Source: Tateyamaria sp. syn59 (GTDB taxonomy: Bacteria > Pseudomonadota > Alphaproteobacteria > Rhodobacterales > Rhodobacteraceae). From it: 64,000 bases of DNA. The translations under genes and the position numbers were made by a program. This document shows positions 1 through 64,000 of this stretch, one piece after another. The notes under the pieces are model-generated. The model was not told where the DNA came from. It did no database searches and saw only the letters and a program-made list of their open reading frames with translations. The stretch's first letter is position 1. Every line of letters begins with the position of its first letter. The stretch spans positions 1-64,000 of the forward strand of contig NZ_VCBA01000012.1 in NCBI RefSeq assembly GCF_007995245.1, given 5' to 3'.

Positions 1-387
1 ACCACGTCCTTTATCGGCCAACTCTCCGAAGCACTCGAAGATCTTTCCCGCTTCAACGGACTTGTCCCCGCGGGGACAATGACGCTCCCCAAATCCTTCC
101 TCGACCTCCGCTTCCTGCTCACCCGGTTCGAGCCGGGCAATGACCTGCACCGCGCCATGCAAGGCGCCTTCCAAAAAGTCTTCGGTGACCGCGTCTGCGA
201 ACACCCCATCGAAATGACCCGCGCCGTCGAACAATCCGGGCGATTCCTCAGCAGCATCTACGAAATAGATTATCGAGATATGACCCGCGAAACCTGGCGC
301 CGCGCCCGCGCGTCCTTCGATCGGGCCTACGAAGAATTCAAAACAAATCTGGGCGAAGCCTGGGACAAACTGGAGGATGAGGCATGA
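1..387 (+). CDS. parA: ParA/RepA-family partition ATPase, C-terminal fragment
   Basis: The reading frame is open from base 1, so the gene starts outside the window; 128 C-terminal residues are visible. The end, with the stretch YEIDYRDMTRETWRRAR followed by a charged helix, resembles the C-terminus of alphaproteobacterial plasmid ParA/RepA ATPases, which segregate low-copy replicons together with ParB. The Walker motifs are upstream and not visible. The stop overlaps the ParB start by 4 bases (ATGA), typical of a coupled parAB operon. Residues LVPAGT are encoded by a copy of the 16-bp palindrome described below (63-78). The assignment rests on C-terminal resemblance plus the ParB neighbour. 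Confidence 0.75.
   Translation, partial: TTSFIGQLSEALEDLSRFNGLVPAGTMTLPKSFLDLRFLLTRFEPGNDLHRAMQGAFQKVFGDRVCEHPIEMTRAVEQSGRFLSSIYEIDYRDMTRETWRRARASFDRAYEEFKTNLGEAWDKLEDEA
63..78. repeat. 16-bp palindrome TGTCCCCGCGGGGACA, copy 1
   Basis: Exact copy, extended to an 18-bp perfect palindrome at 62-79. It lies inside the parA coding sequence and encodes VPAGT. It is the first of ten copies; candidate ParB-binding (parS-like) site or a protein-coding palindromic repeat. Confidence 0.85.
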
Positions 388-1439
388 GCAAGCGCCGCGT
401 ATTCGACATCGACTTCGAACCCGACGCGGGTCCCGGGCCGGAAACAGAACAGGCGCCTGCCCCCGAGACCCGACGAGGTCCCATGGCGGCGGCCATCTCG
501 GAAAATGCCGATGCGCTCACCGAACGCCAATCGGCCGAGGCGGAAATTCGTGCCGAAAACGACCGGCTCGCCCACGAATATGTGTCTCTAAAAAGGGATG
601 GTGCCATCGTTGCCCGCGTTCCCCTCGGGGACGTCGCCATGCGGAAACTCACCCGCGACCGCAGCACCAATCGCGACCCGGACCTTGAAGAACTCAAGAC
701 CTCGATCCGCGATCTGGGCCTGTCCAACCCGATCCAGGTCGAAGACACCGGCGACGGCTACGAACTCATCCAGGGCTTCCGCCGCCTCAGCGCCTACAAA
801 TCCCTGCTCAAGGAAACCGGCGACGAGCGTTACGCCACCATCCCCGCCGTGCTCGTGGCCAAGGGCGAGGCTCTGGAAAAGCTCTATCGCCGCATGGTCG
901 ACGAAAACATGGTCCGGCGCGACATCTCCTTTGCCGAGATGGGTCAACTCGCCGCCAGTTACGCCCGCCAGATGGACCTCGAAGTCAACGACGCCATCGC
1001 CGTTCTCTTCGCCTCCGCCGGACGGCAAAAGCGTAACTACATAGGCAATTTCAGTCTCTTGATGGACAAGCTCGGCCATCTGCTCCAATACCCCGAAGCC
1101 ATCCCGCGCGCCCTCGGCCTGAAGCTGGTCAAAACGCTCGAAGACCAACCCCGCGCCGCCCAGCACCTGAGCGCCCTACTTGAGCATCAAAAGCCCAACG
1201 ACGCCGTTGCCGAACTCGCCGTCCTGAACAAGGTCGTCGCCCCTAAACCGGTCGGTGAACAGGCCGCACCTTCCACGTCCTCCAAGACCACCATCAAGCT
1301 CAACCGCAAGTCCGGCGCGGCGAAGGTCATCGGCTCGAAAGGCAAGATCGAACTCCAAATGAACCGCGACTTCGGCGCCGTCGATCCACGCAAACTGGAA
1401 GCTGCCGTGCGTGCCTTGCTGGACCAACTCGACCTCTGA
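384..1439 (+). CDS. parB: ParB-type plasmid partition protein
   Basis: This 351-residue protein has the ParB layout: a charged, disordered N-terminus (about 1-65), a ParB/Sulfiredoxin-like domain with ELKTSIRDLGLSNPIQV and the box ELIQGFRRLSAYKSL (about 105-150), then a central helical DNA-binding domain (RDISFAEMGQLAASYA) and a C-terminal dimerisation segment. It would bind centromere sites and, with ParA, segregate the replicon. It overlaps parA by 4 bases. A terminator and two palindrome copies follow it immediately. Its presence next to bchO is the main evidence that the photosynthesis genes sit on a plasmid or chromid; no replicase gene is in view, so the plasmid type cannot be named. 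Confidence 0.85.
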   Translation: MSKRRVFDIDFEPDAGPGPETEQAPAPETRRGPMAAAISENADALTERQSAEAEIRAENDRLAHEYVSLKRDGAIVARVPLGDVAMRKLTRDRSTNRDPDLEELKTSIRDLGLSNPIQVEDTGDGYELIQGFRRLSAYKSLLKETGDERYATIPAVLVAKGEALEKLYRRMVDENMVRRDISFAEMGQLAASYARQMDLEVNDAIAVLFASAGRQKRNYIGNFSLLMDKLGHLLQYPEAIPRALGLKLVKTLEDQPRAAQHLSALLEHQKPNDAVAELAVLNKVVAPKPVGEQAAPSTSSKTTIKLNRKSGAAKVIGSKGKIELQMNRDFGAVDPRKLEAAVRALLDQLDL

Positions 1440-1448
1440 ATTCTGGTC

Positions 1449-1464
1449 TGTCCCCGCGGGGACA
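1449..1464. repeat. 16-bp palindrome, copy 2
   Basis: Exact copy of TGTCCCCGCGGGGACA ten bases after the parB stop, on one side of the terminator at 1471-1498. Confidence 0.85.
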
Positions 1465-1470
1465 AACAAG

Positions 1471-1498
1471 AAAAGCCCGCCAATCCGGCGGGCTTTTT
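1471..1498. terminator. Rho-independent terminator, bidirectional, parB/bchO
   Basis: A GC-rich stem (AAAAGCCCGCC / GGCGGGCTTTTT with a 5-base loop) with A and T tracts on either side sits between the convergent ends of parB and bchO. It can serve both directions. Copies of the 16-bp palindrome flank it on each side. Confidence 0.85.
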
Positions 1499-1511
1499 CG
1501 TGTCGCAAACC

Positions 1512-1533
1512 GTTTGTCCCCGCGGGGACAAAC
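1512..1533. repeat. 16-bp palindrome, copy 3 (22-bp perfect palindrome)
   Basis: Core copy at 1515-1530; symmetry extends three bases on each side, making this the longest perfect palindrome of the family. Intergenic, between the terminator and the bchO stop. Confidence 0.85.
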
Positions 1534-1544
1534 CATCTTTCACA

Positions 1545-2411
1545 CTACTGTCTCTGCAGAATATCCCGGATCAGCGCGGCAGTTTCTGCCGGCTGCTCCT
1601 CATGCGCTAGGTGTCCCAGACCCGGCAGTTGATGCACCTGCGCGCTAGTTAATAGCGCAGCAGCTTTGACGGACACATCCGGGCGCACCGTCTTGTCCCT
1701 GTCCCCAATGATGAAGTGCATCCGCGACGGATGATCCCCCAGCCGCTTAAGCAGCGGGTTCAACTGCCATTGCGCCATCATCAAAAGCGTGCCGTCGACG
1801 TGGTTTCGATCGGCTACAAGGCGGCGGTACAGGTCCAGACCCTCGGCGTCCAGCTGCGATCCCGACGCGCTGATCAGCGCCTTGATCCGGTCCGGTTTTG
1901 AAGACGTTCCTGAGAAAAGCGCAGCAGTAAATGGAACCGCCGCGAGAGCTTTCGCCATTGCCGGAAACATCATCCCAGCGAGACCCTTGAACGGCTCCAA
2001 GGCTGCATTGATTCCGATCACGACAGGGGCCTGTCCCCGCGGGGACAGATCACCTTCGGCGAGCCTGAGCGACACCGCGCCGCCCGCCGAATGGCCGATG
2101 ATCGCTGCGGGGGTCCATCCTTCGTGCGCGCACAGCTTGGCGATGTCCTGCGCCATGGCGTCCAGCCCACAGCGATGCCGTGCGCCCAGTTGGGTGAAGC
2201 CGTGGCCGGGCAGGTCGAGGGCGACGACGTGGAAGTCTTTCGCGAGTTGGGGGATCACGTCGCGGTAGCTGTGCGATGAGGCGCCTGCGCCATGCAGCAA
2301 CAGCAGGGTCTCACCCCGTCCCGCTTCCTGGATGTGCCAACGGTGGACGGGCCCCTGTCCCCGCCGGGACAGGTGGGCGTTTGGCCAGGTGTCGATCTGT
2401 GCCCAGTCCAT
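1545..2411 (-). CDS. bchO: BchO, alpha/beta hydrolase of magnesium-chelatase locus
   Basis: A 288-residue alpha/beta hydrolase with LLLLHGAGASSHS (oxyanion region, about 36-48), the nucleophile elbow GHSAGG (Ser108) and a C-terminal GLGHLAHEE carrying the catalytic His. Its place as the last gene after bchI-bchD identifies it as BchO, which accompanies Mg-chelatase in purple bacteria; its substrate is not established. It begins 3 bases after the bchD stop. Two palindrome copies lie in frame: the one at 2356-2371, with one mismatch, encodes part of LSRRGQ (residues 14-19) and the one at 2032-2047 encodes part of LSPRGQ (122-127). Both fall outside the recognisable catalytic motifs. Confidence 0.9.
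   Translation of the reverse strand: MDWAQIDTWPNAHLSRRGQGPVHRWHIQEAGRGETLLLLHGAGASSHSYRDVIPQLAKDFHVVALDLPGHGFTQLGARHRCGLDAMAQDIAKLCAHEGWTPAAIIGHSAGGAVSLRLAEGDLSPRGQAPVVIGINAALEPFKGLAGMMFPAMAKALAAVPFTAALFSGTSSKPDRIKALISASGSQLDAEGLDLYRRLVADRNHVDGTLLMMAQWQLNPLLKRLGDHPSRMHFIIGDRDKTVRPDVSVKAAALLTSAQVHQLPGLGHLAHEEQPAETAALIRDILQRQ
2032..2047. repeat. 16-bp palindrome, copy 4
   Basis: Exact copy; perfect palindrome extends to 18 bp (2031-2048). Inside bchO, encoding SPRGQ in the bchO frame. Confidence 0.85.
2356..2371. repeat. 16-bp palindrome, copy 5 (one mismatch)
   Basis: TGTCCCCGCCGGGACA, differing from the core at position 2365 (C for G). Inside the 5' part of bchO. Confidence 0.75.
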
Positions 2412-2414
2412 TGT

Positions 2415-4058
2415 TCAGACATCCAGCGCTGAGGTCACGGCTCCACTCAGACGCTTTGCATCGGCACGAGGCAAGGGGACGTAAGGCGCGTCCAGAGCGC
2501 GGCTGAGGTCCTGCAGCGCACGTTGCGGGCGGTTGGACATGTCGATGACCAGAGCGGCTATGCCGGCGGCGCGGATGGCGGTGGCCATGGCTGTCGCATC
2601 CTCAGCCGCCTGAGCGCGGTTGGCGCTGCTATCGAGGGCGATGTTGCTGCGCCCGTCGGTGATCAGGATGATTGTGGGAGTAAGCCCTTTGGCGCCGCTT
2701 TGCTGTGCGAGGATCAGGGCGTGCTGGAGGCCCGAGGCGAGCGGTGTGCCGCCACCGCCGGGCAGGGCGGAGAGGCGCCGTTTGGTTTGGACGAGTGAGC
2801 GGGTTGGCGGCAGGAGCGTTTCGGCTGCGGTGCCGCGGAAGGCGATGAGGGCGACGTGGTCTCGGCTGGCGTAGGCGTCTGCGAGCAGGAGTTCGATAGC
2901 GCCCTTGGCCTCGTTCAGGCGGGACATCGCGGCGGAGCCGGAGGCGTCGACGGCGAAGATTAGGAGGCGGTCGGATTGTTCCGCGTAGCGCTTGAGTCGG
3001 ATGTCGGACGGGCGGATGAGAAGGCCTTTGCGATCCGGCTGCTGCTGCCGACGTAGAGGCTGCCACGGGGCGGCGGCGCGGAGGGTTGAGATGAGGTCGA
3101 TGCGAGACGTGCCGTCTAGGCGTCCGGGACGGGCGGGCAGGGGGCGTCCACGGCGGTTGGAAATGCGTTTTTTTCCCGCACCTGCGTCGCCGGATTTTCG
3201 GGTTGTCCCCGCGGGGACAAGTCCGTTCAGGAGGTCCGGAGGCAGGGCGGATTTGACGGCTTCGACCAGTATTTCGGCGTCTGGGATCGTGTCGCTTTCC
3301 GATGTGTCCCCGCGGGGACAACCATCATCTTCCGGTGGGGGAGGGGGGCTTTCTGGCTCCTCGATTTCCTCGGGAATGATCGTGGCGCGGTGGGGGTAGA
3401 CGAGGGTCGCGGCGATCTCGAGGTCGGTGTCGGTGAGGTGGTCTCGGCCCATGAGTTCGGCATGCGCGCGGGCGGTGCGGAGGGCGAGTGTTGGGGCGCG
3501 GAGGGTGGTGATGCCGAAGCGGGCGGCGAGGAGGGTAAGTTGGGTGATTGCGTCGCCGGTTTCGATACGTGTCCCCGCGGGGACAGATTGGGTTGTCCCC
3601 GCGGGGACAAGTGCGTTTCGGCCCTGTGGTTCGAGGTGGAAGGCGCAGCGGTCGGCGAGGGGGTCGGGGGTGCGTTCGTCGGGTTCTATGCCTTCGTCGA
3701 GAAGCAAAAAACCCTGTGTTAGAGACTGATCTGCGGCATGAGCGAGTTTGGCAGCGAGTGCTGGGGGGCAGCGTTCGGCCATGGGGATTTGGGCGATGAC
3801 TGGATCATTGAAAAATGATTTATTTTCAATAAGTTGTGCGGAGCGGAGTGTTGCGGTGAGGTCGATGCCGCCGAAGAGTTGGTCGTCGGGGATGGTTATT
3901 GGGAGTTTTCGGATGGGGAGGGCAGGGGTGAAGCCTGCGAGCAAGGCGTCGCGGTCGGGGCTGGCGCGCATGCGGATGACGGCGCCGCCGAGGCCCTGGG
4001 GGTCGAGGGCCAGGAGTTTGAGGGCGAGGGCCGCGTTATGCCAGGTTTCTGCGGTCAT
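2415..4058 (-). CDS. bchD: Magnesium chelatase subunit D
   Basis: A 547-residue BchD, the AAA+/von Willebrand subunit that forms a double ring with BchI and drives Mg insertion into protoporphyrin IX by BchH. The N-terminal part is the degenerate AAA-like domain (1-225), followed by an acidic and proline-rich linker (about 228-260) and a C-terminal VWA domain beginning LLIFAVDASGSAAM, whose MIDAS signature DASGS is at 371-375. The linker and nearby loops contain four copies of the 16-bp palindrome, giving VPAGT at 151-155, 159-163 and 281-285 and CPRGD at 247-251. The gene is downstream of bchI on the same strand, across a 142-bp gap with hairpin repeats. Confidence 0.95.
   Translation of the reverse strand: MTAETWHNAALALKLLALDPQGLGGAVIRMRASPDRDALLAGFTPALPIRKLPITIPDDQLFGGIDLTATLRSAQLIENKSFFNDPVIAQIPMAERCPPALAAKLAHAADQSLTQGFLLLDEGIEPDERTPDPLADRCAFHLEPQGRNALVPAGTTQSVPAGTRIETGDAITQLTLLAARFGITTLRAPTLALRTARAHAELMGRDHLTDTDLEIAATLVYPHRATIIPEEIEEPESPPPPPEDDGCPRGDTSESDTIPDAEILVEAVKSALPPDLLNGLVPAGTTRKSGDAGAGKKRISNRRGRPLPARPGRLDGTSRIDLISTLRAAAPWQPLRRQQQPDRKGLLIRPSDIRLKRYAEQSDRLLIFAVDASGSAAMSRLNEAKGAIELLLADAYASRDHVALIAFRGTAAETLLPPTRSLVQTKRRLSALPGGGGTPLASGLQHALILAQQSGAKGLTPTIILITDGRSNIALDSSANRAQAAEDATAMATAIRAAGIAALVIDMSNRPQRALQDLSRALDAPYVPLPRADAKRLSGAVTSALDV
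3204..3219. repeat. 16-bp palindrome, copy 6
   Basis: Exact copy, 18-bp perfect palindrome at 3203-3220, inside bchD, encoding VPAGT (281-285). Confidence 0.85.
3305..3320. repeat. 16-bp palindrome, copy 7
   Basis: Exact copy inside the bchD linker, encoding CPRGD (247-251), so read in a different frame from copies 6, 8 and 9. Confidence 0.85.
3570..3585. repeat. 16-bp palindrome, copy 8
   Basis: Exact copy inside bchD, starting 24 bases before copy 9; encodes VPAGT (159-163). Confidence 0.85.
3594..3609. repeat. 16-bp palindrome, copy 9
   Basis: Exact copy, 18-bp perfect palindrome at 3593-3610, inside bchD, encoding VPAGT (151-155). Confidence 0.85.
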
Positions 4059-4069
4059 TTGGGCGGGTT

Positions 4070-4193
4070 GGCGGACGACACGTCCGCCTTACGGGGTTTT
4101 GTGAGGGTGGGTTTTAGGAACCGCGGAGTGAATGGCGGGGTGAACCCCGCCCTACGGCGTGGAGGCAATCGTAAGGCGGAGGTGTCCTCCGCC
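4070..4193. repeat. Cluster of three REP-like hairpins between bchD and bchI
   Basis: Three short inverted repeats lie in the bchI-bchD gap: 4070-4088 (GGCGGACG-ACA-CGTCCGCC followed by TTACGG), 4134-4151 (GGCGGGG-TGAA-CCCCGCC followed by CTACGG) and 4175-4193 (GGCGGAGG-TGT-CCTCCGCC preceded by CGTAA, so inverted). They share stem style and the TACG tail with hairpins at 7542, 10086, 23896 and 36002. They may stabilise or attenuate the polycistronic message. Confidence 0.75.
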
Positions 4194-4200
4194 CCGCGTG

Positions 4201-5208
4201 TCATGCGAGGACGGCGTCGACCGTGCGGGTGACGCGAGTGGTGCTGCCGGCTTCGTCCAGCGGGTCGCGGCGGAGGCGGTGGGAGAGGGCGATGGGGGCG
4301 ATCCGTTTGAGGTGGTCGCGGGTGAGCACCTTGGCTTTGTCGTAGGCGGCGAGGGCGCGGGCGGCGCGGAGAAGGGTCAGTTCGCCGCGCAGGCCGTCGC
4401 TGCCGAGGGCGATGCACAGCTCGGCGCAGTCGTGCAGGATGTCGTCTGGCGTCTCGATCTGGGGCAGGAGTTTGCGGGCGGCGAGGATCTTGCGCCGGAT
4501 CTTGGCGTCTTCCTTGGTGTATTTGTCCATGAAGGCTTTGAAGTCCGACTCAAAAGCGTCGCGGCGTTTGATGACCTCGATGCGCTCGGCCACGTCGTTG
4601 GGGCTGCGCACTTCGACGGACAGGCCGAAACGGTCGAGGAGTTGGGGGCGCAATTCGCCTTCTTCCGGGTTGCCGGAGCCCACGAGGACGAAGCGGGCGG
4701 GGTGGCGGATGCTCAGTCCTTCGCGTTCGACCACGTTTTCGCCGGATTGGGCGACGTCGAGGAGGAGGTCGACGATGTGGTCTTCGAGCAGGTTGACCTC
4801 GTCGATATAGAGGTAGCCGCGGTTGGCGCGGGCGAGGAGGCCCGGCTCAAACGCCTTTTCGCCGCGGGTGAGAGCGCGTTCGATGTCGAGGGCACCGACC
4901 ACGCGGTCTTCGGTAGCGCCCAACGGCAGGTCGATGACGGGCGTGGGGATTTTTTGGGTCTTTTTCGTCTCTACATTGGCCCAATCGGGGCATTCTGCGT
5001 GGGATTCCGCGTTGATTGGGCAGCCTTGCACGGCCGTGATCGGGGGCAGGAGGGCGGCCAGCGCGCGGACGGCGGTGGATTTGCCTGTGCCCCGGTCGCC
5101 GAACACCAGAACGCCGCCGATGCCAGGGTCGATTGCCGTCAGGATCATCGCCCGTTTCATGTCGTCCTGGCCGACGATGGCAGAGAAGGGGAACGGGGTT
5201 TTCGTCAT
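4201..5208 (-). CDS. bchI: Magnesium chelatase ATPase subunit I
   Basis: A 335-residue AAA+ ATPase, the BchI subunit of Mg-chelatase, which hydrolyses ATP to power Mg insertion. Walker A GDRGTGKS is at 37-44; Walker B lies in GYLYIDEVNLLED; the sensor stretch is VGSGNPEEGELRPQLLDRFG. Length fits the family. I chose the ATG at 5208 (MTKTPFPFSAIVGQ), which overlaps the crtA stop by 4 bases (ATGA), although the frame stays open about 2 kb further upstream through crtA and crtI antisense sequence. Co-transcribed with crtA upstream and bchD-bchO downstream. Confidence 0.95.
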   Translation of the reverse strand: MTKTPFPFSAIVGQDDMKRAMILTAIDPGIGGVLVFGDRGTGKSTAVRALAALLPPITAVQGCPINAESHAECPDWANVETKKTQKIPTPVIDLPLGATEDRVVGALDIERALTRGEKAFEPGLLARANRGYLYIDEVNLLEDHIVDLLLDVAQSGENVVEREGLSIRHPARFVLVGSGNPEEGELRPQLLDRFGLSVEVRSPNDVAERIEVIKRRDAFESDFKAFMDKYTKEDAKIRRKILAARKLLPQIETPDDILHDCAELCIALGSDGLRGELTLLRAARALAAYDKAKVLTRDHLKRIAPIALSHRLRRDPLDEAGSTTRVTRTVDAVLA

Positions 5209-5915
5209 TGCAATTGCAGTCCTTCGAGCGGGCTGGCGCCGCCCCATGTGCCGCTGTCGCCGAGGATGGTGAAGCGGGCGTAAAGCTCTTCCCGAAACCA
5301 TGCGCCGTCGCGGACGGCCTTGATGGCTTCGGCGTGGGGGCCGTTGTGGCGGGCGAATTGGGCCATTTCCTGCGCGCCTGGCCAGATGGAGAATGTGACC
5401 TGGTGGAGCATGGGGACCTCGCCGATGCCGATCTTGAACACCACGTTGGGATCGCTGCCGATCATTGTGGAGATGTCGGGGACGCGGTTCCAGAATTTTG
5501 CGGCCACGCGGGGTTTGACTGTGGCGCGGGTGAGGGCGGCGAGGGGGCCGGTTTTCGGCTCTGATACAGGGGAAAACGGGGTTTTCCCGCTCCATGCGCC
5601 GCGGGCGGAGGTGGGGGAGAGGTAGATTGTCCAGTGCTCGGACGCGCGGGCGCGGTAGCGTTGGAAGATACGTGTGATTTCGATGCGTTTGCGGGCGGTG
5701 GCTTCGTCCGGCCAGGTGCAAAGGATGGCGTAGACGGCCGTGTTGGGGACCGGTGTGAACCCTTCGCCCGTGCCGGAGCCGCAGAGTTTCCAGAAGCCGA
5801 GGTCGGGCACGCGGGACATCGCCAGCCGAGCGCCGCCCATCATCGTGAGCGCCCATGCCCGGTCGCGCCACCGCGGGAAGCGGAAGAAGGATATGGTGGT
5901 TGTCTGGTTCATCAT
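5205..5915 (-). CDS. crtA: Spheroidene monooxygenase
   Basis: A 236-residue CrtA, the oxygenase that introduces the keto group turning spheroidene into spheroidenone under oxygen. Recognised by family stretches such as FWKLCGSGTGEGFTP and by its divergent position to crtI at the head of the crtA-bchI-bchD-bchO operon. The start is the first of two adjacent ATGs. The upstream region shares PpsR sites with crtI; on the minus strand TTGACA (5978-5973) followed after 16 bases by TAGGCT is a possible promoter. Presence of crtA argues for spheroidenone as the carotenoid in aerobically grown cells. Confidence 0.92.
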   Translation of the reverse strand: MMNQTTTISFFRFPRWRDRAWALTMMGGARLAMSRVPDLGFWKLCGSGTGEGFTPVPNTAVYAILCTWPDEATARKRIEITRIFQRYRARASEHWTIYLSPTSARGAWSGKTPFSPVSEPKTGPLAALTRATVKPRVAAKFWNRVPDISTMIGSDPNVVFKIGIGEVPMLHQVTFSIWPGAQEMAQFARHNGPHAEAIKAVRDGAWFREELYARFTILGDSGTWGGASPLEGLQLQ

Positions 5916-5972
5916 TTCGCACTGGCAGCGTGCACAATGGCACGGTTTTCAGCCTATCCTTCGAAAAGAAAT

Positions 5973-6015
5973 TGTCAACTAAACTAGACACTCTTATTGT
6001 TGGTAGGAGATGACA
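5973..6015. promoter_or_regulatory. Tandem PpsR/CrtJ sites in the crtA-crtI gap
   Basis: Two TGT-N12-ACA palindromes, 5973-5990 and 5998-6015, are spaced by 7 bases, an arrangement known for cooperative binding by PpsR/CrtJ. The first overlaps TTGTCA (5972-5977), which with TATTGT (5995-6000, 17-base spacer) would form a sigma-70-like crtI promoter. The second runs into the crtI start codon and is weaker. The divergent crtA promoter also overlaps the first site, so one repressor could control both directions. Confidence 0.75.
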
Positions 6016-7536
6016 CGCCTTGATCCCATCGAATCGAAGGCCCGTGTGGGCAACCGCGCCATTGTGATTGGTGCGGGGCTGGGCGGCTTGGCGGCTGCCA
6101 TGCGCCTGGGGGCCAAGGGCTATACCGTTACTATCATCGACAAGCTGGACGTGCCGGGGGGCCGTGGGTCGGCCATTTGGCAGGACGGGCATCGGTTTGA
6201 TCTGGGGCCGACGATTGTCACGGTGCCGCAGCTGTACAAGGAGTTGTGGGCGGCCTGTGGGCGGTCTTTTGAGGATGATGTGGAGCTGCGGCCGCTTGAT
6301 CCGTTCTATGAGATCCGGTGGCCGGACGGGACGAAATTTGTCGCTCAGCATGATACTGAGGCGATGCGGGCCGAAGTTGCCAAGATCGAGCCGCGCGATG
6401 TGGCGGGCTTCGATCGGTTTCTGGAGGATTCGGCGAAGCGGTACTGGTTTGGCTTTGAGGATTTGGGCCGTCGGTCCATGCACCAGCTTTGGGAGTTGGT
6501 GAAGGTGTTGCCCACCTTTGGGATGTTGCGGGCGGATCGGTCCGTCTACGCCCACGCCAAGCGGCGCTTTATCAATGAGAAGCTGCGGATGGCGTTTTCG
6601 TTTCATCCGCTTTTTATCGGTGGGGACCCGACCCATGTAACCAGCATGTATATTCTGGTCAGCTACCTCGAGAAGCAGTTTGGTGTGCATTACGCCATTG
6701 GTGGTCTGGCCGGGATGGCGCGGAAGATGGCGGATGTGGTGGAGGATCAGGGCGGGACGCTGCTGATGGATACTACCGTCGATGAGATTGTCGTTGAGGG
6801 CGGTCGTGTGCGTGGTGTCCGGCTGGAGAGCGGGTTGGAGCTGGGGGCCGATGTGGTTGTCAGCAATGCGGATGCGGGCCACACCTATGATCGGTTGATG
6901 CGGGCGGCGCCCAAGAAGCGGTGGACGCCCGCCAAGTTGAAGCGGACGCGCTATTCGATGAGCCTGTTTGTCTGGTATTTCGGGACCAAGGGCACGTGCG
7001 GTGATTGGGCCGATGTGGGGCATCACACCATTCTGAACGGGCCGCGCTATACCGGGTTGCTGCATGACATCTTCATGAAGGGCAAGCTGTCGGATGACAT
7101 GAGCCTGTATGTGCATCGGCCTTCGGTGACGGACCCGAGTGTGGCGCCGGAGGGGGATGATACGTTTTATGTGCTCTCGCCCGTGCCGCATCTGGGCCAT
7201 GGCGGGGTGGATTGGAGCACGGAAGCCGAGGCCTACAAGGCGAAGGTGCTAGCCGTGCTGGAGGACCAGCTTTTGCCCGGGTTAGGGTCGAAAATCTCGA
7301 CCGAGCAGGTGTTTACGCCAGAGACGTTTCGGGATCGGTATTTGTCGCCATATGGGGCGGGGTTTTCGATTGAGCCGAGGATTTTGCAGTCGGCCTGGTT
7401 TCGCCCGCACAACATCAGTGAGGAGGCCGAGGGGCTGTACCTGGTGGGCGCCGGGACGCATCCGGGGGCCGGTGTGCCGGGCGTGATTTCGACGGCGGAG
7501 GTTCTGGCGCAGTTGGTGCCGGATGCGGTGGCGTGA
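6010..7536 (+). CDS. crtI: Phytoene desaturase
   Basis: A 508-residue CrtI that desaturates phytoene to neurosporene in the spheroidene pathway. The N-terminus holds the FAD-binding Rossmann signature AIVIGAGLGGLAAAMRLGAK; the C-terminus has the conserved LYLVGAGTHPGAGVPGVI of bacterial carotenoid desaturases. It is the first gene of crtI-crtB-tspO, divergent from crtA. The purine-rich AGGAG (6005-6009) lies directly against the ATG with no spacer, so either the true site of initiation is slightly different (a GTG follows at 6046) or initiation is inefficient. Length and homology favour 6010. Confidence 0.95.
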   Translation: MTRLDPIESKARVGNRAIVIGAGLGGLAAAMRLGAKGYTVTIIDKLDVPGGRGSAIWQDGHRFDLGPTIVTVPQLYKELWAACGRSFEDDVELRPLDPFYEIRWPDGTKFVAQHDTEAMRAEVAKIEPRDVAGFDRFLEDSAKRYWFGFEDLGRRSMHQLWELVKVLPTFGMLRADRSVYAHAKRRFINEKLRMAFSFHPLFIGGDPTHVTSMYILVSYLEKQFGVHYAIGGLAGMARKMADVVEDQGGTLLMDTTVDEIVVEGGRVRGVRLESGLELGADVVVSNADAGHTYDRLMRAAPKKRWTPAKLKRTRYSMSLFVWYFGTKGTCGDWADVGHHTILNGPRYTGLLHDIFMKGKLSDDMSLYVHRPSVTDPSVAPEGDDTFYVLSPVPHLGHGGVDWSTEAEAYKAKVLAVLEDQLLPGLGSKISTEQVFTPETFRDRYLSPYGAGFSIEPRILQSAWFRPHNISEEAEGLYLVGAGTHPGAGVPGVISTAEVLAQLVPDAVA

Positions 7537-7541
7537 GGTGC

Positions 7542-7567
7542 GGTGCGCGCACAGCGCGAACCCTACG
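7542..7567 (+). repeat. REP-like hairpin after crtI
   Basis: Imperfect inverted repeat GGTGCGCGC-ACA-GCGCGAACC followed by CTACGGG, in the 42-base crtI-crtB gap. Same hairpin-plus-TACGG pattern as the copies at 4070, 4134, 10086 and 23896. Confidence 0.65.
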
Positions 7568-7578
7568 GGAGATGTGCC

Positions 7579-8613
7579 ATGATTGATCCTAGGGACCTTG
7601 AGGCGTGCACCGAGGCGATCCGGCATGGGTCGCTGTCGTTTCATGCGGCCTCGAAACTGTTGCCGAAGCGGGTGCGGGATCCGGCGTTGGCGCTCTATGC
7701 GTTTTGCCGGTTGGCCGATGATGAGGTCGATCTGAAGGCGGAGAAGGTGGAGGCGGTGTTGCGCCTGCGGGACCGGTTGGATCTGGTCTATGCCGGTACG
7801 CCGAAGGATGCGGCGGCTGATCGGGCCTTTGCTGCCGTTGTTGAGCAGTTTGACATGCCGCGAGCGTTGCCGGATGCGCTGTTGGAGGGTCTAGCGTGGG
7901 ATGCCGAGGGGCGGACTTATGCCACGCTGTCCGGGGTCAAGGATTACTCGGCGCGGGTGGCGTCGGCTGTCGGTGCGATGATGTGCGTGCTGATGGGGGT
8001 GCGCGATGCGGATGCGTTGGCGCGGGCGTGTGATCTGGGCGTCGCTATGCAGCTGACCAATATCGCGCGTGATGTGGGCGAGGATGCGCTGGAGAGGCGG
8101 CTGTACTTGCCGACCGACTGGCTGGCGGAGGCGGGGATGACGCCCGAGAGCTTCTTTGCCGATCCGCGCCCGACCAAAGCGGTGCGGGCGATGACCAAGC
8201 GGTTGGTGATGGAGGCAAACAGGCTCTATTACCGCTCAGAAGCCGGGATTGCGGCGCTTCCAGCATCCTGTCGGCCGGGCATTTATGCGGCGCGGTTTAT
8301 CTATGCGGGTATTGGCGGGCGGTTGACTGGGATGGGCTATGACAGCATCTCGGCCCGTGCGCGGACCAGCAAAGCACAGAAGCTTGGGTGGCTCGCGCAA
8401 TCCGTTGCGGCGAGTGCGACCACGTCTGTCATGCCGCAATCGGCTGTGCTGTATGCCAAGCCGCTGCCGGAGGTTCAGTTTCTGGTGGATGCGGCGGCCA
8501 AAGGCGCGCGGGCAAGCCGGAGCGACAGCCTGTTTGAAGCGCTGGCGGCACTGGAGGCAAAACGACGGGCAGACCGCGCCACCTTGATTGGCTCTCGGGC
8601 GCGCGCTACCTGA
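7579..8613 (+). CDS. crtB: Phytoene synthase
   Basis: A 344-residue phytoene synthase condensing two geranylgeranyl diphosphates. The two Asp-rich substrate motifs are visible as YAFCRLADDEVD and, later, QLTNIARDVGEDA. The ATG at 7579 (MIDPRDLEACTEAIRHG) is chosen over an earlier in-frame start at 7543 because GGGAG precedes it at good spacing and because homologues begin at this point. It follows crtI across a small hairpin and precedes tspO by 5 bases. Confidence 0.95.
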   Translation: MIDPRDLEACTEAIRHGSLSFHAASKLLPKRVRDPALALYAFCRLADDEVDLKAEKVEAVLRLRDRLDLVYAGTPKDAAADRAFAAVVEQFDMPRALPDALLEGLAWDAEGRTYATLSGVKDYSARVASAVGAMMCVLMGVRDADALARACDLGVAMQLTNIARDVGEDALERRLYLPTDWLAEAGMTPESFFADPRPTKAVRAMTKRLVMEANRLYYRSEAGIAALPASCRPGIYAARFIYAGIGGRLTGMGYDSISARARTSKAQKLGWLAQSVAASATTSVMPQSAVLYAKPLPEVQFLVDAAAKGARASRSDSLFEALAALEAKRRADRATLIGSRARAT

Positions 8614-8618
8614 CAGTC

Positions 8619-9101
8619 ATGTTTTGGCTGCTTTTCTGCATTTTCTTTGCCGCCTGTCTGGGTGCTGGCGTGACCGGTGGGTTGTTTCCGCCGGGTCAGT
8701 GGTATCGCGATCTGAACAAGCCGACATGGACGCCGCCGGACTGGGTGTTTCCGGTCACCTGGATGGTGCTTTATGTCTGTATGGCTGTGGCGGGTGCGCG
8801 GGCGGCGATGGCCGAGGACAACGCGATTGCGATGGCGTTTTGGGCCATGCAGATCGCGTTCAACGGGCTGTGGACCCCGGTGTTTTTCGGGTTGAAGAAT
8901 ATCCGGCTGGGGATGGCGATCATTGGCGTTTTGTGGGTGACGGTGCTGAGCGCGCTGTTGGCCTTGTGGCAGGTCGATACGCTGGCCGGGATGCTCTTTG
9001 TGCCGTATCTGGTGTGGGTAACCATTGCGGCGGCGTTGAACGCCGAGGTGTGGCGGTTGAACCGTGGTGAGGCGGCTAAGGGGTCTGTGGCTGCAGAGTG
9101 A
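8619..9101 (+). CDS. tspO: TspO/MBR family tryptophan-rich sensory protein
   Basis: A 160-residue integral membrane protein with five predicted transmembrane helices. Tryptophan-rich TspO motifs are seen: NKPTWTPPDWVFPVTW near residue 40, NGLWTPVFFG, and PYLVWVTIAAALN near the end. TspO binds porphyrins and in Rhodobacter negatively modulates photosynthesis gene expression in response to oxygen; its usual place is between crtB and crtC-crtD, as here. Confidence 0.92.
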   Translation: MFWLLFCIFFAACLGAGVTGGLFPPGQWYRDLNKPTWTPPDWVFPVTWMVLYVCMAVAGARAAMAEDNAIAMAFWAMQIAFNGLWTPVFFGLKNIRLGMAIIGVLWVTVLSALLALWQVDTLAGMLFVPYLVWVTIAAALNAEVWRLNRGEAAKGSVAAE

Positions 9102-9183
9102 GCGTTGAACCGGTCCGGCCCGGCCCGATTTCAGATCACTTGCACGATGTGATGGATGCCGGGTTTCGCATCGATGACATCGG

Positions 9184-9915
9184 TTATTGCCTGATTGATA
9201 TACCTTCAATGGCAGCTACGGGCGTGATGTCGCTTGCCGCTGTGTCGCGAAGATCAAGCACCCTCAGATTGATCATACTCGCCAGTGGCGAAAGGTCGGT
9301 CACCGGCGTTCCGCGCAGATACAGTTCTTGCAGGCTGGTCATGCCTTGCAAGGGTGTCAGATCAGCGATCTGCAACCCGGTCAGCGATAGAGCCTTGAGC
9401 TGAGACAATTCGGCAATCGATGCAAGATCGGTGATACCTGTATTGGCTAGGTTGAGCGTCTCGAGTTGTGGAAAAGAGGCCAGGTTAGAGACATCTTTGA
9501 CTTTGGCGTCCTGGAGATTGAGAGACGTCAGACCCGGAAATTCGACGAGTGGGTCCAGATTGGCCCAACGCGCATTTTGTGCGTCTATTTCGGTCAAATT
9601 GGGCAATTGACGCAAGGCTCTGACGGGGATCGTATCGGAAAACCTCAGGTTCACGCTGTAAGAGTCGAAGTGGCGACAGAACCGGCCAATGATGACGCCG
9701 GGTTTGCCCATGTCGGTGCAGTCGACCAGTTCTTCTGGTGCTGCTTCGGGTGCGACCTTGTCGAGCAACGCCCGACTTTTTGGCGGAAGGTCTGCCTGTG
9801 CGCTTGGTGCGGCAAGCATCTGCGCCAGGTCCTTTTGCGAGGTTGGATTGAGATGATTGACGACCACGAAGGTGAGTGCGGCGATCACGGCTGCGCCGAT
9901 CAGTCGAGATTTCAT
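9184..9915 (-). CDS. Exported leucine-rich-repeat protein
   Basis: A 243-residue protein with an N-terminal hydrophobic segment (about 5-21) consistent with a signal peptide or anchor, then a Cys-containing region (CTDMGKP... GRFCRHF) and six to seven leucine-rich repeats of about 22 residues (LPNLTEIDAQNARWANLDPL, FPGLTSLNLQDAKVKDVSNL, and so on) of the internalin/SDS22-like type to the C-terminus. It probably acts in the periplasm or at the membrane as a binding scaffold; the partner is unknown. It lies alone between tspO (convergent) and crtC, interrupting what is usually a continuous carotenoid block. The C-terminus ends in GISIRQ without an obvious cap. Confidence 0.8.
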   Translation of the reverse strand: MKSRLIGAAVIAALTFVVVNHLNPTSQKDLAQMLAAPSAQADLPPKSRALLDKVAPEAAPEELVDCTDMGKPGVIIGRFCRHFDSYSVNLRFSDTIPVRALRQLPNLTEIDAQNARWANLDPLVEFPGLTSLNLQDAKVKDVSNLASFPQLETLNLANTGITDLASIAELSQLKALSLTGLQIADLTPLQGMTSLQELYLRGTPVTDLSPLASMINLRVLDLRDTAASDITPVAAIEGISIRQ

Positions 9916-10085
9916 GGTCTGTACCCCTCAGAATGTCCCGACCCCTGATGCTGTGCGGCGTGCGTGGCGGATCGGCATGACTGTGATGTCTCAACCAACG
10001 AGAGAATCGGGGCAATTTTGAGAACGAAATTTGGAACTATGGTGACCTGCATCGGGACGGCGGAGTGTGTCGCCGTGAGGAAGTT

Positions 10086-10112
10086 GGTGCGCAGTGAATG
10101 CGCACCCTACGG
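10086..10112 (+). repeat. REP-like hairpin at the 3' end of crtC
   Basis: GGTGCGCA-GTGAA-TGCGCACC (10086-10106) followed by CTACGGG. It lies just beyond the crtC stop, in the 200-base gap before the leucine-rich-repeat gene. Confidence 0.7.
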
Positions 10113-10114
10113 GA

Positions 10115-11035
10115 TCACGAGAAGGTCCATTTGGCGCGTCGTGGCACCCGGACGGCCAACATCGGTTTGATCAGGGGCGAGCGGAAGCGCCTCAGGTCTA
10201 GTGCTTCGTGGACGCCTTTGGTGCGTTCTCCGTTGAGAGTCGTTTCGACGGCTGAGCGGGAGTAGAAGGGCGCGTCGAGCATGTTTTGGACCTGCCGCGC
10301 TTGTGCCCCGGCGTCGCCGCGGGTTTCGCGGCGCACCGCCCAGAGGGAGCGGCGCATGGGCGCTTTGGGGGGCAGGGGGATGTCGGTGGCCTGGCCCTGT
10401 TCGTCGAAGTGGAAGGCGGCGGCGAGTTCACTGCCGTCGAGCCGGGTGGCGTCGTAGAAGCAGGTGGCGCCGTCGCCGGTAGGGTAGCGGCCCCAGGTCC
10501 AGTAGCTGAAGTCCTCTTCCAGTGCTCGGGTGCCGAAATTGGCGTCGAAGTAGCCTTCGCCCGACCATTGCCAGCCGGGGCGGTCGATGTCGACTTCGAT
10601 GCGGCTGCGCGGGGCGAAGGGGCGCCAGATGTGGGCGTTATCGTCGGTGAGGGCCAGTTCGACGTTGGTGAGGGCGGAGGGGATGACGCGGATTTGCCCC
10701 TTGATCCGGGAGATGAGCGGGGGGGATGAGATTTCGTCGATGTCGATGATCAGCGTGTCGTCTTCCCAGCGCATCATGGAGGGGCCGACCTCGAACCTTG
10801 AGGCCGTTTGGCGCAGGGCGGAGGTGCCCCGGTCGGTCATCGTGAAGCGGCCGCCGCGCCCGTAGGTGGCAACGTTTATGCAGACGTGGTTTTGCGGATT
10901 CCTGCGCCCGGACCAGCGGTACCAGGGCGAGAAGACGGAGCCGATGAAGCCGATGACCGATACGGCGCGGGTGCCGCAATCGCTCAGGCCGTCGACATAC
11001 CACCACGCGTAGCCGTTGGGGCCGACCGAGATGTT
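10115..11035 (-). CDS. crtC: Hydroxyneurosporene synthase (carotenoid 1,2-hydratase); start uncertain
   Basis: CrtC hydrates the psi end of neurosporene and lycopene in the spheroidene pathway. The conserved core is clear: NGYAWWYVDGLSD, GFIGSVFSPWYRW, NHVCINVATYG, FTMTDRG, EVDIDRPGWQWSGEGYFDANFG. The homologous part begins near 11035, overlapping the 3' end of crtD. I find no ATG, GTG or TTG in this frame between the far-upstream start at 11332 (which would add about 100 unrelated residues) and the ATG inside FTMTDRG. A CTG at 10987-10985 overlaps the crtD stop as CTGA and would give 290 residues; otherwise a rare start such as ATC must be used. The end at 10115 is firm. Confidence 0.85.
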   Translation of the reverse strand, partial: NISVGPNGYAWWYVDGLSDCGTRAVSVIGFIGSVFSPWYRWSGRRNPQNHVCINVATYGRGGRFTMTDRGTSALRQTASRFEVGPSMMRWEDDTLIIDIDEISSPPLISRIKGQIRVIPSALTNVELALTDDNAHIWRPFAPRSRIEVDIDRPGWQWSGEGYFDANFGTRALEEDFSYWTWGRYPTGDGATCFYDATRLDGSELAAAFHFDEQGQATDIPLPPKAPMRRSLWAVRRETRGDAGAQARQVQNMLDAPFYSRSAVETTLNGERTKGVHEALDLRRFRSPLIKPMLAVRVPRRAKWTFS

Positions 11036-12522
11036 GAAATTTGGTCGCTCAAGATCGCCTCGACCGCGTGCCGGGCGGAGAGGGTGGCCATGGGCACACC
11101 CGCCCCCGGGTGCGTCCCGCCCCCCGCCAGGTAGAGGTTGGGGATCTTGGTCCGGGCTGTGGGGCGTTGCAGGGCGGCTGTCAGCCCGTGCGGCGTCTGC
11201 CCGTAGAGCGCGCCCTGTGTCGCGGGAAACATCTGCGCGAAGGCTTGGGGCGTCGTTATCGTTGTCGTGTCCGGGGTCGGGCTGAAGCTGATCCCGTGTT
11301 GCGCCATCTGGCGCGTGATCTGATGAAGCCATGGGGAGAGGTCCTCCACTTTGTCGTCGGCGGTCGCCGGGGCGTTCGTGATGATTTCGAACCGTTCGAG
11401 CTGCGGCGTGTGCTTGCCGTGGCCGCGGTCGAGGGCGCAGATGTAGAAAGACGGGTGGGCCGGGATGCGGCCTGCCATGAGGTCGTTGAATTCGGATTGG
11501 GCGTCTTCGGCGAAGAAGACGTTGTGGTGGGCGAGGTCCGGGCCGTGAGGTGCGGCGGCGAAGCTGAGGACGCGGGCAGAGAAGCTGCGTTTGGCCTTCG
11601 CCGTTTGCTTGGCGATGTGGGTTGTGGCGGGGCCGAGGGCGCCTGTTGCCAGTGCGCGGGGGTCACCGGCGTGGATGAGGACGTCGCAGGGGATATGGGT
11701 GCCGTTTGCGAGGTGGACGGCTTTGGCGTGGCCGTTTTGGGTTTCGATGCGGTCCACATGGGCGTTCGTGTGGGTTTCGACGCCGTGTGCGTCGAGCAGG
11801 CGCCCGAGCGCTTGCGTCAGCTTGTGCATCCCGCTCTTGACCACCCAGACGCCGTTCGCTTCGGCCTGCCAGATCAGGGACAGGATGGCGGGGGCGTGGG
11901 TTGGGCTGCCGCCGACATAGGTGGCGTAGCGGCCAAAGAGTTGCCGCAAGCGCGGATCGCGGAAGCTGCGTTTGAGCAGGGTTTTGAGTGTCGAGAGCGG
12001 GGCCATCGCCGGGATCAGGTGGGGTTGGCGCAGGACGTGTTTGGTGAGTGCGGCCAGCTTGGGTTCGGGCGCCTGCATCATGGGGGCGTCGAAGGCGGAA
12101 AAGAGCTGGCGCGTGCGTTTGGTGAACTTGAGGAAGTCGGCGACGGCTTCGGGTCCGCCGAAGGTGCGGAGAGCGCCGACGGTGCGCTCTTCGTCTGCGT
12201 AGAGACTGAGTGTGCTGCCGTCGGGCCAGAAGTGGCGGGCCAGTTCGTTCTGTTTGATGAGTGTCACGTGGTCTTCGACCCGTGTGCCCAGTTGGGCGAA
12301 GAGGTCGTCGAAGACGTGGCGCATCGTCAGCACCGTGGGGCCCGCGTCGATGGGGCCCGCGTCTGAGGGGATCGTGCGGATCTTGCCGCCAACTGTTCCG
12401 TGTCGTTCCAGGAGTGTCACCGCAAATCCTGCTGCCCGCAGTCTGACCGCGCAGGCCAGACCTGCGATGCCCGCGCCGATGATGACAGCACGTTGGGGGG
12501 CAGGCGCATTGACATGAGTCAT
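10984..12522 (-). CDS. crtD: Hydroxyneurosporene (methoxyneurosporene) desaturase
   Basis: A 512-residue CrtI-family desaturase that introduces the C-3,4 double bond. It has an N-terminal FAD motif RAVIIGAGIAGLACAVRL and the C-terminal LYLAGGGTHPGAGVPMA. The ATG at 12522 (MTHVNAPAP) is chosen because homology begins there; the frame is open a further 900 bases upstream through crtE antisense sequence. It is divergent from crtE with tandem PpsR sites between, and its 3' end overlaps crtC. Confidence 0.93.
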   Translation of the reverse strand: MTHVNAPAPQRAVIIGAGIAGLACAVRLRAAGFAVTLLERHGTVGGKIRTIPSDAGPIDAGPTVLTMRHVFDDLFAQLGTRVEDHVTLIKQNELARHFWPDGSTLSLYADEERTVGALRTFGGPEAVADFLKFTKRTRQLFSAFDAPMMQAPEPKLAALTKHVLRQPHLIPAMAPLSTLKTLLKRSFRDPRLRQLFGRYATYVGGSPTHAPAILSLIWQAEANGVWVVKSGMHKLTQALGRLLDAHGVETHTNAHVDRIETQNGHAKAVHLANGTHIPCDVLIHAGDPRALATGALGPATTHIAKQTAKAKRSFSARVLSFAAAPHGPDLAHHNVFFAEDAQSEFNDLMAGRIPAHPSFYICALDRGHGKHTPQLERFEIITNAPATADDKVEDLSPWLHQITRQMAQHGISFSPTPDTTTITTPQAFAQMFPATQGALYGQTPHGLTAALQRPTARTKIPNLYLAGGGTHPGAGVPMATLSARHAVEAILSDQISTSRSAPTATRGGMSTA

Positions 12523-12553
12523 GGGCGGACATGTTGACTCGTGATACCGCATA

Positions 12554-12595
12554 TGTCCAGTATGGTTTACACTTTGGTGTATCGCCATCGTGACA
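12554..12595. promoter_or_regulatory. Tandem PpsR sites in the crtD-crtE gap
   Basis: Two TGT-N12-ACA palindromes at 12554-12571 and 12578-12595, 6 bases apart, lie between the divergent crtD and crtE starts. The layout fits joint repression of both genes by PpsR. Confidence 0.75.
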
Positions 12596-12618
12596 TTTAT
12601 CCGGAAGGAGAGCGGCAG

Positions 12619-13500
12619 ATGGGCCTGAGCACACGGATCGAGGCGGCGATAGCGGAGGCTGTTGCCGTGGGTCAGGGGGCCGGGCGCGCGACGCCGCCAA
12701 AGCTGGCGGAGGCGCTGCATTATGCGACGGCGCCGGGCGGGGCGCGCATTCGTCCCACCATTCTGATGTCGGTTGCCATGGCTTGCGGCGATGATCGCCC
12801 TGCGGTCTCCAATGCCGCAGCGGCGGCGCTGGAGATGATCCATTGCGCATCGCTGGTTCATGATGATCTGCCTTGCTTTGATGATGCGGATGTGCGGCGG
12901 GGGAAACCTTCGGTCCATCGGGCGTTCTCGGAGCCTCTGGCGGTGCTGGCGGGGGATAGTTTGATTGTCCTCGCCTTCGAGACCTTGGCCCGGCAGTCGG
13001 GGCAAGCGCCCGAGCGGGTGACTCAGTTGATCATGACTCTGGCCCAGCGGACCGGGATGCCGGGTGGCATCTGTGCGGGGCAGGGATGGGAGAGCGAGGA
13101 GCAGGTCGACCTGTCCGCTTACCATCAGGCCAAAACGGGTGCCTTGTTTATTGCGGCGACTCAGATGGGAGCCGTGGCCGCGGGGCAGGAGGCGGAGCCT
13201 TGGTTTGAATTGGGTGACCGGATTGGCGAGGCGTTTCAGGTGGCCGACGATCTGCGCGATGCGCTGTATGATGAGGCAACGCTTGGCAAGCCTGCGGGGC
13301 AGGATGATTTGCATGGGCGGCCCAATGCGGTGACGCAGCTGGGCGTGCAGGGCGCCATCGGGCGGCTGAAGGATATTCTGGGCGGGGCGATTGCCTCGAT
13401 CCCAAGCTGTCCCGGTGAGGCGCAACTGGCCGAGATGGTGCGGATGTATGCGGAGCGGCTGACGCCCGTTGTGTCACCAAGCCGTGTGCCGGGTGAATGA
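12619..13500 (+). CDS. crtE: Geranylgeranyl diphosphate synthase
   Basis: A 293-residue prenyltransferase making GGPP for carotenoids and the bacteriochlorophyll tail. The first Asp-rich motif is HDDLPCFDDADVRRG (Asp82, 83, 88, 89); the second is ADDLRDAL. The ATG at 12619 has AAGGAG 8 bases upstream and is preferred over in-frame starts from 12541, which overlap the PpsR sites. crtF overlaps its end by 4 bases. Confidence 0.95.
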   Translation: MGLSTRIEAAIAEAVAVGQGAGRATPPKLAEALHYATAPGGARIRPTILMSVAMACGDDRPAVSNAAAAALEMIHCASLVHDDLPCFDDADVRRGKPSVHRAFSEPLAVLAGDSLIVLAFETLARQSGQAPERVTQLIMTLAQRTGMPGGICAGQGWESEEQVDLSAYHQAKTGALFIAATQMGAVAAGQEAEPWFELGDRIGEAFQVADDLRDALYDEATLGKPAGQDDLHGRPNAVTQLGVQGAIGRLKDILGGAIASIPSCPGEAQLAEMVRMYAERLTPVVSPSRVPGE

Positions 13501-14612
13501 GCGCCGAGGCGCATGACCTGCCCGCATGGCGGGGCGGGTGGCTGAACCGGTTGGTGGCCAAGCCCGGCTTTCAAAGCTGGGCCAGCAAGTTTCCTCTGAC
13601 ACGATCACGGGCGCGGGCCGATGGGGCCGCGCTGTTCGATGTGGTGCAGGGCTTTGTCCAAAGTCAGGTGCTGATGGCGCTGGTCGAGTTGGATCTGTTC
13701 CGGCGGTTGCGGGCTGGGCCGCAGAGTGCCGAGGTGCTGGGCCGGGCCTGTGATGTGCCTGCCGAGCGGATGCAGGTGCTGTTGCAGGCTGGGGCGGCCC
13801 TGGGGTTGCTGAAGCGGAAGCGGGATAAGTTTGCCTTGGCCCGGAAGGGTGCCGCGCTGATGGGTGTGCCGGGGCTGGAAGCGATGATCCGGCATCACAA
13901 AGCGTTCTATGATGATCTGCGTGATCCCGTGGCGTTGCTGCGCAAACCCGAAGAGACGCAGTTGAGCCAGTTCTGGCCTTACGTGTTCGGGGGCAGCGTC
14001 GATGAGGGTGACGCTGCGATTTATTCGGACCTGATGGCACAGTCTCAGCGGTTGGTGGCTGAGGATACGTTGCGCGCGGTGTCGTTGAAGGGTGTGCAGC
14101 ATCTCTTGGACATTGGCGGCGGGACGGGTGCGTTTCTGGAGGCAGCGGGGCAGGCGAACCGGTCCATGCAGATGACCCTGTTTGATCTGCCGCCCGTGGT
14201 GCCCGACGCGCAGGCGCGATTCGATGCGGCCGGGATGGTGGACCGGGTGACGATTGCGCCGGGATCATTTCGTGAGGATGCGTTGCCCGAAGGCGCCGAT
14301 GCGATTTCGTTGATCCGTGTGCTTTACGATCATGCCGACGACACGGTGCGTGATTTGCTGGCCAAGGTGCACGACGCGCTGCCCCCCGGCGGGCGGCTGA
14401 TCGTGTCCGAGCCGATGGGCGGAGGTGCGCGGCCGGATCGGGCCGGGGATGTCTATTTCGCCTTCTATACAATGGCCATGCAGACGGGCCGTGCGCGGTC
14501 GGCGGCCGAGATCGGGGCGCTTTTGGCCGAGGCGGGGTTTGCCGACATTCGCAGCCGTGCGCCTGCCCGGTCTTACGTGACGCGGGTTGTGACGGCTGTG
14601 CGTCCTGAATGA
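13497..14612 (+). CDS. crtF: Demethylspheroidene O-methyltransferase
   Basis: A 371-residue SAM-dependent methyltransferase methylating the 1-hydroxyl group of carotenoids. An N-terminal helical dimerisation part (about 40-170) precedes the SAM-binding motif LLDIGGGTGAFLEA; ALPPGGRLIVSEPM is the late-strand motif of the class. Coupled to crtE by ATGA overlap, and followed by the bchC promoter region. Confidence 0.93.
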   Translation: MSAEAHDLPAWRGGWLNRLVAKPGFQSWASKFPLTRSRARADGAALFDVVQGFVQSQVLMALVELDLFRRLRAGPQSAEVLGRACDVPAERMQVLLQAGAALGLLKRKRDKFALARKGAALMGVPGLEAMIRHHKAFYDDLRDPVALLRKPEETQLSQFWPYVFGGSVDEGDAAIYSDLMAQSQRLVAEDTLRAVSLKGVQHLLDIGGGTGAFLEAAGQANRSMQMTLFDLPPVVPDAQARFDAAGMVDRVTIAPGSFREDALPEGADAISLIRVLYDHADDTVRDLLAKVHDALPPGGRLIVSEPMGGGARPDRAGDVYFAFYTMAMQTGRARSAAEIGALLAEAGFADIRSRAPARSYVTRVVTAVRPE

Positions 14613-14652
14613 CCCCCGATTTTTCCTGTTTGACGATTGATCTTTGTCAATG

Positions 14653-14696
14653 TGTCTAATCTGATTGACACATATGGTTGTCTAACTAGAATGACA
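14653..14696 (+). promoter_or_regulatory. bchC promoter with tandem PpsR sites
   Basis: TGT-N12-ACA palindromes at 14653-14670 and 14679-14696 are separated by 8 bases, the spacing described for CrtJ at the Rhodobacter bchC promoter. A good sigma-70 promoter is embedded: TTGACA (14665-14670), 16 bases, TAGAAT (14687-14692). The -35 lies in the first palindrome and the -10 in the second, so PpsR binding would occlude RNA polymerase. Confidence 0.85.
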
Positions 14697-14772
14697 GTTA
14701 GCGACAAACTGCCGCCCTGAGTCTGTGACACCGGAATCAGGACCGTGCAGTGCCAACGAAAGGGAGACATCC

Positions 14773-15708
14773 GTGGACACCTCTGCCGTCCTTCTCAAAG
14801 GTCCCAAGGATCTGGACGTGGACACGCTTGCGCTGACCGCGCCGGGTGCGGGTGATCTGGTTGTTGATGTCACGCATTCGGGAATTTCGACCGGGACGGA
14901 GAAACTGTTCTGGACGGGCGAGATGCCCCCTTTTCCCGGCATGGGCTATCCGCTGGTGCCTGGCTACGAGGCCGCCGGTGAGGTGGTCGAGGCCGGGCCG
15001 CTGACGGGCTTCAAGCCCGGGGACCGTGTCTTTGTGCCGGGGTCGAATTGTTTCGAGGGTGCCTTTGGCCTGTTCGGTGGGGCGGCGAAGACTCTGATCA
15101 CCGACAGCGCGCGGGTGACCCGCATTGATCCCGAGCTGGGTGCCGAGGGCGCGCTGCTCGCGCTGGCCGCAACGGCGCGTCATGCGATGGCCGGGATGAA
15201 CAAGGCTGTGCCGGACCTGATTGTGGGTCACGGTGTTCTGGGTCGGCTGCTGGCGCGGCTGACGATTGCCTCGGGCGCGCCTGCGCCGATGGTGTGGGAG
15301 ATTGACCCCGCCCGTCGCGATGGCGCGCAGGGCTATGAGGTCATACACCCCGATGATGATGAGCGCCGCGATTACCGGTCGATCTATGACGCCTCGGGTC
15401 GCGGTGATCTGCTGAATGATCTGGTGGGGCGCATCGCCAAGGGTGGCGAGATCGTGCTGGCCGGGTTCTACACCGCGCCGCTGAGCTTTGCCTTCCCGCC
15501 CGCCTTTATGAAAGAGGCGCGGTTTCGGGTGGCGGCTGAATGGACGCGCGAAGACTTGGCGGCGACACGTGCGCTGGTCGAGTGCGGGGCGCTGCGGCTG
15601 GATGGCCTTATCACACATACACGGCCCGCGGCGGATGCGCGCGCGGCTTACGAACAGGCGTTCAATGATGGTGCCTGCCTGAAGATGATTTTGGATTGGG
15701 AGCACTGA
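14773..15708 (+). CDS. bchC: Bacteriochlorophyllide a dehydrogenase
   Basis: A 311-residue member of the zinc-alcohol-dehydrogenase-like family that oxidises the 3-hydroxyethyl group of bacteriochlorophyllide. Family stretches [14 protein letters not shown] and [16 protein letters not shown] are clear. The GTG at 14773 is preferred: AGGGAG lies 6 bases upstream and homologues begin here, whereas the earlier in-frame GTG at 14725 lies just after the PpsR sites. First gene of bchC-X-Y-Z-puf. Confidence 0.93.
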
Positions 15709-15712
15709 GCCT

Positions 15713-16714
15713 ATGAAAGACGAAGTACCTAATCTGAAGGATTTCGATCAGCGTCTGCGGGACGAGGCCAACGAAGACCTGGCTGACGTGCTGCCGCAGG
15801 AGGCGACGAAGAAGACGCAGATCATCGCGATCTACGGCAAGGGCGGGATTGGCAAGTCGTTCACCCTCGCGAACCTGAGCCATATGATGGCGGAGCAGGG
15901 CAAGCGTGTGCTGCTGATCGGCTGTGATCCGAAGTCGGACACCACCAGCCTGCTCTTTGGCGGTAAGGCGTGCCCGACCATCATCGAGACATCGACGAAG
16001 AAGAAGCTGGCCGGGGAAGAGGTTGCCATTGGCGATGTGTGCTTCAAGCGCGGCGGTGTGTTTGCAATGGAGCTGGGCGGGCCCGAAGTGGGTCGCGGCT
16101 GCGGTGGCCGGGGGATTATCCATGGCTTTGAACTCCTCGAAAAACTTGGCTTCCACGATTGGGATTTTGACTATGTCCTCCTGGATTTTCTCGGAGATGT
16201 GGTCTGTGGCGGTTTCGGCCTTCCGATCGCGCGGGACATGGCTCAGAAAGTGATCCTGGTCGGGTCCAATGACCTGCAGTCGCTCTATGTGGCCAACAAT
16301 GTGTGTTCGGCGGTGGAGTATTTCCGCAAGCTGGGCGGTAATGTGGGCGTGGCCGGGCTGGTCATCAACAAGGATGACGGGTCGGGTGAGGCGCAAGCCT
16401 TTGCCAAGGCCGTCGACATCCCGGTGCTGGCCAGCATTCCGCAGGACGATGACCTGCGCAAGAAATCCGCCAACTATCAGATTGTCGGCACGGCAGAGAG
16501 CCAGTGGGGTGCGTTGTTCGCTGAACTGGGTCTGAACGTGGCCGATGCCCCGCCGGTGCGGCCGACCCCTCTTACGCAAGATGGATTGTTGGAACTCTTT
16601 GATGGGTCAGACACCGGCGCGGGCGTGGTTCTGCAGCCCGCGACCGATACGGATATGCGCGGCAAGAACGCGAAGCCCAAGGAAAGCCTGGAGGTGATTT
16701 ATGACGACGCCTGA
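15713..16714 (+). CDS. bchX: Chlorophyllide reductase iron protein
   Basis: A 333-residue NifH-like ATPase donating electrons to BchY-BchZ. The P-loop IYGKGGIGKSFT replaces GKGGIGKST of nitrogenase with Phe after Ser, as usual in BchX. The cysteine ligands for the shared 4Fe-4S cluster lie in CPTII.../VGRGCGGRG and DVVCGGFGLP. It starts 4 bases after bchC; its last codons overlap the small ORF at 16701. Confidence 0.95.
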   Translation: MKDEVPNLKDFDQRLRDEANEDLADVLPQEATKKTQIIAIYGKGGIGKSFTLANLSHMMAEQGKRVLLIGCDPKSDTTSLLFGGKACPTIIETSTKKKLAGEEVAIGDVCFKRGGVFAMELGGPEVGRGCGGRGIIHGFELLEKLGFHDWDFDYVLLDFLGDVVCGGFGLPIARDMAQKVILVGSNDLQSLYVANNVCSAVEYFRKLGGNVGVAGLVINKDDGSGEAQAFAKAVDIPVLASIPQDDDLRKKSANYQIVGTAESQWGALFAELGLNVADAPPVRPTPLTQDGLLELFDGSDTGAGVVLQPATDTDMRGKNAKPKESLEVIYDDA

Positions 16715-16901
16715 TCCGGTTTTCAACAGTGTCGCCCTGGTCGCGCGCAGCGATGCGTTGATGCGGTCGAGCATGGAAGCGATTGTCATGTCGCAACAGG
16801 CGTGCGCCGTGGCGGAACGGTTGCGCGAAGAGTTGGGCTATGAGTGCCTGGGTGCCGATGTTCTGCATCCGACGCTGCGCCAATGGGCGGGGCAATCTTG
16901 A
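16701..16901 (+). CDS. Small ORF between bchX and bchY (66 residues), unrecognised
   Basis: The ATG is preceded by GGAGGTGATT (16690-16699), complementary over its whole length to the 3' end of 16S rRNA, a far stronger site than those of bchX or bchY. The gene overlaps the end of bchX by 14 bases, and its TGA overlaps a possible TTG start of bchY (TTGA, 16898-16901). The product is helical and acidic/basic mixed, with a Met-rich stretch ALMRSSMEAIVMSQQ and two Cys (QQACAV, GYECLG); no signal peptide or membrane segment is visible. I do not recognise the family. It could be an accessory factor of chlorophyllide reductase or merely a coupling peptide that loads ribosomes onto bchY. Confidence 0.6.
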   Translation: MTTPDPVFNSVALVARSDALMRSSMEAIVMSQQACAVAERLREELGYECLGADVLHPTLRQWAGQS

Positions 16902-18466
16902 GCACCAAGGTCACATATGACGCCTCGGAAGAGGTTGTGGTGACCGAAGGCCACCCGCGCGAGGCAGAGATGCCGCGTGGCGAGGCGCCTGTCGACGGGC
17001 TGGGATGTCATTCCGGGTCCGAGATGGAGAAGGCTGCGCGGATGGCGGGCAACTCCGAGATGCTGGACAAGTTTGCCGAAGACTATCCGCAAGGGCCGCA
17101 TGACAAACCGCAGAGCATGTGCCCTGCCTTTGGCTCGTTGCGCGTGGGGCTGCGGATGCGTCGCACCGCCACTGTGCTGAGCGGGTCGGCCTGCTGTGTC
17201 TATGGCCTGACCTTTGTGTCCCATTTCTATGGGGCGCGGCGGTCTGTGGGCTATGTGCCCTTCAACTCGGAAACGCTGGTGACCGGCAAGCTGTTCGAGG
17301 ACATTCGCGAGAGCGTTCACGACCTGGCCGATCCCGAGAAATACGACGCCATTGTCGTGACGAACCTGTGTGTTCCGACCGCATCCGGCGTGCCGTTGCG
17401 GCTGTTGCCCAACGAGATCAATGGTGTCCGGATCGTCGGGATCGACGTGCCCGGATTTGGTATTCCCACTCATGCTGAAGCCAAGGATGTTCTGGCTGGA
17501 GCGATGTTGAACTATGCCCGCGCCGAAGTGGAGGCGGGGCCGGTGGCTGCTCCCGTGGGTGGGAAATCCGATCGCCCGACCGTGGCGCTGCTGGGCGAGA
17601 TGTTCCCGGCGGACCCCATGATGATCGGGCAGATGCTGGCGCCTTTGGGACTTGCGGCGGGGCCGGTTGTGCCATGTCGCGAGTGGCGCGAGCTATACGC
17701 GGCTTTGGACAGTGCGGTCGTGGCGGCGGTGCATCCGTTCTACACGGCGGCTGTGCGTGAGTTTGAGGCGGCTGGTCGGCCTATTGTTGGCTCGGCCCCT
17801 GTGGGTCGTGATGGCACGGCGGCGTGGTTGAAAGCCATTGGCGAGGCGCATGGCTGTTCGGCCGAGCAGATTGCCGAGGCGCAGAATGCGATGTTGCCTG
17901 CGATTTCCGGTGCGCTCGGTGCGATGCCGATCAAGGGGACCATTACGCTGTCGGGCTATGAAGGGTCCGAATTGCTGGTCGCCCGTCTGCTGATCGAGAG
18001 TGGAGCGGAGGTGCCTTATGTGGGCACGGCCTGTCCGCGCACGCCTTGGAATGCCGAGGATCAGGCGTGGCTTGAGGCCAAGGGCGTGAAGGTCAAGTTC
18101 CGCGCGTCTCTGGAAGATGATTGTGCGGCAATGGAGGCTGTGAAGCCCGACCTCGCCATCGGTACCACCCCCGTGGTGCAGAAGGCCAAGGAGCTGGGTG
18201 TTCCGGGCTTGTATTTCACCAACCTGATTTCAGCGCGGCCCTTGATGGGACCTGCGGGCGCTGGATCGCTGGCGCAGGTCATCAATGCGGCCATCGCCAA
18301 CAAGGGGCGCATGGATCACATGCGGGAGTTCTTTGAGGGTGTTGGCGAGGGCGACACCGCTGGCGTCTGGGAAGGCGATCCGAATGTGCGGCCCGATTTC
18401 CGTGCGCAGAACGCCAAGAAACTGGAACGTCAGGCCAAGGCCGCGAAGGCGGCGGAGATGATCTGA
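16883..18466 (+). CDS. bchY: Chlorophyllide reductase subunit Y
   Basis: A 527-residue NifD-like subunit of chlorophyllide reductase, which reduces the C7-C8 double bond with BchZ and BchX. Cysteine-bearing stretches [28 protein letters not shown] and [10 protein letters not shown] carry the putative 4Fe-4S ligands. The start is either ATG 16883 or TTG 16898; the latter overlaps the stop of the small upstream ORF. Homology begins shortly after both. A repeat element lies between its stop and bchZ. Confidence 0.93.
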
Positions 18467-18496
18467 TGTTGGCGCGGGTGACATATTCCTGGAGCG

Positions 18497-18543
18497 AGGG
18501 GCCAGCCCCTCACACTCCCCGCGGTTTATCTGGCGAAATGAAG
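18497..18543 (+). repeat. Dispersed hairpin-tail repeat, copy in bchY-bchZ gap
   Basis: Hairpin AGGGGC-CA-GCCCCT (18497-18510) followed by CCCCGC and the tail GGTTTATCTGGCGAAATGAA (18523-18542). The tail is shared exactly with the copy inside bchB (61313-61369) and closely with those at 40858 and 29353. It fills most of the 94-base bchY-bchZ gap. Confidence 0.8.
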
Positions 18544-18560
18544 CAGAGGGGGCGTTCCCC

Positions 18561-20051
18561 ATGCTGATCATGGACCACGACAGGGCCGGTGGGTATTGGG
18601 GCGCGGTCTATGCGTTCTGTGCCGTGAAGGGTCTGCAGTGTGTGATTGACGGGCCTGTGGGGTGCGAGAACCTGCCGGTGACCTCTGTGCTGCACTACAC
18701 CGACGCCTTGCCGCCGCATGAGTTGCCGATTGTCACCACAGGTCTGGGCGAGGAAGAGCTGGGCCGGGATGGGACCGAGGGCGCGATGAAGCGGGCCTGG
18801 GGCACGCTTGATCCGGCGCTGCCTGCCGTTGTTGTCACCGGCTCCATCGCCGAGATGATCGGGGGCGGTGTCACGCCCCAAGGCACCAACATTCAGAGAT
18901 TTCTGCCACGCACCATCGACGAAGATCAGTGGGAAGCAGCAGACCGGGCCATGACCTGGATCTTTACCGAGTTCGGTATGACCAAGGGTCGGATGCCCCG
19001 CGAGGCCAAGCGGGAGGAAAGTGCGAAGCCTCGTGTCAACATCCTGGGTCCGATGTACGGCACGTTCAACATGCCGTCGGACCTGGCGGAGATCCGGCGC
19101 CTTGTTGAAGGCATCGGGTGCGAGGTCAACATGGTTATGCCACTGGGCGCCCATGTGGCCGAAATGCGAAATCTGGTGAATGCGGATGTGAACATCTGCA
19201 TGTACCGCGAGTTCGGGCGCGGATTGTGTGAGCTTCTTGCCAAGCCATACCTGCAAGCCCCGATAGGGGTCGAGAGTACGACCAAGTTCCTGCGCGCACT
19301 GGGGACCTTGGTCGGCCTCGACCCCGAACCTTTTATCCAGCGCGAAAAGCATTCGACGCTGAAGCCTGTGTGGGACCTGTGGCGGTCCGTGACGCAGGAT
19401 TTCTTTGCCACGGCCAGCTTTGCCGTGGTGGCGAACGAGACCTATGCCCGTGGGCTGCGCTTGTTCCTTGAGGATGACATGGGCCTGCCTTGCGCATTCG
19501 CGACGGCGCGGGTGGCGGGCAAGAAGACCAACAACGAGGAAGTGCGCGCCTGGATGGGGCAGAAGCGGCCCTTGGTCGTGTTCGGGTCCATCAACGAGAA
19601 GATGTATCTGGCCGAGATGAAGGGTGGGCATGGCCCCAGCCCTGCGTTCATTCCCGCCAGCTTCCCCGGTGCCGCGATCCGGCGGGCCACGGGGACGCCG
19701 TTCATGGGTTATGCGGGCGCTACTTACGTCATTCAGGAGGTTTGTAACGGCCTCTTTGACGCGCTGTTCCACATTCTGCCCTTGGCCACCGATATGGACG
19801 CGGCCGAGGCGACACCGACGACCCTGCGCCGTGACTTCCCCTGGGATGCCGATGCGCAGGCCATGCTCGACAAGATTGTCGAGCAGCACCCCATCCTGAC
19901 CCGGATTTCCGCGGCCAAGACCCTGCGCGATGCGGCTGAGCAAGCAGCCCTCGCCCAAGGCGCGGACCGGGTCGTGATCGAGACCGTGCGCGCCTTAGAC
20001 CCGGCTTTGGCCGGGTCGTCAGACAACGTTTCCGAAGGAGGAACAGCATGA
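18561..20051 (+). CDS. bchZ: Chlorophyllide reductase subunit Z
   Basis: A 496-residue NifK-like subunit pairing with BchY. Seen are the N-terminal [15 protein letters not shown] with a cluster Cys, [11 protein letters not shown], and a C-terminal extension of about 80 residues ([17 protein letters not shown]) of the PCP-reductase type, related to the C-terminus of BchB. pufQ overlaps its stop by 4 bases, so bch and puf genes can be read as one superoperon. Confidence 0.95.
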
Positions 20052-20278
20052 CTGACATGACATCGAACGTGGTCACCGAGACCCATGCGAAAAAGCGCAA
20101 TGGCGAGCGGACCGAGTTCATGGTCTATTTCGCGATCATCTTTGTGGCGACCCTGCCGCTGGCCTGCCTGACCTGGGCACTGGCCGCGATCAAGTCGCGC
20201 AGCTTCACCGAAAAAGGGCCGATGGCCAGGGCCTGGACTCAGGCGCGGATCATCACGCCGATGATCTTCAACGCGTGA
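20048..20278 (+). CDS. pufQ: PufQ, cytochrome-subunit-like regulator of bacteriochlorophyll synthesis
   Basis: A 76-residue protein with one transmembrane helix ([25 protein letters not shown]) and a basic C-terminus. PufQ at the head of the puf operon promotes early steps of bacteriochlorophyll synthesis or pigment delivery. Length and location match the family. It is translationally coupled to bchZ by ATGA overlap. Confidence 0.9.
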
Positions 20279-20383
20279 CCTGCACCGATACATATCATCG
20301 AATTCTCGGCTTATGTGCGCCTGCCGAGACACGAGACTGGACGCCTGGCAACAGGTGGACAGAGCCCGGAGGGGGCAACCCCG

Positions 20384-20419
20384 ATGGACCCGGCCGCGGG
20401 GTGCGCGGCGTCAGCTTAA
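20384..20419 (+). CDS. Possible pufK-like leader peptide (11 codons)
   Basis: A GGAGGGGG stretch at 20378-20383 region precedes ATG 20384; the short frame encodes MDPAAGCAASA and stops at 20417-20419, just ahead of the pufB Shine-Dalgarno (CCGGAGG). In Rhodobacter sphaeroides a short pufK leader occupies the same place and modulates translation of pufB. The match is by position only; sequence similarity cannot be judged for such a short frame. Confidence 0.3.
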   Translation: MDPAAGCAASA

Positions 20420-20437
20420 AATTCCGGAGGAATTCCT

Positions 20438-20593
20438 ATGGCTGAAAACCTGTCTTTCACAGGTCTCACAGACGAGCAGGCGCAAGAGCTGCACGCTGTC
20501 TACATGAGCGGGCTCTGGCTTTTCACAGCCGTGGCCGTTGTCGCTCACTTGGCAACGTACATCTGGCGTCCCTGGTTCGCGAACGGTTGGTAG
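20438..20593 (+). CDS. pufB: Light-harvesting 1 beta polypeptide
   Basis: A 51-residue LH1 beta chain: a polar N-terminus ([20 protein letters not shown]), one transmembrane helix and the pigment-binding [14 protein letters not shown], whose His ligates bacteriochlorophyll. CCGGAGG precedes the ATG. First structural gene of the puf operon; too short for many gene callers. Confidence 0.95.
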
Positions 20594-20602
20594 GGACAAG
20601 AC

Positions 20603-20761
20603 ATGGCAAAGTTCTACAAGATCTGGCTCATTTTTGATCCCCGCCGCGTGTTCGTTGCGCAAGGCGTCTTTCTGTTCCTGCTGGCAGCGATGATTCACCT
20701 CGTCCTGCTGAGCACGGAACACTTCAACTGGTTCGAACTGGCGGCGCAAACCGCCCAGTAA
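20603..20761 (+). CDS. pufA: Light-harvesting 1 alpha polypeptide
   Basis: A 52-residue LH1 alpha chain beginning [20 protein letters not shown], followed by a transmembrane helix with the ligand His in [11 protein letters not shown] and the C-terminal NWFELA. It is 9 bases downstream of pufB. A strong hairpin follows. Confidence 0.95.
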
Positions 20762-20789
20762 GCACTGGTCCGAAGGGATCCAAGACAGC

Positions 20790-20831
20790 GCTGCGGGCGG
20801 GGCATAAAGTGCGCCCCTGCCTGCCCGCAGC
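20790..20831 (+). ncRNA. pufA-pufL intercistronic mRNA-stabilising hairpin
   Basis: A 9-bp outer stem GCTGCGGGC / GCCCGCAGC encloses a second stem GGGGC / GCCCC. In Rhodobacter the equivalent pufBA-pufLM hairpin protects the upstream LH1 message from 3' decay and sets the excess of LH1 over reaction-centre subunits. There is no T tract, so it is not a classic terminator. Confidence 0.8.
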
Positions 20832-20906
20832 AAATCAATTCTGACGACAAAAGACGGCTGACGTGCCCAGAGGGGGCCCGCGCCGCCAAACGCGGAGACG
20901 TACGAG

Positions 20907-21770
20907 ATGGCACTGCTATCCTTCGAACGAAAGTATCGCGTCCGCGGAGGGACGCTGATCGGCGGCGATCTGTTCGACTTCTGGGTCGGCCCATTCTACG
21001 TGGGCTTTTTCGGGGTCACGACTGCCTTTTTCTCATTGCTGGGCACCATCCTGATTTTCTGGGGTGCATCGCAGCAGGGCACATTCAACCCCTGGCTTAT
21101 CAACATCGCACCACCGGACCTGAGCTACGGTCTGGGCATGGCGCCGCTGCTGGAAGGCGGGCTGTGGCAGATCATAACGATCTGTGCGACCGGTGCGTTC
21201 ATCTCATGGGCGCTGCGCGAGGTTGAGATCTGCCGCAAGCTGGGCATGGGCTACCATGTGCCCATCGGCTTTGCCTTTGCGATCTTTGCCTATGTGACGC
21301 TGGTGATCTTCCGCCCGCTTCTGATGGGCGCGTGGGGGCATGGGTTCCCGTACGGGATCTTCAGCCACCTCGATTGGGTGAGCAACACGGGCTACGCCTA
21401 TCTGCACTTCCACTACAACCCGGCGCACATGCTGGCGGTCACGCTGTTCTTCACGACCACGCTGGCGCTGGCGCTGCACGGCGCGCTGATCCTGTCCGCT
21501 GCCAACCCCGAGGAAGGCGAGCTGGCCAAGACTCCCGATCACGAGGACACGTTCTTCCGTGACTTCATTGGCTATTCTATCGGCACCTTGGGCATTCACC
21601 GCCTTGGCTGGCTGCTGGCGATCAACGCCGGGTTCTGGAGTGCGATCTGCATCATCATCTCCGGCCCGGTCTGGACCGCTGGCTGGCCCGAATGGTGGAA
21701 CTGGTGGCTGAACCTGCCCATCTGGGGCGCCGATCCGCTGCCTGTCTATCAATCCGGATTTGGGGGCTAA
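20907..21770 (+). CDS. pufL: Photosynthetic reaction centre L subunit
   Basis: A 287-residue five-helix membrane protein ([20 protein letters not shown]) binding pigments, quinone and iron. Conserved stretches include [29 protein letters not shown] with the special-pair and accessory-pigment His residues and [12 protein letters not shown] and [10 protein letters not shown] with iron-ligating His. Length is near the family norm with a slightly longer C-terminus ([11 protein letters not shown]). pufM follows 4 bases later. Confidence 0.97.
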
Positions 21771-21774
21771 GATC

Positions 21775-22764
21775 ATGGCTGTTGAATATCAAAACATCTT
21801 CACCCAGGTCCAAGTTCAGGGGAACCCCGAATGGGGCATGGACGACAGCGGCGAGATGACGAAGGAGCGCGTTGGGCGCCCCTGGTTCTCGACCCTCGCC
21901 GGTTGGCTGGGCAATGCGCAGATCGGACCGATCTATCTGGGTTGGACCGGTATGGTGTCGCTGGCCACAGGCCTGATCTGGTTCGTGATGGTCGGCATCT
22001 CGATGCTGAGCCAGGTCGGCTACTCGATCCCCGAGTTCATCCGGCAACTGTTCTGGCTGGCGCTTGAACCGCCATCGCCGGAATACGGCCTAAGCATGCC
22101 GCCGCTTGATGAGGGTGGCTGGTACATCATCGCCAGCTTCTTTCTGTTGGTGTCGGTGATGACGTGGCTGCTGCGGTCTTACCTGCTGGCGGCCGAGCAC
22201 AAGATGGGCAAGCACGTGTTCTGGGCCTTTGCGTCCGCCGTGTGGCTGTTCCTCGTGCTGGGTCTGTTCCGTCCGGTTCTGATGGGATCGTGGAGCGAGG
22301 CCGTGCCTTACGGTATCTTCCCGCACCTTGATTGGACCACGGCGTTCTCGATCCGCTACGGCAACCTTTACTACAACCCGTTCCACTGTCTTTCGATCGT
22401 GTTCCTGTATGGCTCTGTCCTGCTGTTCTGCATGCATGGCGGCACCATTCTGGCGGTTACCCGCTATGGCGGCGACCGCGAGTTGGAGCAGATCTATGAC
22501 CGCGGCACGGCGACGGAGCGGGCGGCCCTGTTCTGGCGCTGGACCATGGGGTTCAACGCGACCATGGAGGGGATCCACCGATGGGCCTGGTGGTTTGCCG
22601 TGCTGACACCCATCACGGGCGGTATTGGCATCCTGCTGACCGGGACGGTCGTGGACAACTGGTTCATCTGGGCGCAGGAGCACAACTTTGCTCCGATGTA
22701 TGACGGCGCCTATGGCTACGAAGACTATGGCTCCTACGAAGCCTTTATCGGGCAGGAGGACTGA
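21775..22764 (+). CDS. pufM: Photosynthetic reaction centre M subunit
   Basis: A 329-residue partner of PufL, starting [16 protein letters not shown]. The pigment region [27 protein letters not shown] and the later His-containing MHGGTILAV and [10 protein letters not shown] stretches are typical. The ATG at 21775 is preferred to an in-frame alternative 15 bases upstream that overlaps pufL. Overlap-free junction with pufC (2 bases). Confidence 0.97.
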
Positions 22765-22766
22765 TC

Positions 22767-23888
22767 ATGCTACCCAAGTGGTTTACAGACTGGAACAGGG
22801 AAAACCCGACCAATGTCTTCGGGCCCGCCATCGCCATCGGTATCGTGGGCAGTGCTGTCTTTGTCGCCGCGCTGGTGGTGACATGGGGCAATCCGTACCA
22901 GACCGAGAGCATGCAGACGGGCCCACGCGGCACGGGCATGTCGGTGCCGGAGTACAACGTGTCACGCCTGGCACCAGACCCGGATATCGAAAACTACTAC
23001 ACCGAAGCGCCTTACATCCCGGAAGGGGGTGAGGAGCTGGCCAAGGACATCTACGAGAATGTCCAGGTGCTGGGTGATCTGACCGAGGACAACTTCAACC
23101 GTGTGATGCTGGCCATCACGCAGTGGGTGTCACCGGAAGAGGGTTGCGCCTATTGCCACGGTGATGTCGATATCTCGGAATACGGCGCAGATGACCTTTA
23201 CACCAAGGTCGTCAGCCGCCGCATGATCCAGATGACCCAGAACCTCAACGAGAACTGGGCCGGGCACGTCAATGCGATCGAGGAGGTCGGTGTGAACTGC
23301 TACACCTGCCACCGCGGTGAGCATGTGCCGAGCGACATCTGGTTCAACGTCACGCCGGTGAACGAGAATGTCAGCGGGTGGGCTGCGGATCAGAACCGTG
23401 CCACGGCGATGTCGTCCTCGACCTCGCTGCCGTCTTCGGCCTTGGAGGTTTATCTGACGGACTATGACAGCCAGGTGAATGTCCATGATCTGGACAGTCG
23501 TGTGGCCGGTGTTCCAGGTCTCGATGACGAGGTCCATACAATCCAGAAGACCGAGATGACCTATTCGCTGATGAATTACTTCTCGAACTCGCTGGGTGTG
23601 AACTGTGTGTTCTGCCACAACAGCCGCGCCTTCTATGACCCTGCGCAATACACGCCGCAATGGGGGATCGCGCAGCTGGGTCGTCAGATGGTGATCGAGA
23701 TGAACCAGGAGTACCTGATCCCACTGAAGGATACGTATCCGCCGGAACGTCTGGGTCCGATCTTTGCCGATGCGCCCAAGGCGGCGTGCCGGACCTGCCA
23801 CAAGGGCTATCAGCGGCCGCTGCAGGGCATGAACGTGATTGCCGACTGGCCGGAACTGGCGACGACGGGTGCGCCTGTTTACGAGTGA
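22767..23888 (+). CDS. pufC: Reaction centre tetrahaem cytochrome c subunit
   Basis: A 373-residue periplasmic cytochrome that re-reduces the photo-oxidised special pair. Four haem motifs are visible: CAYCH (127-131), CYTCH (178-182), CVFCH (280-284) and CRTCH (341-345). The N-terminal hydrophobic segment (about 17-39) has no lipobox Cys and probably anchors the protein as an uncleaved helix. AGGAGGA lies 6 bases before the ATG. Its presence in place of pufX is common in Roseobacter-group phototrophs. Confidence 0.96.
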   Translation: MLPKWFTDWNRENPTNVFGPAIAIGIVGSAVFVAALVVTWGNPYQTESMQTGPRGTGMSVPEYNVSRLAPDPDIENYYTEAPYIPEGGEELAKDIYENVQVLGDLTEDNFNRVMLAITQWVSPEEGCAYCHGDVDISEYGADDLYTKVVSRRMIQMTQNLNENWAGHVNAIEEVGVNCYTCHRGEHVPSDIWFNVTPVNENVSGWAADQNRATAMSSSTSLPSSALEVYLTDYDSQVNVHDLDSRVAGVPGLDDEVHTIQKTEMTYSLMNYFSNSLGVNCVFCHNSRAFYDPAQYTPQWGIAQLGRQMVIEMNQEYLIPLKDTYPPERLGPIFADAPKAACRTCHKGYQRPLQGMNVIADWPELATTGAPVYE

Positions 23889-23895
23889 TGGGTTT

Positions 23896-23920
23896 GGCGG
23901 GCGACACGCCCGCCTTACGA
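23896..23920 (+). repeat. REP-like hairpin after pufC
   Basis: GGCGGGCG-ACA-CGCCCGCC (23896-23914) followed by TTACGA, 8 bases after the pufC stop. It may act as a 3' stabilising hairpin for the puf message. The same stem appears inverted inside the ABC ATPase gene at 36002-36020. Confidence 0.75.
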
Positions 23921-24063
23921 TTTTCGCCCCGGTGCGGGCGCAGCAAGATGTGGCGTGGGCGGTTTGCGCCGTCCCCGCGACGCCAGGCGCGGGTCATCGG
24001 CTTCCTTGACCCACGTGCGGGATCGTTTGATCCCGGTTCCCTTCCTGTTGGCTACAGGAACCT

Positions 24064-24100
24064 GGCGTCGTGCTTGAACCCTCAGGCACGACGCCTTTTT
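24064..24100 (+). terminator. Rho-independent terminator of the puf operon
   Basis: Stem GGCGTCGTGC (24064-24073) / GCACGACGCC (24086-24095) followed by TTTTT. It lies in the 267-base pufC-dxs gap, which otherwise holds a REP-like hairpin, a small GGGATC/GATCCC hairpin near 24019 and no gene I can support. Confidence 0.85.
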
Positions 24101-24155
24101 GCCCCAGGGGTCCGCGCGGCAAGGCGGGCGGGGCGGCATGAGGAGGATGTGCGCA

Positions 24156-26087
24156 ATGACCCATTCGATGACTAAGACACCGCTGCTGGATACGGTTGCT
24201 GGGCCGGCGGATTTGAAACGGCTGAACGATGCGGAGTTGGGGCAGTTGGCGCATGAGCTGCGCGCTGACGTGATTGATGCTGTCAGCCGGACGGGCGGGC
24301 ATCTGGGGTCGTCCCTTGGCGTCGTTGAGTTGACGGTGGGCATTCACGCCGTGTTCGACACCCCACGCGACAAGCTGATCTGGGATGTCGGGCACCAGTG
24401 CTATCCGCACAAGATCCTGACGGGCCGCCGTCATCGCATGGGGACTTTGCGCCAGAAGGACGGCTTGAGCGGGTTCACCAAGCGGGCTGAGAGTGATTTC
24501 GATCCCTTTGGGGCGGCGCATTCCTCGACCTCGATTTCGGCTGCGCTTGGCTTCACTGTGGGCCGTGACATGGGCATGCCCACGGGCGACGCGGTCGCTG
24601 TGATCGGCGATGGGTCGATCTCTGCCGGTATGGCCTATGAGGCGCTGAACAATGCGGGGCACGAGGGGCGGCGGCTGTTCGTGATCCTAAACGACAATGA
24701 GATGTCGATTGCGCCGCCCACAGGGGCCATGAGCACATACCTGTCGAACCTCTCTCGTAACTCGCCCTTTGCCCCGCTGCACGCCATTGCCGAGGGGATG
24801 GAGGCTGCCCTGCCCAAACCCATGCGCGACGGCGCCCGCCGTGCACGTGAAATGGTCACTGGCGTAGAGAGCCGGGGCACCTTCTTTGAAGAGCTGGGGT
24901 TTGACTATATCGGGCCTATCGACGGCCATGACATGGAGCAGGTGCTGGGTGTCCTGCGCGCGGCAAAGACTCGCGCGACCGGCCCTGTTCTGATCCATGC
25001 CTGCACGGTCAAGGGCAAGGGTTATGCCCCCGCCGAGGGGTCGGCGGACAAGTATCACGGCGTGTCCAAGTTCGATGTTGAGACGGGAGAACAGTCGAAG
25101 GGCAAGAGCAACGCGCCCTCCTATACATCGGTCTTTGGCGAGACGCTGACCGATCTGGCGTCCAAGGACCCGTCCATCGTCGCCGTCACTGCCGCAATGC
25201 CGTCTGGCACCGGCGTCAACAAGATGGCTGACCGCTTCCCGGCCCGCGTCTTTGACGTGGGCATCGCCGAACAACATGGCGTGACCTTTGCCGCCGGGAT
25301 GGCGGCGTCGGGGCTCAAGCCGTTCTGTGCGATCTACTCGACCTTTTTGCAGCGCGGCTATGACCAGGTGGTGCACGACGTGGTGCTGCAGGGTCTTCCC
25401 GTGCGTTTTGCCATCGACCGGGCCGGGTTGGTCGGTGCCGATGGCGCGACCCATGCGGGCTCGTTCGACATCGGGTACCTCGCGTCGCTGCCGGGCATCG
25501 TCGTGATGGCTGCTGCGGATGAGGCGGAACTGGTCCACATGGTCACAACCGCCGCCGCCCATGACACCGGCCCTATCGCTTTCCGCTACCCGCGGGGCAA
25601 TGGGCGCGGGGTCGAGATGCCGCAACAGGGCGAGGTGCTGGAGATCGGCAAGGGTCGGATGATCCAGGAGGGCGAAGACGTGGCGCTTTTGTCGCTTGGC
25701 ACGCATCTCGATGCCTGCGAACGTGCGGCCGCCCGGCTGGAGGCCGAGGGGCTGTCGGTGTCAATCGCCGATGCCCGCTTTGCCAAGCCGCTCGACATGG
25801 AACTGATCCGCGATCTGGCAGCGCGGCATGATCTGCTGGTTACGGTGGAACAGGGCGCCATGGGCGGCTTTGGCGCCATGGTGCTACAGGCGATGGCGTC
25901 GGAGGGGCTGCTGGATCAGGGCCTCAAAGTGCGCACGATGCATCTGCCAGACCGTTTCATTGATCAGGCGAACCCGGATGAGATGTATGCGGATGCGGGC
26001 CTCACAGCCGAAGACATAGCGAATACGGTGCGGCAGGCGATGCGGCGAATCGAGACGAACGTGGTTGATCTGATCGCAGGTGAATAG
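24156..26087 (+). CDS. dxs: 1-deoxy-D-xylulose-5-phosphate synthase
   Basis: A 643-residue thiamine-diphosphate transketolase-like enzyme for the first step of the MEP isoprenoid pathway. Seen are [17 protein letters not shown], the ThDP/Mg motif [18 protein letters not shown], the second-domain [17 protein letters not shown] with the catalytic Glu, and [18 protein letters not shown]. The ATG at 24156 has AGGAGG 9 bases upstream; the frame opens 57 bases earlier. A PGC-linked dxs is common in purple bacteria and supplies precursors for carotenoids and the bacteriochlorophyll tail; a second chromosomal copy is likely but unseen. Confidence 0.95.
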
Positions 26088-26142
26088 CGCGCCGCCGTCA
26101 CATTTGGCGAAGTGGTCCCTTCTTCCCTGTTTTAATAAATCC

Positions 26143-26190
26143 CCGCCGGAGGCTCCGACATCTGATGTAGGAGCCTCCGGCGGTCGTATT
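26143..26190. terminator. Bidirectional terminator between dxs and the TPR gene
   Basis: A 14-bp perfect stem CCGCCGGAGGCTCC (26143-26156) / GGAGCCTCCGGCGG (26170-26183) with a 13-base loop and T-rich sequence after it separates the convergent dxs and TPR genes. It marks the end of the first photosynthesis block. Confidence 0.8.
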
Positions 26191-26191
26191 T

Positions 26192-27544
26192 TCAGTCAGA
26201 AGAAACACGCGCGCGTGCGTTGGCGGCTTGGGCTGGAAGCCCTGACTTCTCGTAGACATCGGCCAGCATCGTGTTGAGCGGAACCCCGTCGGGGTCGAAG
26301 GTGCGGCGCATTTCCAGAACCTGCTGCGCTTGGCTCGTCCGGCCCGCGCGGATCAGCGCGTCGAGGTGGATTTGTTCAAAGAGGTCCCGTTGGGCGTGGC
26401 TGCCGCCGCATTCGGCGAGGCGGGGCAGGGCTTTACCCAGGAAACGGATGCAGTCGTCATAGTCTTTGGCGGCATGAGCAGCGATGCCGTGCGCGGCCCA
26501 GAGGGCCACGTCGCGCCATACGGGCCAGTCGTGTTTTGTTTCGTCTTCTGCGCGGGCCTCGATGGCTTTCAAGAGGTCTTCGCCCTCGGGTCGTTGGGTG
26601 CGACCGAGGGCATAGAGGTACTGCAGTGTCAGGAAAGGGCTGGTCGTGTCGGCGCCGCGTTTGGCAATGTGGTCCGCTACATCCTGCCAGCGGTCGCCCA
26701 CGTTGATGCCCGCAAATTCGATGCGCGCCAGCAGGGATACGGCGCCCACCTGATCTTGGCTGTAGTCCCTGTTCTGGTTCCAAACGTGGGTGTCGTAGGC
26801 CGCAAGCAGGTCGTTCGTGCGCCCTGCGGAGATGTAGAACAGCGCCAGGTGCCACCAGTTGTGGCTGTGCATGAAGCTGTTGAGGTCGGCCCAGTGGTGC
26901 GCGACCGACTCAAGGAACGCTGTGCCCTCGGCCACCTGGCCACGTGTGAGGTATATGTGGGCGAGCGCGTGGTGCGCCCACGGTTCGCTTTCGTCGAGTG
27001 TGAGCGCGTACCGCGCGGCAGCTTCTGCATCGTCGAGCAGGTGGCATTCTTCGAACCCGAAGGCGAGCATGCCGTGCGCGTAGGGGATGTCGGCCGCTTC
27101 GGGTTGCGCTTTTTGTGCGATGCGCAGCATGGCGGGGAAGTCGCCGATGTTGAACGTGTGGTACTGCCCCAGTTTCAGCATGACCATGTCGCGGGGGTAG
27201 GCGCTGACAGTCGCCTCGCAGAGTTCGATCAGTTTCGGAATGTCGCCCGCGACGAAGAGGCGGGCGGCTTCGACGGCGGCCTCCTCGCGCGGGGTGAGGC
27301 CTGTGGCGGCCTGCGCGTTGTCAAGGAACGGGTTCGCCAGGTCTGGCGCAGAGGGCGCTTCGAGCAGCATGTAGAGGATCGCGGCGTAGGCGTTGGCGAG
27401 GCCGTTTGTGGGGTCAGCCTTGGCCGCCTTCAGGATGTTCACCGCCTTGGTCTGGAAGCTGATGAAGCCGTGCACGAAGTCGTCGATGCCTTGGCGGGTT
27501 GCGTCGCTGTCGCAGGTGATGGGCAGGCCAAAGAGATCTTGCAT
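26192..27544 (-). CDS. Tetratricopeptide-repeat protein, TTC38-like
   Basis: A 450-residue soluble helical protein, MQDLFGLPITCDSDATRQG at the N-terminus, with TPR-like helical pairs throughout (for example PWAHHALAHIYLTRGQVAEG) and the stretch MHSHNWWHLALFYI typical of the TTC38 family. No catalytic motif is visible; a scaffold or binding role is likely. Start chosen at ATG 27544, where homology begins; the frame extends 69 bases further. Last gene of the long minus-strand operon headed by the TetR gene, 10 bases after the upstream hydrolase gene. Confidence 0.8.
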   Translation of the reverse strand: MQDLFGLPITCDSDATRQGIDDFVHGFISFQTKAVNILKAAKADPTNGLANAYAAILYMLLEAPSAPDLANPFLDNAQAATGLTPREEAAVEAARLFVAGDIPKLIELCEATVSAYPRDMVMLKLGQYHTFNIGDFPAMLRIAQKAQPEAADIPYAHGMLAFGFEECHLLDDAEAAARYALTLDESEPWAHHALAHIYLTRGQVAEGTAFLESVAHHWADLNSFMHSHNWWHLALFYISAGRTNDLLAAYDTHVWNQNRDYSQDQVGAVSLLARIEFAGINVGDRWQDVADHIAKRGADTTSPFLTLQYLYALGRTQRPEGEDLLKAIEARAEDETKHDWPVWRDVALWAAHGIAAHAAKDYDDCIRFLGKALPRLAECGGSHAQRDLFEQIHLDALIRAGRTSQAQQVLEMRRTFDPDGVPLNTMLADVYEKSGLPAQAANARARVSSD

Positions 27545-27554
27545 GATGCCCCCT

Positions 27555-28346
27555 TCAGATCGGGTGTTTGGCGGCGTAGGCGCGCAGGAGCTCAGCCACC
27601 TGGTCGGGCGCATCCCAGTGGATCGAGTGCCCGGCCCCTTCGAGGATATGGTGCGGTAGGTGGCTGAGCACCGCGAGGATGTGGTCCGGCGGCACGATCA
27701 GGTCGAGCGCCCCGATCAGCACCTGGGTGGGGCATGTGGGGCTGGCAAGGGCCGTCCCATCGAACCCGCGCAGGGCGGTGAGTTGATGCTCCATTGCGTC
27801 GGCGGATTGCGCGTATGGGTAGGCGAGGCTGTCGGCCACAGCCTGATCCACCGCTGCTGGATCGTGGTAGACGCGGGGGTTGAAGAGCCAGGGGAAGAGG
27901 GCGCGCAGCCATGTGTCTTCGGGCGCGTTGCTGCGGCGGATCGCGATGAGCGTCGCGAAGAGCGCTGTGTTGCGGGGCAGGCGCACGGGAGCGGAGGCCG
28001 CGATATGGGTCGAGGCCATGCGGTCGGGCACTTCTTGGGCCATGTGCAGGGCGATGATCCCGCCCATGGAATGCCCGATGGTGTGGTAGCGGTCGTGGCC
28101 GAGATGGGACATGAGCGCCAGCGCGTCCTTGCACATCAGGTCAATGCTGACGGGCGCGTCCCATGGCGTTGTCTGTCCCGTTGTGCGGTTGTCGGGCATG
28201 ATGCAGGTGAAATGCTCCTGCAAAAGCGGGACGAGCGGTGTCCAGCTTGCATGATCCGACATGAAGCCCGCGATCATCAGCAGCGGTGGGCCGTTGCCCG
28301 TCGCCTCGTAATGGAGCGCGATGTCGTCCCTCTCAAACGTCGGCAT
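27555..28346 (-). CDS. Alpha/beta hydrolase
   Basis: A 263-residue alpha/beta hydrolase with PLLMIAGFMSDHASW, the nucleophile elbow IGHSMGGIIALHMA, an acid in LIGALDLIVPPDH and the catalytic His in LEGAGHSIHWDAP. Substrate unknown; the family includes esterases, lactonases and C-C hydrolases. Overlaps the upstream P1-peptidase gene by 14 bases, so translationally coupled in the operon. Confidence 0.85.
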   Translation of the reverse strand: MPTFERDDIALHYEATGNGPPLLMIAGFMSDHASWTPLVPLLQEHFTCIMPDNRTTGQTTPWDAPVSIDLMCKDALALMSHLGHDRYHTIGHSMGGIIALHMAQEVPDRMASTHIAASAPVRLPRNTALFATLIAIRRSNAPEDTWLRALFPWLFNPRVYHDPAAVDQAVADSLAYPYAQSADAMEHQLTALRGFDGTALASPTCPTQVLIGALDLIVPPDHILAVLSHLPHHILEGAGHSIHWDAPDQVAELLRAYAAKHPI

Positions 28347-29337
28347 TGAGCTGGCTCCAGGTTGGCAGCAGGTCGTTCGGGGCGGGCGTCGCGGCGTAGA
28401 CACCGCGGGCGATGGCCCGGCTGAGGCAGAGGGCGGCGGCGTGGCCGATCATGCTCAGATCCATCGGCGATGACAGCGGATTGGCGCTGGTCGAGACGCT
28501 GAACACGAGGTCGCCGTCGCCGGGGCTGTGCGCCGGCACGCAGGCGCGTGCGATGCCATCATGGGCCGCGATGGCGACTCGCTGGCACTGCGCCTTGTCC
28601 AGTGTGGCGTCGGTGGAGACGATGGCGATGGTGGTGTTGGCCCGTTCCATCATCGCGGTGAGCTTGCGGCTGTCCTGAGGCTGGCCAAGGCCCGATGCCG
28701 GATCAGCGCCGAGCCCGCCGAATTCTTCGTCGATCTCGAACGGGGCGGCCCAGAAGTGTTTGTCGCCGGGTGTTGTCACGCTTCCCATGGGATTGGCGGC
28801 CACTAGGGCGCCCACCGTAATGCCGTTGTCGAGGGTGAGGGAGGCGGTGCCCAGCCCGCCCTTCATCATCGCCGTCATTGCGCCTGTGCCCGCGCCCACC
28901 GTGCCGATCGGCGTGTTGTCGGTTGCTGCGTCATACGCCGCGCGGCCAAGTGCGGGGTAGGGTGTGTCCGTCCACGACTGGTCGCCGCCCGACAACAGGT
29001 CAAAGATGATGGCCCCCGGCACAAGCGGGATGATCGCATTGCCCACGCGGTAGCCGCGCCCCCGCGCCCGCAGACCCGCTACGACGCCAGAGCAGGCATC
29101 GAGCCCGTAAGCCGACCCACCGGCCAGCACCAGAGCGTCGACCTGTGCGACGGACTTGTCGGGCGCCAGCAGGTCGGTTTCCCGCGTGCCCGGCGCGCCG
29201 CCTTGCACCGCGACCGAGGCCGTGAATGGCGTGTCGGCCGTCAGCACGGTGACGCCGGATTTGAGGGTGTCGTCCTGCGCGTGGCCGACCTTGAGCCCGG
29301 CAATATCCGTGATCGCGTTTTGCGGGCCTGGGGTCAT
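28333..29337 (-). CDS. P1-family (DmpA/NylC-like) aminopeptidase or amidase
   Basis: A 334-residue N-terminal-nucleophile-type hydrolase of peptidase family S58. Recognised by ITDIAGLKVGHAQ at the start, GGAPGTRETDLL, VLAGGSAYGLDA and TVGAGTGA. The maturation site is probably near VAANPMGSV, where family members self-cleave to free a Ser or Thr nucleophile. Relatives release N-terminal residues from peptides and beta-peptides or open synthetic oligoamides, so an amide substrate for this operon is possible. Start at ATG 29337 fits homologues. Confidence 0.85.
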   Translation of the reverse strand: MTPGPQNAITDIAGLKVGHAQDDTLKSGVTVLTADTPFTASVAVQGGAPGTRETDLLAPDKSVAQVDALVLAGGSAYGLDACSGVVAGLRARGRGYRVGNAIIPLVPGAIIFDLLSGGDQSWTDTPYPALGRAAYDAATDNTPIGTVGAGTGAMTAMMKGGLGTASLTLDNGITVGALVAANPMGSVTTPGDKHFWAAPFEIDEEFGGLGADPASGLGQPQDSRKLTAMMERANTTIAIVSTDATLDKAQCQRVAIAAHDGIARACVPAHSPGDGDLVFSVSTSANPLSSPMDLSMIGHAAALCLSRAIARGVYAATPAPNDLLPTWSQLNADV

Positions 29338-29352
29338 TGAGATTTCGTGCCT

Positions 29353-29381
29353 CCGGCGGCGGTTTACTTGGCGAAATGAAG
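29353..29381 (+). repeat. Degenerate copy of the hairpin-tail repeat
   Basis: CGGCGGCGG followed by a tail differing by one base from GGTTTATCTGGCGAAATGAA (TTTACTTGG for TTTATCTGG). The hairpin arm is missing or decayed. Located between the cupin gene and the P1-peptidase gene. Confidence 0.6.
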
Positions 29382-29386
29382 AAGGA

Positions 29387-29737
29387 TCAGATGCGGGGTT
29401 TTGGAGCTGCTGTAGCCGGATCTCCTGTGTTGGGGACACCCTTGGGTTCGATCAGCAGCACCTTGCATTCGTGTTCCGCACGGGGGCGGTGGGTGATGCC
29501 CTTGGGCACGACAAAGAGCTCTCCGGCTTTGACAGCGTGGCTTTGGTCATTGATGTCCATCACCATTTCGCCCTCGAGCACGAGGAAGAAGTCATCGGTG
29601 TCCTCGTGCAGGTGGAAGGGGAACTCGCCCTGGAATTTCACCACCATGACGTCGTTGTCGTTGTAATCGGCCACCACATGCGGGTCCCAGTGGGTTGAGA
29701 ACTGAGCAAATTTGTCGGTGAGGTTGATGGGCTGCAT
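29387..29737 (-). CDS. Small cupin-domain protein
   Basis: A 116-residue single cupin beta barrel. Motif 1 is FPFHLHEDTDDFFLVLEGEM (His, His, Glu metal ligands) and motif 2 is GELFVVPKGITHRP. The fold suits a metal-dependent isomerase, dioxygenase or sensor, but no specific activity can be named. ATG 29737 (MQPINLTDKF) is preferred over a start 30 bases upstream. In the TetR-led operon. Confidence 0.85.
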   Translation of the reverse strand: MQPINLTDKFAQFSTHWDPHVVADYNDNDVMVVKFQGEFPFHLHEDTDDFFLVLEGEMVMDINDQSHAVKAGELFVVPKGITHRPRAEHECKVLLIEPKGVPNTGDPATAAPKPRI

Positions 29738-29800
29738 TGCTGTCTCCGGTTCGGTCGGGGTTATCATTCCTGAAAGATCGCCGGTCTCAAGAGTGGCACT

Positions 29801-30643
29801 TCAACCGGTGAGGAAGGCGCGCATCATGCGTTCGGCGCCCTCCGGGTCATCGCGATGGACGCCGTGGCCGCAGTTTTCGAATAGTTCGAGCCGGGCGTTG
29901 GCGCCTATGGCGGCGGCGATTTCTTCCGAGCAACGGGTTGGGGTGACCGGATCTTCTACCCCACCCAGCACAAGGGTGGGGCAGGAGATGGCGGCGAGTT
30001 GGGGCCGCAGGTCCATGCCCATCATTTCGTTGGCGAAGAAGTGGATGTTGACCTCGGGTTTTTCGATGGCGCGGTTGCGGAAGGATGCGCCATCGGTCGG
30101 GATGGTGCGGGAGTAGAGTGGGAGGCAGACCTCGCCATAACGTTTGTAGCCGTCGAGGGTCGGGTTGGAGAAGAAGTCATGCGCGATCTGCCCAGCTTCC
30201 GGGCCGCCGAGTTCGGTGGCTTTGGCGACGGTGTCTTCCAGCAGGAACCGCGCGGCGGTCGAGGACAGGATCAGCCGCGCCGGGTGATCGGGGTGGCGGG
30301 CGGCGTAGTGCATGGCCACCATGCCGCCAAAGGACTGGCCGAAGACAAGTGGTTTTTCGATGCCGAGGGCTGTGCAGAAGTCGGCAATATCGTCGGCCCA
30401 CTGGTCGAGATGCCATGTGTTTTGCGGGGCGTCGGATCGGCCACAGCCGCGGTGGTCAAGGAAGACCACCTGGAACGCATCGGCGAACCGGTCGAAATAG
30501 GGGCGCAATGTGCTGTGGTCAAAGCCCGGACCACCGTGCAGAACAAGCAGTGTGGGCCGTTCGACCATGTGGTCGCCCTCGGGCTGCAAGCGCGGACCAA
30601 CCGTGTCGAAGAAGATCCGCGCGCCGTTTAGATGCAGAAACAT
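29801..30643 (-). CDS. Proline-iminopeptidase-like alpha/beta hydrolase
   Basis: A 280-residue alpha/beta hydrolase of the prolyl-iminopeptidase type: LLVLHGGPGFDHS oxyanion loop, VVFLDHRGCGRSD, nucleophile elbow VFGQSFGGMVAMHYA and His in ENCGHGVH. It is clearly paralogous to the hydrolase at 31387-32244 and, like it, follows a short-chain dehydrogenase gene. 13 bases downstream of the SDR. Confidence 0.85.
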   Translation of the reverse strand: MFLHLNGARIFFDTVGPRLQPEGDHMVERPTLLVLHGGPGFDHSTLRPYFDRFADAFQVVFLDHRGCGRSDAPQNTWHLDQWADDIADFCTALGIEKPLVFGQSFGGMVAMHYAARHPDHPARLILSSTAARFLLEDTVAKATELGGPEAGQIAHDFFSNPTLDGYKRYGEVCLPLYSRTIPTDGASFRNRAIEKPEVNIHFFANEMMGMDLRPQLAAISCPTLVLGGVEDPVTPTRCSEEIAAAIGANARLELFENCGHGVHRDDPEGAERMMRAFLTG

Positions 30644-30656
30644 GGCCGTACCTTTC

Positions 30657-31397
30657 CTAGATGCAGCGCCCGCCGTCCACTTCCATTGCCACGCCCGTGA
30701 TCATCGATGCCGCGTCGGAACAGAGGAATGTTGCCGCAGCTCCCATATCCTGTGGGGTCGAGAAGCGCCCGAGCGGGATAGTGGACAGGAACTTTTCGCG
30801 GGTTTCGGGTGTGTCCTCGCCCATGAAACTCTTGAGCAGGGGCGTTTCGCCCGCGACCGGGTTGATGGCGTTCACGCGCACGCCGTGTGGGGCAAGCTCG
30901 ACCGCCATCGCCTTGGTTGCGGTGATCATCCAGCCCTTGGAGGCGTTGTACCAGTTGAGCCGGGGCCGGGGGCTGACGCCCGCTGTTGAGGCGACGTTCA
31001 GGATGGCACCCGCCCCGCGCTCCTTGAAATGCGGCACGAGGTGGCGCGCGGTGAGGTAGACCGACTTGGCATTCACGGCGAGTACGCGGTCGAAATCGTC
31101 TTCGGTGACGTCCTCCATAGCTTGCGGCAGGTGCGTGATCCCGGCGTTGTTCACGAGGATGTCGAGATGGCCGAAAGTGTTGATCGCATGGTTGGCCAGC
31201 TTCTGGACCGAAGTGTTGTCGGAGACGTCAACTTGGGCCGGTAAGCCGCCGATGTTGCTTGCGATGGCTTCTGCGCCATCGCCATTGATGTCCGCCACCA
31301 TGACGCGCGCGCCTTGGGCGGCAAAGGCTCGGGCGATCCCTTCACCAAAGCCGCTGGCGCCACCTGTGACTATGGCCGTCTTGCCCTCAAGCTGCAT
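30657..31397 (-). CDS. Short-chain dehydrogenase/reductase (glucose dehydrogenase-like)
   Basis: A 246-residue classical SDR: NAD(P) motif TGGASGFGEGIA, NNAG in LVNNAGITH, and the catalytic Tyr-Lys in WYNASKG with a Ser upstream (ASTAGVSP). Asp in VADINGDG suggests NAD preference. Oxidises a secondary alcohol or reduces a ketone of unknown identity. Overlaps the upstream hydrolase by 11 bases. Confidence 0.88.
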   Translation of the reverse strand: MQLEGKTAIVTGGASGFGEGIARAFAAQGARVMVADINGDGAEAIASNIGGLPAQVDVSDNTSVQKLANHAINTFGHLDILVNNAGITHLPQAMEDVTEDDFDRVLAVNAKSVYLTARHLVPHFKERGAGAILNVASTAGVSPRPRLNWYNASKGWMITATKAMAVELAPHGVRVNAINPVAGETPLLKSFMGEDTPETREKFLSTIPLGRFSTPQDMGAAATFLCSDAASMITGVAMEVDGGRCI

Positions 31398-32244
31398 CCG
31401 ACACCTCCCCTATAAAATTGCGCATGAGGGTATAGAACGCATCAGTCGCGTCAAAGTCGACCGTGTGGCCTGCGTTTTCCAGCAGATGGTAGCGGGCGTC
31501 GGGCAGGTGCCTGGCGATCTCCGCGCCCAAGGTGTGGGGCATGATCGGGTCCTTTTCGCCTGCAATGACGAGGGCGGGGCAGGGAACATCGGCAAGAGCC
31601 CTGCGGAAGTCAAAGCGCCCATGCTCGTTTCTGGGGCCGTTGAAGTGCATGGCCACGGGGTTCTTGACGATCATGCGGGCCATCATGTCGGGGTTCAGCC
31701 CCGTGACGGAATAGAGCGGCAGGCACGTGTCGAAATAGGCTTGGCGGCGCTCTGGCGTTGGGTCGGACCAGTAGGTGCGTGCCACATCGCCGGCTTTGTC
31801 ACCTCCGATGCGGGCGAAGGCGGCGAAGACCGCTTCGAAATCCACCTTGGCTGCGGTCACCGACAGGATGAGACCGGACAGCCGGTCGGGGTGCCGGGTG
31901 GCAAAGGATTGCGCGACATAGCCGCCAAAGGACGCGCCATAGATGATGGGCCGTTCGATCCCCAGCACATCGCACAGACCCGCGATGTCATCGCCCCATT
32001 GGGCGAGGGTCCAGGTGGCGGGGTCGCCATCGTCGGACCGCCCGTTGCCGCGATGATCGACATAGAGGATCTGGCACAGGTCAGTGAGTTGGCCCAGATG
32101 CGGTTTGTAGATGGAATGATCCGCGCCCGGCCCGCCGTGCAGGGCGATGAGTGTCGGCTTTTCCCGCATGAGCGGACCATCTGGGACAAGGCCAGCACCT
32201 TCGATGTCGACATAGAGACGGACGCCGTTCACCTCGATCCGCAT
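31387..32244 (-). CDS. Proline-iminopeptidase-like alpha/beta hydrolase (paralogue)
   Basis: A 285-residue alpha/beta hydrolase with LIALHGGPGADHS, YVDHRGNGRSDD, the nucleophile elbow IYGASFGGYVAQSFA and His in ENAGHTVDFD. ATG 32244 (MRIEVNGVRLYVD) overlaps the stop of the upstream SDR by one base (TAATG). The reading frame is open about 900 bases further upstream but that is SDR antisense-frame noise. Confidence 0.85.
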   Translation of the reverse strand: MRIEVNGVRLYVDIEGAGLVPDGPLMREKPTLIALHGGPGADHSIYKPHLGQLTDLCQILYVDHRGNGRSDDGDPATWTLAQWGDDIAGLCDVLGIERPIIYGASFGGYVAQSFATRHPDRLSGLILSVTAAKVDFEAVFAAFARIGGDKAGDVARTYWSDPTPERRQAYFDTCLPLYSVTGLNPDMMARMIVKNPVAMHFNGPRNEHGRFDFRRALADVPCPALVIAGEKDPIMPHTLGAEIARHLPDARYHLLENAGHTVDFDATDAFYTLMRNFIGEVSDAA

Positions 32245-32960
32245 TATGCCGTGGCCCTTCCGCCCGACTGGTCGAAACAGAACCCGGTGGTGAAGCTGGC
32301 CTCGTCCGAGGCGAGCCAGCAGGCCATGCTGGCGATTTCGTCCACGGTGCCGAAGCGGCCCATGGGGATCTTGGATTGCATGAAGTCGATGTGTTCTTGG
32401 GTCATCTGGTCGAAGATTGCCGTGCGTACCGCCGCCGGGGCGATGGCGTTGCAAGTCACACCGCTGGTTGCCAGTTCCTTGCCCAGCGATTTCGTCAGGC
32501 CGATCACACCTGCCTTGGAGGCGGAATAGGCCGGCGCATTCGGGTTCCCCTCTTTCCCGGCGATGGAGGCGATGTTGACTATCCGGCCCCAGCCCTTGTC
32601 CCGCATGATCGGGGCGGCGGCGCGGTTGCAGTAAAAGACGGCGTTGAGGTTGAGATTGTGGACTTTCAGCCAGTCGTCGATGGGATAGTCCCAGGTGGTC
32701 GTGTTGGGCCCGGTGATCCCGGCAGAGCAGACGAGGATGTCGGGATCGGCCTCCGCCATGGCATTGGCAACCGCCTCTGCGTTGGTCACGTCGATCAGAC
32801 GCGTGCCCATGTCGAGCGCGGCAAGTGCTTCGGCATTGATGTCCCAGACCTCGACCGTGCCGCCCTCGGCCGTGATCCGTTGCGCAATGCCGTGACCAAG
32901 CCCTGCGGCGCCGCCTGTAACGACGGCCTTGCGCCCGTGAAATCGGTTTTCGAAGATCAT
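32244..32960 (-). CDS. Short-chain dehydrogenase/reductase
   Basis: A 238-residue classical SDR: VTGGAAGLGHGIA, CSAGITGP in place of NNAG, catalytic Ser in NIASIAGKEG and YSASKAGVIG. The Asp in VWDINAEA points to NAD. Its ATG overlaps the stop of the broken small gene upstream (ATGA). Homologues act as 3-oxoacyl or sugar-type dehydrogenases; the substrate here is unknown. Confidence 0.88.
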   Translation of the reverse strand: MIFENRFHGRKAVVTGGAAGLGHGIAQRITAEGGTVEVWDINAEALAALDMGTRLIDVTNAEAVANAMAEADPDILVCSAGITGPNTTTWDYPIDDWLKVHNLNLNAVFYCNRAAAPIMRDKGWGRIVNIASIAGKEGNPNAPAYSASKAGVIGLTKSLGKELATSGVTCNAIAPAAVRTAIFDQMTQEHIDFMQSKIPMGRFGTVDEIASMACWLASDEASFTTGFCFDQSGGRATA

Positions 32961-33235
32961 TCCGTGCCCTCATCGTATTCTGCGTCATGTATCGGTGCGT
33001 CCGGCGCTTGGCAGTCAAGACTGCGCCGATAGGCGATGCAGCCGCGCATGAACTGATCCCAGGGGGGTACGGCGATGTCCGCTGCGTTCGTTTCCGGCAG
33101 GAGGCCCCACAGGTCGGGGTGAAATCAGCACAGGTCATGGCCGGAACTGTCGCGATGGGAACGTATGCCCGCGCGCAGGCGTTTGACGTCGGCCACCAGT
33201 GCGGTGCGGTCCATTGTGTTCAGGTCGTCATCCAT
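32957..33235 (-). pseudogene. Small conserved gene interrupted by in-frame TGA
   Basis: A 92-codon frame runs from ATG 33235, overlapping the aldehyde dehydrogenase stop, to TGA 32957, overlapping the next SDR start (ATGA), but is broken by a TGA at 33127-33125. Ignoring it, the product reads ...RSHRDSSGHDLC-stop-FHPDLWGLLPE... The family of small proteins with a GHDxCW...LLPE signature usually has Trp after Cys, so the TGA replaces TGG. It is either a one-base nonsense mutation, a sequencing error, or a read-through codon. Perfect coupling to both neighbours suggests it was functional until recently. Confidence 0.7.
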
Positions 33236-34676
33236 GGTGCGTTGCCACCGTTTTGAGCGTGGAAAAGCCGTAAAGCGCCTGGAACCCCTTTTCGCGGCCA
33301 TGGCCGGACTTGCCAACGCCGCCAAAGGGCAGTTCGACCCCGCCGCCCGCGCCGTAGTTGTTGATAAAGACCTGGCCCGCGCGCAGCCCCTTGGACAGCC
33401 GCATTTGCCGCGCGCCTTCGCGGGTCCAGACGCTGGCCACCAGCCCGTAGTCGGTGCCGTTGGCGATACGCAATGCGTCTTCTTCGGTGTCGAAGGGGAT
33501 CAGCACCTGGACCGGGCCGAAGATTTCGTCGCGGGCGAGGGCGTGGTCCGGCGGGACGTTGTCGAAGAGCGTCGGCAGGACGTAAGCGCCAGTTTCGGGC
33601 GCGTTCTGCGGGTGACCCTGGGCGGCGATGGTCAGGTCCGAGCCTTGGGTAAGAAAGCCTTGGACGATCTCTTGCTGGCGTTTTGAGATCAGCGGGCCGA
33701 CCCGCAAGTCGTCCAGCGCAGGTCCAACGGTCAGGTCCGCATATTCGGCGGCCATACGGTCACGTACTTCTCCATAAGCGCCCCGCTGCACGAGGATCCG
33801 TGAGGAGGCAGAGCAGGTCTGCCCGGCGTTCTGAATGCCTGCGTTCACGAGGAAGGGCAGGGCCGCGTCGATGTCCGCGTCGTCAAACACAAGTTGCGGG
33901 GACTTTCCGCCCAGTTCCAGCGTCACCGGCACTACATTTGCGCCCGCCGCCTGTTGCACCAAAGCGCCCGTGCGAACCGATCCGGTGAAACTGATATGCT
34001 GCACGCCGGGATGCGCAGCGAGGGCCGCGCCGGCCTCTGACCCCAGCCCCGGCACCACGTTCAGCGCGCCGTCAGGCAAGCCTGCGTCCGCCGCGATATG
34101 GGCAAAGGCCAGGGCGGTCAGGCATGCCTCCTCCGCCGGTTTCAGCACGCAAGCATTGCCCATGGCAAGCGATGCACCGACGCTACGCCCGATGATTTGC
34201 ATGGGGTAGTTCCACGGCACGATATGGCCGGTAACGCCGTGTGGTTCGCGCAGGGTGTAGACAGTGTAGCCGTCGAGATAGGGGATCGTCTCGCCCATCA
34301 CCTTATCTGCTGCGCCGCCGTAGAATTCCATGTAGCGGGCGAGCGCCATGGCGTCGGCACGGGCTTGGCTGAGCGGTTTGCCGACGTCCATCGCTTCGAG
34401 CGTGGCGAGGTCTTCGACGCGCTCCAACACTTTGCGTCCGATTTCGGTCAGTATACGGCCCCGTTCAGTGGCGGTCATGCGACCCCATGCTCCGGCCCGC
34501 GCGTCGTGAGCAGCGACAACCGCGGCGTCGATGTCGGCGGCACCGCCGCGCGCGATATTCGCCAAGTCTGTGCCATCAGAGGGATTGATCAGTTGCAAGG
34601 TGTCAGCAGCCGTCCGCCACGCGCCGCGGATCAACATGCAGGCCGGATCGAACCAGAGCGGGGCGGTCATGGTCAT
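33228..34676 (-). CDS. Aldehyde dehydrogenase family protein
   Basis: A 482-residue NAD(P)-dependent aldehyde dehydrogenase. Seen are VPWNYPMQI, the cofactor stretch FTGSVRTGALV, the catalytic Glu in LELGGKSPQ and the nucleophilic Cys in NAGQTCSASSR, plus EIFGPVQVLIPF. Betaine-aldehyde or gamma-aminobutyraldehyde type enzymes look most similar, but the substrate cannot be fixed. In the operon it would oxidise an aldehyde formed by the SDR or hydrolase steps. Confidence 0.9.
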   Translation of the reverse strand: MTMTAPLWFDPACMLIRGAWRTAADTLQLINPSDGTDLANIARGGAADIDAAVVAAHDARAGAWGRMTATERGRILTEIGRKVLERVEDLATLEAMDVGKPLSQARADAMALARYMEFYGGAADKVMGETIPYLDGYTVYTLREPHGVTGHIVPWNYPMQIIGRSVGASLAMGNACVLKPAEEACLTALAFAHIAADAGLPDGALNVVPGLGSEAGAALAAHPGVQHISFTGSVRTGALVQQAAGANVVPVTLELGGKSPQLVFDDADIDAALPFLVNAGIQNAGQTCSASSRILVQRGAYGEVRDRMAAEYADLTVGPALDDLRVGPLISKRQQEIVQGFLTQGSDLTIAAQGHPQNAPETGAYVLPTLFDNVPPDHALARDEIFGPVQVLIPFDTEEDALRIANGTDYGLVASVWTREGARQMRLSKGLRAGQVFINNYGAGGGVELPFGGVGKSGHGREKGFQALYGFSTLKTVATHHG

Positions 34677-35141
34677 CTACTCCTTTGGCAAGCCGAACAT
34701 GGAACGCCATTTCTGCGCGCTCATGTTGCGACGGTAATCCGCCGTCATCCCGGGGTCGAGGGCCTCGATCAGCACGCGGTTTTCCAGCCATATCTCGACG
34801 CAGTCAAACGGTCCCCGATTGCAGATGCGTGCCGTCCAGCCGTTCTCGGCCCCGATGTCGAGGAGCTGTTATTTTAAAAGGCGTGAGGTCAGGCACACAT
34901 GCGTTGCCACTGGACGTGCGTCGGACCTGCCTTGGACAAAGGTGATCTGATCGGCGCCGCACTGCACCTCCGTTCCCTGGGGATACACTTCGATTGCAGT
35001 GCCACCATCTGCGGCATCAAAAGCAATGAAGGCATCGGGGCAGGGTGTGAACGGCAGGGCGTCACCGTCCATGATCCTTGCGAGAATGCCCGCGACATGC
35101 TGCGGGTTCTGAGCATCTATGGACAGGTGGGCGAGTGTCAT
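34677..35141 (-). pseudogene. VOC/glyoxalase-like protein gene interrupted by in-frame TAA
   Basis: ATG 35141 ([20 protein letters not shown]) overlaps the stop of the ABC ATPase gene (ATGA). The frame stops with TAA at 34871-34869 after 90 codons but continues in the same frame as DIGAENGWTARICNRGPFDCVEIWLENR to a TAG just before the aldehyde dehydrogenase start. The downstream part has no start codon near its beginning and reads as the C-terminal half of a vicinal-oxygen-chelate-type protein. I infer a nonsense mutation in a once intact gene of about 154 codons; the codons around the stop are AT-rich unlike their surroundings, so more than one base may have changed. Confidence 0.65.
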
Positions 35142-36694
35142 GTGATGGCCTCCGGTAAGGTGGGAGCGGCATCGATCAGTTGGCGGGTGTAGGGGTGTTG
35201 TGCCGCGCCAAAAACGGCTTCCGTCTCGCCTTGTTCCACGATCCTGCCGCGCTGCATCACCATCACGCGGTCGGTGATCGTGCGAACCACGCTCAGGTCG
35301 TGAGATATAAAGAGATAGGTCAGGTCGTATTGGCGACACAGATCGGCGATCAGGTCGAGGATTTGCGCGCGCACCGACACGTCGAGCGCACTCACCGCCT
35401 CGTCAAAGATCACCAGTTCTGGCCGGATGATCAGCGCGCGCGCAATGGCGAGCCGTTGGCGCTGCCCACCGGAGAATTGGTGCGGGTACTTCTGCGCATC
35501 TTCGGGCGACAAGCCGACATCGTTGAGGGCGGCTGCGATGCGCGCATCACGATCCTTGGGCGGCGTATCCAGCAGGTGGAAGGGTTCGGAAATCAGCCGG
35601 GCCACCAGGTGACGAGGGTTGAAACTGCCGTAGGGATCCTGAAACACAACCTGCATCTTGCGGCGCACGGATGAGTCGGTGACGGGTGTGCCGTCCAGGG
35701 TGATGGAGCCGCCCTGCACCGGCTCCAGCCCGAGGATGGCGCGCGTCAGGGTGGACTTGCCGCAGCCGCTTTCGCCCACCAGACCGACCCGCTCGCCGCG
35801 CCGGATGTCAAAGCTGACGTGATCCACCGCCCGATGTGTCCCCGCGGGGGCAAACAGGCGCGTGCGGGGCAGGGTGTAGTCGCGCACCACATTCTTGACC
35901 TGCAACAGCGGTGTGTCTTTGTTACTGTCTGGCAGATCGACGCGGTGGTTGGAGGCTGCGAGCAGGGCTTGGGTGTAGGGGTGTTTTGGGGCCGCCAGTA
36001 AGGCGGGCGTGTCGCCCGCCTCGACGACCTTGCCGCCGCGCATGACGGTGATCCGATCCGCTATCTCGGCGACGACGGCGAGGTCGTGGGTGATCATCAG
36101 AAGGCCCATGCCATCCTCGGCGGCGAGTTGTTTGAGCAGATCGAGGATTTGCGCTTGGGTGGTGACATCCAGCGCAGTTGTCGGCTCGTCCGCGATCAGC
36201 AGCTTTGGCCCACAGGCGATTGCGATAGCGATGACAACCCGCTGGCGCTGGCCACCGGACAGTTCGTGCGGGTAGCGGGTGAGGGGGATCGCTTGCAGGC
36301 CAACACGGTCCAGCACGTCACGTGCTCGTTTCAGCGAGTCGAGGTCCGGGCGGTGTAGTCTGACGGTTTCAGAGACTTGCGCACCGATGGTCTGCACCGG
36401 ATTCAGCGCAGTCATCGGCTCCTGGAACACCATGCCGACCAGATCGCCGCGTAGAGTGCAGAGCGTCGCCTCGTCCAGCATCAGGAGGTCATGGCCGTCC
36501 AGGGTGATCCGGCCAGTCGCCTCCGCTCCGCTTGGCAGCAGTTGCATGACCGCCAGCGCCGTCATCGACTTGCCCGAGCCGCTTTCACCGGTGACGGCCA
36601 CCACCTCGCCTGCCTCAAGCGTCAGCGATACATCCTGCAGGATAAGCGTGCCCGTGATGGAGAGCGACAGGTTCCGGATGTCGAGCAGGCTCAT
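35138..36694 (-). CDS. Oligopeptide/dipeptide-type ABC transporter, fused double ATPase
   Basis: A 518-residue fusion of two ABC domains (DppD-DppF or GsiA/YejF type). Walker A motifs: GESGSGKS (36-43) and GESGCGKS (307-314); signatures LSGGQRQRV (145-153) and [10 protein letters not shown]; each half has the oligopeptide-binding extension, e.g. [10 protein letters not shown]. It energises uptake through the two permeases upstream. Two repeats lie inside: a one-mismatch copy of the 16-bp palindrome in the interdomain linker (encoding APAGT, 282-286) and a REP-like stem at 36002-36020. Overlaps the permease gene by 4 bases. Confidence 0.92.
35837..35852. repeat. 16-bp palindrome, copy 10 (one mismatch)
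   Basis: TGTCCCCGCGGGGGCA, differing from the core at 35850. It is 32 kb from the other nine copies, inside the linker of the ABC ATPase gene. Confidence 0.7.
36002..36020 (-). repeat. REP-like stem inside the ABC ATPase gene
   Basis: GGCGGGCG-TGT-CGCCCGCC, the reverse complement of the stem after pufC (23896-23914), with the matching TTACT tail on the minus strand. It encodes part of [11 protein letters not shown], a region of normal length for the family, so it either replaced existing codons or is a chance match. Confidence 0.5.
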
Positions 36695-37506
36695 ACCCGC
36701 GTCACCCGCAGTTTCGGATCAAGCGCGTCGCGCAGCCCGTCGCCGAGCAGGTTCAAGCCCAGCACCGTCAGGATGATCGCGAAGCCCGGCACCAGCGCCA
36801 TGTGCGGTGCGATGCTGACCAGCGTTTGTGCATCGGCCAGCATCCGGCCCCAGCTTGGCGTCGGGGGCTGCGCGCCAAGGCCGACATAGGACAGCGCTGC
36901 TTCGGCCAGAATACCGAGGCTGAATTGGATCGTTGCCTGCACAATCAGCAGGTTCGCGATATTGGGCAGGATGTGTTCGACGCTGATCCGCGCCGCGCCC
37001 TTGCCTGCCACGCGCGCGGCAAGGATGAACTCGCGCGCCCAGAGCGGCAGGGCGCCGCCGCGCGTGACACGGGCGAAGACGGGGATGTTGAAGATGCCGA
37101 TGGCGATGATCGCGTTGATCGCGCCTGCGCCGAAGATGGCGGTGATCAGGATGGCGATCACGAGGCTCGGGAAGGCAAAGATCAGGTCGTTGCCGCGCAT
37201 GATCACCTCGTCCACCCAACCACCTTGTCGCGCCGCGGCCCACAGGCCCAAGGGTACGCCGAGCCCGATGCCGATGCCCACGGCGACGCAGGCCACTGCG
37301 ATGGACGTGCGCGCGCCCACCATGATCATCGAAAAGAGGTCTCGGCCGAAGTGATCGGTGCCGAACCAGTGCGTGCCGTTGGGCGTTTGCAGCCGTTCGG
37401 GGATGTTCATCGCGCTGTGGTCGAAGGGGGTCCAGACAAAGGACGCGAGCGCGGCGACCAGCATCAGGGCGGATAGTATCCCACCGATGATCAGCGTCCG
37501 GTTCAA
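36691..37506 (-). CDS. ABC transporter permease, DppC type
   Basis: A 271-residue permease with an N-terminal helix, the periplasmic stretch HWFGTDHFGRDLFSMIMVGART typical of DppC/OppC, and the EAA loop (AARVAGKGAARISVEHILPN). It starts at a TTG (37506) whose last two bases overlap the upstream permease stop (TTGA). Membrane component for the peptide-type importer. Confidence 0.9.
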   Translation of the reverse strand: MNRTLIIGGILSALMLVAALASFVWTPFDHSAMNIPERLQTPNGTHWFGTDHFGRDLFSMIMVGARTSIAVACVAVGIGIGLGVPLGLWAAARQGGWVDEVIMRGNDLIFAFPSLVIAILITAIFGAGAINAIIAIGIFNIPVFARVTRGGALPLWAREFILAARVAGKGAARISVEHILPNIANLLIVQATIQFSLGILAEAALSYVGLGAQPPTPSWGRMLADAQTLVSIAPHMALVPGFAIILTVLGLNLLGDGLRDALDPKLRVTRV

Positions 37507-38450
37507 GTGCGCGCCCTCAGCCGTGGGTCGACGGCAGCGTATGCCAGATCGACCAGGAAATTGACCGTGATCACGGCAAAGACGAGGAGCATCGTGACCG
37601 ACTCCACCACGATAAGGTCGCGGGCTGAGATGCTTTGAAAAATCAGCCGCCCAAGACCGGGGAGGTAGAACACCTGTTCGATGATGATGCCCCCGGCAAG
37701 CAGGAACGAGAATTGCAGGCCCAGGATCGTCAGCACCGGGATCATGGCGTTGCGCAGCCCGTGGCGGCGCAGGGCCTGCGCGCGGCTTAGCCCCTTGGCC
37801 CGCGCTGTGCGCATGAAATCCTCGTCCAGCACATCCAGCAGGGCGGATCGCATGACGCGGGCGAGGATCGCCGCTTGTGGCAAGGCAAGAGCGATGGCGG
37901 GCAGGGTGAGGGATTTCATGGCCGCCCAGACCCCTTCGTCCCAACCGGTAAAGCCACCCGCGCTGAACCAGCGCAGATTGATGGCAAAGATCAGCACCAG
38001 GATCATTGCGAACCAGAAATTCGGGATTGCGACGCCTATTTGCGTGGCGCCCATCACGCTGACATCGCCCGCCTTGCCCCGGCGCGACGCGGCGTAGATG
38101 CCTGCCGGAAATGCGATGAGCGTCGACAGCGTCAGCGCATAGAGTGCAAGTGGTAGCGACACCCAGAGCCGGTCGGCAATCATCTCCGACACTGGTGTGC
38201 GGTACTGATAGGAGGTGCCGAAATCGCCCTGCATCATCCCCCCGACCCAAGCGAGGTACCGCTGCCATTTCGGTTGATCGAGCCCCAGTTCAGCGCGCAG
38301 GGCGGCAAGCGTGTCTTCCGCCGCGTTGATCCCCAGCATGAAAGAGGCCGGATCGCCAGGCGCCACCTCGATCACTGCGAAGATGACCAGCGACGCGATG
38401 GCGAGGCTGACGATCAGAGACAGGAGCCGTTTGAAGGTGTAGCGCAGCAT
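37503..38450 (-). CDS. ABC transporter permease, DppB type
   Basis: A 315-residue DppB/OppB-type permease: MLRYTFKRLLSLIVSLAIAS, the conserved VAPGDPASFMLG, LGLDQPKWQRYLAW and the EAA loop RTARAKGLSRAQALRRHGLRN. It begins 12 bases after the TetR gene and leads the transporter genes. Confidence 0.92.
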   Translation of the reverse strand: MLRYTFKRLLSLIVSLAIASLVIFAVIEVAPGDPASFMLGINAAEDTLAALRAELGLDQPKWQRYLAWVGGMMQGDFGTSYQYRTPVSEMIADRLWVSLPLALYALTLSTLIAFPAGIYAASRRGKAGDVSVMGATQIGVAIPNFWFAMILVLIFAINLRWFSAGGFTGWDEGVWAAMKSLTLPAIALALPQAAILARVMRSALLDVLDEDFMRTARAKGLSRAQALRRHGLRNAMIPVLTILGLQFSFLLAGGIIIEQVFYLPGLGRLIFQSISARDLIVVESVTMLLVFAVITVNFLVDLAYAAVDPRLRART

Positions 38451-38462
38451 ATTGCCCGCAGG

Positions 38463-39095
38463 CTAGGCGGGCGGTTCCGTGCAGGCAAGCACGTCCGTGA
38501 GCGCGCCCAGATCGCGGGCGATCGTGGCCATGGCGAGGCCCCGGATGGTTGAGATGTAGCAGTCTTGCGACCAGCCGCAGGTTTGGGTCAGATTCTCCCA
38601 ATTGCGCACTGACAGCAGCGTCCACAGAAGGTCGGTTGCCTGTTCGATGTCGGTGTTGGGGGGCAGAGACCCGTCTTCGGCCAGCGCGTTGACAGCGGCA
38701 GCGCAGCCCTCGCGCATATCCTGCATGCGGGTGTTCCAGGCCGCGGCGGCTTCGGCATCTGTGTCCGTGACTGCCATGATGGCCCGCGCCACACCGTAGA
38801 TCTTGGGGATATAGTTGCCCCAGGCGGTGACAAAGGCGTCGAGCCGTTCGGCACCTGACCGCGCGCCACGGCTGGGGGCGAGGGCGGCATCTACCTGGTT
38901 TTGCTGATCCTGGTAGCGCGTGGCGGCGACCAGCAAATCGGTGCGGCTGGGGAAATGCAGATATACCGCCTGTCGGCTGATGCCCGTGGCCCGCGCGATG
39001 TCGGTCATCGTGGGCAGCTTGGCGTTTGGTCGTTCGAGCAGTCCCAGCGTGGCCTGAACGATCTTGGTCGGGGTGTCGATTGTTTCGCTTGACAT
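38463..39095 (-). CDS. TetR-family transcriptional regulator
   Basis: A 210-residue TetR-type protein with an N-terminal helix-turn-helix (TMTDIARATGISRQAVYLHFPSRTDLL, about 33-60) and a divergent helical ligand-binding domain. It is the first gene of the operon, so autoregulation is likely, and a 32-bp concentric palindrome (39114-39145) in the gap to the divergent quinone reductase is the probable operator. Start taken as ATG 39095. Confidence 0.9.
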   Translation of the reverse strand: MSSETIDTPTKIVQATLGLLERPNAKLPTMTDIARATGISRQAVYLHFPSRTDLLVAATRYQDQQNQVDAALAPSRGARSGAERLDAFVTAWGNYIPKIYGVARAIMAVTDTDAEAAAAWNTRMQDMREGCAAAVNALAEDGSLPPNTDIEQATDLLWTLLSVRNWENLTQTCGWSQDCYISTIRGLAMATIARDLGALTDVLACTEPPA

Positions 39096-39113
39096 GCTGT
39101 CAAGAAGCACATA

Positions 39114-39145
39114 CTTGACACGTTGTCAATTGACACTGTGTCAAG
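39114..39145. promoter_or_regulatory. Concentric-palindrome operator for the TetR regulator
   Basis: CTTGACAC (39114-39121) and GTGTCAAG (39138-39145) are exact inverted repeats, and between them TGTCAATTGACA (39124-39135) is a second perfect palindrome on the same centre. The only unpaired positions of the 32-bp symmetry are two base pairs. TTGACA hexamers within it could serve as -35 elements for both directions. It would control the operon and the divergent quinone reductase. Confidence 0.8.
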
Positions 39146-39165
39146 CAAGCGATGGAGACGAAGCA

Positions 39166-39735
39166 ATGACCAAACGTATTTTTATCTGGGTGGCGCATCC
39201 CAAGGCTGGATCGCTGAACGCAGCACTGGCGGAACGCTATGCAAAGGGCGCACGGGCCAAGGGAGCTGACGTGCGGATTATGCACCTGGCGGACATGGCG
39301 CCGGAGGCTGGCTACAGCGAGGGGCAGGACCTCTCGCCCGACATCCAGGTCTGGCAGGACAACATAAGCTGGGCCGATCACGTGATGATCGTCCACCCCT
39401 ATTGGTGGGGCGCGATGCCCGCGCAGGCCAAAGCGGTGATGGATGCCGGTCTGCAGTCGGGTTTTGCTTACAAGTATCACGGGCGAGGCCTCGGTTGGGA
39501 CAAGCTGCTTGACGGGCGGACAGGAGACGCGATCATCACGGCGGACACGCCCACCTGGTTGGACACGCTGCTGTATCGCAGCCCCGGGCGCCGGGTGATG
39601 CGCAACCAGGTGATGAAATTTGTCGGAGTGAAGCCGCGCAACGTCGTGTTGTTCGGGTCGGTCAAACTGGCCAAGCCGGAAAAGATCGCGCGCTGGCTGT
39701 CACGTGCAGAAAGCATGGGGGCCGCGGCGGCGTGA
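39166..39735 (+). CDS. NAD(P)H-dependent flavodoxin-like quinone oxidoreductase
   Basis: A 189-residue protein of the NQO1/MdaB/KefF flavodoxin-fold family: MTKRIFIWVAHPKAGSLN, HPYWWGAMPAQAKAVMD and a C-terminal basic tail. It reduces quinones by two electrons with bound flavin. Divergent from the TetR gene across the shared operator, a layout typical of a regulator controlling a detoxifying reductase. Confidence 0.87.
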   Translation: MTKRIFIWVAHPKAGSLNAALAERYAKGARAKGADVRIMHLADMAPEAGYSEGQDLSPDIQVWQDNISWADHVMIVHPYWWGAMPAQAKAVMDAGLQSGFAYKYHGRGLGWDKLLDGRTGDAIITADTPTWLDTLLYRSPGRRVMRNQVMKFVGVKPRNVVLFGSVKLAKPEKIARWLSRAESMGAAAA

Positions 39736-39774
39736 TCCCCTCGTCATGCAGGGTGTTGCACCTATGTTAGGGCG

Positions 39775-40875
39775 ATGCTGCACCGCCCTCTGTTTATCGG
39801 ATCGGAGATCTACCGAGGATCCTCCTATGGCGCGTGGCACCCTCTGCGGGTGCCGCGTGTCTCGACCGTGATCGACCTCAGCCGGGCGATGGGGTGGTTG
39901 CCGAGTGAAGTGTATGTCCCCAGCCCGCGCGCCAAACCGAACGCGTTGACCATCTGGCACACCCCCGACTATTTGTCGGCCCTGCACGCCGCCGAGGCTG
40001 CGCAATACGTATCGGACGACGTGCGCCAGCGCCACGGGCTCGGCTCATCAAACAACCCTGTTTTTCCCGAAATGTACCGTCGCCCTGCCACGGCAGCAGG
40101 CGGATCGCTGCTGGCGGGCGAGCTGCTGCGAGATGGAGGCATTGTCTATCACCCGGCCGGAGGCACGCATCATGCGATGCCGGACCGAGCAGGTGGCTTT
40201 TGCTATCTCAACGACCCGGTGCTCGCCATCCTGTCGCTGCGTCGCAACGGCGCGGATCGCATCGCCTATGTGGACATTGATGCGCATCACCCGGACGGGG
40301 TGGAAGTGGCCTTTGCCGATGACCCTGACGTGATGATGATCTCGGTTCACGAGGACGGGTTGTGGCCGCGCACCGGTCCGTTGGGGACCACCGACACGCT
40401 CGTCAACCTGCCCGTGCCGCGCGGTTTGAATGACGATGAGATGGCGTTGATCCGTGATCAGGTGATCCTGCCGCGCATCGCGGATTTCAAACCGGATGCC
40501 ATCGTCCTGCAGTGCGGCGCCGACGGAGTGGAGGAAGACCCGCAAGCGCACCTGTCGCTGTCGAACAACGCGCATTGGGCTGTGGTGCGCGGCCTGATCG
40601 GCATGGCCCCGCGCCTGCTGGTGCTGGGCGGGGGTGGCTATAACCCTTGGTCTGTCGGCAGGCTCTGGACCGGGGTCTGGGCGACCCTAAACGGCTATGA
40701 CGTACCCGGTCGTATCGAGGGCGCAGGAGAGGATGTGCTGCGCGCCTTGCGCTTTGACGGCAACCGGCGGGGCAAGAACCCGCCCGACCACTGGTTCACG
40801 ACCCTGCAGGACACTCCACGAAACGGCCCTATCCGGGACGAGATCCTCGAAAGGATCCTTCATCTTGCCAGATAA
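39775..40875 (+). CDS. Histone-deacetylase superfamily amidohydrolase
   Basis: A 366-residue class of AcuC/acetylpolyamine amidohydrolases. Zinc and catalytic motifs: GGTHHA (general-base His pair), GFCYLNDPVLAI, DIDAHHPDGVE (Zn ligands Asp and His), CGADGVEEDP, GGGGY with the catalytic Tyr. It would remove acyl groups from lysine or polyamines. It begins 39 bases after the quinone reductase gene with a weak Shine-Dalgarno. Its last codons and stop lie in the dispersed repeat at 40858-40911. Confidence 0.88.
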   Translation: MLHRPLFIGSEIYRGSSYGAWHPLRVPRVSTVIDLSRAMGWLPSEVYVPSPRAKPNALTIWHTPDYLSALHAAEAAQYVSDDVRQRHGLGSSNNPVFPEMYRRPATAAGGSLLAGELLRDGGIVYHPAGGTHHAMPDRAGGFCYLNDPVLAILSLRRNGADRIAYVDIDAHHPDGVEVAFADDPDVMMISVHEDGLWPRTGPLGTTDTLVNLPVPRGLNDDEMALIRDQVILPRIADFKPDAIVLQCGADGVEEDPQAHLSLSNNAHWAVVRGLIGMAPRLLVLGGGGYNPWSVGRLWTGVWATLNGYDVPGRIEGAGEDVLRALRFDGNRRGKNPPDHWFTTLQDTPRNGPIRDEILERILHLAR

Positions 40876-40911
40876 ACTCCGGGGGGAGGCGCAGCCGGGG
40901 GGCTGGCCCCC
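40858..40911 (-). repeat. Dispersed hairpin-tail repeat, inverted copy
   Basis: On the minus strand: hairpin GGGGGC-CA-GCCCCC (40911-40898), then a tail AGTTTATCTGGCAAGATGAA differing by three bases from the bchB and bchY-bchZ copies. It overlaps the C-terminal codons of the deacetylase-like gene and fills the gap to the convergent cupin gene; the hairpin may terminate transcription. Confidence 0.75.
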
Positions 40912-40918
40912 AACCACC

Positions 40919-41332
40919 CTATCCTACGTAGTCTGCGTCGCTGACCTGTTCGATCCATGTGGCCGCGGACCCATCCTCCGCCTCTTGCATGGCGATGTGC
41001 GTCATTGCGGTGTCGGGACCAGCGCCATGCCAATGTTCGACACCGGGCGGGATCCAGACTGTGTCACCGGCCCGGATCGTCTGCGGTTTTTCTCCGCGCA
41101 GGCAGATACGCCCTGACCCCTGCGTTACGTGCAGCGTCTGACCCAGCGGATGTGTGTGCCACGCGGTGCGGGCGCCCGGAGCGAAATGCACCGAAAGTGC
41201 GTGCAAACGGGCGGGTGCCTCGGCAGAAATGATGGGGTCCTGCCAGACGTCTCCGGTGAAGTAGTCGGGGTTGGCACGTGCGCTGGGGCGGCTGCCTGCG
41301 GGGTGGATGATCATATCCGTGTCCTTTGTCAT
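40919..41332 (-). CDS. Cupin-domain protein ((R)-mandelonitrile-lyase-like)
   Basis: A 137-residue cupin with motif 1 PGARTAWHTHPLGQTLHVTQG and motif 2 GDTVWIPPGVEHWHGA. The ending TWIEQVSDADY and overall length resemble bacterial cupins annotated as hydroxynitrile-lyase-like or carboxymuconolactone-linked. Role unknown. ATG 41332 or 41314 could be the start. Confidence 0.85.
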   Translation of the reverse strand: MTKDTDMIIHPAGSRPSARANPDYFTGDVWQDPIISAEAPARLHALSVHFAPGARTAWHTHPLGQTLHVTQGSGRICLRGEKPQTIRAGDTVWIPPGVEHWHGAGPDTAMTHIAMQEAEDGSAATWIEQVSDADYVG

Positions 41333-41425
41333 ACGGTGGCGCGTTGTCCTCTCGGAAAGACAGAGTGGCAGATCGGCCCTTCGGGGAGGATTTTTTTGAA
41401 ACAGGGAAGGTTTGGACCCCTGCGC

Positions 41426-42895
41426 CTATTCGGCCCAGCTGACGCCTGTGAGGTCCGTGGCCTGGGTCGGCGCATTGGTCCACAGGCCCTGCACGCCTGC
41501 CTTGGCGACCGACAGTTGCGCCAGCTGGAAGAGGTAGCCGTTGACGGCATCATTGGCGATGATTTCTTGCGCCTTGGCCATCAGGTTGGTGCGCGTGTCG
41601 GGGTCTGTCGTGCTGTTGAGTGTCGTTATCAACTCTTGGAAGGCCGGGTTGTCGTATTGGAAGTAATAGTCCGGGTTGGCATAGATCCCGATGTCCATCG
41701 GCTCGGTATGGCTGACGATGGTCAGGCCGAAATTCTTGCCCCGAAACACGGTTTCCAGCCATTGCGCCCATTCGACATTGATGATCTCGGCTTGGATCCC
41801 GACCTCGGCCAGTTGAGCGGCGATGATCTCGCCCCCGCGACGGGCGTAGGAGGGGGGTGGGAGGTGCAGTGTCGTCTCGAACCCGTTTTCCATACCTGCC
41901 TCGGCCAGCAGGGCGCGCGCCTTTTCCGGATCGTAATCGGATCCGCCTGTCAGGTCGACATAGGCCGGGTTGTGCGGCGCGAAGTGGGTGCCGATGGGCG
42001 TTCCGTAACCGAACATCGCACCGTCAATGATCGCCTGCCGATCAATGGCGTGGGCCAGCGCTTGCCGGACGCGCAGATCGTCAAAAGGGGCCTGCGCGTT
42101 GTTCGTGGACAGGATCGTTTCGCCTTCGGTGCTTCCGATGAGGACCTGGAACCGTGGATCAGCTTCGAATTGCGGCAGGTTCTCAGGCGCGGGGAAGCCG
42201 GTGAACACGTCCACATCCTCGGCCATGACGGCGGCAAAGGCAGCGGTGGGGTCCGAGATGAATTTGAACGTCGCTTCGGTCAGCGCGGGGGCCTCGCCCC
42301 AGTAGCCGTCATATTGGCTGATCCGGATGCTGTCGCCTTGCGTCCATTCATCGAATTTGAAGGGGCCGGTGCCGATGGGCTGCTGTTTGATGGTCTCGAT
42401 GCTCTCTGGCGCGACAATGACCGCATCGCCCCATGCGAGGTTGAAAAGCAGGTTGCCGTTGGGCTCGCTTAAGGTCATGCGCACGGTCTGCGGGTCGACC
42501 ACCTCGACCGCACTGATCGTGGTATAGAGCGCCTTTTGCGCGTTGGCGCTGTCGTCAGCCAGGATACGGTCGAAGGAGAATTTCACGTCTGCGGCGTCCA
42601 TGGCGGTGCCGTCGTGAAAGGTGACCCCTTCGCGCAGCGCAAAGGTGTAGGTCAGACCATCATCCGAGATTTCCCAGCTTGCTGCCAGCCCCGGCACGAC
42701 CGACCCGTCACCCATGAAGCGCGTCAGCCCCTCGAACACGTTGGAATAAAGCACCGAGTCGATGGCGCCCGCCGCCCCCGAAGTAGGATCGAGATGCGGG
42801 GGTTCGAGCTGCATCGCCACGGTGATGTCAGTTTTGGCCCAGGCACTTGTGGCAAGGACAAAAGTCGCAGCGGTCATCATCAGTCGGTTGAGCAT
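41426..42895 (-). CDS. Peptide/nickel-type ABC transporter substrate-binding protein
   Basis: A 489-residue SBP family 5 protein with an N-terminal signal peptide (about 1-23, cut after SAWA) and the family stretch [29 protein letters not shown]. The best start is ATG 42895, with GGGGAG 6 bases before it. It probably feeds the ABC transporter at 35138-38450, from which it is separated by four genes including the TetR gene, on the same strand. Divergent from panB. Confidence 0.92.
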
Positions 42896-43037
42896 AATCA
42901 TCTCCCCATGGGTGCGATTTACTACAGCTTTCCCGCAAACGTGGCGTCGTGCAAGGGTGGTGCGCGGTTTGTACAGTGGCGCACGGGACGCAGGGCTGGT
43001 ATCTGCCCCCGCGACACGACCAGCGAAAGGCCCCAGG

Positions 43038-43871
43038 ATGAGCGCCACCGCCCGCAAGACCGCCCCCTTGCCCGATGACATTCGAGCCATGAAGGGTGGC
43101 ACGCCGATTGTCAGCCTCACGGCCTACACGACGCCGATGGCGCAAATGATGGATGCCCATTGCGACTTTGTCCTCGTCGGTGACAGCGTAGGCATGGTGC
43201 TGCACGGGTTGCCATCCACGCTGGGTGTGACCATGGACATGATGGTGATGCACGGGCAGGCGGTTGCGCGGGGGCTGTCTTCGGCGATGCTGGTGATCGA
43301 CATGCCGTTCGGCTCCTACGAAGAAGGCCGGGAACAGGCGTTTCGCAATGCAGCAAGGCTGATGGCCGAGACGGGCGCAGGGGCTGTGAAGCTGGAAGGC
43401 GGGGTTGCGATGGCCGATACCATTGCCTTTCTGGTCGCGCGCGGCATTCCGGTGATGGCCCATGTGGGTTTGACGCCGCAGTCCATCAACACGCTGGGTG
43501 GCTACAAGGTGCAGGGGCGCGGCGATGCCGGCGATGCGTTGAAAGCTGATGCGCAGGCCGTGGCCGAAGCCGGCGCCTTTGCCGTGGTGCTGGAGAAGGT
43601 GCCGGAAACCCTCGCCGACGACATCACGGCGGCCGTGGACATCCCGACCATCGGGATCGGGGCGTCGGCAGGCTGCGATGGGCAGATCCTTGTGGTCGAC
43701 GACATGCTGGGCCTGTTCACTGCGTTCAAGGCGAAGTTCGTGAAACGCTATGCCGAATTGGGCAACGAAGGCGAGGCGGCCATCGCCGCCTATGCCGAAG
43801 ACGTGCGCGCACGCCGGTTTCCGGGGCCGGAGCATGTGTTTGGGGATGCCGTTCCTGGGGCCAAGGCATGA
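43038..43871 (+). CDS. panB: 3-methyl-2-oxobutanoate hydroxymethyltransferase
   Basis: A 277-residue PanB, making ketopantoate in pantothenate synthesis. Characteristic are [42 protein letters not shown] and [22 protein letters not shown] 43038 is selected; upstream in-frame codons overlap the divergent SBP promoter. Overlaps panC by 4 bases. Confidence 0.95.
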
Positions 43872-44722
43872 CCGCGCCTATCGTGCATACTTTGGCCGAG
43901 TTGCGGCAAATGACGCGCGGCTGGCAGCGGGCGGGCGAAACCATTGGCGTGGTGCCGACCATGGGCGCGCTGCATGATGGCCATCTGAGCCTTGTCGCCC
44001 GCGCCAAGGAGATGAGTGACCGGGTGATCGTCACGATCTTTGTGAATCCCAAGCAGTTCAACAACCCGGAGGATCTCGCGAATTACCCACGGACCGAACA
44101 TGAAGATGCGCGCAAGCTGGAACGCTTTGCCGTCGACGCGATCTATGTTCCCGACGGGCCGCAGATGTATCCCGACGGGTTCGCAACGACCGTCAGTGTC
44201 GACGGTCTGACCAATGTCTTGTGCGGCGCGCACCGAGCCGGTCACTTCGACGGGGTGGCGACCGTGGTGACGAAGCTTTTTACCCAGACCTCGGCCGATC
44301 TGGCGTTTTTCGGTGAAAAGGATTTCCAGCAATTACAGGTGGTCCGACGGCTAGCGCGCGATCTGGACCTTGGGGTCGAGGTCGTGGGCTGCCCCACCAT
44401 TCGCGAGATCGACGGGCTCGCCATGTCATCGCGCAATCTTCTGCTTTCGGACAAGGCACGCAGCCGCGCCGCCGCGCTGAATGATGTGATGGAGGAGATG
44501 GCCGAGGCGCTCGGGCAAGGTAAAGACATCGCTGACCTATTGCCCGAAGCCAAAGGCCGTTTGGCAGCCGCCGGGTTTGGGGACATAGACTACCTTGAAA
44601 TGCGAACCAAAGATACGCTCCGCTTGATCGACAGGGCGACAGAACCTGCGCGCTTGTTTGCCGCCGCTTACATGGCGGGCGTTCGACTGATCGACAATAT
44701 CGACGTTCCGGTGGCTGACTAG
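43868..44722 (+). CDS. panC: Pantothenate synthetase
   Basis: A 284-residue PanC that joins pantoate and beta-alanine using ATP. The nucleotidyl-transferase HIGH-like motif lies in [33 protein letters not shown] and [13 protein letters not shown] are conserved family stretches. It follows panB by ATGA coupling. Two adjacent hairpins come after the stop. Confidence 0.95.
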
Positions 44723-44767
44723 ACGGAGTTCTACGCGAACTCCGTGGGCTTTCTGGCGCAGAAAGCC
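44723..44767. terminator. Twin hairpins between panC and the metallo-beta-lactamase gene
   Basis: ACGGAGTTC-TACGC-GAACTCCGT (44723-44745) is followed directly by GGCTTTCTG-GCG-CAGAAAGCC (44747-44767), between convergent genes. No T tract follows, so termination is likely but not certain. Confidence 0.5.
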
Positions 44768-44820
44768 ACAACACGCAGGACATCCCGTGGATTTCCAGCC
44801 TGGCTTTGCGTCAAAGACCG

Positions 44821-45696
44821 TTACAGTTTGCCAAGCGGCACCTTCAGCGCCATGTCGCCCGCGTCGTCGCGCGGGATTTCTCCGGCCCGCATGTTCACCT
44901 GAAGTGCTGGGATGATCAGGCTGGGCATTGCAAGCTGTTTGTCCCGTTCTGTACGGAACTTGATGAAATCCTCGCGTGTCTTGCCTGCGCCGACATGGAT
45001 GTTCTTTTCCCGCTCTTCGGCCACCGTGGTTTCCCACGCGATTGCGCGGCCACCGGGGCCGTAATCGTGGCATATGAACAACCGCATCGCGTCGGGCAGG
45101 GCCAGCACACGCATGATACTGTCGTAAAGTTGCCCCGCATCGCCGCCCGGAAAATCCGCGCGGGCCGAGCCGCCGTCGGGCATGAACAGCGTGTCGCCGA
45201 CAAAGGCGGCATCGCCGATCACATGTACCATGCAGGCGGGCGTGTGGCCCGGCGTATGCATGGCAAAGCAGGTCATCGCGCCAACCTCATAGCTGTCGCC
45301 ATCTTCGAACAGCGCGTCGAACTGGCTGCCATCACGCTGAAATTCGGTACCTTCGTTAAAGACCTTGCCGAAGGTGTCCTGCACCTCTGTGATCTTGGCG
45401 CCAATGCCGATCTTGCCCCCCAGCGCCTGCTGAATATAGGGCGCACCGGACAAGTGATCGGCATGCACGTGGGTCTCGATGATCCACTCAAGCCGCAGGT
45501 CATTGGCGCGGATATGCGCGATCATCTTGTCCGCACCATCAAAATTCAGCGCTCCGGCGGCGTAGTCGATATCCATGACCGCGTCGATCACCGCGCAGGC
45601 CCGTCCGTTGGGCTCCTGCACGACGTAGGAAATGGTGTTGGACCGTTCGTCAAAGAAAGGCGTCACGATCGGATGGCACGTCATGTCTGGGGTCAC
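44821..45696 (-). CDS. MBL-fold metallohydrolase, ETHE1/Blh-like persulfide dioxygenase
   Basis: A 291-residue metallo-beta-lactamase-fold protein with the metal motif ETHVHADHLSGA, HTPGHTPACMVH and FICHDYGPGGR. This pattern and its coupling to a rhodanese gene (ATGA overlap) fit the Blh/ETHE1 group, which oxidises glutathione persulfide to sulfite using mononuclear iron. Confidence 0.87.
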   Translation of the reverse strand: MTPDMTCHPIVTPFFDERSNTISYVVQEPNGRACAVIDAVMDIDYAAGALNFDGADKMIAHIRANDLRLEWIIETHVHADHLSGAPYIQQALGGKIGIGAKITEVQDTFGKVFNEGTEFQRDGSQFDALFEDGDSYEVGAMTCFAMHTPGHTPACMVHVIGDAAFVGDTLFMPDGGSARADFPGGDAGQLYDSIMRVLALPDAMRLFICHDYGPGGRAIAWETTVAEEREKNIHVGAGKTREDFIKFRTERDKQLAMPSLIIPALQVNMRAGEIPRDDAGDMALKVPLGKL

Positions 45697-46091
45697 GTCT
45701 TGTCCTCCTTTTCAACCGGCCCGCCCTGCGCTTCCCAGGTCGAAAACCCTTCGCGCAGATGGGCCGCATCAAATCCCATGTCTTGCAATGTGGCCACGGT
45801 CAGCGCCGATCGCCAGCCCGAGGCACAGTGAAACAGATAGGTCTTTCCCGTCTGACCGAAAACGTCCTTGAAATACGGGCTGTCCGGGTCGACCCAAAAC
45901 TCGATCATGCCGCGCGGCGCGTGGACGGATCCGGGGATGTACCCGCTGCGCTGGCGTTCCCGGATATCCCGAATATCGACGATCACGACATCCGGATCAT
46001 CGACCATCTTGATCGCATCGGCTGTGTCCACCTCTTTGATCCGCGCGCGGGCGGCGGCGACCATGTCGGCGGCGGTGGTCTTCAGGGCCAT
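45693..46091 (-). CDS. Rhodanese-like sulfurtransferase
   Basis: A 132-residue single rhodanese domain: VVIVDIRDIRERQRSGYIPGSVHAPRG and the active-site loop YLFHCASGWRSAL with the catalytic Cys. It would carry persulfide sulfur between sulfide oxidation and the downstream dioxygenase. First gene of the pair; divergent from the DoxX-like gene. Confidence 0.88.
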   Translation of the reverse strand: MALKTTAADMVAAARARIKEVDTADAIKMVDDPDVVIVDIRDIRERQRSGYIPGSVHAPRGMIEFWVDPDSPYFKDVFGQTGKTYLFHCASGWRSALTVATLQDMGFDAAHLREGFSTWEAQGGPVEKEDKT

Positions 46092-46393
46092 GGATCCCTC
46101 CGGTTTGGGTGAAGTCTGACAGCGGGACAGGGTTACGGCAAGTCATTCGGTGCGGCGGCGCACGCCCTTTGTCATGCGCGGCAATCCGCCAACCACTTCT
46201 ACTTGGGGTAGGGAGTTCCTGACTTGGGGTTTGTGCACCTGCAGCATATGTTTGTGACACAAGACGAGGACAACGCGTCATTTTCCGCGGTCCCGATTAT
46301 TAAGAACCAATTTTAAGACCTTCCGGTCCGATTTTTCGGGCCCTGACACTTCGCATTTTGAACAAACCTATTGATTTCTCTCAGGAGATTAAA
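46092..46393. other. 302-base intergenic region between rhodanese and DoxX-like genes
   Basis: Divergent promoter region with no supported gene. It holds a short odd palindrome TTGTGACACAA (46253-46263), a possible regulator site, and a strong AGGAG (46383-46387) for the DoxX-like start. I saw no ATTC-N8-GAAT element of the SqrR type. Confidence 0.5.
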
Positions 46394-47449
46394 ATGAAAC
46401 GCCATATTTTTCTGGCGCGGTGCGCTGCCGCGCTGCCCCTCCTTTTTTTCCTATCCACACCGATCAACGCCCATGAGGCATGGCTTCTCAGCCCGGCCGA
46501 GATCGAGGCGCTGTCGCAAGCGCCCGTGCCGGAACTGTTCCGCAGCCCGGTCTGGCTTGGGCTTGCGGCCACTGTCGGCTTTGCGCTGACGCTTGCAGCA
46601 CTCGGGCTTGAACCGGTGCTTGGCCGTCTCGAAGACCGCGCGATCCAGCCCATTTGGAAGCGCTACGGAGATGTCGGGCCGCTTGTGCTGCGCCTTGGGT
46701 TGGCGGCCATGACGCTGCTTGCCGCCTTTGGAGGTCTGCCGCGCCACGGCACCGAAGCGTGGACCGTTTCAACCTTTCTCGTGCCGGATATGCAGCTCAC
46801 TGATGTAAGCGGCGCAAGCATTCTGATCGGCGCGCAAGCGATGCTGGCGGTCTTTTTGATCGCGGGTCTGGCAACCCGTGCCTGTGGTGTCATTCTGATC
46901 GCTCTGTCACTGGCAGGTCCGGTGATCTTTGGGCCCTCGTTTTGGTCCTATACCCCGCATTTTGCGGCGCCTGGGCTGATCCTGGTTGCGTTGGGTGCCG
47001 GTCGGCTGTCATGCGATCATGTGCTGAACACTGATATCGGGGCCTATACCGCCGCTCCGCTGCGCCAGATCCTGTGGCGCATGTCGCACATCCTGATCGG
47101 TGCGGGCTTTGTCTATCTGGGCTTTGCCTACAAGCTGATGCAGCCGACACTGTTGATTGCGATCCTCGAACGCGGAGACATGCCAACCTTCGGGATTCAG
47201 ATGCCCGTCATTGCTCTGATCATGACTGGTGTCGAAATCCTATGCGGGGCCTTGCTGATCATGGGGCGTCTTGTGCGGCCGGTGGCGCTGGCGATCCTCG
47301 GAGCGATCACGTTTCTGGCCATCACCTTGGGCGAAACGCCGCTGTTTCACGCCAACCTATACGGCGCGTTGCTGGTGGTGCTTTTGGCAGGCCGCACAGT
47401 ACCCATTGCGCACCGTGTGCCGGGCATTCAATGGGCGAGGGCTGTCTGA
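46394..47449 (+). CDS. DoxX-like integral membrane protein
   Basis: A 351-residue membrane protein with a signal-peptide-like N-terminus (MKRHIFLARCAAALPLLFFL, cut near INAHEAW), then about eight hydrophobic helices; the GLATRACG and WRMSHILIGAGFVYLGFAYK stretches are DoxX-like. DoxX proteins pair with thiosulfate or sulfide:quinone chemistry, which fits the divergent rhodanese-Blh pair, but the precise role is unknown. ATG 46394 has AGGAG 6 bases upstream; an ATG at 46358 has none. Confidence 0.75.
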   Translation: MKRHIFLARCAAALPLLFFLSTPINAHEAWLLSPAEIEALSQAPVPELFRSPVWLGLAATVGFALTLAALGLEPVLGRLEDRAIQPIWKRYGDVGPLVLRLGLAAMTLLAAFGGLPRHGTEAWTVSTFLVPDMQLTDVSGASILIGAQAMLAVFLIAGLATRACGVILIALSLAGPVIFGPSFWSYTPHFAAPGLILVALGAGRLSCDHVLNTDIGAYTAAPLRQILWRMSHILIGAGFVYLGFAYKLMQPTLLIAILERGDMPTFGIQMPVIALIMTGVEILCGALLIMGRLVRPVALAILGAITFLAITLGETPLFHANLYGALLVVLLAGRTVPIAHRVPGIQWARAV

Positions 47450-47910
47450 TGTTGCGTGTATTTCTGAACCGCCTGGGGCTGGCGCCCTGTGTCATTGCAC
47501 TTATGCTCGGCACATTGGTGATTGCAGCACCCATCGTGAACGCCAAGGGAGGACCGCCGCGCACGGTCTTCCTCGTCCTGCCCGATATCATCGCCCCACC
47601 AACCGTGCAGGTGCGGGCCGATGCATTGGGCGGAGGACGGTATCGGCTGTACCTCGATACGAGGAATTTCGCGTTCACCGACATCTGCGTCCTTGAGGCC
47701 GAAGCCGCACCGATTGGGCACGCGCATATCCATGTGGATGGGGCGAAAGTCGCCTCGGCCTTTTTCCCTGTCATCGACATCGGCCCGCTTGATCCCGGCG
47801 CCCACCATATTGATGTCGTGTTGCGGGGGCAGGACCACCGCGCCCTTATCGCGCAGGGCGCCATGGTGCAGGGACACACGCGCCTTGTTGTGCCGGATAG
47901 ACCGATCTAG
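47449..47910 (+). CDS. Exported protein of unknown function
   Basis: A 153-residue protein with a hydrophobic N-terminal signal (about 10-29, ending PIVNAKG) and a beta-rich remainder (RYRLYLDTRNFAFTDIC, HAHIHVDGAKVASAFF). The pair of His in HAHIHVDG could bind a metal. It overlaps the DoxX-like stop by one base (TGATG), so the two are co-expressed. I do not recognise the family. Confidence 0.7.
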   Translation: MLRVFLNRLGLAPCVIALMLGTLVIAAPIVNAKGGPPRTVFLVLPDIIAPPTVQVRADALGGGRYRLYLDTRNFAFTDICVLEAEAAPIGHAHIHVDGAKVASAFFPVIDIGPLDPGAHHIDVVLRGQDHRALIAQGAMVQGHTRLVVPDRPI

Positions 47911-48028
47911 CTGGCCGCAGGCAAGCGGTTGAGCGCAGCATGCGTGAGCGCGATAAGCATCCTTATGTAAATTTTTGAAAAGCCATATCGTGTAAAAATG
48001 CGTATCTTACCGCCTACGCGTTGCTGCT

Positions 48029-49501
48029 CTACACAGCCTGGGTTGCAGCGATGGCGCGTTGCCAGCGGGCATAACCGGCGTCACGGTCAGTTTCAGACAT
48101 CTGTGGGTCGAACCGCGCCTCGCGCGCCCAGGTCCCGGCAAACCCCTCCATGTCGGGGTAGATACCCGCGCGCATCCCAGCCAGCCATGCCGCGCCAAGG
48201 GCCGTCGTCTCAAGACCCGCAGGACGATCCACCGGCGCGCCCAGCATGTCCGAGAGAAACTGCATGGCCCAGTCATTGGCGCTCAGCCCGCCATCGACGC
48301 GCAAAACGGCGTCGCCGCCATCCGGCCAGTCAGCGCGCATGGCCTCCCACAGATCGCGGGTCTGGAAACCGATGCTTTCCAGCGCGGCCCGCGCCATATC
48401 TGCCGGCCCCGTATCACGCGTCAGACCAAAGGTTGCCCCACGGCAATCAGGGTTCCAATAAGGCGCACCAAGGCCGGTGAACGCAGGCACAAGGGTCACG
48501 TTGCCGCTGCCCTTTTCTGCCAGTGCTTGCGTTTCAGCCGCGCTCGCGATGATACCCAGCCCGTCGCGCAGCCATTGCACGACCGCACCTGCGATGAAAA
48601 TCGACCCTTCCAGCGCGTAAGTCGGTTTACCGTCAAGCTGATAGGCGACTGTGGTCAGCAAACGATTGTTGGACGTGACAGGCGCATCCCCGGTATTCAG
48701 CAGCGCAAAACATCCGGTGCCGTAGGTGGATTTCAACATGCCCGGCGCAAAACAGGCCTGCCCAATTGTCGCCGCCTGCTGATCTCCCGCCACGCCGTAA
48801 ATTGGTGTCTCGCCCCCCAGCAAGTCGGTCACGCCGAAATCTGATGCGCAGTCGCGCACCTCGGGCAACATCTCCATCGGGATGTCGAGCATCGCGCACA
48901 TTTCGGGGCTCCAGGCGCCCTTGTGGATGTCATACAACATCGTGCGCGCCGCATTCGTCGCATCTGTGACATGTGCCGCGCGCCCCGTCATGTGCCAGAT
49001 CAGGAAGCTATCGACAGTGCCGAACAGCAGCTTGCCTGCCTTCGCGCGGTCGCGTGACCCTTCGTTCTGATCAAGGATCCACTTCACCTTTGTGGCCGAG
49101 AAGTAGGGATCAAGCAACAGACCAGTGATGGTCGTCACCTGATCTCCATAGCCATCGGCGCGCAGGCCTTCGCACATCTGGGCCGTGCGGCGGTCCTGCC
49201 AAACGATGGCATTGTGCAGCGGAGCGCCCGTCTCTGCATCCCAGATCACGGTCGTTTCGCGCTGGTTGGTGATACCGATGGCCGCGATGTCGCTTGCGCC
49301 CAAACCGGCCTTCTCCATCGCCGCCTTGCAGGTTGATTGCACCGTGGCCCAAAGGTCCGCAGGTTCATGTTCGACCCAGCCGCTGTTTGGAAAATGCTGC
49401 TTAAACTCTTCCTGCGCCGAGGCGACCGGCTGCATGCTCCCGTCAAACACAATCGCGCGGGACGACGTGGTGCCCTGATCGATGGCTAGAATATGGGTCA
49501 T
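48029..49501 (-). CDS. glpK: Glycerol kinase
   Basis: A 490-residue FGGY-family kinase forming glycerol 3-phosphate. Seen are [33 protein letters not shown] and FALLNTGD, and [20 protein letters not shown]. Start at ATG 49501, overlapping the glpD stop (ATGA). Feeds glycerol into glpD; no glycerol transporter is nearby. Confidence 0.95.
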
Positions 49502-51054
49502 GCGGCGTGTTCCTTCATCCAAGTATCCACGGCCCCACGCTCTTCCGCGCTAAGGCGCAGACCAAGCTTGGTCCGCCGCCACAGCGCGTCATCGCCCGCC
49601 ACCGCGTATTCGCGGGCCATCATCCATTTGAGTTCCGCCCCGGTCAATGTGGCGCCAAAATCCGGGCCGAGGTCATCGGCCGCCTTGGCATCACCCAGCA
49701 CCTCCCACGCTTCGGTGCCGTATGCCCGGATCAAGCGACCGGCCCATTTTTCGTCGAGAAAAGGATAATCCGCCGCCAGCTTCATGGTCAGCGACCCGAC
49801 CTCAGCCACCTTGAAATCCCCACCCGGCAGCGCGACGCCTGCGGTCCAAGCCTCACCCAAACCCATCTTGGCCAGCGCCTGTTCTGCCAGCTTGCGATAG
49901 GTGGTGATCTTGCCACCAAAGACGCTCAGCACCGGCGGGCCGTTCTCATCCAGCGCCAGCACATAGTCGCGCGTGGCCGCCGTCGCCGACGACGCACCAT
50001 CGTCGTAAAGCGGGCGCACACCGGAATAGGTCCAGACAACGTCCTCCGCCGTCACAGGCTTTTCAAAATACTCGGACGCAAAGGCGCACAGATAATCTCG
50101 TTCTTCATTCGTGATCGCAGGCTTTGTATCCGCATCCGTATGTTCCGCATCCGTGGTCCCGATCAGGGTGAAATCCTGCTCATATGGAATGGCAAAGATG
50201 ATGCGCCCATCGGTGCCCTGAAAGAAATACGCCTTGTCATGGTCATAGAGTTTCTTGGTCACGATATGCGAGCCACGCACCAGCCGGATGTTGTGTTGCG
50301 AGTTCTGGCGCATCACCCCGGTCAAAATATCAGCGACCCAGGGGCCGCCTGCGTTCACCAGAGCCTTGGCGCGGAACGTGCCCTTCTCGGTCTCAATCCG
50401 CCAGGTATCGCCATCGCGCGAAGCTTCCTTTACGGCACAGCGCGTCAAGATCGTCGCACCACGCGCCTCCGCATCGCGGGCGTTCAGCATCACCAGCCGG
50501 GAATCCTCGACCCAGGCGTCACTATATTCATAGGCCATCTTGAAACGCGATTTCAGGCCCTCGCCCTCAGGTGCTTTGGTCAGATCCAGCGTCTTGGTCC
50601 CGGGCAGGATCTCGCGCCCGCCGAGATTGTCATAAAGAAACAGACCCAACCGCACGAGCCATGCAGGCCGCCGCCCCTTCTCGATCCAGGGCATGGTCAC
50701 GCGCAGCAGACGCGAGGTCGGCGTATCACTGTCGAACCGCATGTCGGGGGCGTAGGGCAGGACAAAGCGCATGGGCCAGCTGATATGCGGCATAGCCTTC
50801 AGCAGCACCTCACGCTCTTTGAGCGCGGATTTCACAAGGCCGAATTCAAAGAACTCAAGATAGCGCAACCCCCCGTGAAACAGCTTGGTCGACGCGCTAG
50901 AGGTTGCACCACCCAGATCCCCGGCCTCGGCCATTGCGACACTCAGGCCCCGGCCAGACGCATCGCGGGCGATCCCCGCACCGTTGATCCCGCCGCCAAT
51001 CACGAACAGATCAAAGACTTTTTCGTCGGCCAATACAGCGTCCTCCGCGTTCAA
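49498..51054 (-). CDS. glpD: Aerobic glycerol-3-phosphate dehydrogenase
   Basis: A 518-residue FAD enzyme oxidising glycerol 3-phosphate to dihydroxyacetone phosphate at the membrane and passing electrons to quinone. FAD motif [20 protein letters not shown]; later [20 protein letters not shown] and [14 protein letters not shown]. First gene of glpD-glpK, 47 bases from the LysE gene on the same strand. Confidence 0.95.
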
Positions 51055-51101
51055 TACGTGGACGTCTTAAAAGCATAGTAGCAGCATATCAATCGTTAGC
51101 G

Positions 51102-51722
51102 TTAACGTTGCGGCGTGATGTCCTTGATGCCCAGCAGCGCGGCGGCACCGATCATCAGCCCGCCACAGATCCGATTGATGGTGGCCAGCGACGCGTTCAA
51201 CCGCGCGGCCACCCGGTCCCCCGCCCAGCCCCAAAGCAGCAGGGTCGCGCCGTCTACAACCAGATATGTCGCCCCGAGAATGAGAAGTTGCGGCAGAACA
51301 GGCGCCTCAACCACGATGAACTGCGGAAAGAGCGCGGCAAAGAACACGACAGCAAAGGGGTTGGTCATCGACGTGACAAAGCCAAGACGGAACAGACGCG
51401 CGGGCCGTCCAGCCGCTGTCTGTCCGCGCCTCGAAGTGCCTTGCGACATCATCATCCTCAACCCGATCCAGACCAGATAGGCGACGCCCAGCCACTTGAT
51501 GACACTGAACGCAGTGGCAGATGTGGCAATCACGGCGGCCAATCCGAACGCCGCCGCAGTCATTTGCAGCACGTTGGCACTCAGATCACCCGCGACCACC
51601 CACAGGCTACGGCGCAGCCCGTGTCTCATGGAATTTGCAATGATCAAAAGCTGGCTGGTATCTGGTGGTGTTGCAAAGAACACTGCGACGGCGGCCAGAT
51701 AGACAAGATAGACCTCGGTCAT
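51102..51722 (-). CDS. LysE/RhtB-family amino-acid exporter
   Basis: A 206-residue membrane protein with six hydrophobic helices and family stretches PPDTSQLLIIANSMRHGLRRSLW, LGVAYLVWIGLRMM and SMTNPFAVVFFAALFPQF. It overlaps the idi stop by one base (TGATG), which ties it to the photosynthesis operon. The exported compound cannot be named. Confidence 0.88.
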   Translation of the reverse strand: MTEVYLVYLAAVAVFFATPPDTSQLLIIANSMRHGLRRSLWVVAGDLSANVLQMTAAAFGLAAVIATSATAFSVIKWLGVAYLVWIGLRMMMSQGTSRRGQTAAGRPARLFRLGFVTSMTNPFAVVFFAALFPQFIVVEAPVLPQLLILGATYLVVDGATLLLWGWAGDRVAARLNASLATINRICGGLMIGAAALLGIKDITPQR

Positions 51723-52264
51723 CACACGCGCGCGGCCTGCGCCAGATCGGCGCCAAAGATCGTGCCGGAATGCTCAGCCAGGTAGATACGCAGCCACGGC
51801 GTAAAGCGCTTGGGATGCCGCTGCACCGTCGCCATCAGGTCATGATAATCGACCCACTCGTGGGCCATCACCTCATCCGGGTTCGGCGCAATGGACAGCG
51901 TCCCGCGGACATGGCCCAGATAAACATCAACCACCTCGTGTTCGATCAGGTCATTGCCGACATCAGCGCGGTATTCCAGGTGGTGACGATGCTCAAGCGG
52001 CACGCCGGTGATCCCAAGTTCTTCGTTCAGACGCCGGGCCGCACAGACCGAAGGCGCCTCATCCCAATCGGGATGGGTGCAGCACGTGTTCGCCCACAGG
52101 CCGGGCGTATGGTACTTTCCCATCGCGCGCTGCTGCATCAGCACCTCGGTGCCCCGGATCAAAAAGACGGACACGGCCTTGTGCTTCAGCCCGCGCTGAT
52201 GCGCTTCCAGCTTTTCCACCGGGGTCAACGTGCCGTCGACCCAAGCGGGGATCATGATACTCAT
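51722..52264 (-). CDS. idi: Isopentenyl-diphosphate delta-isomerase (type 1)
   Basis: A 180-residue Nudix-fold isomerase interconverting IPP and DMAPP. Catalytic stretches: WANTCCTHPDWDE with the active-site Cys, RRLNEELGI, and EHEVVDVYLG. It lies between bchP and the LysE gene, overlapping bchP by 4 bases. It supplies prenyl units to pigment synthesis. Confidence 0.93.
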   Translation of the reverse strand: MSIMIPAWVDGTLTPVEKLEAHQRGLKHKAVSVFLIRGTEVLMQQRAMGKYHTPGLWANTCCTHPDWDEAPSVCAARRLNEELGITGVPLEHRHHLEYRADVGNDLIEHEVVDVYLGHVRGTLSIAPNPDEVMAHEWVDYHDLMATVQRHPKRFTPWLRIYLAEHSGTIFGADLAQAARV

Positions 52265-53442
52265 ACGTGTTCCGCCTTCACCAACCCGGTCAGATGCGCC
52301 AGGTTCTTGATGCCGATCTTGAGGTGCGCCATGGGCCGCGCCTTGACCAACTTCTTGTTCATATACGCCTCGAAGGTCAGACGCTGCACATCAATGTCGT
52401 GACATAGTGACACAAAGCGTTCGCGCCGGTCGTCGCTGCGGTAGTAGGCGTTCTGCATGGACGCCAGCACACGAAACACCGTCTTGTGCTCGCGCATGAA
52501 CAGCTTGCGGGCGAGTTTCAGGTCCTTAACCCGACCGCTCGCCAGCGTCGCCGCACAGGCCGTTGCCGCGACCCGGCCCCCGACCATGGCATAGTAAATG
52601 CCCTCGCCCGAGGATGGCGCAACTACACCGGCCGCATCACCGGCCAGCACGACATCCTTGCCGTTGTCCCAGCGGTCCATGGGTTTCAGCGGAATAGGCG
52701 CGCCCTCTTTCCGCAGCGTCTCGCACTCGCTCAGACCCGAGGCCGCGCGCAAGGCCGCCGTCGCTTCCTTCAAATTGACCGAGGATTGCTCCGATCCCAT
52801 CCCGACGCTGGTCGTGCCGCCATGCGGGAACACCCAGCCATAAAAGTCAGGCGAGATCGCGCCGTCATAGATCACATCGCAGCGCATCGGATCGTAGCTA
52901 TCGGTGGCCTCGGGCGCCTTGATGATCTCGTGATAGGCAAAGACCAGCGGTACCTTGTCGGCACCCTCAACCTCGGCCTGTCCGACGCGAGACTTGGCAC
53001 CATCGGCCCCAATGACCAGCTTGCAGGGCAGCTCGCGTTCCTCTTGCGTGGCCTTGTCGCGGTAGATCACCACCGGGTGCCCATCTGGCCGCTCAATCCG
53101 CACGAAAGTGCCAGTGAAATACGCGGCCCCCGCATCGACCGCGCGCTGGCGCAGGAACGGATCAAAGTCCTTGCGGTCGACCATCCCGACATAGCCGTTC
53201 TCGATCGGAATATCGACGCGCCGCCCAGTGGGCGAGATCATGCGGGCGGTTGTGACCTTGGTCAGCAACTGCTCTTCACCGATGTGAAAGTCCTGCATCA
53301 ACCGCGGCGGGATCGCTCCGCCACAAGGCTTGATCCGCCCCTCCCGGTCCAACAGGGCGACGTTATGGCCCGACCGCACCAGATCTTCGGCAGCGGTGGC
53401 GCCGGACGGCCCTCCGCCCACAACAACGACGTCATACATCAT
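52261..53442 (-). CDS. bchP: Geranylgeranyl diphosphate/bacteriochlorophyll reductase
   Basis: A 393-residue FAD-dependent reductase converting the geranylgeranyl to the phytyl tail. FAD motif VVVVGGGPSGATAAEDLVRSG, VIGADGAKSRVGQAEV and VLAGDAAGVVAPSSGEGIYYA are characteristic. Start at ATG 53442 (or 53439), with GGGAG upstream. 4 bases after the pucC-like gene, coupled to idi. Confidence 0.95.
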   Translation of the reverse strand: MMYDVVVVGGGPSGATAAEDLVRSGHNVALLDREGRIKPCGGAIPPRLMQDFHIGEEQLLTKVTTARMISPTGRRVDIPIENGYVGMVDRKDFDPFLRQRAVDAGAAYFTGTFVRIERPDGHPVVIYRDKATQEERELPCKLVIGADGAKSRVGQAEVEGADKVPLVFAYHEIIKAPEATDSYDPMRCDVIYDGAISPDFYGWVFPHGGTTSVGMGSEQSSVNLKEATAALRAASGLSECETLRKEGAPIPLKPMDRWDNGKDVVLAGDAAGVVAPSSGEGIYYAMVGGRVAATACAATLASGRVKDLKLARKLFMREHKTVFRVLASMQNAYYRSDDRRERFVSLCHDIDVQRLTFEAYMNKKLVKARPMAHLKIGIKNLAHLTGLVKAEHV

Positions 53443-53446
53443 CAGA

Positions 53447-54703
53447 TCATTCTCCCGGAACCAGGGTTGCATCAGAAGTCTCCGCCGCCCGCATCACGCG
53501 GGAAGCAACAATAGCCGCGCACAGGAACAGCGCCGCCTCGATCGTAAACACCGTGCCATAAGCCGCCGCATCGGGCAGGATCATGCGGGTGAGGTCCAGC
53601 ATGCCGGTGGCGACCAGACCGGCCAGACCGGCAGCAATCGCCTGCGCTGCACCAAAGACACCCATGCGCACGCCGGTCGAGCGTGCATGCGCCGCCGCAA
53701 GCTGCATCATCGACCCGACAGCGCCCACGACAAACAGTCCGTTGCCCAGGCCAAGAGCGACCGTCGAGGGGACCAGCGGCATCCCGGCCCCAAGGCCGAG
53801 CAGCCCAAGCGCCGAAATCACACAGCCCGTCACCGCCCAGAACCGCAAGCTGCCGATCCGCAGATGCGACAGCACCCCGGCCCCGATCATACCCATTAGG
53901 GCCGCTCCATCCTTGCCGCCTGACAGCTTGGTGCTGTCCTCAGGGCTCAGACCATGCACATGCCCGGCAAAGGGTTCAAAGATCAGTTCGGACAGGTAGA
54001 AGGCGAGGATCGACAGGAACACAAATCCAGTGAACCGCCGCGCCACCGGGTCGGCCCATGTATGCTTCAACGCTGCCACCAGCGGCGTGTCATCCACCAC
54101 ATGCTCGAACTCCGCATGGCTTTCCACACCCATCGTCGCGATGACACACAGCAGGAACGCAATACAGCACACGGCGGCCACCACCCAAACGAGCCGCTCG
54201 GGGCTGTAGGGTTCGAGCGCAATGCCCGTGCCCACCGAAGCAAAGATCGCCCCCGCAATCAGCAAAAGCCACGCCAGTGTCGCCGCGGCACCCTTGCGCG
54301 GACCGGTCACGCAGGCGAGCAACGCCAGGAACGACGTACCCGCAGCCCCAATGCCCAGCCCGATGGCGATATAGGCAAACACCCAAACGGTCAGCGCCAT
54401 AGTCACAGACGTTTCAGCCAGCAGGATGCCCCAAGCCGCGCCCAGAACACCCAGACCCACCAGCGCGATACCACCGAGGATAAACGGCGTCCGCCCACCC
54501 TTTACATCCGACCGATGCCCCCAAACGGGCCGCGTCAATTGCACACCGTAATGCAGCGCCACCAGCAAACCGGGCAGCAACGCAGGCAAGGCCAGCTCGA
54601 CCGTCATCAAACGGTTGAACAGGTTCACGGGCAAGGCCGCGAGGCCCCCGATGGCGGCATTCACCAGGCACAGCCGCACCAACATGCCCCACCCCGCCGT
54701 CAT
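53447..54703 (-). CDS. PucC/Bch2-type MFS family protein
   Basis: A 418-residue membrane protein with about twelve helices, the BCD/PucC-type permease found between bchG and bchP in purple bacteria. FNRLMTVELALPALLPGLLVALHYGVQ and HRSDVKGGRTPFILGG are typical. It probably delivers bacteriochlorophyll or assists LH complex assembly. ATGA overlap with bchG; the frame is open slightly further upstream. Confidence 0.88.
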   Translation of the reverse strand: MTAGWGMLVRLCLVNAAIGGLAALPVNLFNRLMTVELALPALLPGLLVALHYGVQLTRPVWGHRSDVKGGRTPFILGGIALVGLGVLGAAWGILLAETSVTMALTVWVFAYIAIGLGIGAAGTSFLALLACVTGPRKGAAATLAWLLLIAGAIFASVGTGIALEPYSPERLVWVVAAVCCIAFLLCVIATMGVESHAEFEHVVDDTPLVAALKHTWADPVARRFTGFVFLSILAFYLSELIFEPFAGHVHGLSPEDSTKLSGGKDGAALMGMIGAGVLSHLRIGSLRFWAVTGCVISALGLLGLGAGMPLVPSTVALGLGNGLFVVGAVGSMMQLAAAHARSTGVRMGVFGAAQAIAAGLAGLVATGMLDLTRMILPDAAAYGTVFTIEAALFLCAAIVASRVMRAAETSDATLVPGE

Positions 54704-55599
54704 GCCAGCCCCCTCAGAGCAAAGGCGGCGACCATCATCCCGGAGACATAAAGCAGCACGCCGGTGCCGTTGTACCACGGCGCCTTCGCCTTCGGATCAC
54801 GGAACATGATCGTCATGGCCCAGAACTGCAGCAACAGGACAATCGCAACACCCGCCGCATGCGCTGGCCGGTCCCAAAGCGCCAGCAAAGCGATCACCAC
54901 AGCCTGCGGCACCGCCATCACGACACAGGCCACCTGTGCCGCGCGGCGCGGACCAAGGGTGACGGGCAGTGAGTTCACACCCATCTTCCGATCACCCTCC
55001 AAAGCCTTGAAATCATTGAGGGTCATAATGCCATGCGCACCAAGCCCGTAAAGCAGCGCCACCAGCAGAACCTCCCACCGCAGCGCACCGGCGGCCAGCA
55101 CGGCAGCCCCCGTGATCCACGGCAACGTCTCGTAACTCAGACCAACCAGTCCCGGACCCCACCAGCCCGACCGCTTCAAACGCACAGGTTCGGCGGAATA
55201 GGCCCAGGCCGCCAGCACACCCGCAATCGTCGCGGCAAAGCCCCAAGGGCCCAGCTGCCAGCCGACGAACAAGGACAGGGCGGACATCGCCAGCGCGATC
55301 CACAGCCCCCACCGGCCCGGAATGCGGCCCGACGGGATCGGACGGTCAGGCTCGTTGATGGCATCCACATGCCGGTCGCACCAATCATTGGCGGCCTGGC
55401 TCATCCCGCAGACGATGGGACCGGCCAGCAGAACACCCAAAAGCACAAGATGCCACTGGCCCGCGGGCGACGCCCCGGACGAAATCACACCGCAGACATA
55501 GGCCCACATCGGCGGGAACCACGTGATCGGTTTGATCAGGCGCAGGGCGGCGGCAGGCTCGGGAAATCGGCGCGCAGGTAAAGAAGGGCTGACATCCAT
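54700..55599 (-). CDS. bchG: Bacteriochlorophyll synthase (esterifying prenyltransferase)
   Basis: A 299-residue UbiA-family membrane enzyme attaching the isoprenoid tail to bacteriochlorophyllide. The substrate motif NDWCDRHVDAINEPDRPIPS and the second DFKALEGDRKMG motif are present, with about nine hydrophobic segments. A PpsR site begins two bases upstream of its ATG, so expression is presumably repressor-controlled. Confidence 0.95.
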   Translation of the reverse strand: MDVSPSLPARRFPEPAAALRLIKPITWFPPMWAYVCGVISSGASPAGQWHLVLLGVLLAGPIVCGMSQAANDWCDRHVDAINEPDRPIPSGRIPGRWGLWIALAMSALSLFVGWQLGPWGFAATIAGVLAAWAYSAEPVRLKRSGWWGPGLVGLSYETLPWITGAAVLAAGALRWEVLLVALLYGLGAHGIMTLNDFKALEGDRKMGVNSLPVTLGPRRAAQVACVVMAVPQAVVIALLALWDRPAHAAGVAIVLLLQFWAMTIMFRDPKAKAPWYNGTGVLLYVSGMMVAAFALRGLA

Positions 55600-55600
55600 G

Positions 55601-55618
55601 TGTCAACTATGGCTGACA
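55601..55618. promoter_or_regulatory. PpsR site at the bchG start
   Basis: TGT-N12-ACA palindrome ending one base from the bchG start codon, in the 51-base ppsR-bchG gap. Placement suggests a roadblock on readthrough from ppsR, or a promoter located within ppsR. Confidence 0.6.
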
Positions 55619-55650
55619 CTTTGAGTCGGCGCAAGGGTGGCGCGATGTCG

Positions 55651-57066
55651 CTACCCGTTCTTGCTCAGCAGACCATACTTGCGCAGCTTGACGTAAAGCG
55701 ACTGCCGCGACAGGCCCAACATCTCGGCCGCCGCGACCCGGTTGTTGCGGGTCAGGTTGACAGCCGTCTCAATACACATCTTCTCAACCACATCCGTGGT
55801 TTCAGCCACAATCTCTTTCAGTGAGGCGGAGCCGACCAGATCCATCACATTGCGCCCCGGCTCCGGCATGCTGGCATTGCCACTGTCGGCCTTGCGCACC
55901 CCTTCCATACGACTGACATCGCGGATGATTAGCGCCACGGCCGGGTTCTCGGCGTCCTCAAGCGCCGTGGCCGACACCTCGACCGGCACACGCGCGCCCA
56001 GATCGTTCACCATCCGCGTGGCATAGACGCGCATCTGCCCACTGCGGGCTGCATTCTCAAGCAAGACACCCAGATCAATCTGCCCGCGCGCCAGGTATTC
56101 GGCCAGCGACTGCCCCACGACATCGGATAGATGCGTAGCCCCAACCAGATCAATGAACGCGTCATTGACGGACAGTGTCGTGCCGCGCGGATCCATGAAC
56201 ACAACCGCGTCCGTCGTCGCCTTGAACAGCGCAGCCGGATGATTGTTGGTCCCCGAGGCAACCGGGATCGCGTTCGCACTGACCAGACGACACATCATGA
56301 CCCGCTGGCCCGACGCCCGAAACAGAACGGGATTGAGGACAATCTCCTGCCGCGTGCGCGCACTCATGACCGTCACAGCCGCGCCATCGTCGGACAGGGT
56401 GGCATTCATCAGGCTCTCGGTCAGCTCGGCCGTCGAGCGATCCGAAAACAGACTGGCCAGTGATACGCCGGTCAACGCGTCGGGCTTCAACCCGAGCATT
56501 GCCGCCGCCTGCTTGTTCGCATCTTCGATCCGGCCGCTCTGCACCGAAACGAACACCACGGCATCATCGACATTCGACATAACCACGCGATACCGTGCAT
56601 CGAACTCCCGCCGCGCCTCGTACCCCTGCTCAAGCGCGATCTGCGCCTGCACCAGCTGCTGCTGCGTCTCGGCAATCGGGCGCAGGTCACGACCGAGCAA
56701 CAGAACAGCATTCTCTTGCCCGAACCGGTGAAAGGTATAACGGACAGGATACTGCCAGACAGCATTGTCGGAATGGTTCAACTCCAGCGGCTTTTTCGGC
56801 AACTGCCCGGCCATGTATGCATCATGGGCCAGCTGGAACTTCTCGATGCTCTCCTGCGTCAGGAAATCGACGACCGGTCGCCCTTCCCAATGCTTGAGAT
56901 TGCCAAAGCTGTCGTCCTGTGTGTTCAACAGCACGGACAGGATCATGCCCTCGGCCGACACGACCAGCGCAATGTCGGATGCGGCTGCGATTATGCTGCT
57001 GAGAAATTCAGGCTCAATGAGCGGAACAGATCCGCTCGTCCAAAAACTGCTGCCATCCGTCGTCAT
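55651..57066 (-). CDS. ppsR: Transcriptional repressor PpsR/CrtJ
   Basis: A 471-residue oxygen- and redox-responsive repressor of photosynthesis genes. An N-terminal domain and PAS domains (about 20-125, 155-265, 275-385) precede a Fis-type helix-turn-helix (NNRVAAAEMLGLSRQSLYVKLRKYGLL, about 441-467). Both Cys implicated in redox control are present: Cys259 in MMCRLV and Cys431 just before the HTH. It would bind the TGT-N12-ACA sites in this window, including that before bchG. Overlaps ppaA by 4 bases. Confidence 0.95.
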   Translation of the reverse strand: MTTDGSSFWTSGSVPLIEPEFLSSIIAAASDIALVVSAEGMILSVLLNTQDDSFGNLKHWEGRPVVDFLTQESIEKFQLAHDAYMAGQLPKKPLELNHSDNAVWQYPVRYTFHRFGQENAVLLLGRDLRPIAETQQQLVQAQIALEQGYEARREFDARYRVVMSNVDDAVVFVSVQSGRIEDANKQAAAMLGLKPDALTGVSLASLFSDRSTAELTESLMNATLSDDGAAVTVMSARTRQEIVLNPVLFRASGQRVMMCRLVSANAIPVASGTNNHPAALFKATTDAVVFMDPRGTTLSVNDAFIDLVGATHLSDVVGQSLAEYLARGQIDLGVLLENAARSGQMRVYATRMVNDLGARVPVEVSATALEDAENPAVALIIRDVSRMEGVRKADSGNASMPEPGRNVMDLVGSASLKEIVAETTDVVEKMCIETAVNLTRNNRVAAAEMLGLSRQSLYVKLRKYGLLSKNG

Positions 57067-57845
57067 CTGGGGCCCAACGCCTTCTGGCGTTTTGTCGTGA
57101 AACCGACAACATCCTTGGCCGTGTTCGTCACCAGATCGACGCCTGTTTGTTTTTTTATACCGTCAGTGACACCGGAGAACGCACCCCCCAAGGCAAGCAC
57201 AGGCGCCGGGTCACCATTATGTCTGATCTTTTTAACTGTTCCGCGTATGGTTTCAAGGGCCAGGGGCCGCGCGCAGGAAAACAGCACCATGTCAGGCCGG
57301 TCATACGCAACACGATCCACAAGCTGCTGTTGCGCCTCGTTGATGCTGACACTCACATCGCACCCGAGGCGCCGCAATTGGGCTGCCACGACGCTCGCCC
57401 CCAAAAAGTGCTGTTCGGCCTCCGGTACGACGACCAGCGCATGCAGGACGTTTGTCATGTCGGCGTGGTTGCGGGACAATCCCTGCGCCGCCTCACCCAA
57501 AAGCGCCTGCAGGCGCAGCGCGCCGATGGTCACGGCAGCGAAATCCAGGTCAGACGTCATCCACAACGCCCCCAGGTGTTCAGCTGCCTTCGGGATATAG
57601 ATGTCAATCAGCGCATCATTGGTCAGCCGGTAGGCCGCCATCTCATCCAACACCAGCCGTGCGTCAAATTCGACCCGACGCGTGACGGCCCGCACAAGAT
57701 AATCCATCGCGACCTGACGCGCACCGGCGCGACTGACCACCTGCCGATCGTTCAAGATCGAGATCACCTCGCTTGCCAGCGCGGCATGGTCGCAACTGCG
57801 CCCAATGGAGCCGCGGGTCGTGCCAAATGGGTCGTCCTGCGTCAT
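57063..57845 (-). CDS. ppaA: PpaA/AerR-type cobalamin-binding antirepressor
   Basis: A 260-residue protein with an N-terminal helical part and a C-terminal B12-binding SCHIC/AerR domain: VVPEAEQHFLGASVVAAQLRRLG with the candidate cobalamin-ligating His and VLFSCARPLALETI. In purple bacteria this partner modulates PpsR/CrtJ in response to light and B12. Divergent from bchF, with PpsR sites between. Confidence 0.92.
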   Translation of the reverse strand: MTQDDPFGTTRGSIGRSCDHAALASEVISILNDRQVVSRAGARQVAMDYLVRAVTRRVEFDARLVLDEMAAYRLTNDALIDIYIPKAAEHLGALWMTSDLDFAAVTIGALRLQALLGEAAQGLSRNHADMTNVLHALVVVPEAEQHFLGASVVAAQLRRLGCDVSVSINEAQQQLVDRVAYDRPDMVLFSCARPLALETIRGTVKKIRHNGDPAPVLALGGAFSGVTDGIKKQTGVDLVTNTAKDVVGFTTKRQKALGPR

Positions 57846-61526
<3,681 letters not shown>

Positions 61527-61537
<11 letters not shown>

Positions 61538-64000
61538 CACGCACATCAATGGGCGTCTGCCCGGCTACCGCGTGGTGATCATCACGCTGGACAGCCATGC
61601 CGCGGGCCCGGCCCGGCGGGCCATGGATGCGCTGGCCGTGGACTATCCCGGTCTCGACCTGCAGATCCACGCCGCCGCCGAATGGGGCGAGACCCCCGGC
61701 AGCTTCGAGGCGGCAGAAGACGCGGTGATGAACGCTGACATCATCATCGCGAACCTCCTGTTCCTCGAAGAGCACGTTTCGCGCATCCTGCCCGCCTTGC
61801 GCGCGCGCCGCGACGAGTGTGACGCCATGATCGGCGTCGTGGCTGATGCCGAGGTCGTCAAGCTGACCCGCATGGGCACCCTTGATATGCAGGCCCCGCC
61901 CTCAACCATGGGCAAGCTGATGAAGCGCCTGCGCGGCTCCTCCAAACCCTCGACCGAGGATGGGGCCAAGAAGATGGCGATGTTGCGCCGTCTGCCCAAG
62001 ATCCTCAAATTCATCCCCGGCAAAGCGCAAGACCTGCGCGCCTGGTTCCTCGTCATGCAATACTGGCTGGGTGGGTCGGACGACAATGTCCGGGCCATGA
62101 TCCAGTTCCTACTGAACCGCTACGCCACCTCCGCCGACTGGAGCGTGCGGCCCGAAGCGGCCCTGCCCATCGACTACCCTGATGTCGGCCTCTACCACCC
62201 GGATCTGCCCCAGCGCATCACCACCGACGCGGCAGACATCCCCGGCCCGAAAGGTGCCGAGATGACCGTCGGCATCGTCATGCTGCGCTCCTACGTGCTG
62301 GCCGGTGACACCGCGCACTATGATGGCGTGATCCGCGCGTTCGAGGCGCGCGGCATGCGCGTCCTGCCCGCCTTCTCCGGCGGTCTAGACGCCCGTCCCG
62401 CCATCGACACCTATTTCAAGGATCAGGTGGACGCGCTTGTGTCCCTGACGGGCTTCAGCCTCGTCGGCGGTCCCGCATATAATGACAACGAGGCGGCCAT
62501 TGACGTACTGGCTGACCTCGATGTGCCCTACCTCGCCGCCCACGCGCTCGAATTCCAGACGCTGGGCCAATGGGCAGGCAGCACCGGCGGTCTCGGCCCG
62601 ATTGAGACGACGATGCTCGTGGCCCTGCCCGAGCTGGACGGCGCCACCTGCCCCACCGTCTTTGGCGGACGGCTGGGGCCTGAAGGCTGCGATGGCTGCG
62701 CCCACACCTGTGCCGCGGGTGAGCCCAAGGCCATGGTTCCTTGCCAGGAACGGATCGACAGCCTCGCAGAAAAGGCCCTGCGCCTCGGTCGTCTGCGCCG
62801 GAAAGAGAATGCCGAGAAGAAGGTTGCCATTGTTCTCTTCGGCTTTCCACCCAACGCGGGCGCCGTAGGCACCGCCGCCTATCTCTCCGTTTTCGAAAGC
62901 CTTTTCAATACGTTGAAGGCGATGCAGGCACGCGGCTACCAGGTCGAACTGCCCGAAAGCGTCGACGCCCTGCGCGCGCAAGTCCTGCAAGGCAACGCCG
63001 CCCAATACGGGCAAGAGGCGAACGTGGCTGCCCATGTGGACGCCGACACCATCGTGCGCACCACACCGCCGCTCCACGCCATCGAAGCCGTCTGGGGCCC
63101 CGCCCCCGGTCGCATCCAATCCGACGGGCGCGGCGTCTTCGTGCTCGGCAAAGAGATGGGCAATGTGTTCATCGGCGTCCAACCCGCCTTCGGCTACGAA
63201 GGCGACCCGATGCGGCTGCTCTTTGAAAAAGGCTTCGCACCGACCCACGCCTTCACCACCTTCTACCTCTGGCTCCGCAACACCTACCAGGCCGACGCGG
63301 TGATCCACTTCGGCATGCACGGCGCGCTCGAATTCATGCCGGGCAAGCAGGCGGGCCTTGGCGCGCGCGACTGGCCCGACCGACTGATCGGGGAGATGCC
63401 GAACATCTACCTCTACGCCGCCAACAACCCGTCCGAAGCGTCGTTGGCCAAGCGCCGCTCAAACGCCGTGACAGTGACACACCTGACGCCGCCCCTGGCT
63501 CAATCCGGTCTCTATAAAGGGCTGGCGGAGCTGAAAGACTCCCTCACCCGCTGGCGCGAGATGGACAGCGATGATGGCGCCCGCACGGACCTCGAAGAGC
63601 TGATCGCCGAACAGGCCGACGCGGTGGACATGGGCGGCACGCCGCCTGATGCGCTCTGGCTCAAGCTGCTGGAAACCGAAGACGCGCTGATCCCCGATGG
63701 CCTGCATATCGTGGGACAACCGCTCAGCGATGCGGCGCGCGAAGAGTACTTGAACCTGATGCCCCACGCGGACGATGACACGCGGGCTCGCGTGGAAGAG
63801 TTGCTGCGTAACGAAACCGAACTTGCCGCCCTGATGACAGCGCTCGACGCGCGCTATATCCGCCCTGTCCCCGGCGGCGACCTCATCCGCTCGGCGGAAA
63901 TTCTGCCCACAGGCCGCAACATCCACGCTTTTGACCCGTTCCGCATGCCCACGGCCTTTGCCTGCCGCGACGGGATGAAACAGGCGCAACTGCTGCTCGA
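61527..64000 (+). CDS. bchH: Magnesium chelatase subunit H, truncated at window end
   Basis: The porphyrin-binding catalytic subunit of Mg-chelatase. About 824 codons are visible from ATG 61527, overlapping the bchB stop by 11 bases; the gene runs off the window (family length near 1,190 residues). Conserved stretches include [57 protein letters not shown] and [17 protein letters not shown]. With BchI and BchD from the other end of the window it completes the Mg-chelatase. Confidence 0.95.

Follow-up and report, generated by a model that had tools for sequence, protein, structure and literature searches.

A candidate plasmid parS palindrome beside photosynthesis genes in Tateyamaria recurs across the genome and may also form a chromosome-wide array of ParB sites

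ParB and parS usually make up a compact centromere. According to sections of PMC6739100, every photosynthesis plasmid studied there except one is of the DnaA-like I type, and passages of PMC5613091 describe short conserved palindromes on RepABC plasmids of Rhodobacteraceae as the anchor sites of a partition-protein type. Noc is described in excerpts of PMC7383237 as a ParB-related protein that works without ParA, has binding sites (NBS) scattered over the chromosome with none near ter, and is confined to Firmicutes, and parts of PMC12704722 treat as orphan ParBs those ParB homologues that lie outside parAB operons. Here we analysed a 64-kb stretch of DNA (the window), which belongs to contig C12 (79,900 bases) and holds parA and parB next to bchO and bchD, together with the rest of the genome and its relatives; in one of the searches, 80 of at least 116 stretches found were used.

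The 16-bp palindrome TGTCCCCGCGGGGACA occurs exactly at 63, 1449, 1515, 2032, 3204, 3305, 3570 and 3594 of the window, and with one mismatch at 2356 (TGTCCCCGCCGGGACA) and 35837, all where the preliminary description had placed them. With up to three mismatches allowed, the window holds 10 matches, compared with a mean of 0.78 and a maximum of 4 over 100 shuffles. The features are as follows.

1..387, plus strand: 3′ end of parA; the frame is open at both contig ends, with the 5′ part at the opposite end of C12
63..78, plus strand: parS-like 16-mer in the 3′ part of parA, exact
384..1439, plus strand: parB, 351 aa; Pfam ParB_N match with E 6.4e-6, just above the gathering score
1449..1464, plus strand: parS-like 16-mer in the parB–bchO gap, exact, also exact in T. 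omphalii pDOK1-4-3
1515..1530, plus strand: parS-like 16-mer in the parB–bchO gap, exact, also exact in T. omphalii pDOK1-4-3
1545..2411, minus strand: bchO, for which an annotated homologue is known; holds one exact copy and one copy with one mismatch
2032..2047, plus strand: parS-like 16-mer in bchO (SPRGQ), exact
2356..2371, plus strand: copy with one mismatch in bchO; the T. omphalii copy at L016:8352 has the same centre, CGCC
2415..4058, minus strand: bchD, with four exact copies
3204..3219, plus strand: parS-like 16-mer in bchD (VPAGT), aligned and exact in T. omphalii, R. ponti and Thalassococcus
3305..3320, plus strand: parS-like 16-mer in bchD (CPRGD), shared, among six aligned BchD, with T. 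omphalii only
3570..3585, plus strand: parS-like 16-mer in bchD (VPAGT), exact in T. omphalii
3594..3609, plus strand: parS-like 16-mer in bchD (VPAGT), 24 bases from the 3570 copy, exact in T. omphalii
35837..35852, plus strand: isolated copy with one mismatch, which may or may not belong to the array

It had also been said that the copies sit mostly inside genes, and this is borne out by seven of the nine clustered copies (63 in parA; 2032 and 2356 in bchO; 3204, 3305, 3570 and 3594 in bchD); on re-reading the frames, the peptides VPAGT, SPRGQ and CPRGD were recovered as well. The copies at 1449 and 1515 are intergenic, between parB and bchO. Some close pairs are 24–33 bases apart, and two additional exact copies at the far end of the contig (C12:78847 and 78952) are just upstream of the parA start.

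The 129 parA codons of the window and 306 codons at L186:14983-15900 add up to 435 including the stop (the two ends are unjoined), and ParA of T. omphalii, the homologue in which the ParA domains were checked, has 434 aa. NCBIfam parB_part matched parB with E 1.1e-8, below the curated cut-off. The locus has what is expected of ParABS: a parB with a ParB domain, a parA directly upstream, and a repeated palindrome clustered at both genes. A DnaA_N match at L186:13812-14495 is weak (E 4.9e-4, below the gathering score) and has no NCBIfam counterpart. For the site at 63..78, alignment showed an exact counterpart in R. litoralis, Salipiger, Celeribacter, Leisingera and one Falsirhodobacter, and none in T. 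pelophila L044, L039 and L091; the loci with the exact counterpart had been fetched because they hold the 16-mer.

The palindrome co-varies with the type of ParB. Where the ParB is close (43–97% identity), it was found within about 1.5 kb of parB at all 17 loci; where the ParB is distant (31–37%), it was found at none of 13. Moreover, all 17 searched genomes that have copies encode a close ParB, and the genome without copies, G240, gave no such ParB at E 1e-10, ParB presence being assessed in these 18 genomes versus 394 in the survey of exact copies. Among 21 plasmid regions the 16-mer is present in 10, and more distant ParBs come with other palindromes, whose arms are GTTCCCC, CTTCCCC, CTTTTCC, CTTATCC, and GTTACC or GTAACC. 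Three exceptions were seen: the ParB of P. inhibens pPGA1_262 falls among the 16-mer ParBs yet lacks an exact 16-mer, and G001 and G081, both with the 16-mer, cluster with ParBs whose palindromes are of the GTTCCCC or CTTCCCC kind. In this tree of 50 ParBs, built by a quick method, the 16-mer ParBs do not make one clean clade, and those of Actibacterium and PARRP1 are long branches. Both the linkage to close ParBs and the clustering at parAB on DnaA-like plasmids in several genera agree with the proposal that the palindrome is a parS, and its identification as the candidate parS of the ParB encoded at 384–1439 is well supported; the part of the proposal that did not stand is restriction to one replicon.

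The genome contains 65 exact copies, of which 55 are on contigs other than C12, so that the palindrome is not confined to its own replicon and a plasmid-only parS was rejected. The density is 8 exact copies in 3.6 kb here versus about 1 per 80 kb elsewhere, and the question of whether the palindrome is equally common on the chromosome thus has an intermediate answer: copies are present there, yet they are far denser at parAB. Most large contigs appear to be chromosomal, as judged by size, synteny with G400 and a canonical parS on C5, and C13, C15 and C16, which together carry 5 of these 55, are possibly not chromosomal. Off C12, coding sequence makes up 88.6% of the sampled DNA, yet 32 of the 55 exact copies are intergenic; 20 of the 32 lie in tandem, 9 in convergent and 3 in divergent gaps, and the available gap DNA amounts to 9.7 kb for divergent versus 3.9 kb for convergent gaps. 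Spacing of the copies is even in this genome (P 0.0022; contigs C1–C7, with neighbours <3 kb apart dropped), and this was not seen in G400 (P 0.14), for which the site list is incomplete. Near the inferred ter, which noisy GC skew and synteny place near the G400 C4 end and C2 start, sites are at least as dense as elsewhere. No other palindrome of equal frequency was found in the DNA examined, which was mostly centred on sites, and dif-like sequences beside two sites (L181 and L182) failed the dif patterns. An RNA hairpin or terminator was also considered; against it, the letters of the stem are close to invariant, which makes a hairpin unlikely. In the open-licence papers searched, among them PMC12704722, PMC5613091, PMC9025767, PMC7383237 and PMC6739100, we found no description of a parS palindrome that recurs on further contigs of its genome.

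Of the 34 sites that could be compared at orthologous positions, 28 are exact in a relative, compared with 2876 of 35396 (8%) ordinary 16-mers; the ten C12 copies were left out and 21 of the 55 sites had no data, and the 34 form a biased subset of the 55, with a floor of 28/55, because the DNA of relatives was first taken around their own sites. The 16-mers remain exact while the flanking DNA diverges. On the reading that we prefer, the chromosomal copies would be an array of about 50 scattered sites maintained by selection.

The same comparisons bear on the suggestion, already made in the preliminary description for a protein-coding element, that the palindrome is a mobile or amplified repeat (REP-like or coding) that is only incidentally dense near parAB. 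Many dispersed copies and some close pairs would be expected of such a repeat, but no family of decayed copies accompanies them: the genome has 65 exact matches, 16 with one mismatch and 30 with two or three (cumulatively 81 with up to one and 111 with up to three, the reversed control giving 35 with up to three). Copies are either exact or absent, and their positions are conserved between species whose flanks have diverged. In BchO, the 2032 site has an aligned exact copy in T. omphalii, R. ponti and Thalassococcus and is absent in R. litoralis and Actibacterium. BchO sequences with and without the site align gap-free across four genera, except for the BchO of Actibacterium, as do sequences at the 3204 site of bchD, and a site in one gene (L173) aligns gap-free to a non-site in G400. 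Compared with relatives, bchD and bchO show no consistent gain in length at the sites, with alignment gaps near some bchD sites; in the part of the copies that was compared, they did not behave as insertions absent from relatives, as REP or RPE elements would. We therefore consider a mobile repeat very improbable. If the 16-mer is a parS, predicted ParB loading may fairly be expected to cover bchO and bchD.

A sister palindrome, the 17-mer TGTCCCACGCTGGGACA, is frequent only in four of 20 searched genomes, all four with an intact orphan ParB that has no parA. Its 15-base core has 8–20 copies in each of these, one copy in G395, where the orphan gene is broken, and 0–1 in the other 15 genomes, and this link is drawn from genomes related to one another. 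G240 has 17-mers together with the orphan, and PARRP1 has a relative of the orphan at 52% identity, yet no 17-mer. Seven orthologous groups mix 16-mers and 17-mers at equivalent positions, which shows that 16- and 17-base sites are exchanged between species. In the ParB clade of the orphan, odd palindromes occur on C18 of our genome and in G081, G266 and Leisingera ANG1, and even ones in T. omphalii C10 and others; because the clade has both, the length of the palindrome is no evidence for linking the 17-mer with the orphan. Separately, the 17-mers of G400 showed a weak tendency to lie away from 16-mers (P 0.066 at the median and 0.004 at the minimum).

This absence of a length link, and the fact that the only other ParB homologues found in our genome at E 0.01 are 32–36% identical, would leave room for another chromosomal protein that binds the scattered sites, the plasmid ParB merely sharing its specificity; we think this improbable, as the numbers of both palindromes track particular ParB-family genes in the genomes searched.

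Large numbers of 16-mers are also present in Actibacterium (79 copies) and PARRP1 (62), whose ParBs are of the 16-mer type, have no parA of their own and miss most of the conserved N-terminal block. A script flagged a parA beside the PARRP1 ParB, but this parA is oriented divergently and is the first gene of a separate repABC-like set, and we discounted it. ParB without ParA is the arrangement of the Tateyamaria orphan and Actibacterium and, on our reading of its gene order, of PARRP1, and not of the parAB of the window; at the ten Tateyamaria loci examined, ParB adjoins parA. This last arrangement, and the identity of the 16-mer on both replicons, are what one would expect if the 16-mer is parS on the plasmid and its copies on the chromosome serve to carry or position the plasmid there, with ParB bridging the sites of both. 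However, Actibacterium and PARRP1 keep arrays with ParBs that have no parA of their own, and G240 has its 17-mers with an orphan, and plasmid carriage is therefore unlikely as the general reason. T. pelophila, moreover, has this ParB at 72% identity and only 2 copies of the 16-mer in all, which indicates that the plasmid does not need the array. Overall we judge that such carriage is unlikely.

The copies off C12, their intergenic bias, their conservation and the linkage to ParB genes together argue for a plasmid centromere and a selected chromosome-wide array, and we regard it as probable, at moderate confidence, that TGTCCCCGCGGGGACA serves both as the parS of the plasmid ParB and as a chromosome-wide ParB site with a nucleoid-wide job. 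The ParB of 384–1439 would bind TGTCCCCGCGGGGACA and partition a photosynthesis plasmid of the DnaA-like type, whose sites would form a distributed centromere that begins upstream of parA and extends over parA, bchO and bchD. Chromosomal copies of the palindrome would make up the second array, on which the plasmid ParB would load in this genome, and ParB homologues without their own parA would load in relatives (Actibacterium and PARRP1, and the distinct Tateyamaria orphan with the 17-base version). Because the ParBs of these array-bearing relatives have no parA of their own, the chromosomal job is probably independent of ParA, and most likely ParB clamps, loaded at the scattered sites, would organise or mark the nucleoid as a whole. 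We infer ParB binding and this cellular role from the pattern of sites and genes.

We infer further that the plasmid ParB took over from the orphan. A possible history, offered tentatively, is that the array was originally recognised, through the 17-base palindrome, by an orphan ParB without ParA, that a ParB from a different clade later arrived with the photosynthesis plasmid, and that the array was rewritten site by site to the 16-base parS and extended, with the orphan decaying or being lost; similar ParBs in Actibacterium and PARRP1 would have lost parA, and a Noc-like, ter-inclusive system would have evolved repeatedly. The findings suggest that, in some marine bacteria, partition proteins of the plasmid type have acquired an additional role along the whole chromosome. 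If so, a plasmid partition protein would have captured a chromosome-wide role in a system that is Noc-like but ter-inclusive and outside Firmicutes. Two different ParB clades accompany chromosome-wide palindrome sets in these alphaproteobacteria, a plasmid protein presumably being the reader of one set, and sites have switched naturally between species; the array may tie a plasmid with photosynthesis genes to its host chromosome. These strains offer a test of how partition proteins acquire chromosomal jobs and how site arrays are rewritten.

True nucleoid occlusion of the Noc kind, in which a protein of the ParB type binds dispersed sites and so prevents the division ring from being placed over the nucleoid, would account for ParB relatives without parA and for scattered, often intergenic sites, and the number of sites is similar to that of Noc. 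It is nevertheless unlikely: Noc sites are absent near ter according to portions of PMC7383237, and the sites here are present near the inferred ter; against the Noc model TIGR04285 (cut-off 315 bits), the five ParB-type proteins scanned scored far lower (30.8, 42.3, 36.3 and 30.8 bits, and one no match); and, where Noc has a membrane-binding N-terminal helix, the orphan ParB starts at the ParB core, with no N-terminal extension seen. Compared with Noc, then, the array likewise has scattered chromosomal sites, but it has no gap at ter as placed by noisy skew, and the candidate reader in this genome is a plasmid-borne ParB with parA.

The locus itself is closest to the ParABS systems that Rhodobacterales carry on DnaA-like I plasmids, pRLO149_94 and other photosynthesis plasmids among them. 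These likewise have parA, parB and nearby palindromes, and a DnaA N-terminal annotation is frequent in them (9 of 21 plasmid regions); the difference is that here the same palindrome is additionally scattered over other contigs. Like the 16-mer, the RepABC palindromes are short, conserved and specific to a partition type in the sections of PMC5613091 that describe them, but they differ in sequence and length and are reported there near the rep operon. Finally, the orphan ParBs here lie outside parAB operons as do those in the relevant parts of PMC12704722, and, unlike the latter as described in those parts, they accompany chromosome-wide palindromes, one of which exchanges with the candidate parS of a plasmid ParB.

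The window carries eight exact copies of the 16-mer palindrome and two with one mismatch, all at the positions given in the preliminary description. This is well beyond chance expectation: at ≤3 mismatches the window held 10 matches compared with a shuffled mean of 0.78. The genes concerned are:

First 4.1 kb of the window: parA (3′ end), parB, bchO and bchD

The window begins within parA and the rest of this gene is found at the opposite end of the 79,900-base contig C12, together with two more exact copies (C12:78847 and C12:78952) and a weakly recognised DnaA-like gene. A circular replicon of ~80 kb is therefore probable. Among plasmid records the closest was pDOK1-4-3, a photosynthesis plasmid from Tateyamaria omphalii (83.7% identity across the first 6 kb); PMC6739100 reports DnaA-like I for every photosynthesis plasmid studied there except one.

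ParB genes were located by protein similarity in 18 genomes, mostly selected for having the palindrome. An exact 16-mer lay within about 1.5 kb at all 17 loci with a ParB identity of 43–97%, compared with none nearby at the 13 loci of 31–37% identity, which supports the earlier suggestion that the 16-mer is a parS. Such a ParB was present in all 17 copy-bearing genomes among the 18 searched, and G240, a genome without 16-mer copies, had none at E 1e-10. The 16-mer is the predicted parS of this plasmid ParB. We then sampled 21 plasmid regions along the range of ParB identity (L016 and L017 included), of which 10 contained an exact 16-mer and 9 a gene annotated as DnaA N-terminal. More distant ParBs were accompanied by other palindromes of the same build, with arms GTTCCCC (2), CTTCCCC (3), CTTTTCC (1) and CTTATCC (1), and the three most distant by palindromes with GTTACC or GTAACC arms. 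In a ParB tree built by a quick method, the CTTCCCC/CTTATCC, GTTCCCC and GTTACC-type ParBs each grouped; since 16-mer ParBs surround the first two of these groups, with which the ParBs of G001 and G081 fall, the fit between palindrome and ParB type is good, not perfect. Phaeobacter inhibens pPGA1_262 (L405; ParB 52% identical) had no exact 16-mer and two variants with other centres. Two Leisingera plasmids (L406 and L420) stood out among the plasmid regions, with 15 and 11 exact copies packed into about 4 kb at parAB. Far outside Rhodobacterales, a Dysgonamonadaceae metagenome bin had three exact copies in 142 bases (L048:350-491).

Six BchD and six BchO proteins were aligned, and several sites fell at matching places. 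The site at BchO residue 122 is common to this genome, T. omphalii, R. ponti and Thalassococcus, and that at BchD 280 matches 280, 285 and 273 in the latter three, respectively; both places aligned gap-free, Actibacterium BchO excepted. Among the six, this genome shares the BchD 247 site with T. omphalii only, and the BchD sites other than 280 have alignment gaps nearby. Each of the eight exact sites in the window, like the two at the far end of C12, is also exact in pDOK1-4-3, even though the alignments around them are only ~85% identical. Judged from these alignments, plasmids of this type have their putative centromere partly embedded in bchO and bchD.

Confinement of the 16-mer to the C12 replicon, which the preliminary description had considered, was contradicted by the whole-genome search: 55 of the 65 exact copies lie outside C12. 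With ≤1 mismatch there were 81 copies (reversed control, 0) and with ≤3 mismatches 111 compared with 35 for the control, thus the set is nearly all exact. By our own gene calls, 32 of the 55 off-C12 copies are intergenic, despite a coding fraction of 88.6% in the sampled DNA; the flanking genes are tandem for 20 of the 32, convergent for 9 and divergent for 3, where the available gap DNA was 9.7 kb for divergent and 3.9 kb for convergent pairs. The 23 intragenic copies read VPAGT (16), SPRGQ (5) or CPRGD (2), and RATC-like letters are favoured in the flanks of the copies. Spacing on contigs C1–C7 was more even than random (CV 0.59 versus 0.85, P 0.0022); in Tateyamaria sp. 123-G (G400), no significant evenness was seen among the matches listed (P 0.14). 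Another repeated palindrome, GCGGATCnnGATCCGC, occurred three times here (L163, L184, L188) and six times in G400 in the DNA sampled.

G400, at ~81% DNA identity, also served to assess conservation. Of the 34 off-C12 sites with orthologous G400 DNA (21 of the 55 had no G400 data), 28 were exact and 6 changed, a proportion biased upward because G400 DNA was initially taken around the sites of G400 itself and only then completed by synteny; the floor is 28/55. Ordinary 16-mers in the same alignments were exact in 2876/35396 (8%). The off-C12 sites are thus conserved. One intragenic site (L173:4001), in a gene resembling S-formylglutathione hydrolase, alters protein residues, since the G400 counterpart aligns gap-free and has no site.

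Exact 16-mers were found in 34 of 394 family genomes, this one included. Nineteen have 2 to 6 copies; among the 15 with full place lists, copies are confined to one stretch of <4 kb in 13 and lie on several contigs in two (G087 and G139). In G001, G081 and G087 a few copies are distributed over several contigs, which may represent arrays at an early stage or in decay. Copy numbers are 22–73 in nine other Tateyamaria genomes, 79 in Actibacterium sp. 188UL27-1, 62 in Pseudorhodobacter sp. PARRP1 and 2 in T. pelophila; G240, which GTDB assigns to the genus of this genome, has no exact copy. Because the usual chromosomal parS is kept in 7/7 genomes tested (2–4 copies close together), the array is additional to the normal partition site.

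In Actibacterium the ParB gene adjoins bchO without a neighbouring parA, and the PARRP1 ParB gene lies next to a complete repABC-like set in divergent orientation (L321:3748-8536). Scripted adjacency had offered the PARRP1 repA as partner, which we rejected because gene order gives this repA its own partner genes. These two ParBs, on long branches of the tree, show similarity to the window ParB only starting at residue 72 or 74. An N-terminal block that is conserved across the seven other ParBs in the alignment, and that may bind ParA, is entirely or largely missing from both.

A sister palindrome, the 17-mer TGTCCCACGCTGGGACA, occupies two (L285, L287) of the six sites that differ in G400 and also stands opposite sites of this genome at L289 and, with one outer letter different, L284. 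Its 15-base core occurs 20 times in G240, 13 in G400, 9 in ANG-S1, 8 in T. omphalii DP5N21-5, once in strain 4-55 and once here (C and G outside), and is absent from the 14 other genomes of 20 searched. This form of the core, flanked by C and G, is kept at one place in three genomes including this one (L324, L329, L344). All 30 17-mer loci examined, partly non-independent, are intergenic; for 25 of them genes were called on either side, and in no case were these genes divergent. When 198 sites were grouped by flanks into 100 positions, 26 had the full 17-mer, 7 of them with the 16-mer in another species; there were further pairs, e.g. L190/L333 and L143/L284. The four 17-mer-rich genomes are exactly those with an intact 280–281 aa ParB-like protein without adjacent parA, 71–100% identical to that of ANG-S1; were the genomes independent, this 4/4 versus 0/16 pattern would arise by chance once in 4845 cases, but they are related. 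Strain 4-55 has the orphan gene split into two frames, the 17-mer is lacking in PARRP1 despite a relative at 52% identity, and the other genomes searched have no relative of >44% identity. In ANG-S1, G400 and G240 a 17-mer lies about 2.3–3.5 kb from the orphan gene. The orphan falls in a different clade from the 16-mer ParBs, and both odd and even palindromes occur among the plasmid members of its clade.

On the plasmid, ParA and ParB would act together in partition. The factor common to the array-bearing genomes examined is a palindrome-linked ParB-family protein, without parA in three cases, which makes a ParA-free role on the nucleoid, through predicted ParB sites, most likely for the chromosomal array. 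ParB–parS systems and orphan ParBs are known kinds. We found no description of such arrays in the open-licence literature; to our knowledge, a plasmid centromere sequence maintained as a chromosome-wide array is new, as is site-by-site exchange with an orphan-linked palindrome. The nearest model is Noc, the ParB relative of Firmicutes with chromosome-wide sites; according to PMC7383237, Noc sites avoid ter. Skew and synteny (noisy) placed ter around the junction of the G400 C4 end and the C2 start, and 16-mer sites near this inferred ter are at least as dense as elsewhere, hence the array is Noc-like in layout only.
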